From a virus: a DNA stretch of 33,790 nucleotides. Below, piece after piece: positions 1 through 33,790 of this stretch. Below the pieces are notes generated by a model that searched no databases, was not told where the DNA came from, and saw nothing but the letters and a program-made list of their open reading frames with translations. The position numbers were made by a program, and so were the translations under genes. The stretch spans positions 1-33,790 of the IMG/VR virus record IMGVR_UViG_3300025133_000373; one strand, given 5' to 3'. Every line of letters begins with the position of its first letter. Positions within the stretch are counted from its first letter, which is position 1.

Positions 1-2
1 GT

Positions 3-236
3 AACACTAAGGAAGTAGAGGTAGAAGCCTTGGTAACTTTAGATGACGTTATCTTATATGAAGCTACACCACATACAGAAGTGCGTAAGGTTAAGCATAC
101 GTCTGATGAGGGTGTGGAAACTTATGGTGATGAAACTGATTCATACACCAGAGAGATTAATATGACTATGCATTTCGATGCTATTGACCCACTAGCTGAT
201 GTAGACCCTGCGTTTGTATCTTTGAGTAAGGACTAA
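3..236 (+). CDS. 3' end of an unidentified gene (partial)
   Basis: The reading frame is open from the left window edge, so the true start lies outside; a TTG at 30 is only an internal codon. About 77 residues are visible, acidic and rich in Thr/Val/Glu, with no motif I recognise. It directly precedes the lysis-like genes and follows the strand of the tail genes at the other end of the window. It may therefore be the C-terminus of a late structural or accessory protein; that is inference from position only. Confidence 0.6.
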   Translation, partial: NTKEVEVEALVTLDDVILYEATPHTEVRKVKHTSDEGVETYGDETDSYTREINMTMHFDAIDPLADVDPAFVSLSKD

Positions 237-317
237 TGAATTTGCAAGCAACAATTTATAATTTGATTATTAATTTAATCGGGGTGTAAGAAAACCCCTG
301 TACCAGAAGGACTTAAA

Positions 318-539
318 ATGGAAAATAGAGTGGAACGCTTAGAACAAACAACTGCCCGACACGATGAACAAATAGCTAAGTTGTTCTCTCAGATGTCAGA
401 TATGAATGTACACCTAACTAGTATTCAAAAGACTTTAGACCAAATTAAATACATAGCCGTAGGTATGGTTGTTTACTTCTCACTGCAAGAACTTGGATTC
501 TTCGCAGCTTTTAAAGTAGCGTCTAAAGTAGTGGCTTAA
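318..539 (+). CDS. XhlA-like coiled-coil/membrane protein, lysis-associated
   Basis: A 73-aa protein with a heptad-like N-terminal helix (about residues 3-43, RVERLEQTTARHDEQIAKL...) and one hydrophobic segment (about 44-70). This is the layout of the haemolysin XhlA family, which assists holins at the inner membrane. The ATG at 318 has a good AGAAGGA ribosome site 7 bases upstream. It is followed by a 36-aa ORF and a holin-like gene, which supports a lysis role. Family assignment rests on architecture rather than conserved residues; a coiled-coil regulator of the neighbouring holin is an alternative. Confidence 0.6.
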   Translation: MENRVERLEQTTARHDEQIAKLFSQMSDMNVHLTSIQKTLDQIKYIAVGMVVYFSLQELGFFAAFKVASKVVA

Positions 540-548
540 TAAAAGAAC

Positions 549-659
549 ATGAAAAAATATTTAATAAGAAATAATCAAGGTCAATTCAAACAAGCTATTT
601 GGTGGGAGAAGTTGATCTATGCTCTTAAACAGAAGCTGAAAAAGCTGTTGGATATTTAA
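549..659 (+). CDS. 36-aa basic peptide
   Basis: Short ORF (starts MKKYLIRNNQGQFKQAIWWE, ends KQKLKKLLDI) between the XhlA-like and holin-like genes, with 9-base and 2-base gaps. It is strongly basic and amphipathic with a WWEKLIYAL core, so it may bind membranes. The upstream AAAAG is a weak ribosome site, suggesting coupling to the gene before. No family recognised. It could be a small lysis accessory or antiholin-like peptide, but only its position supports that. Confidence 0.45.
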   Translation: MKKYLIRNNQGQFKQAIWWEKLIYALKQKLKKLLDI

Positions 660-661
660 TT

Positions 662-1093
662 ATGCTAACCTTACTGACAAATGCTATTCCAGTTGTTCTA
701 GGATTTCTAGCCAAGCTAACAGCTATAAAGACGCAGCTTGCAGCAGACAATCAAAAGCTTATGGTTGAGGCGTTGATGGTTAAGGCGGATGCTATTAGTC
801 AAGCAAGAGAGGCACAACAAAAGGAGTCACCTTATTCAGCTTTTACACGAAGAGTATTCATCTTTGTGGTCTTAGGTATGGTGGTGTTTATGGTAGTAGC
901 TCCTGCAATATTAGATATACAAACTGTGATTCCAGTGGTGAGAGAAGGTTTTAGCTTCTTGGGCTTTGAAATTACACCAGATAAGACAGAGTTTATAACA
1001 GTCAAGGGTATGTTACTACTTGAGGAGGTACGGGCTGTATTTGTAATGATTGCTGAGATGTTCTTCGGGGCTACCTTGGCTAAATCAAGATGA
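662..1093 (+). CDS. Holin-like membrane protein (GTA_holin_3TM type)
   Basis: A 143-aa protein with hydrophobic segments at about residues 2-18, 66-86 and 121-139, and a charged helical stretch between the first two. Length and three-segment layout match the 3-TM holin family found in phages and gene-transfer agents, which permeabilise the inner membrane at lysis. It lies two bases after the 36-aa ORF. No peptidoglycan hydrolase is visible nearby, so the endolysin is probably outside the window. The TM order is clear; the function is inferred from architecture and context. Confidence 0.6.
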   Translation: MLTLLTNAIPVVLGFLAKLTAIKTQLAADNQKLMVEALMVKADAISQAREAQQKESPYSAFTRRVFIFVVLGMVVFMVVAPAILDIQTVIPVVREGFSFLGFEITPDKTEFITVKGMLLLEEVRAVFVMIAEMFFGATLAKSR

Positions 1094-1127
1094 TAATTAA
1101 CCTATATTAATAAAAAGGAAGGTAAAT

Positions 1128-1256
1128 ATGAATAACAGCGAAAGAACTAAATGTGAAATATGGACTAGGGTTATGGGGTATCACAGACCGATTAAAAGTT
1201 TTAATCCTGGCAAGCAATCAGAACACGCTGAGAGAGTGTATTTCAAGGAGAAATAA
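1128..1256 (+). CDS. Stand-alone NrdD C-terminal (glycyl-radical) domain-like protein
   Basis: A 42-aa ORF containing RVMGYHRPIKSFNPGKQ (from residue 14) followed by SEHAERVYFKEK. From memory, this matches the extreme C-terminus of class III anaerobic ribonucleotide reductase (pattern RVxGYxxP...N.GKQEE...R), where the Gly in RVxGY carries the radical; here that is Gly17. The large catalytic part of NrdD is absent, and only one Cys (C9) remains of the usual zinc-binding cysteines. AAGGAAGGT gives a good ribosome site. The stop overlaps the next start (TAATG). It could act as a YfiD-like spare radical domain for host NrdD or merely reuse the fold; function is inference. Confidence 0.65.
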   Translation: MNNSERTKCEIWTRVMGYHRPIKSFNPGKQSEHAERVYFKEK

Positions 1257-1420
1257 TGAGCAAGTGCGTCTTAATATTTACAGCTGGAATGATAGTTAGT
1301 TTGGCTAGTTATGCCTTCTTTAATCAGATGATGCAGATGCCTAATCAAATGATGAATATGGGGAGTCAGATGATGATGCCACAGCAACAAGGATGCAACT
1401 GTGACTGTAAGCCTAGATAG
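1256..1420 (+). CDS. 54-aa Met/Gln-rich membrane-anchored protein with CxCxC tail
   Basis: The start overlaps the previous stop by one base. Residues 4-22 are hydrophobic (VLIFTAGMIVSLASYAFF), a signal anchor or signal peptide. Residues 23-45 are extremely rich in Met, Gln and Asn (QMMQMPNQMMNMGSQMMM), and the C-terminus is GCNCDCKPR. There is no lipobox, so it is not an obvious Rz1-type spanin. Met-rich stretches with closely spaced Cys suggest soft-metal (copper) binding outside the membrane, but this is inference. No family recognised. Confidence 0.5.
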   Translation: MSKCVLIFTAGMIVSLASYAFFNQMMQMPNQMMNMGSQMMMPQQQGCNCDCKPR

Positions 1421-1520
1421 TTAATCTTCATTCTCCACTTCAATCATATCATTATTGTTTTCCTATTAACACCTGTTACTAATCTATTATCAAAGGTGTG
1501 TCTTAATTTGTTTGGGGGGT

Positions 1521-1535
1521 GCTACTTACGGTAGC
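1521..1535. other. Short inverted repeat in convergent intergenic region
   Basis: GCTAC-TTACG-GTAGC lies in the 196-bp gap between the plus-strand lysis cassette and the minus-strand recombination operon, where terminators are expected. Neither side has a clean T-run directly after the stem (plus side: AAATCGCGCGTCTTTT). It may be a weak terminator. Nothing else definite is seen in 1421-1616. Confidence 0.25.
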
Positions 1536-1616
1536 AAATCGCGCGTCTTTTATATTAACGAGGTTAAAACTTTGAGGAGATTACACCCCGAACGATCCTA
1601 CGATTAATCGCTTTTG

Positions 1617-1859
1617 TTACCAAATATCACCATCTTCACCAGTAGGTGTAGCATCTTCTTTCGGCTTCTGAGCCTCTTTAGGCTTACCGATAGATAATGA
1701 TATAAACTTATTACCATTCTGTGAAACTTTAGACCAACCGTTCAGCCAGTGATCCGTTCCGTTAATGTTAATTGTACCACTCAAGTCAGGATGTTTTTCA
1801 GTTTCCTTTTTATTATTCTTAAATAGTACGCCTCTGTTAGTGTCATCAAAGTCACTCAT
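1617..1859 (-). CDS. Small SSB-like phage protein
   Basis: An 80-aa protein opening MSDFDDTNRGVLFKNNKKET, with a compact beta-rich centre (GTININGTDHWLNGWSKVSQNGNKFISLSI). The tail is proline/charged and ends GEDGDIW, an acidic-aromatic tip like that of single-stranded DNA-binding proteins. Small phage proteins with this GVLFKN...W...K.FMSLSI pattern commonly sit beside recombination genes. It is last in a three-gene operon and overlaps the exonuclease stop by one base. Binding of single-stranded DNA is inferred from the tail and context; no enzyme motif is present. Confidence 0.55.
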   Translation of the reverse strand: MSDFDDTNRGVLFKNNKKETEKHPDLSGTININGTDHWLNGWSKVSQNGNKFISLSIGKPKEAQKPKEDATPTGEDGDIW

Positions 1860-2761
1860 TATTTTATCTCCGTTATATAGTATTTAACAATAGGTTTTCC
1901 ACGATAGGTTTCCAGATCTACATCCTTTAACTCAGGTATCTTGGCATAAGATATGCGACCCTTGCCTTCTGATCGTTTGAACCTTACTCCGCCACCAGTA
2001 CAAGAGTTACCATCTGATAACTCTATTAACTCTTTACGGATTTCCTTTTCTCTCGCATTGAGAGTATCAAGTTGAGAGTGAATACTACGCCATTCCTCGG
2101 CTAGAGTAATCCACTCATCATCTTTTCTCTTGGTAAAGTCTTTTTCACCTGTTGGTGGTGCGCCATCATACGAATAGTATTTCTTCCACGCATTAAAGAT
2201 TTCTTTTTGTTTGTCTAAATTAGGTTCAATCTTCTGCATTACTGCTGAATGATTATGTATGTCATATACCCAGAATATTAATTGTTTAGCGCCAGTTACT
2301 AAAAGCTGTTGCTGTGTTTGTAAGTCATACTGATCGGGTAATTCTTTACCAGAGGTCATGATTTCCCATAATTTAGAGTCTTCTCCTTTCATAGGTATCT
2401 TGATTTCAGCTACTATTTTCTTTTCACCATTCCAGCCATCTAATGATGCACCTATAGGAACTCCATCAATATGGCATAAAACAACGACTGGATTAAACTT
2501 GATACCCATGTTCTCTTCAAGAGATTCTCTTGCTACAGGCTCATATTTTGTACCTTGTTTCATAGCATCAGAAACAAACACTTTTCTTACTCCAGTCTTG
2601 ACTTCATACAACTGTAATGGGGTGGCAGGCATCCAAGGAGATTTGCTCATAACTGCAGCAGCTTCAGATGCCATACCGTAACGAGATCGTACCTTTAACC
2701 ACTCATCACTTCCTTGGGGAAGGTCAGTGTCCTTGATAAATTGTAAGTCAGTTATTTTCAC
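1859..2761 (-). CDS. YqaJ-type phage recombination exonuclease
   Basis: 300 aa with the lambda-exonuclease/YqaJ nuclease layout. QGSDEWLKVR (16-25) is the opening motif, GTKYEP (70-75) carries the helical Glu, GASLDG contains Asp108, and AEIKIP contains Glu119-x-Lys121. A Gln-rich helix (DLQTQQQLL, 146-154) completes the fold. This is the PD-(D/E)xK family that resects 5' ends to expose 3' single strands for the annealing protein. Its start overlaps the annealing-protein stop by 4 bases, so the two are translationally coupled. Residues about 215-250 are helical. All key residues are present, so it is probably active. Confidence 0.85.
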   Translation of the reverse strand: MKITDLQFIKDTDLPQGSDEWLKVRSRYGMASEAAAVMSKSPWMPATPLQLYEVKTGVRKVFVSDAMKQGTKYEPVARESLEENMGIKFNPVVVLCHIDGVPIGASLDGWNGEKKIVAEIKIPMKGEDSKLWEIMTSGKELPDQYDLQTQQQLLVTGAKQLIFWVYDIHNHSAVMQKIEPNLDKQKEIFNAWKKYYSYDGAPPTGEKDFTKRKDDEWITLAEEWRSIHSQLDTLNAREKEIRKELIELSDGNSCTGGGVRFKRSEGKGRISYAKIPELKDVDLETYRGKPIVKYYITEIK

Positions 2762-3318
2762 TTCTTTACCTCAGTAACTTTAGCTTTTCCTTTAGGTTTA
2801 ACTGGTTCTTCATCCTCGAATGGCAAATCCTCCCCTCTGTATATATACAGACCTAATCCATGAAGGGCAAGGCATTTAGCCAAGCAACGCTTGATAGAGG
2901 TATTAATTTCAAATGAGTTAGGGTTTGGTATAGGTTTATTAACATGATTAAGGACTGGTAGTATTTCAGTACGCTCAAGACCTTTAATAGTAACAGTAAC
3001 TTTCACATAGCAACCCGACTGATCTCTTAGGAACGGCACTAATATATCTGTGTTTGCTTTAGTGCCTACTTTAAATGTATCAGACATCTTAATAGCAGTA
3101 CCATCACCGTCATTACTATATGTGTCATGCACTTCAAATACACCTTGCATCATAGGGAACTCGTGAACTACCCAAGTAGTATCTGGATAAATTCTAAGTA
3201 CACCTGTTAGTGCATCAGTCCAAGACAAATAAGAGAGTTTTCCCTTTTGTCTTTTATATTCGTTAGCATTTATATTTTCTAAGACGCTGAATACGTCTTT
3301 TTTCTTGGCTGTAGCCAT
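2758..3318 (-). CDS. Single-strand annealing protein, DUF1071 (Sak3-type)
   Basis: A 186-aa protein with the DUF1071 signature: FSVLENINANEY, the KLSYLSWTDAL segment (27-37), a beta-rich middle, and the C-terminal EINTSIKRCLAKCLALHGLGLYIYRGEDLP. The tail after residue 165 is acidic then Lys-rich. These proteins coat single strands and anneal homologous DNA, paired with an exonuclease. It is first in the minus-strand operon, with an AGGAGAAAATC ribosome site and a sigma70-like promoter 35-65 bases upstream. Expected partners are the exonuclease and SSB-like protein just downstream. Confidence 0.8.
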   Translation of the reverse strand: MATAKKKDVFSVLENINANEYKRQKGKLSYLSWTDALTGVLRIYPDTTWVVHEFPMMQGVFEVHDTYSNDGDGTAIKMSDTFKVGTKANTDILVPFLRDQSGCYVKVTVTIKGLERTEILPVLNHVNKPIPNPNSFEINTSIKRCLAKCLALHGLGLYIYRGEDLPFEDEEPVKPKGKAKVTEVKK

Positions 3319-3352
3319 GATTTTCTCCTATTATTATGTAAAAAGAACTTAG

Positions 3353-3382
3353 ATTATAGCAGTAACTATTTACTTAGGTAAA
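3353..3382 (-). promoter_or_regulatory. Sigma70-like promoter of the recombination operon
   Basis: On the minus strand a perfect TATAAT (3358 to 3353) is preceded, at an 18-base spacing, by TTTACC (3382 to 3377; 4 of 6 match to TTGACA). Transcription would begin near 3346 and run into the annealing-protein gene. The -35 box lies inside a palindrome, consistent with repression. Confidence 0.6.
3369..3382. promoter_or_regulatory. Operator-like palindrome, copy 1
   Basis: TTTACTTAGGTAAA has TTTAC/GTAAA arms around a 4-base centre. The same 14 bases, oriented with transcription (TTTACCTAAGTAAA), recur at 12277-12290 beside the terminase promoter. Here it covers the -35 region. Likely a binding site for a dimeric regulator; the protein is not known. 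Confidence 0.5.
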
Positions 3383-3402
3383 CTATTTTAATAATTTAGA
3401 CG

Positions 3403-3435
3403 AAAAAAAACCCCCAAGTGATAATCTCGGAGGTT
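3403..3435 (-). terminator. Intrinsic terminator upstream of the recombination operon
   Basis: Minus strand: AACCTCC (3435-3429) pairs with GGGGGTT (3415-3409) across a 13-base loop, and eight T residues follow (3410-3403). It lies before the operon promoter at 3353-3382, so it would end RNAs started further right rather than terminate the operon. A 7-base segment of it (CACTTGG) is complementary to CCAAGTG about 50 bases upstream in the same RNA, which could form a competing antiterminator. Confidence 0.6.
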
Positions 3436-3455
3436 TTAAAAGACTTCTAAAACTG

Positions 3456-3477
3456 TTCGGCAGCACTTGGATAGTCT
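3456..3477 (+). repeat. TTCGG/GCACTTGGAT/GTCT box, copy A
   Basis: TTCGG, two bases, GCACTTGGAT, one base, GTCT. A second copy starts exactly 140 bases further on (3596). This copy forms the right arm and loop of the 3439-3479 inverted repeat. Confidence 0.5.
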
Positions 3478-3595
3478 TTAGTTATAATGCCATGGAGCGA
3501 CATAAAACTTATGGTTATTATACATCATTTTAATTAATTGCAAGTTTTTTTGAAAATTATTTTATTTGCACAATATTTTAAGGTATATTTAAATC

Positions 3596-3618
3596 TTCGG
3601 TTGCACTTGGATCGGTCT
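3596..3618 (+). repeat. TTCGG/GCACTTGGAT/GTCT box, copy B
   Basis: TTCGG, two bases, GCACTTGGAT, two bases, GTCT; same orientation as copy A. It lies just after an AT-rich stretch that includes TATATT (about 3585), a possible -10 for the helicase operon, so it may be at or near the start of the leader RNA. Confidence 0.45.
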
Positions 3619-3619
3619 A

Positions 3620-3949
3620 AACATCACCTATCAAGTAAAAAAAGAGGAAACCCCTTAGCCAACCGTTAAAGTGTAAGTAGAGTTTAAATTACTAGACGAT
3701 ATATTGGGTAATAACCCTTGTCCAAAGATGATTTGAGCAGATAACAGCACAAGGGGGTGGCGCATAGAGTCATAATGTTATCAGTAGGGGGTTCTATCAC
3801 TGACCCTACCCCAGGATATGAAGGCTAACTTTGTCGGATAAATTCTTGTGGCGATCTAGGGTTTGGTTCATACCTGCCCTAGGGTAATATCGCCCAGAGA
3901 AACTTCAGGTCTTCATTATCGGATAAACTTTAACGTAACAAGGGGAAAC
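3620..3949 (+). promoter_or_regulatory. Structured 5' leader/intergenic element before the helicase
   Basis: A non-coding stretch of about 330 bases with several exact inverted repeats: GGGT/ACCC (3706-3709, 3714-3717); CCCTTGT/ACAAGGG (3715-3721, 3749-3755); GATAACA/TGTTATC (3740-3746, 3776-3782); GTAGGG/CCCTAC (3784-3789, 3804-3809); and a long stem GGCGATCTAGGG (3850-3861) pairing with CCCTAG (3877-3882) and ATCGCC (3889-3894) around a 6-base bulge. The second and third helices interleave, as in an H-type pseudoknot. TCGGATAAA occurs twice (about 3834 and 3919). No convincing ORF is present. It could be a regulatory mRNA leader, a non-coding RNA, or replication-origin hairpins. Confidence 0.5.
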
Positions 3950-5440
3950 ATGGAGCTTAGAAACTATCAAGAACAAGCAATAACTGATTTATCACACTCA
4001 CTTGGTAAAGGTAATAGGAGAGTCATACTGCAAGCCGCAACTGGTAGTGGTAAAACTGTTATGGCATCAAGCATCGTGAAACGAGCTGTAGATAAAGGCA
4101 GTACAGTTTTGTTTCTAGCACACAGAAGAGAGTTAATCTCGCAGTGTTCTAACAAACTTAATATCTTTGGAATAGGTCATGGCATTATTATGGCTGGTGA
4201 AGTAACAGAGGCTTGGCATCAGGTTCAAGTAGCATCAGTAGATACTCTAAGAGCAAGAGCAATAAGTTCTAAACGTATGAGATTACCTAAAGCAGATATT
4301 ATTATTATTGATGAGTGTCATAGGACTTTATCAAATACATATAGAAAAATTATTAATGAGTATGATGGTAATGTTGTATTAGGATTAACTGCAACACCTT
4401 GTAGGGGAGATGGATTAGGGTTGGGACATGTTTATTCTGACATGGTATGTGCGCCCACAATCAAACATTTAACAAACGAAGGTCATCTTGTACCAGCTAA
4501 ATATTTTGCACCATCTATTCCAGATCTAGCAGGAGTAAAAATTACAGCAGGTGATTACAATAATAAACATCTTGCAAAGAGAATGGATACTCCTAAACTA
4601 GTAGGTGATGTGGTTACTAACTGGACAAGTATCGCACAAGGGAAGACTACCGTTGTATTTGCATCATCAGTACAGCACTCTATTAATTTGATGGAGTCAT
4701 TTCAAAAAGCAGGCATAAAAGCAGCACATATTGATGGCTCTACTGAAACAGAAGTGAGAGATTTAACATTAAAACAGCTTGAAGATGGTGAAATTACTGT
4801 ACTATGTAATTGCCTTGTTCTTACTGAAGGATGGGATTGTCCTTCAGCAGAGGTTTGCATACTCGCCAGACCTACAAAATCACTGGGTTTGTATTTACAA
4901 ATGGTAGGTCGCGTACTCAGACCTATGGATGGTAAGGATGAGGCAACTATAATTGACCACTCGGGTGCAGTCTATGAGCATGGTTTTGTAGATGATGAGT
5001 TTGAGTGGGATTTAGACCCTAAGAAGAAAATCCAAGAAAAGAAAAAGCGTGAAACAAAGCGTGAAACACATCCTATAACATGTGAGAAGTGTTTTACCGT
5101 CTACTCAGGTGTGAGAGTATGTCCATCTTGTGGATCAGTTCATATTAAAAAAGGTAGAGCGTTGTTTGTGGGCGATGGTGAGTTAGGTGAGATTGATCGT
5201 AACTCTAGGAAGATTAAGAAAAAAGAATATTCATCAGACCAAAAGAAAGAATGGTATGCAATGCTAAAAGGTTATGCTGCAACCAAGGGGTATAAAGATG
5301 GCTGGGCATATTACAAGTATCATGATAAATTTGGTTCAGCACCACCTTGGAAGAAAACCAGTACAGTTAAACCAAACCCAGAAGTGATGTCTTGGATAAC
5401 ATACATTAATATTCGTAATTCTAAAAAGAGGTCAGCATGA
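3950..5440 (+). CDS. Superfamily 2 DEAD/H-type DNA helicase with C-terminal zinc finger
   Basis: 496 aa from the ATG at 3950, chosen because AAGGGG lies 5 bases upstream and the protein then begins MELRNYQEQAI, the usual Q-motif start. Walker A is ATGSGKT (30-36), the Walker B box is DECH (121-124), motif III is LTATP (146-150), and motif VI is QMVGRVLRP (317-325). A four-Cys finger follows (C378, C381, C391, C394). This is the ComF/RadD-like phage SF2 class that unwinds or remodels DNA. It heads the plus-strand replication operon and overlaps the primase by 4 bases (ATGA). No DnaB-type helicase is seen, so it may be the phage's main helicase. Confidence 0.85.
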   Translation: MELRNYQEQAITDLSHSLGKGNRRVILQAATGSGKTVMASSIVKRAVDKGSTVLFLAHRRELISQCSNKLNIFGIGHGIIMAGEVTEAWHQVQVASVDTLRARAISSKRMRLPKADIIIIDECHRTLSNTYRKIINEYDGNVVLGLTATPCRGDGLGLGHVYSDMVCAPTIKHLTNEGHLVPAKYFAPSIPDLAGVKITAGDYNNKHLAKRMDTPKLVGDVVTNWTSIAQGKTTVVFASSVQHSINLMESFQKAGIKAAHIDGSTETEVRDLTLKQLEDGEITVLCNCLVLTEGWDCPSAEVCILARPTKSLGLYLQMVGRVLRPMDGKDEATIIDHSGAVYEHGFVDDEFEWDLDPKKKIQEKKKRETKRETHPITCEKCFTVYSGVRVCPSCGSVHIKKGRALFVGDGELGEIDRNSRKIKKKEYSSDQKKEWYAMLKGYAATKGYKDGWAYYKYHDKFGSAPPWKKTSTVKPNPEVMSWITYINIRNSKKRSA

Positions 5441-6444
5441 AGATAGAACACGAAGTAGTGGGTAGATGGTTAGATGTTCTAGTAACGTTGGGTGTAGACA
5501 GGAGGTACTTAGTAAACAAACATGGCAAGTGTCCTTTCTGTGGAGGTAATGATAGATATAGATTTGACAATAAAAATGGCAATGGTACTTTCTTTTGTAA
5601 CCATTGTGGCGCAGGTGATGGATTTAAATTCCTTAAAAAGATGTTCAACTGGGATTTTAAGAAATCAGTAACTGAAATAAAACAAATAATAGGAGATTGT
5701 AAGGTAGTAGTTATGAAAAAAAGAGATCCAAGAATAGCATTAAAGAAAATTGCAAACATGGCACAGCCAATTAAACACGATTCTGATTTAATACAGTATT
5801 TTAGTAACCGTGGAATAACATCATGTCCAGACTCATTAAAGGAGGCTCAATTATATTACTTTGAGGATGGAGTAAAGACTGGTCCATTCCCGACATTAGT
5901 ATCGTTAATCACTGATTCTACTGGTAAAGGTGTTTCGTATCATTTAACTTATACACATAGACAACACAAGCTTAAATGTTCAGCACCTAAAAAGATAATG
6001 ACTCCAGTAACTACAATGAAAGGATCGTATGTTGAGTTGTATCCAATGGAAGAGCATATTTGTGTAGCAGAAGGAATTGAAACTGCATTAGCTGTGAGAG
6101 ATTTAACTGGCTTACCTGTAATATCCGCTTTAAACGCTCAAAACCTTGCAGGCTTACTCTTACCTGATTTAGTAAAGAAAGTCGAAATTTGGGGTGATAA
6201 TGACGCTTCTTACTGTGGACAGAGAGCTTCTTATGCTCTAGCAGAGCAATTAACACGCAAAGGAGTGGAAGTTATAGTACATATTCCACCTGTTCCAGGA
6301 AAAGACTGGTTAGATACGCTGAATGAAACTCAGGATGATATTTACAAGGATTGGCAAAAGACAGCAGAGCCAAAAGATGTAAATGCAGTAAAGGAATTAG
6401 TAAAAACTTTTAATAGTAAGATGATTTTTGGAGAACCAGCATGA
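5437..6444 (+). CDS. Primase with zinc finger and Toprim domain (P4-type, no helicase domain)
   Basis: 335 aa. An N-terminal zinc ribbon CPFCGGNDRYRF...CNHCGAGDG (C32, C35, C54, C57) matches the P4/T7-type primase finger that reads template triplets. The Toprim core follows: VAEGIETALA (E212, E215), SALNAQNL, and WGDNDAS (D254, D256), with PGKDWLD near 288-293. It would make RNA primers. T7 gp4-type proteins carry a helicase after this point; here the protein ends at 335, and unwinding is presumably left to the SF2 protein upstream or to host DnaB. Its ends overlap both neighbours by 4 bases. Confidence 0.8.
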   Translation: MKIEHEVVGRWLDVLVTLGVDRRYLVNKHGKCPFCGGNDRYRFDNKNGNGTFFCNHCGAGDGFKFLKKMFNWDFKKSVTEIKQIIGDCKVVVMKKRDPRIALKKIANMAQPIKHDSDLIQYFSNRGITSCPDSLKEAQLYYFEDGVKTGPFPTLVSLITDSTGKGVSYHLTYTHRQHKLKCSAPKKIMTPVTTMKGSYVELYPMEEHICVAEGIETALAVRDLTGLPVISALNAQNLAGLLLPDLVKKVEIWGDNDASYCGQRASYALAEQLTRKGVEVIVHIPPVPGKDWLDTLNETQDDIYKDWQKTAEPKDVNAVKELVKTFNSKMIFGEPA

Positions 6445-6782
6445 GTGAAGACTTTAAAGAACAAAAACAACACGAAATTAGAGAAAAGTGGGCGAAATAT
6501 GCTAGTGCTAAGGCAGAACATGCTTATTTAGAGCATTATCGTAAGTCATTACTTGCTATACTACAAAAAGAGTATATGAAATCTGGTCATACAACTGTTG
6601 CAGCACAAGAGCGTGAAGCAAGAGCAGATGATAGATATATAGAAGTTTTAGAAGGTATTAAAGTAGCAGTAGAACAAGAGGAGGCAATGCGTGGGGAGTG
6701 TAAGATGGCGGAATGGCAATTTGAAGGATGGAAAGCAAGGGTCTATGCAGATCAACGTGAGGCAAAGCGATATGGCTACTAA
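6441..6782 (+). CDS. Helical phage protein of unknown function
   Basis: A 113-aa, charged, almost wholly helical protein (KEQKQHEIREKWAKYASAKA at the start; AEWQFEGWKARVYADQREAK near the end) with coiled-coil character and no enzymatic motif. Similar helical proteins recur beside phage recombination nucleases. It overlaps the primase by 4 bases and the next gene by 11, so it is part of the same translationally coupled replication unit. Probably an accessory or structural partner of the neighbouring nucleases; that is context only. Confidence 0.6.
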   Translation: MSEDFKEQKQHEIREKWAKYASAKAEHAYLEHYRKSLLAILQKEYMKSGHTTVAAQEREARADDRYIEVLEGIKVAVEQEEAMRGECKMAEWQFEGWKARVYADQREAKRYGY

Positions 6783-7074
6783 ACTAGAGAAGGAGTACAT
6801 GAATAGAGTGGCAAACTTAGGTTGTATTTGTTGTCATATACTAGGCTTCCCAGAGTCTCCAGCAGAAATACACCACATTCGTACTGGTGTAGGTATAGGA
6901 CAAAGATCGTCAAACTACGATGTTATCCCATTATGTCATACTCACCACAGAACTGGTGATTGGGGTACTGCTTATCATAAGGGTTCAACTGCTTTTGAAA
7001 AACAATATGGTACTGAATTAGAGCTATTAGAAATTGTAAAGGAGGCTTTAAATGGGCAAGATGCAGAGAACTAA
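6772..7074 (+). CDS. Ref-like HNH recombination nuclease
   Basis: 100 aa from the ATG at 6772 (GAGG upstream; the protein then begins MATKLEKEYMNRVANLGC, as Ref-family members do; the in-frame ATG at 6799 with AAGGAG only three bases away is the alternative). Key features are GCICC (17-21), EIHHIRTG (32-39), and IPLCHTHHRTGDWGTAYHKG with the C-terminal HNH-type His cluster. P1 Ref is a RecA-dependent nuclease that cuts D-loops. With the annealing protein and exonuclease, this suggests recombination-dependent replication. It overlaps the next gene by 23 bases. Confidence 0.75.
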   Translation: MATKLEKEYMNRVANLGCICCHILGFPESPAEIHHIRTGVGIGQRSSNYDVIPLCHTHHRTGDWGTAYHKGSTAFEKQYGTELELLEIVKEALNGQDAEN

Positions 7075-7438
7075 AGGTCAAGTGGGCGAGAGAGAGTTTG
7101 CTAAACTAATTTTCACTAACCTTGGTATAGAATGTAAGCGTAGAGTTGAGCAGACCAGAGATAGTGGTCATGATTTAGATTTGATGGACTATGCTATCGA
7201 AGTTAAACGAGCAAAGAAGACTAATTTAAGCGGTTGGTGGAAGCAGACTGTTGAAAATGCGGTTGTAGCCAACAAGATACCTTTGCTTGCTTATAGGATT
7301 GATAACCAGAAATGGCAAGTGGTAATGAGTTTCCGTCATACTCTGAACAGTTTTGCTGATGCAGACATGAACGATCTGGAAAAGACCATTACATTCAGAG
7401 CAGACGGTTGGTTTGCTTATGTTAAGACTAGATTATAA
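7052..7438 (+). CDS. Holliday-junction-resolvase-like PD-(D/E)xK nuclease
   Basis: 128 aa with AAAGGAGG six bases before the ATG. Active-site pattern: KGQVGEREFAKLI (Glu13/15), DSGHDLDL (Asp41, Asp43) and AIEVKRAK (Glu50-x-Lys52), followed by the NAVVANKIPLLAYRI helix-strand unit. This fits archaeal Hjc-like and phage resolvases that cleave branched recombination intermediates before packaging. It is last in the plus-strand replication operon; its stop is 7 bases from the stop of the convergent HTH gene, with no obvious terminator between them. Confidence 0.7.
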   Translation: MGKMQRTKGQVGEREFAKLIFTNLGIECKRRVEQTRDSGHDLDLMDYAIEVKRAKKTNLSGWWKQTVENAVVANKIPLLAYRIDNQKWQVVMSFRHTLNSFADADMNDLEKTITFRADGWFAYVKTRL

Positions 7439-7439
7439 A

Positions 7440-7457
7440 TTCGGCTACCTTTGCAGT
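7440..7457. repeat. 18-bp direct repeat, copy 1
   Basis: TTCGGCTACCTTTGCAGT is identical to 10475-10492. Here it holds the last codons and stop of the HTH gene; there it holds the first codons of another minus-strand gene in a different frame. It looks like a recombination scar. Confidence 0.6.
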
Positions 7458-7627
7458 TTAGATATTTTTCCCCTTAAATAGGGGATTACCCAATGAGGTA
7501 CGTTTCTATCCGAACGCCAAGAAAACACAGTTTTTTCACTACGTTTGACTAGTTTGGCGACTTCCTTTGAAGTTAGTTCTTCCTTTGCCATAATATTAAT
7601 TAGTTTTTGTCGATTATTTATGTTCAT
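7445..7627 (-). CDS. Small helix-turn-helix DNA-binding protein
   Basis: 60 aa. The segment EELTSKEVAKLVKRSEKTVFSWRS (about 16-39) is a clear helix-turn-helix with the recognition helix SEKTVFSWRS, resembling Cro/YdaS-type and MerR-like small regulators. The tail is basic (LRGKISKLQR), with the last residues coming from an 18-bp repeat. It is last in the minus-strand small-gene cluster. A GNRA hairpin lies between AGGAG and the ATG. It is a candidate binder of the TTTAC-N4-GTAAA palindromes at 3369 and 12277, as inference only. Confidence 0.65.
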   Translation of the reverse strand: MNINNRQKLINIMAKEELTSKEVAKLVKRSEKTVFSWRSDRNVPHWVIPYLRGKISKLQR

Positions 7628-7633
7628 AATAAA

Positions 7634-7654
7634 GGGGCTTTCGCCCCAACTCCT
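7634..7654 (-). promoter_or_regulatory. Hairpin between ribosome site and start codon of the HTH gene
   Basis: Minus strand: AGGAGTT (7654-7648), then GGGGC-GAAA-GCCCC (7647-7634), then TTTATT and the ATG at 7627. The 5-bp GC stem with a GAAA (GNRA) loop would be very stable. Looping it out leaves 8 bases between AGGAG and ATG, normal spacing. It could therefore be a folded ribosome site; alternatively the hairpin plus TTTATT is a weak terminator. Confidence 0.45.
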
Positions 7655-7745
7655 ATTTTTTAAAGTGTAAGCAAACTGGTAAAGCCACCAGTCCGATAAG
7701 AAATGCTATTGTAAGCACAGTAAAAGCACATATTAAAAATTCCAT
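7653..7745 (-). CDS. 30-aa single-TM peptide
   Basis: Encodes MEFLICAFTVLTIAFLIGLV, then ALPVCLHFKK. Almost the whole chain is one hydrophobic helix with a basic C-terminus, consistent with an inner-membrane peptide. ATGGAGCGC gives GGAG 8 bases before the start, and the start overlaps the previous stop (TAATG). Its TAG stop lies inside the AGGAG of the HTH gene. No family recognised; the coupled layout makes it likely to be translated. Confidence 0.55.
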   Translation of the reverse strand: MEFLICAFTVLTIAFLIGLVALPVCLHFKK

Positions 7746-7909
7746 TATTTGCGCTCCATAAGTAAATTACTATGCTCTCGTCCAAAGTTCTCTAACAGTT
7801 CGGCTAGTTGCCCCTTGGATAAGGTTTCAAGATACTTAATAAGAAAATACTCTGCCTGGTACTGGTTTGCGCTTGTGTACTCTAGCCACGCCTCTTCTGT
7901 CTTAGTCAT
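7745..7909 (-). CDS. 54-aa helical protein
   Basis: Begins MTKTEEAWLEYTSANQYQAE and ends NFGREHSNLLMERK. It is mostly amphipathic helix, moderately acidic, and has no known motif. Its start overlaps the winged-helix gene stop by 4 bases (ATGA) and its stop overlaps the 30-aa gene start by one base. Such tight chaining supports a real gene. Function unknown. Confidence 0.55.
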   Translation of the reverse strand: MTKTEEAWLEYTSANQYQAEYFLIKYLETLSKGQLAELLENFGREHSNLLMERK

Positions 7910-8181
7910 AAAACCACCGTTATCATTTTCTCACGACCATCAGCACTAAGCGTTATTTTAACTAAATCATAAGAGATTAGCGTATTAACTGCTCTCTTAA
8001 TCGTTGAAAAGCTTACATTGTTAAAATACCTATGTCGCATAATTTTGGCTCTAGTCGTTGGCGCTACACTAGCAAGGCATAGAATGTCAAACTCTACGTT
8101 GCTAATACCAGGCTCGATTTTTTGTTTTAAGTTTCGTATATAGACAAGTCGTATCCACGACTCTTTTAACTTATTATCCAT
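7906..8181 (-). CDS. MarR-like winged-helix DNA-binding protein
   Basis: 91 aa from the ATG at 8181, preferred over 8196 because GGAG lies 7 bases before it. Helices NVEFDILCLASVAP and TRAKIMRHRYFNN lead to the recognition helix SFSTIKRAVNTLISYDLV and the wing KITLSADGREKMITVV: a MarR-type winged helix. It may regulate phage or host transcription. It shares the distal end of the minus cluster with the HTH gene. The ribosome site is inside the preceding 26-aa ORF. Confidence 0.65.
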   Translation of the reverse strand: MDNKLKESWIRLVYIRNLKQKIEPGISNVEFDILCLASVAPTTRAKIMRHRYFNNVSFSTIKRAVNTLISYDLVKITLSADGREKMITVVL

Positions 8182-8254
8182 CTTCATTCTCCACAATCAT
8201 ATAAAGCAACCAGGCTTGGTATAGTATTGATAATCCTAATAATATCTCAAACAT
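8174..8254 (-). CDS. 26-aa single-TM peptide
   Basis: Encodes MFEILLGLSILYQAWLLYMI then VENEDG: one membrane helix and a short acidic tail. AGAGGAGG lies 6 bases upstream, one of the strongest ribosome sites in the region. The start overlaps the preceding stop (ATGA) and the end overlaps the winged-helix gene start by 8 bases. Probably translated despite its size; function unknown. Confidence 0.55.
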   Translation of the reverse strand: MFEILLGLSILYQAWLLYMIVENEDG

Positions 8255-8487
8255 CACACGCCTCCTCTTGGCACTATTTCCATTTCTGTGTCGCTTGTCC
8301 AAAAAGCACCACTACTATTCCCCTCATCATCAGCACTTGCCATAATCCAAGTACCATCAGTAAAGAAAATAATAGGCGCTGAGTGCGACCAATCTAGTTC
8401 TTCCATTTCATCTACATCTGTGTATCTGATATGGCTAACTACTTTGCCTTTAAATATCTTAGTGGTATCACCGCTCCAATCTCTCAT
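8254..8487 (-). CDS. 77-aa phage protein of unknown function
   Basis: Beta-rich with the segment APIIFFTDGTWIMASADDEGNSSGAFWTS (about 38-66). Strand-turn-strand pieces of the type L.FTDGT...ASDDEGN.PG are common in small phage proteins. GAGGAGGAAGT precedes the ATG, and the gene overlaps both neighbours by ATGA or TGATG. It ends RGGV, encoded by the next gene's ribosome site. Acidic overall; no catalytic motif. Confidence 0.6.
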   Translation of the reverse strand: MRDWSGDTTKIFKGKVVSHIRYTDVDEMEELDWSHSAPIIFFTDGTWIMASADDEGNSSGAFWTSDTEMEIVPRGGV

Positions 8488-8672
8488 ACTTCCTCCTCGT
8501 GCATACGTTCGTTACTATCCCAATCACCATCAACTTGTATTTCAACCCACTTAATTAGCTGACGTAATCTAAGAATTAAATCACTAGCTTCTTTAGGGTA
8601 AGGTACTTCAGTTGTATCTATGAAAGTCATAGCATCACATACAGTATCCATTGCTTCATCATTAGTTATCAT
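8484..8672 (-). CDS. 62-aa acidic helical protein
   Basis: Two predicted helices (EAMDTVCDAMTFI and KEASDLILRLRQLIKWVEIQ) and an acidic tail ending MHEEEV, where the EEEV codons double as the ribosome site GAGGAGGAAGT of the next gene. AGGAGGAAGT precedes its own start. No family recognised. Confidence 0.55.
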   Translation of the reverse strand: MITNDEAMDTVCDAMTFIDTTEVPYPKEASDLILRLRQLIKWVEIQVDGDWDSNERMHEEEV

Positions 8673-8683
8673 ACTTCCTCCTA

Positions 8684-8860
8684 TTAATATTCAAATGTAT
8701 CTAATGGTTTGTTGTTACTCCCTTGGTCTAGATTTTCGTAGAAGTCTTTTATTGACTCCCATACAGTAACCAAACCCTCTCCGATGATCAACACCTTGTT
8801 GTTATCGTTTACTTGCACAAGGTAATTACCTCCGCCAGTATTTATTTTTTCTGTGGTCAT
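8684..8860 (-). CDS. 58-aa protein of unknown function
   Basis: Begins MTTEKINTGGGNYLVQVNDN and ends NKPLDTFEY. Beta-hairpin-like first half (YLVQVNDNNKVLIIG) followed by a helix (VWESIKDFYENL). The first 12 coding bases and the ribosome site are part of a 24-bp exact repeat shared with the preceding gene's start. The start overlaps that gene's stop by ATGA. Function unknown. Confidence 0.55.
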   Translation of the reverse strand: MTTEKINTGGGNYLVQVNDNNKVLIIGEGLVTVWESIKDFYENLDQGSNNKPLDTFEY

Positions 8861-8870
8861 ACGTCCTCCT
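8847..8870. repeat. 24-bp direct repeat of a gene start, copy 1
   Basis: Identical to 9071-9094. It spans the ribosome site (GGAGGACGT), the ATG and the first codons (MTTE) of a small minus-strand gene, so two successive genes share one start cassette. Confidence 0.7.
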
Positions 8871-9084
8871 CTAAATCTTCCACAGTAGAACCAGCATTCA
8901 TAATACCGTTTTCAATTGCCTCATCTAGGGCATCATCAATATTATATTTCACCATATCCTTAAAATAATCATATTGCTTGTCATAGTACAGTGCCAGTAT
9001 GTTATACATATCAGCACTATCAGTATAATATTGTGCTAGTTTATCGGTTAGACTCTCTCTAGTCATTTTATTTTCTGTGGTCAT
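8857..9084 (-). CDS. 75-aa strongly acidic protein
   Basis: Starts MTTENKMTRESLTDKLAQYY and ends STVEDLEEDV. By hand count 18 Asp/Glu against 6 Lys/Arg, with many Tyr in the middle (YNILALYYDKQYDYF). Likely helical. The EEDV end is coded by the next gene's ribosome site. Such acidity is seen in DNA-mimic and anti-defence phage proteins, but no specific family is recognised. Confidence 0.55.
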   Translation of the reverse strand: MTTENKMTRESLTDKLAQYYTDSADMYNILALYYDKQYDYFKDMVKYNIDDALDEAIENGIMNAGSTVEDLEEDV

Positions 9085-9094
9085 ACGTCCTCCT
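9071..9094. repeat. 24-bp direct repeat of a gene start, copy 2
   Basis: Exact partner of 8847-8870; contains the ribosome site and first codons of the gene starting at 9084. Confidence 0.7.
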
Positions 9095-9287
9095 TTGGAT
9101 ATTGAAACTCATTTACACGCTCCATATATAAATCTGAGCGGTATCCAATTTCAGCAGTTGATATTTGTATTTCCATATCTAATACCCTTATAAATATAGA
9201 ACCGTCCATCTCATATGCATCTATACCTCCATCTTTAAAATAGGCTAATACATTTGTTCGTTCTAATAAATCATCATTTAGCATCAT
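9081..9287 (-). CDS. 68-aa acidic protein
   Basis: MMLNDDLLERTNVLAYFKDG..., with alternating strands around SIFIRVLDMEIQISTAEI (about 30-47) suggesting a small alpha/beta fold. Ends YPKEDV, the last codons being the next gene's ribosome site. GAGGAGGAAGT lies before the start. No family recognised. Confidence 0.55.
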   Translation of the reverse strand: MMLNDDLLERTNVLAYFKDGGIDAYEMDGSIFIRVLDMEIQISTAEIGYRSDLYMERVNEFQYPKEDV

Positions 9288-9487
9288 ACTTCCTCCTCTA
9301 ATGGTAAGCCTTTAGCTGTTACTTGTTCGCAGTCATAAACCGTACAACCACCCCAAGACATACCAGTGCTCCAAGTATCTTCATAAGCTTCTTGTTTTGC
9401 TAGTTCCCTAGCTTCCTCCTCAGTGTCAGCTTCAATCCTAGTTCTGTAGACCGTTTCTACATCTAATGCTATATTCCAGTGTTTCAT
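9284..9487 (-). CDS. 67-aa small alpha/beta phage protein
   Basis: A strand WNIALDVETVYRTRIEA is followed by the helix DTEEEARELAKQEAYED, the pattern (beta strand, then EAdteEEAxexA) of many small phage and plasmid proteins including DpnD/PcfM-like ones. A Trp/Gly/Cys-rich patch follows (TGMSWGGCTVYDCEQV). Ends LEEEV through the shared ribosome-site cassette. AAGGAGA lies 7 bases before the ATG. Role unknown. Confidence 0.55.
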   Translation of the reverse strand: MKHWNIALDVETVYRTRIEADTEEEARELAKQEAYEDTWSTGMSWGGCTVYDCEQVTAKGLPLEEEV

Positions 9488-9723
9488 TTTTCATTCTCCT
9501 TTATGTATTTATTCATAGCTTCAAAGGACTCCTCTTCAGATATTATTTCCTTATCAACCCAGGCAATTGTTTCACGAATTTCGTTATCTACACTCTCGTA
9601 GTATTTATTATTAATTAATTCAATAATGTTTAACCATCGTTCCTGCATATCTAGACTGTCCTCCCTTTCAGTAACTGCTAAGTAGTCTTCATAATCCCAT
9701 TCAAAATTTAATGTTGTTTTCAT
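9484..9723 (-). CDS. 79-aa acidic helical protein
   Basis: Begins MKTTLNFEWDYEDYLAVTER and ends NKYIKENEK. Roughly 22 acidic against 9 basic residues by hand count, and mostly helical. It overlaps the following gene by ATGA and starts 1 base after the preceding stop. No motif recognised. Confidence 0.55.
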   Translation of the reverse strand: MKTTLNFEWDYEDYLAVTEREDSLDMQERWLNIIELINNKYYESVDNEIRETIAWVDKEIISEEESFEAMNKYIKENEK

Positions 9724-9724
9724 T

Positions 9725-9889
9725 TTATTTCTTCCTTTGTTCTAGTTCGTCTTCCGACATAAAGTTTACTTGTATTGTATCCCCATCATCAGTTGTGAAT
9801 GACCAGTCAAACGATAGGTTCATATACACTACGTCCTTAAACTCCTCTAAGTCATACTCAGTGATAGGTATGTTGATTTCCTTAATCAT
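9725..9889 (-). CDS. 54-aa acidic protein
   Basis: MIKEINIPITEYDLEEFKDV is followed by a beta-rich middle (VYMNLSFDWSFTTDDGDTIQ) and a charged end EDELEQRKK. About 14 acidic and 5 basic residues. GAGGAG lies 9 bases before the ATG, and the start overlaps the preceding stop by ATGA. Function unknown; it joins the neighbouring genes without a gap. Confidence 0.55.
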   Translation of the reverse strand: MIKEINIPITEYDLEEFKDVVYMNLSFDWSFTTDDGDTIQVNFMSEDELEQRKK

Positions 9890-10227
9890 AAGAATTTACT
9901 CCTCATGTGTTCATCTACTGCAATACCGAAAGCACGACTACTGGTTAAGTTGTCTAATTTGTCCTCAACATCGTCTAGTACCTCGTCTTTTAAGTAGCTA
10001 ACTTGCTCGTCAACTTCGTTTTCTATTCTTGTTCTAATATCTTTAAAGCCTGCCAAGTCCAGTAATAACTGCTTAACGTCTATATTGTTATTAAGCAATG
10101 TTATTAATTCTGCTCTAATAGGATTACTTTTGTAATTATCCAGTTGGTGCGTTAATACATCAATAGTATGTTCCAGTTTTTCAATACGCTTCATTGCGTC
10201 CTCGTCTTGTTCGTTAAATTGCTCCAT
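9886..10227 (-). CDS. 113-aa acidic coiled-coil protein
   Basis: Nearly all helix: MKRIEKLEHTIDVLTHQLDN is a classic coiled coil, and a second helical block contains NEVDEQVSYLKDEVLDDVED. Strongly acidic. AAAGGAG lies 8 bases before the ATG. It may form oligomers or act as a scaffold or inhibitor; no family recognised. Confidence 0.55.
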   Translation of the reverse strand: MEQFNEQDEDAMKRIEKLEHTIDVLTHQLDNYKSNPIRAELITLLNNNIDVKQLLLDLAGFKDIRTRIENEVDEQVSYLKDEVLDDVEDKLDNLTSSRAFGIAVDEHMRSKFL

Positions 10228-10246
10228 AGCATTTACTCCTTTATTG

Positions 10247-10495
10247 TTATAAAAAAAACTCTACTGCGTCTTTGCTTGACCCAGTACAGATACCACCATC
10301 AATCTCCACAAAGGCAAATATTTCACCTACCTTTGTAGTTATTAATTCCTCACGATATACCCCAATTTCCCACGACTCGTCATCACGCTGGAATATGCGA
10401 TATAAAATATCATCAATTTCAAATGCCACTATCTCGACTTCATCAAGTATAAGCGCATAAGTTTTAATTAAGTTTTCGGCTACCTTTGCAGTCAT
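10247..10495 (-). CDS. 82-aa acidic beta-rich protein
   Basis: Begins MTAKVAENLIKTYALILDEV, then alternating strands (EIVAFEIDDILYRIFQRDD, SWEIGVYREELITTKVGEIF, AFVEIDGGIC). Its first codons lie in an 18-bp sequence repeated at the end of the HTH gene 3 kb away. TAGGA precedes the ATG by 9-10 bases. A terminator-like hairpin lies just upstream, so it may be expressed less than the genes before it. Function unknown. Confidence 0.55.
   Translation of the reverse strand: MTAKVAENLIKTYALILDEVEIVAFEIDDILYRIFQRDDESWEIGVYREELITTKVGEIFAFVEIDGGICTGSSKDAVEFFL
10475..10492. repeat. 18-bp direct repeat, copy 2
   Basis: Identical to 7440-7457; here it encodes residues 2-7 (TAKVAE) of the 82-aa protein. 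Confidence 0.6.
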
Positions 10496-10530
10496 TATAT
10501 TTTTGTCCTATTTATTAAAAAAAATTCACG

Positions 10531-10556
10531 ATTAAAAGCCTAGCATTTGCCAGGCT
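10531..10556 (-). terminator. Intrinsic terminator inside the minus-strand cluster
   Basis: Minus strand: AGCCTGGC-AAAT-GCTAGGCT (one G-T pair) followed by TTTTAAT. It lies 17 bases after the stop of the 81-aa gene and would split the cluster into a strongly and a more weakly transcribed part. The T-run is short, so termination may be partial. Confidence 0.6.
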
Positions 10557-10572
10557 CTCAATGATTAATTTT

Positions 10573-10818
10573 CTATTGGTCAATAGACGCAATAACGTCT
10601 ATAAATTCGTTGGTGTACTTTGACTCGACATCTGTAGAAACGTACTTTGTGCGCCAGTCTTTTCCCCAGATATGTTTAAAATATTCTGGAGCATCACAAT
10701 CCTCCTCCAAGTAGTAAAAACGTTTATTTTGCCTAGAATAGTTTGACGGCTTAAAACCTTGCATGTCTGAGCGTTTAACGCGCAAATACCCGTGCGTTGG
10801 TGTGCTAATCCACTCCAT
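10573..10818 (-). CDS. 81-aa phage protein of the THGYL...YYLEEDCDA type
   Basis: Starts MEWISTPTHGYLRVKRSDM and contains RFYYLEEDCDAPEYFKHIWG (about 33-52). This Trp-x-Ser-Thr-Pro-x-His-Gly-Tyr-Leu opening with a YLEEDCDA block recurs in small phage and conjugative-element proteins of unknown function. The start overlaps the previous stop (TAATG). A hairpin terminator follows. The recurring motif makes it a real gene; its job is unknown. Confidence 0.65.
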   Translation of the reverse strand: MEWISTPTHGYLRVKRSDMQGFKPSNYSRQNKRFYYLEEDCDAPEYFKHIWGKDWRTKYVSTDVESKYTNEFIDVIASIDQ

Positions 10819-11414
10819 TATGCTACCTCCTCAAACTCTTTAACCAGTTCAGCCAGTACGTCAGATCTATCATAACCTACAACATCTAAGTCAATGTAAC
10901 CCGTGTTGGTTTTTGCGCTACATCTTATATATTCATCATTAATACGACTGGTGCAAGAAAACTCCATGCTCTCGACTATTATATAAAAGTCATGAAATTG
11001 CTCGTTAAATATCTCGTGTAGTTCATGCTCGTCATTAAGTAAGCAATAAGCCGTGTCAGTGTAATTCCCTCTCACATCTCCGAACCTATGAAATTTAACA
11101 GCTAAAACAATGCCCTCGCCTTGCGCTGGTGTATATATTCTATAATCAAAATCGTTCGAAATCATACCCCCCCAGTTATAAGAATTGTCAGCGTGTTTAT
11201 AGTCTAGATTTTCAATATCGTCAACACTTTCAACTTCTAATAAAGCGCATACCCTATTATTAGTAATTTCACAATCTCCCAGCGCGTCCACTAGTTCAAG
11301 TATATCGACTGTAATATCGTCCTCGCTTCGTGCTGGTAAAACTTGCGATTGCCCGAAAATATCAACCGTTGCGCCTCTCAGTTCTATTAAATCTCTTTTA
11401 ATATCTTTTATCAT
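10818..11414 (-). CDS. 198-aa protein of unknown function
   Basis: The largest protein of the minus cluster, starting at 11414 because GGAG lies 7 bases before that ATG (an in-frame ATG at 11456 has no site). Helical N-terminus MIKDIKRDLIELRGATVDIF, then a beta-rich acidic body with YNWGGMISNDFDYRIYT and GIVLAVKFHRFGDVRGNYTD. It ends SDVLAELVKEFEEVA. Several Cys but no metal motif. No family recognised; position next to the cluster promoter suggests early expression. Confidence 0.6.
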   Translation of the reverse strand: MIKDIKRDLIELRGATVDIFGQSQVLPARSEDDITVDILELVDALGDCEITNNRVCALLEVESVDDIENLDYKHADNSYNWGGMISNDFDYRIYTPAQGEGIVLAVKFHRFGDVRGNYTDTAYCLLNDEHELHEIFNEQFHDFYIIVESMEFSCTSRINDEYIRCSAKTNTGYIDLDVVGYDRSDVLAELVKEFEEVA

Positions 11415-11521
11415 AGTATTACTCCAGTATTGATTAATGCCAGCATAGTAATACAAAATACCATGCCAGCAATTATTAAAACATCTCTTGTTTTGTTTTC
11501 GTCCTCGACCCAGTTACTCAT
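11411..11521 (-). CDS. 36-aa single-TM peptide
   Basis: MSNWVEDENKTRDV (polar, acidic) is followed by the membrane helix LIIAGMVFCITMLALINTGV and IL. Start and stop each overlap a neighbour by ATGA. Its last codons contain the ribosome site of the 198-aa gene, so translation of the two is coupled. Likely an inner-membrane peptide with its N-terminus in the cytoplasm or periplasm; unknown role. Confidence 0.55.
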   Translation of the reverse strand: MSNWVEDENKTRDVLIIAGMVFCITMLALINTGVIL

Positions 11522-11790
11522 AACAAACCTCCAACCCAGCCTCGAACGTCCACGCGTCCAGCTTTTACATCGTCATCAGTTGGTGCTGGTATGTGCGATT
11601 GCTCCCAAGCCCTGCAAAGTCCTATCTCAATAGGTAACATATCCCAACCCACAACGTAGTAATTTTCGTTATAGTTTTCTACATACCCAGTTGTATTAAC
11701 TTCGTATTCCGTTCCGATTGTCTTACTATGCCAATCAGCGAACGCGTACGCTTCGCTCTTGGTCATCTCTTGCGTTTCGTATGTTTCCAT
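11518..11790 (-). CDS. 90-aa protein, first gene of the minus-strand cluster
   Basis: METYETQEMTKSEAYAFADW, then YVENYNENYYVVGWDMLPIE, and a C-terminus VKAGRVDVRGWVGGLL. GGAG lies 8 bases before the ATG and a sigma70-like promoter about 35-65 bases upstream, so it should be among the first phage products. Tyr/Trp-rich, acidic; no motif recognised. Confidence 0.6.
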   Translation of the reverse strand: METYETQEMTKSEAYAFADWHSKTIGTEYEVNTTGYVENYNENYYVVGWDMLPIEIGLCRAWEQSHIPAPTDDDVKAGRVDVRGWVGGLL

Positions 11791-11824
11791 AGTTGTTGCT
11801 CCATGTTTGCAAAATTGCCTTTAT

Positions 11825-11854
11825 ATTATAAACATACTTCCCACTATGTAGCAA
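11825..11854 (-). promoter_or_regulatory. Sigma70-like promoter of the minus-strand cluster
   Basis: Minus strand: TTGCTA (11854-11849, 4 of 6 match) and perfect TATAAT (11830-11825) with an 18-base spacer; transcription would start near 11818. It is well placed for leftward transcription of the small-gene cluster by the host polymerase. Confidence 0.6.
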
Positions 11855-12093
11855 TGTATTTATTAATTAATTCTATTTACTTGTTATCCATGCTTAACTG
11901 GTGCAATATAACCGCTCTAGCAATGATAATATCATTTGTGTAATGTTTACCAGCATAGGGGTGCGACAGCGACAACTAATAAAGGTTTAATACAATGCTC
12001 CTGGTATAGTGATTACCTATAACAGTTATATATATATAAACCAGTAACCCTAACCTGGTTAAGTGTTAATCAATAACTAACCAATAGATATTC

Positions 12094-12113
12094 AATGAAT
12101 AACGTTGTTCATT
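12094..12113. promoter_or_regulatory. 20-bp near-perfect palindrome
   Basis: AATGAATAACGTTGTTCATT matches its reverse complement at 18 of 20 positions. A probable dimeric-protein binding site in the control region. Confidence 0.45.
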
Positions 12114-12166
12114 CACTCTCACTCGCTCCCAGCATTTGTCGCCTGGTGTAAAAACCCTATAAAACC

Positions 12167-12175
12167 CCCGTGCTA
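12167..12175 (+). repeat. CCCGTGCTA direct repeat, copy 1 (partner 12222-12230)
   Basis: CCCGTGCTA at 12167-12175 and again at 12222-12230, 55 bases apart, flanking a C-rich strand segment (GACCCCGACCCCCC) just upstream of terS. Possible terminase recognition or packaging sequence by position. Confidence 0.3.
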
Positions 12176-12271
12176 CAGCGATTTCACGCGATTTAAACGA
12201 CCCCGACCCCCCAAACGGCTACCCGTGCTATATACATAAGGTTAATTCCACACAGCGGAGGGAAAATTGAT

Positions 12272-12290
12272 TATAATTTACCTAAGTAAA
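12272..12290 (+). promoter_or_regulatory. Late promoter -10 and operator-like palindrome, copy 2
   Basis: TATAAT (12272-12277) abuts TTTACCTAAGTAAA (12277-12290), the same 14-mer as at 3369-3382. The best -35 (TCCACA, 12247-12252) has a long 19-base spacing, so the promoter may need an activator. The palindrome would cover the start of transcription, and GGTAACC follows closely. Confidence 0.5.
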
Positions 12291-12310
12291 CAAGGTAACC
12301 AGAGAGGATT

Positions 12311-12748
12311 ATGAGTACAGATTTAGTTAGAAACGACCAACAGGCAGAGTTTATAAGGCTTTTCGTGGGGTCACAGTGGGCAGGGAACGCTTCTGCTTGT
12401 GCTATTGGCGCAGGGTATAGCAAGGATACTGCAAAGCAGAAAGGCTATCAGTTGAAAAGGAAGTTTGCTGATAAGATCAAAGATGAAACCGTTAGAATGA
12501 TTGCAGATAGCGCTACACTAGGGCTTGCAGGGGTTTTGGAATTGGCTAAAAATGCTACAAATGATAGCGTTCGATTGCAGGCTTGCAAGGATTTGTTGGA
12601 TAGAGCAGGGTTTAATGCTATTAACCAGATAGAGATCTCAGGCATGGATAAGAAGTCAGATGAAGAGTTGAAGGAAGAGTTAAATCGTCTTTTAAACGCA
12701 AATATCATCGATGTAACCCCAGAAGTTTCTACACAGGTAGGAGTTTGA
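12311..12748 (+). CDS. terS: Terminase small subunit
   Basis: 145 aa, Terminase_2-like. Residues 7-54 hold the helix-turn-helix that reads the packaging site (AEFIRLFVGSQWAGNASACA, then IGAGYSKDTAKQKGYQL). A helical oligomerisation core follows (NDSVRLQACKDLLDRAGFNA), then a C-terminal tail that contacts the large subunit. AGAGAGG lies 4 bases before the ATG. It begins the late operon directly after the putative late promoter and is followed by a 55-aa ORF and terL. Confidence 0.8.
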   Translation: MSTDLVRNDQQAEFIRLFVGSQWAGNASACAIGAGYSKDTAKQKGYQLKRKFADKIKDETVRMIADSATLGLAGVLELAKNATNDSVRLQACKDLLDRAGFNAINQIEISGMDKKSDEELKEELNRLLNANIIDVTPEVSTQVGV

Positions 12749-12837
12749 TGTATATTAGATAAAACTAATAATACTGCTGTGTAAGGGATAAGTGACCAAC
12801 GCTCAGTAGGGAAACACTTTTACTTTTTAGAGGGAAA

Positions 12838-13005
12838 ATGAAGCATAATATTGAAGATTGTAAAGTTAAATTGAGATCGATCTGGAGTTTAGCTCAACAG
12901 ATTAAAGTTGGAGTTAAGACTAATGATGTTGAATCTCATGTTATTGTAATGTTAGCTGAGATGATTCAACAAGATACCCAACTCTTGGCACAGGAAGAAG
13001 AATGA
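12838..13005 (+). CDS. 55-aa helical protein between terS and terL
   Basis: MKHNIEDCKVKLRSIWSLAQ is followed by an acidic helical half (VIVMLAEMIQQDTQLLAQEEE). AGAGGG lies 3-4 bases before the ATG, and the stop overlaps the terL start by ATGA, so it is coupled to terL. No family recognised. A packaging accessory is possible from position only. Confidence 0.6.
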   Translation: MKHNIEDCKVKLRSIWSLAQQIKVGVKTNDVESHVIVMLAEMIQQDTQLLAQEEE

Positions 13006-14435
13006 GTATTGAAGAAGCATTAAAAATTGCTAAAGAACTTCAGTTTAGGCAGGATCATAACAAGTTAAAGCATTATCGTCCTTATGATTATCAAGAGAAA
13101 TATCATAATACAATAGCATCTCAGAAATTATTGATGGCTGGTAACCGTATTGGTAAATCTTTTTGTGGTGCAGCAGAATTAGCCTTTCATTTAACTGGAT
13201 TGTATCCTAAGTGGTGGCAAGGTAGGAAATGGGATAGACCTATTAGAGCTTGGGCAGGTGGTGCATCTAATGAAACCACTCGTGATATTTGTCAAAAAGA
13301 GTTATTTGGACAACCTGACGACCCTTCTGCTAGGGGAACAGGTGCTATTCCTTTAAGTTTAATGGGTGAAACTACTCGTAAACCAGGTGTGCCTCACGCC
13401 CACAACTCTGCCATGGTTAAACATGTTAGTGGAGGCTGGTCGAGAATCGGTTTTAAAGCCTATGAGATGGGTAAAGAGAAGTGGATGGGTGAATCATTAG
13501 ACGTTATTTGGCTAGATGAAGAGCCACCACAAGATATTTATTCACAAGCAGTTACTCGTACAGCAGATAAAGCAGGCATGGTGTATATGACATTTACTCC
13601 TGAGAGTGGAATGACTGAAACAATCGCTCAATTTATTAATGATCTTAAACCAGGTCAGTATATGCAACAAGCAGGGTGGGATGATGCACCTCACATGACT
13701 GAAGAGGTTAAAGAACAGATATTAGCAGCACTACCACCTCATGAAAGAAAGATGCGTGAACAAGGGATTCCTTCTCTTGGCTCAGGTTTAGTGTTTCCAG
13801 TGCCAGAAGATTCCATTAAGTGTGAACCATTTGAAATACCTGCTCACTTTCCCAGGGTTTGTGGCATGGACTATGGTTGGGATCACCCGACTACAGCAGC
13901 GTGGATAGCTTGGGATAGAGATGCAGATATTGTTTATATATATGACACTTATTCACAAAGACAAGAAGTGCCTGCAGTGCATGCAGCTGCTATTAATGCA
14001 AGACCAAAGTGGATACCAGTGATCTGGCCGAGAGATGGTCGTCAAGCAGATAAAGGATCTGGTACTCCACTAGCAGATCAATACCGCGAATTAGGTGTAA
14101 ACATGCTAAAAGGAGATAATAGGTCTTGGGGTGGTTGGTTCACTAATCCTCCGATTGCAGGATTAAAAGAGGGTTCTGGAGGGGTTTCGTTAGAATCAGG
14201 TATAATGGACTTGCTTGAAAGGATGAAAACGGGTAGACTAAAGATATTCTCGAATCAGCCTGAGATATTTGAAGAATTACGGATGTATCACAGGAAGGAA
14301 GGACGAATTGTTCCGTTCAGAGATGACTTGATTTCTGCTATGAGATATGCTGTTTTGTCATTAAGACATGCTAGGGTACACGATACACAACCTAGACAGT
14401 ATCAAGCAGATAGTGACTTTAATATATTTACATAG
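13002..14435 (+). CDS. terL: Terminase large subunit (packaging ATPase and nuclease)
   Basis: 477 aa. ATPase domain: Walker A AGNRIGKS (46-53), coupling region SRIGFKAYEMGKEKWMG, Walker B VIWLDEEPP (D172, E173). RNase-H-like nuclease domain: CGMDYGWDHPTTAAW (D290), VIWPRDGRQ (D345), and the C-terminal PFRDDLISAMRYA acidic pair (D441/D442). All catalytic elements are present and the length is normal. It pumps and cuts phage DNA with TerS at the portal. Its last codons, NIFT-stop, are part of a 44-bp repeat duplicated 343 bases downstream. Confidence 0.92.
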   Translation: MSIEEALKIAKELQFRQDHNKLKHYRPYDYQEKYHNTIASQKLLMAGNRIGKSFCGAAELAFHLTGLYPKWWQGRKWDRPIRAWAGGASNETTRDICQKELFGQPDDPSARGTGAIPLSLMGETTRKPGVPHAHNSAMVKHVSGGWSRIGFKAYEMGKEKWMGESLDVIWLDEEPPQDIYSQAVTRTADKAGMVYMTFTPESGMTETIAQFINDLKPGQYMQQAGWDDAPHMTEEVKEQILAALPPHERKMREQGIPSLGSGLVFPVPEDSIKCEPFEIPAHFPRVCGMDYGWDHPTTAAWIAWDRDADIVYIYDTYSQRQEVPAVHAAAINARPKWIPVIWPRDGRQADKGSGTPLADQYRELGVNMLKGDNRSWGGWFTNPPIAGLKEGSGGVSLESGIMDLLERMKTGRLKIFSNQPEIFEELRMYHRKEGRIVPFRDDLISAMRYAVLSLRHARVHDTQPRQYQADSDFNIFT

Positions 14436-14462
14436 GAGAAAACCATGGGCGGAGTAGTAAGA
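14419..14462 (+). repeat. 44-bp direct repeat, copy 1 (partner 14762-14805)
   Basis: Identical to 14762-14805, 343 bases apart. It includes the terL end, the ribosome site AGGAG and the first codons MGGVVR of the following gene, showing that a terL-tail-plus-gene unit was tandemly duplicated. Confidence 0.8.
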
Positions 14463-14765
14463 TTAGTCAAAAGCATGAGGCGTGGTAGTACACCTTTACC
14501 CGTTATGGATTTTAAAGATAGTGCTGGAGTATCAGCGCCACAAGATCTACAAGACGCTGGAAGAAGAGGTATGTCTGCAATTGTGACTGGAAAGCCAATT
14601 GAAAACGAAGTAGAAGCTCCACCAGAGACTGAAGAGACTTTACTTAAAAAGAAAGAGACTTTACTTAAAAAGAAGAAGAAAGGTCGTTACTCAACACTAC
14701 TGACAGGCGGAAAAGGCGTTACAGGTGGTGTAGATATTGAAAAGAAATCATTATTAGGTAGTTAA
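14445..14765 (+). CDS. KKKGRYSTLLTGG-motif virion-block protein, paralog 1
   Basis: 106 aa. N-terminus MGGVVRLVKSMRRG; an internal tandem repeat ETLLKKK ETLLKKK (64-77); then KKKGRYSTLLTGGKG (77-91) and KKSLLGS at the end. Small proteins ending in a GRxSTLLTGG...LLG block sit between terL and the portal gene in many short-tailed phages; role unproven, possibly in head or portal assembly. It is basic at the C-terminus. Its paralog follows immediately after a duplicated stretch of terL tail. Confidence 0.65.
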   Translation: MGGVVRLVKSMRRGSTPLPVMDFKDSAGVSAPQDLQDAGRRGMSAIVTGKPIENEVEAPPETEETLLKKKETLLKKKKKGRYSTLLTGGKGVTGGVDIEKKSLLGS

Positions 14766-14805
14766 TATATTTACATAGGAGAAAACCATGGGCGGAGTAG
14801 TAAGA
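14762..14805 (+). repeat. 44-bp direct repeat, copy 2
   Basis: Exact partner of 14419-14462; contains a non-coding copy of the last terL codons between paralogs 1 and 2. Confidence 0.8.
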
Positions 14806-15090
14806 GTTTTCAAAAATCTCGTTGCACCATCGAAAGACCCAGCAGCGCCATTAGTAAGAGCGTTTGCTGCAAAAAAATCTGGAACAAACATTTTAGAAAA
14901 ACCAGAAAGCGTTGTTAAAGATGTAATTCCAGATAATGAAGTAGAAATGCCAGAAGCTACAGAGACTTTATTGAAAAAAGAGACTTTATTGAAAAAAAAG
15001 AAAAAAGGTCGTTACGGCACACTACTAACAGGTGGAAAAGGCGTTTTAGGAAGTCCAGATATTAAAAAGAAATCACTATTAGGTAGTTAA
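14788..15090 (+). CDS. KKKGRYSTLLTGG-motif virion-block protein, paralog 2
   Basis: 100 aa. MGGVVRVFKN at the start and ETLLKK ETLLKKKKKGRYGTLL (59-80), TGGKG and KKKSLLGS at the end, as in paralog 1. The middle (11-50) has diverged strongly while both ends are conserved, suggesting the ends bind a common partner. AGGAG lies upstream of the ATG within the duplicated sequence. Function unknown; same context as paralog 1. Confidence 0.65.
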   Translation: MGGVVRVFKNLVAPSKDPAAPLVRAFAAKKSGTNILEKPESVVKDVIPDNEVEMPEATETLLKKETLLKKKKKGRYGTLLTGGKGVLGSPDIKKKSLLGS

Positions 15091-15091
15091 T

Positions 15092-15304
15092 ATGGGAAAG
15101 AAAAGCGCACCACAGCCTTTTATTCAGCCGATGACATCTGTTCCAGATGCAGTTGATAGAGAAGAGTTGGATAAAAAGACTACAGAAGATATTGATAAAG
15201 CTAAGATAGCTAAAGCATCTACAAAAGATGGCGTTGCAGCGCCTCAAGCATCACTATTGGCTGAAAGAGAGTTTTGGAAAAAGAAAGAATCACTGCTTAA
15301 ATGA
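15092..15304 (+). CDS. MGKKSAP-type small protein lacking the GRYSTLLTGG end
   Basis: 70 aa beginning MGKKSAPQPFIQPM and ending FWKKKESLLK. The start matches the protein at 15716 (MGKKSAPYVPP) and the KKKESLLK end resembles the ETLLKK units, but the conserved GRYSTLLTGG...LLGS block is missing. The stop overlaps the acetyltransferase start by ATGA. It looks like a member of the same family truncated by arrival of the acetyltransferase gene. Confidence 0.55.
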   Translation: MGKKSAPQPFIQPMTSVPDAVDREELDKKTTEDIDKAKIAKASTKDGVAAPQASLLAEREFWKKKESLLK

Positions 15305-15723
15305 TCGAAATCAAACCTAATGCGGGGCAAGAAGTCACGGATTGGGTAGCAGAACGAGTAGATGCTACTACTTTTGGTGATAGTGTCAATTTTGGTTTTT
15401 TTGAAGATGACAAATTAGTAGGTGGAGTAGTTTTTAGTGAGTACCGTGTAGAGGATATTACATTCTCTGGTGCTTTTGAAGACAAAAGATGTTTCACGAA
15501 ACGCAATTTGCGCTACTTCTTTGAATATCCTTTCAGACAACTCAAGTGTCACAGAATTACAGCATATACCGAAACGGACAACAAAAGGGCTAATAAGTTA
15601 CTTAAAAACCTTGGTTTTACCCTTGAAGGGACTATGCGAGAAATATCAGAAAAGGGAAAGGATGCCAACATATATGGTATGCTTGACCGCGAATGTAAAT
15701 GGTTAGGAGATAACAATGGGTAA
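15301..15723 (+). CDS. GNAT-family acetyltransferase-like protein
   Basis: 140 aa with GNAT order: strand pair FGFFEDDKLVGGVVFSEYR, helix FTKRNLRYFFEYPFRQL, strand HRITAYTETDNKRANKLLKN then LGFTLEGTMRE (about 99-123), the classic N..A...L..LGF..EG.MRE signature of RimJ/RimL-type N-acetyltransferases. The acetyl-CoA loop (R/Q-x-x-G-x-G/A) is not obvious. It sits inside the virion block of several podoviruses. Substrate unknown; it could modify a virion or host protein. It overlaps genes on both sides. Confidence 0.7.
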   Translation: MIEIKPNAGQEVTDWVAERVDATTFGDSVNFGFFEDDKLVGGVVFSEYRVEDITFSGAFEDKRCFTKRNLRYFFEYPFRQLKCHRITAYTETDNKRANKLLKNLGFTLEGTMREISEKGKDANIYGMLDRECKWLGDNNG

Positions 15724-15949
15724 GAAATCAGCACCGTATGTACCACCACCACCTGTAGATTACGCTGCAGAATCTCGTGCAAGAGAGGAAGAGCAAGAAG
15801 CTATGGATAAGGAACTTGAAGATACAAGAACAGAATTATTAGAGCGCAAGAAAAAAGGCAGATACTCTTTATTGCTAACTGGCGGTGAAGGAGATCAAGA
15901 TGAAGCGACAATTAAAACTCGTTCTTTACTTGGCTCAGGTAAAAAGTAG
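15716..15949 (+). CDS. KKKGRYSLLLTGG-motif virion-block protein, paralog 3
   Basis: 77 aa. MGKKSAPYVPPPPVDYAAES, a charged helix (RAREEEQEAMDKELEDTRTE), then LLERKKKGRYSLLLTGGEG (41-59) and TRSLLGSGKK. It combines the N-terminus of the 15092 protein with the C-terminus of paralogs 1 and 2. AGGAG lies 6 bases before the ATG. It immediately precedes the portal gene. Role unknown. Confidence 0.65.
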   Translation: MGKKSAPYVPPPPVDYAAESRAREEEQEAMDKELEDTRTELLERKKKGRYSLLLTGGEGDQDEATIKTRSLLGSGKK

Positions 15950-15958
15950 GAGTAACGT

Positions 15959-17581
15959 ATGGTCGAACAAATATTAAAACGATTAGCTCGTTTAGAATCA
16001 GGAAAACAAACATGGGAAGTTCATTGGCAAGAGATTCTTGATTATGTAATGCCTCGTAAGGCAGAAGTAACGGTTCAGTATGCTAAAGGTTCAAAGCGTA
16101 CAGAGAAGTTATATGATTCTTCTGCTATACATGCGAATACATTATTAGCAGCATCATTACAAGGAACATTAACTTCAGCATCATTACCTTGGTTTCATCT
16201 AAGGGTTCGTGATGAGAATCTTAACCAGAGTAGAGATGTTCAGGTTTGGTTAGAGGATTGTCGAAATAGAATGTATAAGGCATTTAATTCATCTAACTTT
16301 AATACAGAAGTGCATGAGTTTTATCTTGATATTTGTTCTATTGGTACAGCGTGTATTGAAACAGAAGAAGCTGAACAAGGGTTTAACTTCAGAACATTAC
16401 ATATTTCAGAATATTTCATCTCAGAGAATCATGAAGGTAAGATTGATACCTTATATAGAAAGTTTCAATATACTGCTAGACAAGCCAAACAAAAGTGGGG
16501 TGATGCAGTAGGTCCAAAGATTCAAGAAGCTTTTGAGAATAATCCTGATAAGAAATTCACTTTTATTCATTGTGTAATGCCATCAGAGGAATATCATGGT
16601 GGTAAGAAGACAAAATTACCTTGGATTTCTATACATATAAGTAAAGAAGATAAAAATGTAGTACAGGAAGGTGGTTATAACGAAATGCCATATCTTGTAA
16701 CAAGATGGTCTAAAGCCTCGGGGGAGGAATATGGTCGTTCGCCTGCTTATAACGCTTTACCAGATATTAAAACTCTTAACAAAGCAGTAGAGTTAGGGCT
16801 TAAAGCGTGGGCGAAAGCTATTGATCCACCACTTCTAGTAGAAGATGACGGTGTAATTGGTCGTGTTAAGACAAATCCATCGGGTATTACTGTAGTTCGT
16901 AGAGATGGCGCAATCAAACCACTTAATACTGGTGCAAGATTTGATGTATCTGATATGAAAGAGTCTGAATTAAGAGGTGCTATTAAACAAGCGTTCTTCT
17001 CAGATCAATTAGAACTTCAGCAAGGTCCACAGATGACTGCAACAGAAGTACAGGTTCGTTATGAATTAATGCAAAGATTGCTTGGTCCTACTTTAGGTAG
17101 ATTCCAAACAGAGTTCCTTAATCCTCTTATTGAGAGATGTTTTGCAATTATGCAACGTAATGAAATGTTTGCACCTGCTCCAGGAGCATTAGATGGTGTT
17201 GCTATAGATATTGAGTATGTTGGTCCACTTGCTCGTTCACAAAGAATGGAAGAGGCTACAGCAGTAGAAAGATTGTATGAGATGGCTGCTAACCTTGCAC
17301 AGATTGCACCAGAAGTTATGGATAACATAGATCATGATGCCGCAATTCGTTCTCGTGCTGAATTGTTAGGTGTTCCTAAAGATATTATGCGTGATCCTCA
17401 AGAGATTGCAGAACAGCGTAAAGCACAACAAGAGCAACAAGAAGAAATGATGGCTATGCAACAAGCACAACAAGGTGTTGAGATGGCTGCTACTGCTGCT
17501 CCAATCGCTGAACAAATAACACCTGAAAATGTTGAGCAGACACAAGCAGGTGTAGAAGCAATGATGGGGGCTATGGAATAA
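15959..17581 (+). CDS. Portal / head-tail connector protein
   Basis: 540 aa of the podovirus head-tail connector family (T7 gp8/BPP-1 type): N-terminal MVEQILKRLARLESGKQTWE then HWQEILDYVMPRKA, KLYDSSAIHANTLLAASLQG, YGRSPAYNALPDIKTLNKAV (about 259-278), and MTATEVQVRYELMQRLLGPT. The C-terminus is Gln/Glu-rich. It forms the dodecameric ring through which DNA passes and on which TerL docks. GGAG lies 6 bases before the ATG. The next start overlaps its stop (TAATG). Length is normal. Confidence 0.88.
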   Translation: MVEQILKRLARLESGKQTWEVHWQEILDYVMPRKAEVTVQYAKGSKRTEKLYDSSAIHANTLLAASLQGTLTSASLPWFHLRVRDENLNQSRDVQVWLEDCRNRMYKAFNSSNFNTEVHEFYLDICSIGTACIETEEAEQGFNFRTLHISEYFISENHEGKIDTLYRKFQYTARQAKQKWGDAVGPKIQEAFENNPDKKFTFIHCVMPSEEYHGGKKTKLPWISIHISKEDKNVVQEGGYNEMPYLVTRWSKASGEEYGRSPAYNALPDIKTLNKAVELGLKAWAKAIDPPLLVEDDGVIGRVKTNPSGITVVRRDGAIKPLNTGARFDVSDMKESELRGAIKQAFFSDQLELQQGPQMTATEVQVRYELMQRLLGPTLGRFQTEFLNPLIERCFAIMQRNEMFAPAPGALDGVAIDIEYVGPLARSQRMEEATAVERLYEMAANLAQIAPEVMDNIDHDAAIRSRAELLGVPKDIMRDPQEIAEQRKAQQEQQEEMMAMQQAQQGVEMAATAAPIAEQITPENVEQTQAGVEAMMGAME

Positions 17582-17787
17582 TGCCTAGAGCTATTGCTAA
17601 AATAAAAAGAGATTATGCTGATTGTTTTGGGTCTATATCTGGGGGTAAAGTCCTAGATGACCTACGCAAGGCATATCAACTACGGGAATCCTATGTAAAA
17701 GGTGACTCGTATGAAACCGCGAGGAGAGAAGGCGAAAGAGCTGTATATCTTCGTATTTTAAATATGTGTAATATAAAAGAGGAATAA
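17581..17787 (+). CDS. Bbp19-like small virion-block protein
   Basis: 68 aa. FGSISGGKVLDDLRKAYQL, then SYETARREGERAVYLRILNM. The pattern F.s..G..VL.DL......ytaarREG.R.v...Il is that of the Bbp19 family, a small gene beside portal and scaffold in BPP-1-like phages. Helical; function not established. It overlaps the portal stop by one base and is 4 bases before the scaffold gene. Confidence 0.7.
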   Translation: MPRAIAKIKRDYADCFGSISGGKVLDDLRKAYQLRESYVKGDSYETARREGERAVYLRILNMCNIKEE

Positions 17788-17791
17788 AACT

Positions 17792-18595
17792 ATGAGTGAA
17801 GAAATGGTCACAGAAACAACGGATAATGCAGTAGTTGCACCTGTTGAGAGTGGTAACCAAGATTGGCGTGAGGGGTTGTCAGAGGAATTACGAGCAGATC
17901 CAACGCTTGCAAGTATTAATGATACCGAATCAGCTGCAAAAACACTTATTCATCAGCAGAAGATGATGGGCAGTAGAATACCTATCCCGAAGAATGATGA
18001 GGAAATGAGCGAACTATATACTAAACTTGGTAGACCTGAAACAGCAGATGGTTACGAGGTTGATGTACCTACTGGATATGAACAATATTATCCAGAGGAA
18101 ATGATGAGTTCATTTAAACAAACAGGACATGATTTAGGATTATCACCTAAACAAATGCAAGGCTTAATTGAATGGCAGAAAGGCTCAATAGATTATCAAA
18201 TGAATCAAGAACAAGTATCTGGCGATGCAAAAGGAGTTGAAACTGAAGAAGTTCTAAAGAAAGAGTTTGGTGCTAACTATGATAAAAGTCTATCCGCTGC
18301 ACAAAGAGCATTGCGTATCTACGGAACACCTGAACTTCAGCAGAAGTTAGCTGACCCTAGATATGGTAATGATCCAGATCTAATTAGACTACTTGCTAAT
18401 GCTGGTAAAGATATAACAGAGGATTCAGCACAAGGTACTGCTAATAACTCTCTAGTAATGAGTCCACTTGATGCGAAGATGCGTATTGAACAGATAAATG
18501 GGGATAAATCTAACCCTTACTGGGATGCTACAAATCCTAAACATCAGGATGCTCAAGAAGAAATGCGACAATTATTTGATAAAGCATACAATTAG
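17792..18595 (+). CDS. Scaffolding protein
   Basis: 267 aa, acidic. It contains DWREGLSEELRADPTLASIN (25-44) and PKNDEEMSELYTKLGRPETADGYEV (about 66-90), both typical of podovirus scaffold proteins (LP.elr.dp.l.....; .LGrP..pdgY.). A long helical region and a short C-terminal helix (QEEMRQLFDKAYN) for capsid binding follow. Located between portal and capsid genes as expected. It guides procapsid assembly and exits on packaging. Confidence 0.8.
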   Translation: MSEEMVTETTDNAVVAPVESGNQDWREGLSEELRADPTLASINDTESAAKTLIHQQKMMGSRIPIPKNDEEMSELYTKLGRPETADGYEVDVPTGYEQYYPEEMMSSFKQTGHDLGLSPKQMQGLIEWQKGSIDYQMNQEQVSGDAKGVETEEVLKKEFGANYDKSLSAAQRALRIYGTPELQQKLADPRYGNDPDLIRLLANAGKDITEDSAQGTANNSLVMSPLDAKMRIEQINGDKSNPYWDATNPKHQDAQEEMRQLFDKAYN

Positions 18596-18610
18596 TGGTA
18601 AGATAACACG

Positions 18611-18632
18611 CAAGCGCGGTAAAATGCGCTTG
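18611..18632 (+). other. Stem-loop upstream of the capsid gene
   Basis: CAAGCGC-GGTAAAAT-GCGCTTG: a perfect 7-bp GC-rich stem with no T-run after it, so not a normal terminator. With the hairpin at 20076 it brackets the capsid and capsid-associated genes; it may be an RNA processing or stabilising structure. Confidence 0.5.
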
Positions 18633-18762
18633 TAACCATACGCTGCCCTCACGGATAACAGCAGGTTAAAGGTAGTTCTTAAACTCGTTTAGTCAACGTA
18701 ATAGACAGGACACCCGAAAGGATAATGACCGTTTTTTTGTTTAATTATAAAAGGAGGGCGTT

Positions 18763-19623
18763 ATGTCCACTCAAATTACTACTGCATTTGTCGAGCAGTA
18801 TAAAAGTAATGTATTGCACCTTGCACAACAAAAAGGTTCAAGATTACGCGACACAGTTCGTTACGAATCAGTAACAGGTAAAAACCACTTCTTCGAGAGA
18901 ATCGGAGCAGTATCTGCACAGAAGAGAACTTCTCGTCATTCAGATACTCCTCGTATGGATACTCCACATTCAAGACGTAGAGTGTCTATGGATGATTACG
19001 ATTGGGCTGACCTAATCGACCAGGAAGATAAGGTTCGTATGTTAATCACTCCACAGAGCGAGTATGCAATGGCTGGTGCTAATGCAATGGGTCGCGCTAT
19101 GGATACTGCAATTATTGAAGCTGCAGTAGGTAATGCTTATGGTGGCGTTGCTGGTGGTACTACTATCGTACTTCCATCTGCTCAAAAAGTAGTTCATGGT
19201 TCTGCTGGTTTAACAGTTGCAAAGCTTCTTTCTGCTAAGGAAATCTTAGATGGTTCTGATGTAGATGCTGATGAAGAGCGTTTCTGTATTCTTTCTGCAA
19301 AGCAAGTAACTGATTTATTAAATACTACTGAAGTTAAGTCTTCTGACTACAACACTGTTAAAGCGTTGGCACAAGGTCAATTAGATACTTTCTTAGGATT
19401 TAAGTTTATCCGTTCAGAGCGTTTAGGAACTGATACAGATGGTAACCGTCAAGTTACTGTTTATAATAAATCAGGTCTTGGTCTAGCAATGGGTTCAGAG
19501 ATTCAAACTCGTATCAGCGAGCGTGATGACAAGAACTATGCTACTCAAGTATTTTTATCAATGACAATCGGTGCTACTCGTGTTGAAGACGAGAAAGTAG
19601 TAGAGATTGCGTGTCAAGAGTAA
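18763..19623 (+). CDS. Major capsid protein (BPP-1/podovirus type)
   Basis: 286 aa. An N-terminal arm STQITTAFVEQYKSNVLHLA, then RTSRHSDTPRMDTPHSRRRV (about 55-74) and MDDYDWADLIDQEDKVRMLI, and a C-terminus with KSGLGLAMGSEIQTRISERD. This is the short HK97-fold capsid of BPP-1-like podoviruses. A strong AAGGAGGGCG site precedes the ATG. Highest-expression gene by position, set off by a 167-base leader and hairpin. Confidence 0.85.
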   Translation: MSTQITTAFVEQYKSNVLHLAQQKGSRLRDTVRYESVTGKNHFFERIGAVSAQKRTSRHSDTPRMDTPHSRRRVSMDDYDWADLIDQEDKVRMLITPQSEYAMAGANAMGRAMDTAIIEAAVGNAYGGVAGGTTIVLPSAQKVVHGSAGLTVAKLLSAKEILDGSDVDADEERFCILSAKQVTDLLNTTEVKSSDYNTVKALAQGQLDTFLGFKFIRSERLGTDTDGNRQVTVYNKSGLGLAMGSEIQTRISERDDKNYATQVFLSMTIGATRVEDEKVVEIACQE

Positions 19624-19635
19624 TAGGAGGTTATT

Positions 19636-20061
19636 ATGTCTAGCGTAAAAGGTGTAAATATCACCAATATGGATGCAGTACCTGCTGTAATGGCAAGTTC
19701 TGCACAAGTTCATGGTCGTATTCGTGTTGCGTATGATTCATACGAGGCATCAGCTCTAGCAAGTGGAAGTGATATTACTATCGCTCGTTTGCCAGCAGGT
19801 GCTATTGTGTATGATGTAACTATCGTTCACGATGCTTTAGGTGCTTCTTCTACTTTAAAAGTAGGTGATTCATCTGATGATGATCGTTATATTGCTGCAA
19901 CAGCTTCAACTGCTGCTAACGGTAAAATCATTATGTCTGAAGATGGCGTAATTGGTGGTTTTGGTTATGAGAATAGTTCTGCAACAGATGTGTTAATCAC
20001 AACTGGCGGTGCTTCTATTACTGGTACTATCAAATCTGCTGTTTACTACACAGTTGATTAA
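19636..20061 (+). CDS. Capsid-associated (cement/decoration-like) protein
   Basis: 141 aa, Ala/Ser/Thr-rich and almost all beta: YEASALASGSDITIARLPAG, AIVYDVTIVHDALGASSTLK, VGDSSDDDRYIAATAS, then TTGGASITGTIKSAVYYTVD. This resembles the beta-rich protein encoded right after the capsid gene in BPP-1-like phages (Bbp16-like cement). It would stabilise the head surface. AGGAGG lies 8 bases before the ATG. Assignment rests on position and composition. Confidence 0.6.
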   Translation: MSSVKGVNITNMDAVPAVMASSAQVHGRIRVAYDSYEASALASGSDITIARLPAGAIVYDVTIVHDALGASSTLKVGDSSDDDRYIAATASTAANGKIIMSEDGVIGGFGYENSSATDVLITTGGASITGTIKSAVYYTVD

Positions 20062-20075
20062 AAAGTAATAAAACA

Positions 20076-20101
20076 GAGGGTGTCTTTAATTAGGCATCCT
20101 C
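20076..20101 (+). other. Stem-loop downstream of the capsid genes
   Basis: GAGGGTGTC-TTTAATTA-GGCATCCTC: nine pairs including two G-T, without a following T-run. It may protect the 3' end of capsid mRNA or cause partial termination before the tail genes. Confidence 0.5.
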
Positions 20102-20122
20102 ACTACATTCAGGAGAAGTGAT

Positions 20123-20686
20123 ATGGCAACAGCGGTTTCCATTTGTTCAAACGCATTAAGAAAACTTGGTGACGATCCGATCACATCCCTAACTGACGAT
20201 ACAGAAAGAGCAAGACTCTGTAACGCTTTCTACGAACCTACAAGAGATGCTGTATTAAGATCACATCCTTGGAACTTTGCAATAGAAAGACAAGCACTCA
20301 GTAAACTTACAACTACTCCAGCATTTGATTATGCTTATGAGTTTACTCTACCAACCAGTCCTTATTGTCTTCGTGTTCTCAAGATGGAATATGATGATTA
20401 TGATTTTAAGATTGAAGGTAGAAAATTACTATCAAATGAAGGCACTGCAAAGATTCTTTATATTGCACAAGTTACTGATACTGCAAAATTTGACCCAATG
20501 TTCACAGAGTTACTTACTGCTAGACTTACAGCAGAATTAGCATACTCTATTACAGGTAGTAATACCTTAACTAAACAGATGTGGGAAATCTATGAGAACA
20601 AGGTTTCAGAAGCAAGAAGTATTGATGGTTTAGAAGGATTTATAGACGGGATAGTTTCAGACGAATTTACATCATTCAGGGGTTAA
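20123..20686 (+). CDS. Tail tubular protein A (gatekeeper)
   Basis: 187 aa. ATAVSICSNALRKLGDDPIT (2-21), DDTERARLCNAFYEPTRDAV (25-44), then LRSHPWNFAIERQAL: the T7 gp11-type signature. Its ring sits under the portal and joins it to the nozzle. The C-terminus GLEGFIDGIVSDEFTSFRG is usual. AGGAG lies upstream of the ATG at 20123; the next gene starts directly after its stop. Confidence 0.85.
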   Translation: MATAVSICSNALRKLGDDPITSLTDDTERARLCNAFYEPTRDAVLRSHPWNFAIERQALSKLTTTPAFDYAYEFTLPTSPYCLRVLKMEYDDYDFKIEGRKLLSNEGTAKILYIAQVTDTAKFDPMFTELLTARLTAELAYSITGSNTLTKQMWEIYENKVSEARSIDGLEGFIDGIVSDEFTSFRG

Positions 20687-22399
20687 ATGGCTAGAGTACA
20701 TCCATTTCAGTCTAACTTTACTGCTGGGGAGTTAAGTCCTCGCCTTGAAGGACAAATAGACTTTAAGAAATATTTTAACGGTTGTAGTGAATTAACCAAT
20801 ATGATTGTCTACCCTCATGGAGGGGCAGCTCGTAGAGGAGGCACATACTTTGTATCTGAAGTAAAGACTTCTGCTAAGGAAGTAAGGCTTGTTCCTTTTG
20901 AATTTAATGTAACTCAATCCTATGTACTAGAGTTTGGTGATACTTATATTCGTTTCTATAAGGACAACGGTCAGATTCAATCTGGTGGTTCTGCTTATGA
21001 AATATCATCACCATATCTTGAGGCTGAATTACCAGAATTACATTTTGCTCAATCAGCTGATGTTATGTATATCTGTCATAGTAATCACGCACCAAGAAAG
21101 CTATCAAGAACTGGTCATACATCTTGGACATTAACAACGCCTACATTTCAGTGGAAAGCCTCATCTCCTTGGAATAGTAGTAACGGATACCCAAGAACAG
21201 TATCATTCTACGAACAAAGGTTGTTCTTCGCTGGCACTTCTGCAAAGCCTCAGACTATCTGGGGTTCTAAGACAGCTTCATACGAGGATATTCGTACTGG
21301 TACTAACGCAGATGATGCACTAGAGTATGCTATTGCCACTAACAAGGTAAATGTAATTAGATGGCTACAACCAAGTAGAGACTTAATTGTTGGTACAGGT
21401 GGTGGTGAATTTAAAGTAGGTCGCCCAACAGGTGAACCTTTGACACCATCTAACGTAATGGTAACTCAACAAACTACATACGGTAGTTGGACTATTCCAC
21501 CAGTACAAATCGGTAATGCTATTTTATTTACACAGAGAGCAAGACGTAAAGTTCGTGAGTTCTCTTACCAGTATCAGAGTGACGGTTATATTGCTCCAGA
21601 TATGACACTCTTAGCAGAACACATTACAACAGGTTATCTAAAGGATATGGACTATCAGCAAGAGCCTGATTCTATTGTATGGTCTTGTACTTCAACAGGA
21701 AAGCTATTAAGTATGACTTATGAGCGTCCAGAAGATGTTGTTGCTTGGGCAGAGCATGAAATTGGTGGTACAGATGTTGAAGTTGAAAGTGTTGCAGTAA
21801 TTACTAATGCTACACAGGATCAATTATGGGTTTCTGTAAAGAGAACTGTAAATGGCTCAACAGTAAGATATATTGAATATATAGACCCTGAGTTAAATGT
21901 AGACTCGGGTATTACTGGTATAGTATCGACTGCTACAACTTCTGTAAGTGGACTTTCTCATTTAGAAGGGGAAACGGTTAAGATTGTTATAAATGACGCT
22001 GTATTCCCAGATGCAACGGTATCAAGTGGCGCTATTTCTATATCAGTACCTACAGGCTGGACTAATGTTCCGATTGAAGTAGGGTTAGGCTATACATCTA
22101 CATTAAAGACTATGCGTGTTGAGGCAGGCTCTCAAGCAGGCAAGGCACAAGGATTAAAGAAAAGATGGAATGAGGTTAAAGTTAGATTGCTTAATACAAC
22201 AGGTGTTAAGATTAATGGCGACCAACTTCCTTTTAGAACATCATCAACTCCTATGAGTTCAGGTATCGGTTTATTTACAGGTGATAAACGAGTTACTAAT
22301 CTCGGATGGGATAGAGATGGTATTATTGAAATTAAACAAGAACAACCTTTACCATTAACGGTATTAGGTATTCATGGTACATTAACGGTGAGCGATTAA
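20687..22399 (+). CDS. Tail tubular protein B / nozzle-type protein
   Basis: 570 aa. Begins MARVHPFQSNFTAGELSPRL, then NMIVYPHGGAARRGGTYFVS (about 39-58), YVLEFGDTYIRFYKDNGQI, and FYEQRLFFAGTSAKPQTIWG: the podovirus tail tube/nozzle family analogous to T7 gp12. Late beta domains contain LPLTVLGIHGTLTVSD at the end. It forms the distal tail and fibre attachment site. Start and stop almost touch those of neighbours; length is typical for the BPP-1/HMO-type group (shorter than T7 gp12). Confidence 0.82.
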   Translation: MARVHPFQSNFTAGELSPRLEGQIDFKKYFNGCSELTNMIVYPHGGAARRGGTYFVSEVKTSAKEVRLVPFEFNVTQSYVLEFGDTYIRFYKDNGQIQSGGSAYEISSPYLEAELPELHFAQSADVMYICHSNHAPRKLSRTGHTSWTLTTPTFQWKASSPWNSSNGYPRTVSFYEQRLFFAGTSAKPQTIWGSKTASYEDIRTGTNADDALEYAIATNKVNVIRWLQPSRDLIVGTGGGEFKVGRPTGEPLTPSNVMVTQQTTYGSWTIPPVQIGNAILFTQRARRKVREFSYQYQSDGYIAPDMTLLAEHITTGYLKDMDYQQEPDSIVWSCTSTGKLLSMTYERPEDVVAWAEHEIGGTDVEVESVAVITNATQDQLWVSVKRTVNGSTVRYIEYIDPELNVDSGITGIVSTATTSVSGLSHLEGETVKIVINDAVFPDATVSSGAISISVPTGWTNVPIEVGLGYTSTLKTMRVEAGSQAGKAQGLKKRWNEVKVRLLNTTGVKINGDQLPFRTSSTPMSSGIGLFTGDKRVTNLGWDRDGIIEIKQEQPLPLTVLGIHGTLTVSD

Positions 22400-22401
22400 T
22401 T

Positions 22402-22824
22402 ATGGCATCAAGTGGAGAATATGCAGGCGGTATAACAGCAATCGCAGGTGGTGTTATAGCTGCAAGAGGAGCAATGCAAGCTGGTAAAGCTTCTTATGCT
22501 GCTGGACAAGTTGAATATCATCAAGAATTAGAAAGAGCGCATTACGAAGCTAAAATTCTTCAGCGTCAAATGCTAGAAGCAATGCACATGCAATTCGCAC
22601 AAGCAGGTGGCGCAGGTGTAGCTGTAGGTGAAGGCTCTCCTATGTTAGTTGCTATGCAAACCTTAAATAATTTACAAGAAGATAAAGCACAGATATATAG
22701 AACTGGTGCTAAAGATGCTTGGAAGTTCTGGCAAGCTGGAGCAGATAAATTCTCAGCTGCACAGTCACAAGCAACAGGTTCACTACTTGCTGGTATAGGT
22801 AAAGCAGCAAGCATAATGGGATAA
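22402..22824 (+). CDS. Small internal virion (ejection) protein
   Basis: 140 aa. An Ala/Gly-rich N-terminus (GGITAIAGGVIAARGAMQAG), a central helix QELERAHYEAKILQRQMLEA, GVAVGEGSPMLVAMQTLNNL, and a C-terminal Ala/Gly segment. Its size, composition and position (after the nozzle gene, before the large internal proteins) match T7 gp14-like proteins that enter the outer membrane during DNA ejection. No sequence-level identity claimed. Confidence 0.65.
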   Translation: MASSGEYAGGITAIAGGVIAARGAMQAGKASYAAGQVEYHQELERAHYEAKILQRQMLEAMHMQFAQAGGAGVAVGEGSPMLVAMQTLNNLQEDKAQIYRTGAKDAWKFWQAGADKFSAAQSQATGSLLAGIGKAASIMG

Positions 22825-22827
22825 CAC

Positions 22828-24846
22828 ATGGCAATTACTATTAGATCAAGACAAGGAACACAGATAGGCTATAAAGGCACTTCTGGTGGTAGTGTATCGT
22901 GGGTTAATCAGGCTGGACAAGCTGGTAGACAAATAACAGCATTAGGTCATACAATGATTAACGTTGCAGATGATGTTAAGAAATTCTTCAATGATGAAGT
23001 AAGTGAATCAGAGATTCGTCAGCAAGTTGATGATATGCAGGTTGCTTATTTAAAACAATCTCGTGCATGGCATAAAAACCTTCGTGAAGGTGGTTTAGCT
23101 AAAGATGCAAACGGTGTACCAACTCAAGAGATAGATCCTAACTATTACACAGACATCTCTAATCAGAATCATGATACATTTTGGAAAGATTATGTAGAAG
23201 ATAAGGGATACGATCCTAAAGCTGTATCAGCATTTGGTGTTTATTTCCAGGACAAAGGACAAGAGGCTTTCAACAAGGCTGACCAGTGGGGAATGAAGCA
23301 ACGCTATTCTAAGCTGAGAGCGAAAGATGCTATTAATATCAAAGAACACATGATAACAATCACAACTGATCCTTTGGTTGAGAATAAACAGTCTGCTTTT
23401 GATGCACTACAGAATATGCACCTATCTGGCGCTCCTCATAGAGACGGCAATGAGTGGAAGAAAATCATGGATGACGCTCAAACTGTTTTAGTTGAGGAAA
23501 TTGCAACCACTAATGCTTATGGACAACAAGGTCGTAACTTAGACCCTTCAGATTTAGTGAATGGATATACAGAAGTAGATTACAGTAATGCTATTAAACG
23601 TATTAATGCAGACCCAACTTTAACCAAGGATCAGAAGGAACGTATCGTTAAAAGCATGGCTTCTAATCGTAAGACTCGTATAGCAGTTGAGGAGACAGCT
23701 AGAGCTACTGCAGACAATGCTACTCAATCTGGATTCTCTGCACTTCATTCTCAAGGTAAGCTAACACTAGCTATGATTGAAAACTCTAACATTGATTTCG
23801 AACAAAAGATGTACTGGAAAAGTCAATTAGAAGGCGGTAGTAAGAAGCCTTGGAAGGGTGATTACAATACTATTAAAGACACTATCCTTTCTGGAACTTG
23901 GTCTGAAGAGAATGATATTGCTCGTACTCCAGAGGACATTAAGCAAGCGGTAAGAGTAGCAGCCAACGAAAAGAACATCCCAGCTGATGAAGTTGAGAAG
24001 TTAATGAAAGACGTAGAGGAGGTTGCTAAAGCAAGCCCTATAACTGTAAAGAAGAAAGCTGCTAGAGTCCATGCTAAATCATCATTTACTGGAGATTTAT
24101 CAACATTTGAAAAGTTAATGCTTGGTCAGAAAGGCAAGAGTGTTATGGCATCTGAAGCTCAAGAAGCTGCTGAGAATAAGCTGTGGAAGTACGATACCAT
24201 GATTGAGAAAGAATTAGCAGAAGGTCGTAAAAATGGACTTACTTGGAACAAGATGCTTTCTCCTAGTAGCCCTGACTACATCGTTAATGATATTATCGAC
24301 ACGATTAACAGCATTGAGCCAAATGTAGTGGAAAAAGTTGATCCAGTAGAAGAGACAGACCCTACATTAATTGAAAGCGCTATTGACGCTGTATCGGAGT
24401 TTGATACTGGTGCAGAAAAAGTATTTGATAAGGTTGTAGACCTTGTGTCTCCAGATGGTCCAGTAGTAGATAAAAAGGTAGTTGCCCAGCAGGTTGTAGA
24501 TAGTGGTCAAACAATTCACAAGGTTTACGGTAGAGCATCATACTTCCCATTAGGGACTACTCCTGTTCAGGCAAAGGCTCAAACAGATTCAAGCATGGCA
24601 GAAATACAAACTGGTGATGCAAGAATGAGAGTTGTGTTTGATAGTGAACATCCAGGATATTCTCAATACCTTGATGGCAGAGAATCAATGAAAGCGTGGA
24701 AAGAACGTATGGCGATTATGGGGTATGATATTACCAGTAAGATTCGTCAAGATGGCTACAGATTAGAATTACAAGATGTCGTGCTAACTGACGAAGAAAT
24801 TGCTGCAGAAATGGAAAGAATTGCTAACGAAATTGAGGCTGATTAA
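22828..24846 (+). CDS. Internal virion protein, 672 aa
   Basis: Opens MAITIRSRQGTQIGYKGTSG, becomes a long helical protein (for example VSESEIRQQVDDMQVAYLKQ, EETARATADNATQSGFSALH), and ends in an acidic helix VLTDEEIAAEMERIANEIEA. Position between the small and giant internal proteins corresponds to T7 gp15-like ejection proteins that build the trans-envelope channel. No enzymatic motif visible. Its stop overlaps the start of the giant gene by one base. Confidence 0.7.
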   Translation: MAITIRSRQGTQIGYKGTSGGSVSWVNQAGQAGRQITALGHTMINVADDVKKFFNDEVSESEIRQQVDDMQVAYLKQSRAWHKNLREGGLAKDANGVPTQEIDPNYYTDISNQNHDTFWKDYVEDKGYDPKAVSAFGVYFQDKGQEAFNKADQWGMKQRYSKLRAKDAINIKEHMITITTDPLVENKQSAFDALQNMHLSGAPHRDGNEWKKIMDDAQTVLVEEIATTNAYGQQGRNLDPSDLVNGYTEVDYSNAIKRINADPTLTKDQKERIVKSMASNRKTRIAVEETARATADNATQSGFSALHSQGKLTLAMIENSNIDFEQKMYWKSQLEGGSKKPWKGDYNTIKDTILSGTWSEENDIARTPEDIKQAVRVAANEKNIPADEVEKLMKDVEEVAKASPITVKKKAARVHAKSSFTGDLSTFEKLMLGQKGKSVMASEAQEAAENKLWKYDTMIEKELAEGRKNGLTWNKMLSPSSPDYIVNDIIDTINSIEPNVVEKVDPVEETDPTLIESAIDAVSEFDTGAEKVFDKVVDLVSPDGPVVDKKVVAQQVVDSGQTIHKVYGRASYFPLGTTPVQAKAQTDSSMAEIQTGDARMRVVFDSEHPGYSQYLDGRESMKAWKERMAIMGYDITSKIRQDGYRLELQDVVLTDEEIAAEMERIANEIEAD

Positions 24847-27800
24847 TGACAACACTACAAGATGCTGGGCAATGGGGTTTTACACCTGATGAAATTAATG
24901 CAGAAGCGTTAAGAATACAAGATACTGCCAAGCAATGGGGTTTCACTGATGCAGAGATTGAAGCAGAAGAGGGTATCAAGAACTCTAACTGGGTTCGTAC
25001 TGTTACTAATGTCAATAAACCAACACTCTCAACAATCACAGATAGATTAGATTCTGGCTATAGTCCTTACATAGAGATAGGTGGTCGTAAAGGTAAGTTC
25101 AATTTCGATATTCCTAAACGTGAAGACGATAAAACACCAGGATTTCAATATCAGTTTGAAGCTAATGATGGTAACAACTACTGGTTTCAATTAGAAAAAG
25201 ACTATCAAGGTGGGCGTTGGGATGAAGCAGAGCATGCAGAAGCAAACTACAATGAATACAAGGCATGGGGTGCAGAAACTAGAAAAGAGCTACTAAACCA
25301 AATGTGGGCAGGCTCTCCTCAAATTGCAGAGTTTATTGATGAATCTGTAAAGAATGATGTTCCATGGGTAAACGTTCAGGCAGGATTAAAACAGTTTAAT
25401 ACTTATCGTCAAATTTCAAACTCTGATACAGTTGGCAAGCCAGAAGTAGATGAAAACCTAGTGGCAATGATAGAGAATTATAAGTTAATGGAGCTGACCA
25501 AAGGCAAGGGTTTTGCTATGATGCCAGAGTTTGAAATACCTGAAGATGCAAGTGAAGAAACACGCGCCTTCATGGAGAAAATTCTTAAAGTTAAGCAACT
25601 TGCTAAAGATGATCCAAAAGGACTATTAACTAAAGAGTGGAAGTGGGAAGATGTTCCTGGGTATGGTTATGACTCTGCAGTAGTTGGTTTAGCGCATGAA
25701 TTTCTAAAAATTAGAAACGGTGATGAAGACGCAATACAAAGTGCAGCTGAAATGATACTAACACTGCAGGCTTACGAAAACCAAGACTGGGGTAAGAAGA
25801 CTTTATTCCGTATATCTGGTATTGGAAGTGAGCTGCCTATAATGATTCCAGCAGGTGCTGCTGGCGCTTGGTTTTGTGGAACAGCTGCTGCACCAGGAGG
25901 ACCAGCAGTGGCAGGTATTGCAGGAGCAGGTTGTGGCATGGGAACAGCATTTGCAGCGCCAGCATTCTTTAGAGACTTGCTTACTAATCTTATGGATGAG
26001 GAGATGGGTGTTGTAGACGCTCATGGCGTGTTTGACTTATTAGCATCTGCTGCTGAAGAAGGTAGTTGGGAATTTCTAATCGGAGCTTTGACAGGCGTTG
26101 TTGGTAAAGGTACAGCTATGACCATGGAGACTCTTGGTGTAACAAACAAGATTGTAAAAGGTGGTGCAACGCTTACAACTGAAACTACAACAATGGTAGG
26201 GGCATCAGGACTTGTGCATGACTACACCCCAACATTGCAAAACTTCACAGATACTGCAATCGACCTATTAATTCTTAGAGGTGGTAACAAAGGATTTAAA
26301 GAAACCAAAAGCCTAATGAAGCGTAAATACCAAGGTACAGAGTATTACGTTCGTAAGAATTTAATGAAGTTATACGCTAAGTCAGGTATCGACCCTAGAG
26401 CGGTAAAAGAACATATTAAAAATAATCCAGAGCTTGCTAGAGAATTAGTAGAAACATTAGGCAAGAAGAACTTTGTAATGCCAGATTATTACATGCGTCA
26501 TGTTGCAGAAGTAATGAATCGTCTTGAGCAGGTATCTCGTAGCACTATTAAGGTGGGCGAGCAGGATTTCCAAGTATCAAGATACTATGATGCCAAGAAT
26601 GGTGAGATGGAAGTGATGTCACGTTTTGACGGTGAGTTTAAAGGCTTGCCAGATAAGATTACTTTCAAATTAACTGAAGATGGTAACTGGACTATTAAGG
26701 AAATGGAAGGTGACTTGAGCATTAAAGGTATTCAAGCTATTGCTGATTTTGCAGAATCTAAAGGTAGACAAATTATTAGAACAGAAGGTTTTGATGAAGT
26801 TTACAAAATCATAGAAATGCGTCAGGAGAAAGTTGAAACACTTGATCCTAGAGATCAAGCTGCAGTAGACCTAATGGAAGGTGTTAAACAGACAGCTGAA
26901 GAACTTCGATCCCTTGGTAAAGAAAAAGAAGCTGTTGAAGTAGAAACAGAAGGTAGAAACCTATTAGAACAGGCAGTGGGTAAAGACTATCTTCAACAAG
27001 CTGAAGCAAAAGTAACAGAGTATGAAGCGTTTGCAATAGATAAAGCAGCGAAAGATGCTGCTAATGCTGAGTATAGAGCAACAGGGTTTTATCCACCAGA
27101 AACAGTATTCAAAGATACATTTGGCAAGATAGATAAATTAGAAATACCTAAGCATGATATTGAAACACAATTAATTGCAACTCATTCTACAGAGTCAGCA
27201 AATATAGCTATTATCGCTGAAAAGGGGTTTGATGTTTCTAAAGGTAATGGATTCTTACACTTTGGTAATGACGCTCAAGCAAGAGGACGTGCTTCAGGAA
27301 TGAATGACGCTTCATTTGTTAGAGTTCAAGTTAAGTATAACAAGCCACTAGATGCCCGTATTTGGGAGAATTTTGATGAGGCTACTGAAGGGTTAGGTAC
27401 TCCGTTAATGACGGCTACATTCCTTAAAAACTTATCCAGAGAATATGAGAACCATCCAGCTAAATTAACTGACGCAGAATTTAATACTATTCGTAATGAG
27501 CAAAGTATTCAAGCACAGAGTTTAAAGTTAGCAGAAATTCTACAGACTAGAGGTTATGACGCTATTATCTACAAGAATGAAGTAGAGGCTAAAGGCGATT
27601 CAGTAGCAATTATGAGTAATGCTAATATGAGAGCATTAGGTTATGCCAAGTCTACTACTAAAGGTGAAGCTGAAGCGCTTGGTGCTGATAGAGGAATTAT
27701 TAAAGGCTTGCCTTTTAGCTTTAAAGAGCAGTTGCAAGACATAGCAAAAGATGACGGCATTAATTACTATGACTATTCCAATAAAGAAATCATAGCCGAA

Positions 27801-30800
27801 GCTAAAGAGTTTAAGCTACGTTTTGATGGGAACATTGGTAGGATGGAGCAGGATATGCTCAATGGTGACTTCGGTGCTTCAGATAAAAAACAAGCACAGA
27901 AGAGTTACAGAGAGATAAAGAAGTTTTTGAAGAAGTTTGAAGAAAGTAGTGGCGAGAAGGTTGCTGAAGAGGCGTTCAACTTTACTGGCGCACCAGAAGC
28001 TAGAGTAACACCTAAAGGTATGGCTTCAGATGGTGGTTACAATCTAAGTTTAATTGAGGGTAGTACACAAGCTAACAAGATTATGACTATGCCAGCATTA
28101 GTAGAGATAGTTGATCTATTGATGGATGGCAAACTACCAGGCATCTATAAGAATCTAGGTGAAGGTACTCAAGGTTTATTTTCTCATATTCCTGGAAAAG
28201 GTAAAGAAACTGGAAAGATTAAACTTCGTGCTGATATATTCAAAGACCCTAAGATGGCTGCTAAAACTGTAGCTCATGAGATTGGTCACATGGTTGATTG
28301 GTTAGAAGGTGCTGAAAACTATACAATGTCAAGAGGTAATATTCTTGGTCGTTTAGCGAGTTTAAAAAAATACCTTAATACCTACATGGAAGGTAGACCT
28401 GGCGGTAAGAAGCCACTGACCCAGAAAGAGAAGAATAAGTTACGTTATGAGGCTGAAAAGTTCATTAAGAATGAAGTTAAAGCAATATCTGAAGTTCCTG
28501 AAATTAAAGAATTAGGTATTACTCCACAGCAGATAAAAGACATTTTTACTGGTGTTATGAAGCGTGCTGATGTAGACCCAAGAATATTCCAGCTTATATC
28601 AGATGCAGGTAAAAAACTAAAGAAAGATATTACTAAGACTGCAATGCGTGGCAAGATTCATCCAGAGATATTAAAAATTATTAATTCTGGTAAAGAAAAG
28701 AAAGCTCCATCAGAAGACATTCGTAAGAGAGTATTAGAGAAATATCATGAGATGTTTGAGAAAGAAGTAACAGCTAGAGAGTTACTAAGTCGTGATGTTG
28801 TGATAGAAGAGCTGAAGAAGGTTACTCAAGCATGGCGACCTTTTGATGAAAACGCTAACCCTAAGTACACTAAGTATCGTCATAATTCAAAAGAACTATA
28901 TGCGGACTTCTTTAGTGCTTTAATGACTAATCCTCAGTTTGCTAAACTAACTGCACCAACAGCGTATGAAGGTTTCTTTAATTTCATTAACTCTAAGCCT
29001 AAATTCAAACAAGCTTATGATAAGATTCAAGAAGAATTAACTAACGGTAAGACACTAGATGCTGCTGAATCTAAACTTAGAAAAGGATTCCAAGAAGGTG
29101 AAAAGAAGTTTTTTGATCGTCTTGACCAGAATGAAGCAGTCTTTAAAGGCAAGGGTAGAGAATTTGCAAAGATTTTATTAGATCAATACTGGTATATTAT
29201 TTCAGATGTAAAGAACTACAAGTCTAGCAATATTCCAGATTCTAAAAACCCTATCTTTAAGATTGATGAAATGCGTTACCAAGCATCAGAAGCTGAAGGT
29301 TATATGAATGACATGAGTAGTCGTGTTGTTGATAGAATGGAAAAATCAAACATTTCTCATGATGATATGGGAATATACATGTTCCTAAGACGTGTTGTAA
29401 AAGAGCGTGGTGAACTAGCTAACCCAAGAGGATTTGATGAGGCATCAGCAGCTAGACGCATGGCTGAAATGGAAGCTAGAAGCCCTATACTGTCAGAATT
29501 AGCTAACGAGTATTGGACTATTCGTAAAGAGTGGGTAATTGATAGACTAGAACAAACTAACATGTATCCTAAACATCTTATGGATAAGCTGAAAGATAAT
29601 GATGCGTATGCTAAGTTTGATGTAATTGAGTATATGGATGCACACTTCGGTCCAGGTACTGGTGGTCGTATCTTTGGACAGATTGGTACATTGAAAGATA
29701 TTGCTAATCCTTTCACTACAACAATGCTTAATGACATGATGCTAATGAGAGCAGCTAGTCAGAACATTGCATTACATACTACGATTGATTTTTACAGAAC
29801 TGCTAATAAGACTGATCCACAAGTATTTGCTTTTGAGCCTGCTAAGAAACGTTTCACAGGTAAGTTTAACGAGTTCATTGAATCTACTAATCCAGATTTG
29901 AAGCTGGTAAGAGTTCTAAGAAACGGAAAGATGGAAGGTTATTACTTGGATAAGTATGTAGCTGAGGCATTTGAAAGAAACCCATTAGATGGTAATGCAG
30001 TAATTAATGCTACAAGAACATTTAATAACGCTATTAGAACGGTATTAACAGATATTAATCCAGGTTTCTGGATGGTGAATATGGTTCGTGACTACAATCG
30101 TACTGTTAAAAACTTGCCAGCAACAGGTTCAGATAAAGTTATTCCTTACAAGCAGTTCTTACAATATTTCAAATACTGGAAGCAAGGTTTTAAGCCAGCA
30201 TTACGAAGTGTTTACGGCATTCCTGATTCTATCATCAAGGAAATGTATAAGAATAATGAGTTAATCTCTATTGAAGAAAGAGGTAATGACTTTAAAGCTG
30301 ATACTGAAGCAGAGCGTTTATTAAAGCGTCATCATCAGAAGCCTCATGTATGGAAAAAAGAAATTACAATGCCTCTCAAGTGGTTGTATCGTCATATGAC
30401 AAACATGGGTCAAGCTATTGAAAGACAAAACAAAGTAGCTGCTCACTTGTATATTAAAGAGAAATTCCCAGATATGTCACCTGAAATGCAAGGACACATG
30501 ATCCGTGTACAAGCAGGTTCTCCAGCATTCTTGAGAAAAGGTACTGGCAACCCAGTAGTTAATAATATATTCATGTTCTCTAATGCTATGAAAGAGGGTT
30601 GGCGTGGTGACTTAGAGGTAATGAAAGACAGACCTGCTGAATACATGTACAAGACAATTCAGGCTAATATTATCCCTAAGATGTTAATGCATGGCATGGC
30701 TGTTGGAATGTTTGGTGATGAAACTAAAACAATCATGGACGGTATATCTGAGTACGATAAGATGAATTACATCATTATTCCTATTGGGTTAGGTGAGAAT

Positions 30801-31559
30801 GGTGAGTCTATCTACTTCAGAATACCTCAAGATGAGACTGGACGTGTATTTAGCGGTGTAGCTTGGAAGATATTTGGACAAGGTAAAGAGCAAGATATTA
30901 GGTCTGTAATTGACTATACAGCTGGACAACTACCTACATTATCACCAGTATTAACCTCTATAAGCGCTATGAAAGACTATATGTCAGGGCAAATGCCTTA
31001 TGATAACTTTAGACAACGTTCTGCTATCAATCAAACTACATGGGATGCAGGATTCCCAGAACGTGACAAGGCTATGACTGGTTATATGTGGAATACTATG
31101 GGTGGTGGCATCTATAAGAGATACGACACACAAAACCTGGAAAAGATTAAAACTGATCTTGAAGAGTTACTTCACTTCCCTATCTTGGAGAATACTATAG
31201 GTAGGTTCTTAAAAGTATCTGACTATGGTATTAGACAAGAACTGACTAATGCAGCAGAAGGTGTTAAGCAAGAGTCTGCACAGCAAACACTAGCAGCCAA
31301 CCATGCCATCAACCAAATTGCACTTGATCCAAGCTATCAGATGACTGATGATGAGATTATGGCACTAGCTGCAAAGAGCAATAGCTTAGATAAAAAAGCT
31401 CAAAGAATCTTTGCTAATATATATGGTAACGTATTTGTACAAGAGCTAATGAAAGCACCATCAATTAAAGCAAGAGAGGCAATGTTTGAAAGAGTGAGAG
31501 AATTAGCTAAAGAGGGTAATTTACAAGCTCAGGAATATTTAGGTATCACAGATGAATAA
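24846..31559 (+). CDS. Giant polyvalent-type internal virion protein: ART-like, zincin and LPD38-like regions
   Basis: 2237 aa, one continuous frame. The N-terminus carries two copies of QWGFT..EI.AE (about 9-42). A Gly/Ala-rich hydrophobic segment lies at about 325-375. Residues about 775-930 look like the polyvalent ADP-ribosyltransferase region: ATHSTES (H780), GFLHFGNDAQARGRAS, then RGYDAIIYKNEVEAKGDSVA (Y909, E912, E914). A zinc metallopeptidase motif AHEIGH (H1144, E1145, H1148) is followed by SRGNILGRLASLKKYL and KELYADFFSALMTNP (E1350, possible third ligand). From about 1780 to the end, INPGFWMVNMVRDYNRT and SPAFLRKGTGNPVVNNIFMF match the LPD38 region of large phage proteins. By position it replaces T7 gp16 and is probably ejected with the DNA. 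Activities are inferred from motifs. Confidence 0.75.
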   Translation: MTTLQDAGQWGFTPDEINAEALRIQDTAKQWGFTDAEIEAEEGIKNSNWVRTVTNVNKPTLSTITDRLDSGYSPYIEIGGRKGKFNFDIPKREDDKTPGFQYQFEANDGNNYWFQLEKDYQGGRWDEAEHAEANYNEYKAWGAETRKELLNQMWAGSPQIAEFIDESVKNDVPWVNVQAGLKQFNTYRQISNSDTVGKPEVDENLVAMIENYKLMELTKGKGFAMMPEFEIPEDASEETRAFMEKILKVKQLAKDDPKGLLTKEWKWEDVPGYGYDSAVVGLAHEFLKIRNGDEDAIQSAAEMILTLQAYENQDWGKKTLFRISGIGSELPIMIPAGAAGAWFCGTAAAPGGPAVAGIAGAGCGMGTAFAAPAFFRDLLTNLMDEEMGVVDAHGVFDLLASAAEEGSWEFLIGALTGVVGKGTAMTMETLGVTNKIVKGGATLTTETTTMVGASGLVHDYTPTLQNFTDTAIDLLILRGGNKGFKETKSLMKRKYQGTEYYVRKNLMKLYAKSGIDPRAVKEHIKNNPELARELVETLGKKNFVMPDYYMRHVAEVMNRLEQVSRSTIKVGEQDFQVSRYYDAKNGEMEVMSRFDGEFKGLPDKITFKLTEDGNWTIKEMEGDLSIKGIQAIADFAESKGRQIIRTEGFDEVYKIIEMRQEKVETLDPRDQAAVDLMEGVKQTAEELRSLGKEKEAVEVETEGRNLLEQAVGKDYLQQAEAKVTEYEAFAIDKAAKDAANAEYRATGFYPPETVFKDTFGKIDKLEIPKHDIETQLIATHSTESANIAIIAEKGFDVSKGNGFLHFGNDAQARGRASGMNDASFVRVQVKYNKPLDARIWENFDEATEGLGTPLMTATFLKNLSREYENHPAKLTDAEFNTIRNEQSIQAQSLKLAEILQTRGYDAIIYKNEVEAKGDSVAIMSNANMRALGYAKSTTKGEAEALGADRGIIKGLPFSFKEQLQDIAKDDGINYYDYSNKEIIAEAKEFKLRFDGNIGRMEQDMLNGDFGASDKKQAQKSYREIKKFLKKFEESSGEKVAEEAFNFTGAPEARVTPKGMASDGGYNLSLIEGSTQANKIMTMPALVEIVDLLMDGKLPGIYKNLGEGTQGLFSHIPGKGKETGKIKLRADIFKDPKMAAKTVAHEIGHMVDWLEGAENYTMSRGNILGRLASLKKYLNTYMEGRPGGKKPLTQKEKNKLRYEAEKFIKNEVKAISEVPEIKELGITPQQIKDIFTGVMKRADVDPRIFQLISDAGKKLKKDITKTAMRGKIHPEILKIINSGKEKKAPSEDIRKRVLEKYHEMFEKEVTARELLSRDVVIEELKKVTQAWRPFDENANPKYTKYRHNSKELYADFFSALMTNPQFAKLTAPTAYEGFFNFINSKPKFKQAYDKIQEELTNGKTLDAAESKLRKGFQEGEKKFFDRLDQNEAVFKGKGREFAKILLDQYWYIISDVKNYKSSNIPDSKNPIFKIDEMRYQASEAEGYMNDMSSRVVDRMEKSNISHDDMGIYMFLRRVVKERGELANPRGFDEASAARRMAEMEARSPILSELANEYWTIRKEWVIDRLEQTNMYPKHLMDKLKDNDAYAKFDVIEYMDAHFGPGTGGRIFGQIGTLKDIANPFTTTMLNDMMLMRAASQNIALHTTIDFYRTANKTDPQVFAFEPAKKRFTGKFNEFIESTNPDLKLVRVLRNGKMEGYYLDKYVAEAFERNPLDGNAVINATRTFNNAIRTVLTDINPGFWMVNMVRDYNRTVKNLPATGSDKVIPYKQFLQYFKYWKQGFKPALRSVYGIPDSIIKEMYKNNELISIEERGNDFKADTEAERLLKRHHQKPHVWKKEITMPLKWLYRHMTNMGQAIERQNKVAAHLYIKEKFPDMSPEMQGHMIRVQAGSPAFLRKGTGNPVVNNIFMFSNAMKEGWRGDLEVMKDRPAEYMYKTIQANIIPKMLMHGMAVGMFGDETKTIMDGISEYDKMNYIIIPIGLGENGESIYFRIPQDETGRVFSGVAWKIFGQGKEQDIRSVIDYTAGQLPTLSPVLTSISAMKDYMSGQMPYDNFRQRSAINQTTWDAGFPERDKAMTGYMWNTMGGGIYKRYDTQNLEKIKTDLEELLHFPILENTIGRFLKVSDYGIRQELTNAAEGVKQESAQQTLAANHAINQIALDPSYQMTDDEIMALAAKSNSLDKKAQRIFANIYGNVFVQELMKAPSIKAREAMFERVRELAKEGNLQAQEYLGITDE

Positions 31560-31564
31560 TTTGT

Positions 31565-31570
31565 TATAAT
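31565..31570 (+). promoter_or_regulatory. Possible promoter element before the tail fibre gene
   Basis: A perfect TATAAT lies in the 33-base gap before the fibre gene, inside an imperfect hairpin with TTGTT/AACAA arms (31561-31579). No good -35 box lies at 16-18 bases. It could boost fibre expression, or be chance in AT-rich DNA. Confidence 0.25.
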
Positions 31571-31592
31571 CGACAACAATTAGAGGTTAAAA

Positions 31593-33248
31593 ATGGCAGT
31601 ATCAAGCACAACAAGTAAAGTAAGTTATACAGCATCAGCATCACAGACCGTATTTGCGTACACATTTAAGATATTCGCAGATGCAGATTTAAAGGTTTAT
31701 GTTAATGATGTACTTAAAACACTAACAACAGACTACACAGTATCTGATGCAGGGGAAACTGCAGGCGGTAATGTTACCTTTGGAACAGGATTATCAGCTT
31801 CCGATTCAGTAGTAATTGAAAGAGTCTTAACCCTTACCCAAGGAACGGACTATGTAGAGAACGATCCTTTCCCAGCAGAAACTCACGAAGATGCACTAGA
31901 TAGATTAACTTTTATCACACAACAACATCAAGATGCTTTAGATAGAACAGTTAAATTTGCTACTACGGTAACAGATGTAGGTGATGTAGAGGTATTAGGT
32001 TCAGCTACAGCTAGAGCAAGTAAATTATTTGCATTTGATTCTTCTGGTGGCTTAGACATTACTCAAGAAATCGGAGTTTACAAAGGTGGATGGGCTGCAA
32101 CTACTGCTTATGTTGTTCGAGATATTGTTAAAGATACTGGTAATAATAATATTTATATTTGTAATACCGTTCATACTGCTAGTGGTGCTTTACCAATTTC
32201 TAGTAATGCTGATTCAGCCAAATGGGATCTAATTGTAGACGCAGCAGCAGCAGCAACCTCTGCTACCGCAGCAGCGACTTCAGCTACGGCAGCTGCAAGT
32301 TCTGCCACAGCAGCAGCTAGTTCAGCTTCAGCAGCAGCTACTTCTAAAACTGGAGCAGATGCTGCTCAGACAGCAGCTGAGACTGCTCAGACAGCAGCTG
32401 AAACAGCAGAAACTAATGCAGAAACTGCTGAAACTAACGCTGAAACAGCAGAGACTAACGCAGAGACAGCAGAGACTAACGCAGCGTCTAGTGCAACAGC
32501 AGCAGCTTCTAGTGCTACCTCTGCTTCAACAAGTGCATCAACTGCTACGACAAAAGCAACAGCAGCAGCTTCTAGTGCGACAGCGGCTGCAAGTTCCGCA
32601 ACGGCAGCTGCGACATCAGCCACTAACGCTGCGACATCAGCCACGACTGCATCCACTCAAGCAACAAATGCTGCTACTTCAGCAACAACTGCTACGACTC
32701 AAGCTTCTACTGCTACTACTCAAGCAACAGCAGCAGCAGCGAGTGCAACAGCAGCAGCAGCTTCAGCAGATGCGTTTGATGATGTCTATCTAGGAGCTAA
32801 GGCTTCTGATCCAACATTAGATAATGATGGTGATGCTCTGACAGCAGGAGATATGTACTTTAATACAGGTACAGATAGAATGAGAGTTTATTCTGGAAGT
32901 GCTTGGGCAGATGTTGCTTTAGATAGTGCAACAATAGTTACCAAAACTTCAGCTACTGGTTCTGGAGTTCTTCCAGCAGGTACAACAGCACAACGAGATG
33001 GTTCGCCTTCAGCTGGTTATCTAAGATGGAATACAACAGACACTAGTGCTGAGGTATATGACGGTTCAGCTTGGGCTGCAGTAGGTGGAGGTAATACTAC
33101 TGATGAAGGCTTATATGAACATTCACATACTATCAGTGCTAACTACAGCATAACTAGCGGTAACAATGCTTTAACTGCTGGACCAATTACAATTAATACA
33201 GGAGTCTCAGTCACAGTACCTACTGGTTCGACTTGGGTGATAGCATAA
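31593..33248 (+). CDS. Tail fibre protein, T7 gp17-type N-terminus
   Basis: 551 aa. Residues 1-135 match the T7 fibre attachment domain: FAYTFKIFADADLKVYVNDV and YVENDPFPAETHEDALDRLT. Residues about 160-212 (YKGGWAATTAYVVRDIV..IYICNTVHTA...W) resemble a carbohydrate-binding module 5/12-like fold. Residues about 213-392 are a low-complexity Ala/Ser/Thr/Glu shaft with repeats AETAETN and ATSATAAASS. The C-terminus (DDVYLGAKASDPTLDNDGDA onward; ends GVSVTVPTGSTWVIA) is the receptor-facing tip. It attaches to the nozzle through the N-terminus and sets host range. Confidence 0.85.
   Translation: MAVSSTTSKVSYTASASQTVFAYTFKIFADADLKVYVNDVLKTLTTDYTVSDAGETAGGNVTFGTGLSASDSVVIERVLTLTQGTDYVENDPFPAETHEDALDRLTFITQQHQDALDRTVKFATTVTDVGDVEVLGSATARASKLFAFDSSGGLDITQEIGVYKGGWAATTAYVVRDIVKDTGNNNIYICNTVHTASGALPISSNADSAKWDLIVDAAAAATSATAAATSATAAASSATAAASSASAAATSKTGADAAQTAAETAQTAAETAETNAETAETNAETAETNAETAETNAASSATAAASSATSASTSASTATTKATAAASSATAAASSATAAATSATNAATSATTASTQATNAATSATTATTQASTATTQATAAAASATAAAASADAFDDVYLGAKASDPTLDNDGDALTAGDMYFNTGTDRMRVYSGSAWADVALDSATIVTKTSATGSGVLPAGTTAQRDGSPSAGYLRWNTTDTSAEVYDGSAWAAVGGGNTTDEGLYEHSHTISANYSITSGNNALTAGPITINTGVSVTVPTGSTWVIA
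32239..32772 (+). repeat. Low-complexity GCA/GCT-rich repeat tract in the fibre gene
   Basis: Short imperfect units coding for Ala-rich heptad-like sequence (AATSATAAASS, AETAETN). Because the units are biased, other frames stay open here without being genes. Such tracts can gain or lose units and change shaft length. Confidence 0.8.
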
Positions 33249-33249
33249 T

Positions 33250-33790
33250 ATGAGTAAAGTTAAGATTAAAGGAAACGCTTCGGGTACTGGTGTACTGACT
33301 ATTGAAGCTCCTAATACGGATACAGATAGAACGATTACGTTGCCTGATGAGGATATTACTTTAGGTGGTGGCGTAGATGGTATTGTTTCAACGGCTAATG
33401 CTACGGCTATTACTATTGATAGTAGTGAGAATGTAGGAGTGGGAACTTCGTCACCTAGTGTTGCACTTCAAGTAGAAGATTCTGATTTTCATCAAGCGTA
33501 TTTTAAAGGAACAAGTACAGTAGGTGGTATAAGACTAGGTAACTCTGTTTATGATAATGGTTTTATCTATTATGATAACGGTGCTAATATGCTGTTTAAT
33601 ACAAACAGCACAGAACGTATGCGTATTACATCAGACGGCAGAGGCTTGTCGCAATTTACTGCGAAGGCTTGGGTGAACTTTAATGGTACTGGTACTGTAG
33701 CTATTCGTGATAGTCATAATGTGAGTAGTATTACTGATAATGGTACTGGTGATTATACAATTACCCTTTCTAATGCTATGGCGAACACAA
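33250..33790 (+). CDS. Second tail-fibre-type structural protein (5' part, cut by window edge)
   Basis: 180 residues visible, no stop before the edge. It begins MSKVKIKGNASGTGVLTIEA, then DTDRTITLPDED (a common start of marine phage fibre proteins), SSENVGVGTSSPSVALQV, STERMRITSDGRG, and AKAWVNFNGTGTVAIRDSHN followed by NVSSITDNGTGDYTITLSNA. These blocks recur in phage tail fibre and adhesin proteins. The start is one base after the fibre stop, with only weak ribosome-site sequence, so it may be coupled to it. Confidence 0.75.
   Translation, partial: MSKVKIKGNASGTGVLTIEAPNTDTDRTITLPDEDITLGGGVDGIVSTANATAITIDSSENVGVGTSSPSVALQVEDSDFHQAYFKGTSTVGGIRLGNSVYDNGFIYYDNGANMLFNTNSTERMRITSDGRGLSQFTAKAWVNFNGTGTVAIRDSHNVSSITDNGTGDYTITLSNAMANT

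Follow-up and report, generated by a model that had tools for sequence, protein, structure and literature searches.

In this work, we have used comparative sequence analysis to characterise the noncoding region that precedes the helicase gene of a 33.8-kb viral contig from IMG/VR (33,790 nt, analysed over its whole length and referred to here as the window). The comparison firmly supports a structured leader before this gene, with compensatory changes in most of its helices, and the leader is outside every curated RNA family of the Rfam release searched. Antisense pairing between the 5΄ end of the leader and a small RNA (sRNA) predicted on the other strand is well supported by the coevolution of the two sites, which suggests that sRNA and leader evolve together in related phages as an undescribed RNA control of phage replication genes. 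We propose a two-RNA module in which antisense RNA controls the replication operon, similar to the C4 system of phage P1 and to plasmid copy control and in no known family, a reading that we regard as moderately probable.

The terminase encoded in the window shares 67% identity with its counterpart in Pelagibacter phage EXVC032P Baldr, and the window also encodes a podovirus-type head-tail connector, a Sak-type annealing protein, a YqaJ nuclease, a ResIII/DEAD helicase and a Toprim primase. The annealase and helicase genes diverge and are separated by 631 noncoding bases, in which the features of Table 1 lie. In L005 (3253-3486) and at the same position in L008, two of the relatives introduced below, a P22-Cro-like gene (below the Pfam cut-off) is found between the annealase gene and the sRNA, with palindromic TATAACANNTGTTATA sites nearby. 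Elsewhere in the window, three small ORFs (14445-14765, 14788-15090 and 15716-15949), apparent tandem duplicates sited between the terminase and portal genes, have a common C-terminal motif like KKKGRYSTLLTGGKGV...KKSLLGS; small acidic ORFs follow one another on the minus strand at 8254-11790, with several stop-to-start overlaps and ends in EEV or EDV; and the tail-fibre-like ORF (31593-33248) carries a long Ala/Thr/Ser-rich repeat at 32200-32800.

Table 1. Predicted features of the region between the annealase and helicase genes, with their flanking genes (window coordinates)
Feature	Position	Strand	Window and relatives
Sak-type single-strand annealing protein	2758..3318	-	Divergent neighbour; own promoter at 3382-3353 (-)
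Predicted antisense sRNA, 108 nt, three hairpins	3403..3510	-	Fold z -3.22; same layout in L005 (93 nt) and L008 (102 nt)
Intrinsic terminator of sRNA	3403..3437	-	12-pair stem + T8 (terminator scan)
sRNA recognition hairpin	3439..3479	-	Stem AAAGACT 3439-3445/AGTCTTT 3473-3479 on +; analogous hairpins in L005, L008
Antisense segment, repeat copy 1	3456..3472	-	TTCGGCAGCACTTGGAT (+ letters); complementary to leader 5΄ end
Predicted sRNA promoter TTGCAA-15-TATAAT	3517..3543	-	From sequence; L005 and L008 12/12 TTGACA-16-TATAAT, same place
Predicted -10 of rightward promoter	3582..3590 (TATATT 3584-3589)	+	GGTATATTT; identical 9-mer in all three lineages, immediately 5΄ of Pa
Structured leader RNA of helicase gene (predicted transcript 5΄ part)	~3595..3949 (start +/- 3 nt)	+	Conserved fold in window, L005, L008; noncoding; no Rfam match
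Target segment at leader 5΄ end, repeat copy 2	3596..3612	+	TTCGGTTGCACTTGGAT
Helix Pa	CGGTTG 3598-3603/CAACCG 3660-3665	+	L005 GGCAATG/CATTGCC, L008 AGGCAG/CTGCTT; hand-aligned
Helix Pb	ACTTG 3605-3609/CAAGT 3632-3636	+	L005 CAAGG/CCTTG, L008 ATTGAG/CTCAAT; hand-aligned
Candidate pseudoknot	CCCCTT 3651-3656/AAGGGG 3751-3756	+	L005 TCTCT/AGAGG, L008 CCCCT/AGGGG; hand-aligned
Hairpin Pc3, GGGT/ACCC	3706..3717 (3706-3709/3714-3717)	+	L008 GGAT/ATCC in register; absent in L005
Helix Pd	GATAACA 3740-3746/TGTTATC 3776-3782	+	Perfect 7-bp stem, different per lineage
Helix Pe	GTGGC 3757-3761/GTCAT 3769-3773	+	Conserved bulge GCRC..RGRGG with Pd and Pe
Helix Pf, GTAGGG/CCCTAC	3784..3809	+	L005 GTTAGA/TCTAAC, L008 GCCAGA/TCTGGT; hand-aligned
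Hairpin Pg, AAGG-CTAA-CTTT	3821..3832	+	Conserved loop CTAA(C); L005 CGGA/TCCG, L008 TGGA/TCCG; hand-aligned
Direct repeats TTGTCGGATAAA, TTATCGGATAAA	3831-3842, 3916-3927	+	Both copies CCGTTGAATRA in L005 and L008
Bulged stem Ph (12 bp): GGCGAT + CTAGGG with CCCTAG + ATCGCC	3850..3894 (3850-3861 with 3877-3882 + 3889-3894)	+	Conserved bulge GGTAAT; outer part L005 AGGTA/TGCCT, L008 CGGGCG/CGTCTG; hand-aligned
Helicase gene (ResIII/DEAD + Helicase_C)	3950..5440	+	Regulated gene in model; primase next at 5437

Relatives were found by helicase and annealase searches of IMG/VR, and their helicases are 88% (L002), 83% (L003), 75% (L008, plus near copies) and 72% (L005) identical to that of the window. 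The pre-helicase regions of L005 and L008 can be aligned to the window from the 9-mer GGTATATTT through the start codon, and these three independent sequences, with leaders of 335-369 nt that are widely divergent, form the comparative leader set. L002 and L003 are nearer in helicase, yet an unrelated structured noncoding segment occupies the leader slot in both (L002:2311-3195 and L003:2539-3534). Between these two segments, a stem has undergone a compensatory change, GCAATCTC/GAGATTGC in L002 and GCAAACTC/GAGTTTGC in L003, around the same loop AATGTGTTGTTAGTC. A DNA similarity search of the region against 50,697 phage records returned nothing meaningful. In scans of IMG/VR and genome contigs with the conserved core motif, only already known loci were true among the matches listed, the other listed matches being inside genes or without the flanking stem. 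In distant relatives a gene lies directly upstream of the helicase, and apparent long noncoding gaps at this place proved to be coding.

The predicted leader is about 355 nt long and runs from the conserved -10 into the helicase start codon. The promoter scan found no good -35 for it in the window, and the corresponding L008 promoter reads TTTACA-18-TATATT. The initial annotation had placed a highly structured leader at 3700-3895 and had described far more pairing there than in nearby DNA. Folded alone, this stretch is no better than its dinucleotide-shuffled controls (z -0.18, with 78 of 200 shuffles folding equally well). The longer segment 3640-3950 reaches a single-sequence z of -2.2 (complement, -1.2), and the leader at 3593-3949 a z of -2.29, modestly beyond shuffles. 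These values indicate that the boundaries first drawn were too narrow and that single-sequence folding is no proof of structure. Most of the element lies outside those boundaries, including the minus-strand sRNA and the leader's 5΄ third. It is the comparison of relatives that upholds the excess of pairing: the consensus fold of the three whole leaders scores -38.2, against -16.0 +/- 3.6 for column shuffles (z -6.2, 0 of 200), and the complementary strand of the same alignment reaches a z of only -3.2. This stronger fold on the plus strand, together with two G-U pairs of helix Pe that are kept in all three lineages, favours an RNA reading of the leader. The view that the leader matches no known RNA class also holds, since Rfam 15, its ribozyme and large phage RNA families included, gave no match at the gathering cut-off in the window and eight related loci, and only chance matches when both strands of 3320-4000 were searched at E values up to 10; readings of the leader as a group I intron, a tRNA-like element or a riboswitch found no match either. 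An undescribed structured RNA leader before the helicase gene, as first suggested, thus has strong comparative support.

The helices do not all carry the same weight. Pd and Pe were assessed on an alignment built without reference to structure, whereas Pa, Pb, Pf, Pg and Ph were aligned by eye and are for this reason weaker evidence. The Pd stem, which reads GATGTTG/CAACATC and GGTGTAA/TTACACC in the two relatives L005 and L008, flanks a core, GCRC..RGRGGYGGC...GTCRTAA, common to the three leaders. Together, Pd and Pe comprise 12 pairs that are formed in 36 of 36 cells of the three sequences, half of them (6/12) altered on both sides; when the partners are slid by 1 to 3 columns, both-side changes fall to 0 or 1. 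In the hand-aligned stem Ph, 4/5 and 6/7 pairs of the inner part are formed in the relatives. A long-range 12-bp pairing (3664-3675/3924-3935) that appears in the window fold was left uncounted, since L005 has a possible equivalent that is shifted and L008 only a weak one. The direct repeats TTGTCGGATAAA and TTATCGGATAAA keep a spacing of 85-87 bp and both copies are altered in step between lineages; no pairing partner for them was found, and they are possibly protein-binding sites.

All four inverted repeats first noticed at 3700-3895 are present there, and the relatives support both the 12-bp bulged stem and, through L008, the GGGT/ACCC hairpin. Two of the four, CCCTTGT (3715-3721)/ACAAGGG (3749-3755) and GATAACA/TGTTATC, do interleave with loops of 18, 2 and 20 nt and had been taken for an H-type pseudoknot. 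Its second helix (Pd) covaries in the three lineages, with 5 of 7 pairs changed on both sides, but the first helix is not conserved: it shows no compensatory change, L008 has one bulged position and one mismatch, and L005 lacks the 5΄ strand. The CAAGGGG strand more likely pairs with CCCCTT at 3651-3656, a pairing of 5-6 bp in each lineage with both sides altered in the hand alignment. Thus the leader likely contains a pseudoknot, other than the one originally drawn.

What could act on this leader? In each lineage, the leader 5΄ end is repeated some 131-140 bp upstream, as the strongest or near-strongest direct repeat of the intergenic region, and the upstream copy sits in a minus-strand transcription unit made of a promoter, three hairpins and an intrinsic terminator. 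Since the repeat falls in the middle hairpin, the predicted sRNA carries there the complement of the leader's opening ~17 nt. The sRNA promoter of the window is weaker than consensus, with a 15-nt spacer. The sRNA appears to stand alone, because a separate promoter for the annealase gene lies past the sRNA terminator: TTTACC-18-TATAAT in the window and L002, TTGACT-16-TATAAT in L005 and TTGCTA-17-TATACT in L008. Each sRNA of the window, L005 and L008 folds as three hairpins, and the MAFFT-aligned sRNAs gave no significant consensus fold (z -1.5).

A comparison of each sRNA with its whole leader places the best Watson-Crick match at nt 3-20 of the leader in each of the three lineages, and shuffled sRNAs equalled the real complementarity 4, 1 and 0 times in 300. 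The matching sequence is lineage-specific, with cognate pairs scoring 24-25 versus 13-18 for cross-species pairs, and no other target of the sRNA segment above chance was found in the window. In L002 and L003, a short terminated minus-strand unit has even stronger complementarity, to the beginning of the rightward transcript (0/300 each), with the caveat that both repeats there hold minus-strand terminator-like hairpins and share sequence for that reason alone. A second contact is only suggested: in four of five genomes, namely the window (GCUCCAUG with CAUGGAGC), L008 (AUCGCUCC with GGAGCGAU), L002 and L003, the sRNA 5΄ loop (UCGCUCC) shows complementarity over 7-8 nt to the translation start of the helicase, at a p of about 0.01-0.1 each. 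This match was noted post hoc, is common to the window, L002 and L003 by descent, and is absent in L005.

We propose that the rightward promoter with its -10 GGTATATTT would start the structured leader, which would run into the helicase-primase genes, while the leftward promoter would give a short terminated sRNA of about 108 nt (3510-3403) whose middle hairpin would expose the antisense sequence. By pairing with leader nt 1-20, the sRNA would open the 5΄ helices Pa and Pb, within which the CCCCTT strand of the likely pseudoknot lies, and the resulting change in leader fold would reduce replication gene expression or set its timing. The step affected could be translation, premature termination or decay; the second contact, between the 5΄ loop and the helicase start, would point to a translational repressor similar to C4 of phage P1. 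Modelling with the target blocked, the helicase ribosome-binding site was neither freed nor closed consistently between lineages, so a switch at this site was set aside and no particular step is predicted. Both transcripts, their pairing in the cell, and the direction and step of control are what we infer from these sequences, and the helicase-primase operon is presumed to be the controlled unit from its position.

The same arrangement could be read at the level of DNA. The matching sites may be operators, where a phage repressor bound to direct repeats shuts both divergent promoters and the leader acts only in cis, for example as a 5΄ stabiliser or by binding a protein. Here, too, the two sites would be expected to match; the two copies have the same orientation and lie 131-140 bp apart in every lineage, one directly downstream of each promoter, and L005 and L008 encode the adjacent Cro-like protein. 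However, that gene has palindromic TATAACA..TGTTATA sites of its own, the window has no adjacent Cro-like gene, and the repeated sites are without dyad symmetry and wholly different between lineages; moreover, Pa/Pb of the leader are formed by one copy, and the second lies in a hairpin of a terminated transcript. We consider operators unlikely. More improbable is a plain cis-regulatory leader, or an origin with initiator-binding repeats (GTCGGATAA/GTTGAATRA), in which the antisense match is a by-product of duplicated DNA: the repeats spaced 85-87 bp do vary in step between lineages, but duplication hardly explains complementarity that is position-matched and lineage-specific in three lineages, unless it was renewed each time.

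Another reading takes the leader as a replication pre-primer, similar to RNAII of ColE1, with the sRNA as an RNAI-like inhibitor and the region as the phage origin. The region has the look of such a system, in that a noncoding RNA that is long, structured and marked by G-rich stretches heads the helicase-primase genes and faces a ~100-nt antisense RNA of three hairpins; yet the Rfam RNAI family is not matched, the complementarity is limited to ~17 nt supplied by a separate site where RNAI overlaps its target in full, and the helicase start codon follows directly, as after an mRNA leader, so that we give this reading a low probability. Chance pairing in AT-rich DNA, with which the single-sequence energy of 3700-3895 at the shuffle mean would agree, is contradicted by the compensatory changes and by the consensus-fold z of -6.2, and is very improbable.

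If the antisense module that we favour is real, a class of long structured RNA without a curated family, together with a dedicated antisense RNA, heads the replication genes of marine phages related to EXVC032P, and its partners, changing together between lineages, represent a natural series of orthogonal RNA pairs. It would also offer a testable model for how marine phages time replication or exclude relatives. As a tentative suggestion, with a rather small chance of being right, the pairs could form an RNA specificity system comparable to plasmid incompatibility groups: a phage that is resident, or that arrives first, would use its sRNA to silence replication genes in like phages but not in phages with another pair. 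In this reading the leader may even be swapped as a cassette, since L002 and L003 carry an unrelated structured leader at the same site and in the same arrangement.

Plasmids provide well-known cases of antisense control over replication genes, as do a few temperate enterobacterial phages. In the open-access literature we found no description of this arrangement in pelagiphage-like phages, a search limited to open-access text that is no proof of absence. Like the large phage noncoding RNAs GOLLD and ROOL, the leader is a long structured phage RNA without a known protein product, but it has no Rfam match to any of them. The CI RNA of phage P4, which is processed from the leader under its control, and the OOP RNA of phage λ are short phage RNAs too, and they pair with a leader or an mRNA to silence genes for replication or decision; their origin, layout and target differ from those described here. 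The plasmid copy-control RNAs (ColE1 RNAI/RNAII, pIP501 and pT181) are closer in that a hairpin RNA of ~100 nt with an intrinsic terminator acts on the 5΄ end of a long structured replication leader. Those RNAs are cis-antisense with a long overlap; here a short repeat located apart supplies the complementarity, and a phage carries the system. Whereas RNAI and RNAII overlap fully, the sRNA (3510-3403) shares no position with the start of the leader (3595), and in contrast to the attenuators of pIP501 and pT181, the terminator scan of the leader (3595-3949, plus strand) found no intrinsic terminator-like site.

The C4 RNA of phages P1 and P7 is processed from the same transcript as its target. 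The C4 covariance model of Rfam found no match at gathering in the window, nor up to E=10 in 3320-4000 on both strands. In P1, C4 binds around the ribosome-binding site via segments in loops, and in P1 and P7, where it acts on the ant mRNA, its hairpin loops are complementary to short segments of the target leader, one of them at the translation start, with phage-type-specific recognition (PMC12197685). The module proposed here may likewise rest on a small phage RNA with loops complementary to a target leader, the leader contact being strong and the start-codon contact a candidate one of 7-8 nt in four of the five genomes, absent in L005; it differs from C4 in that its sRNA would come from a divergent promoter and its target would be the long structured leader of a replication helicase.
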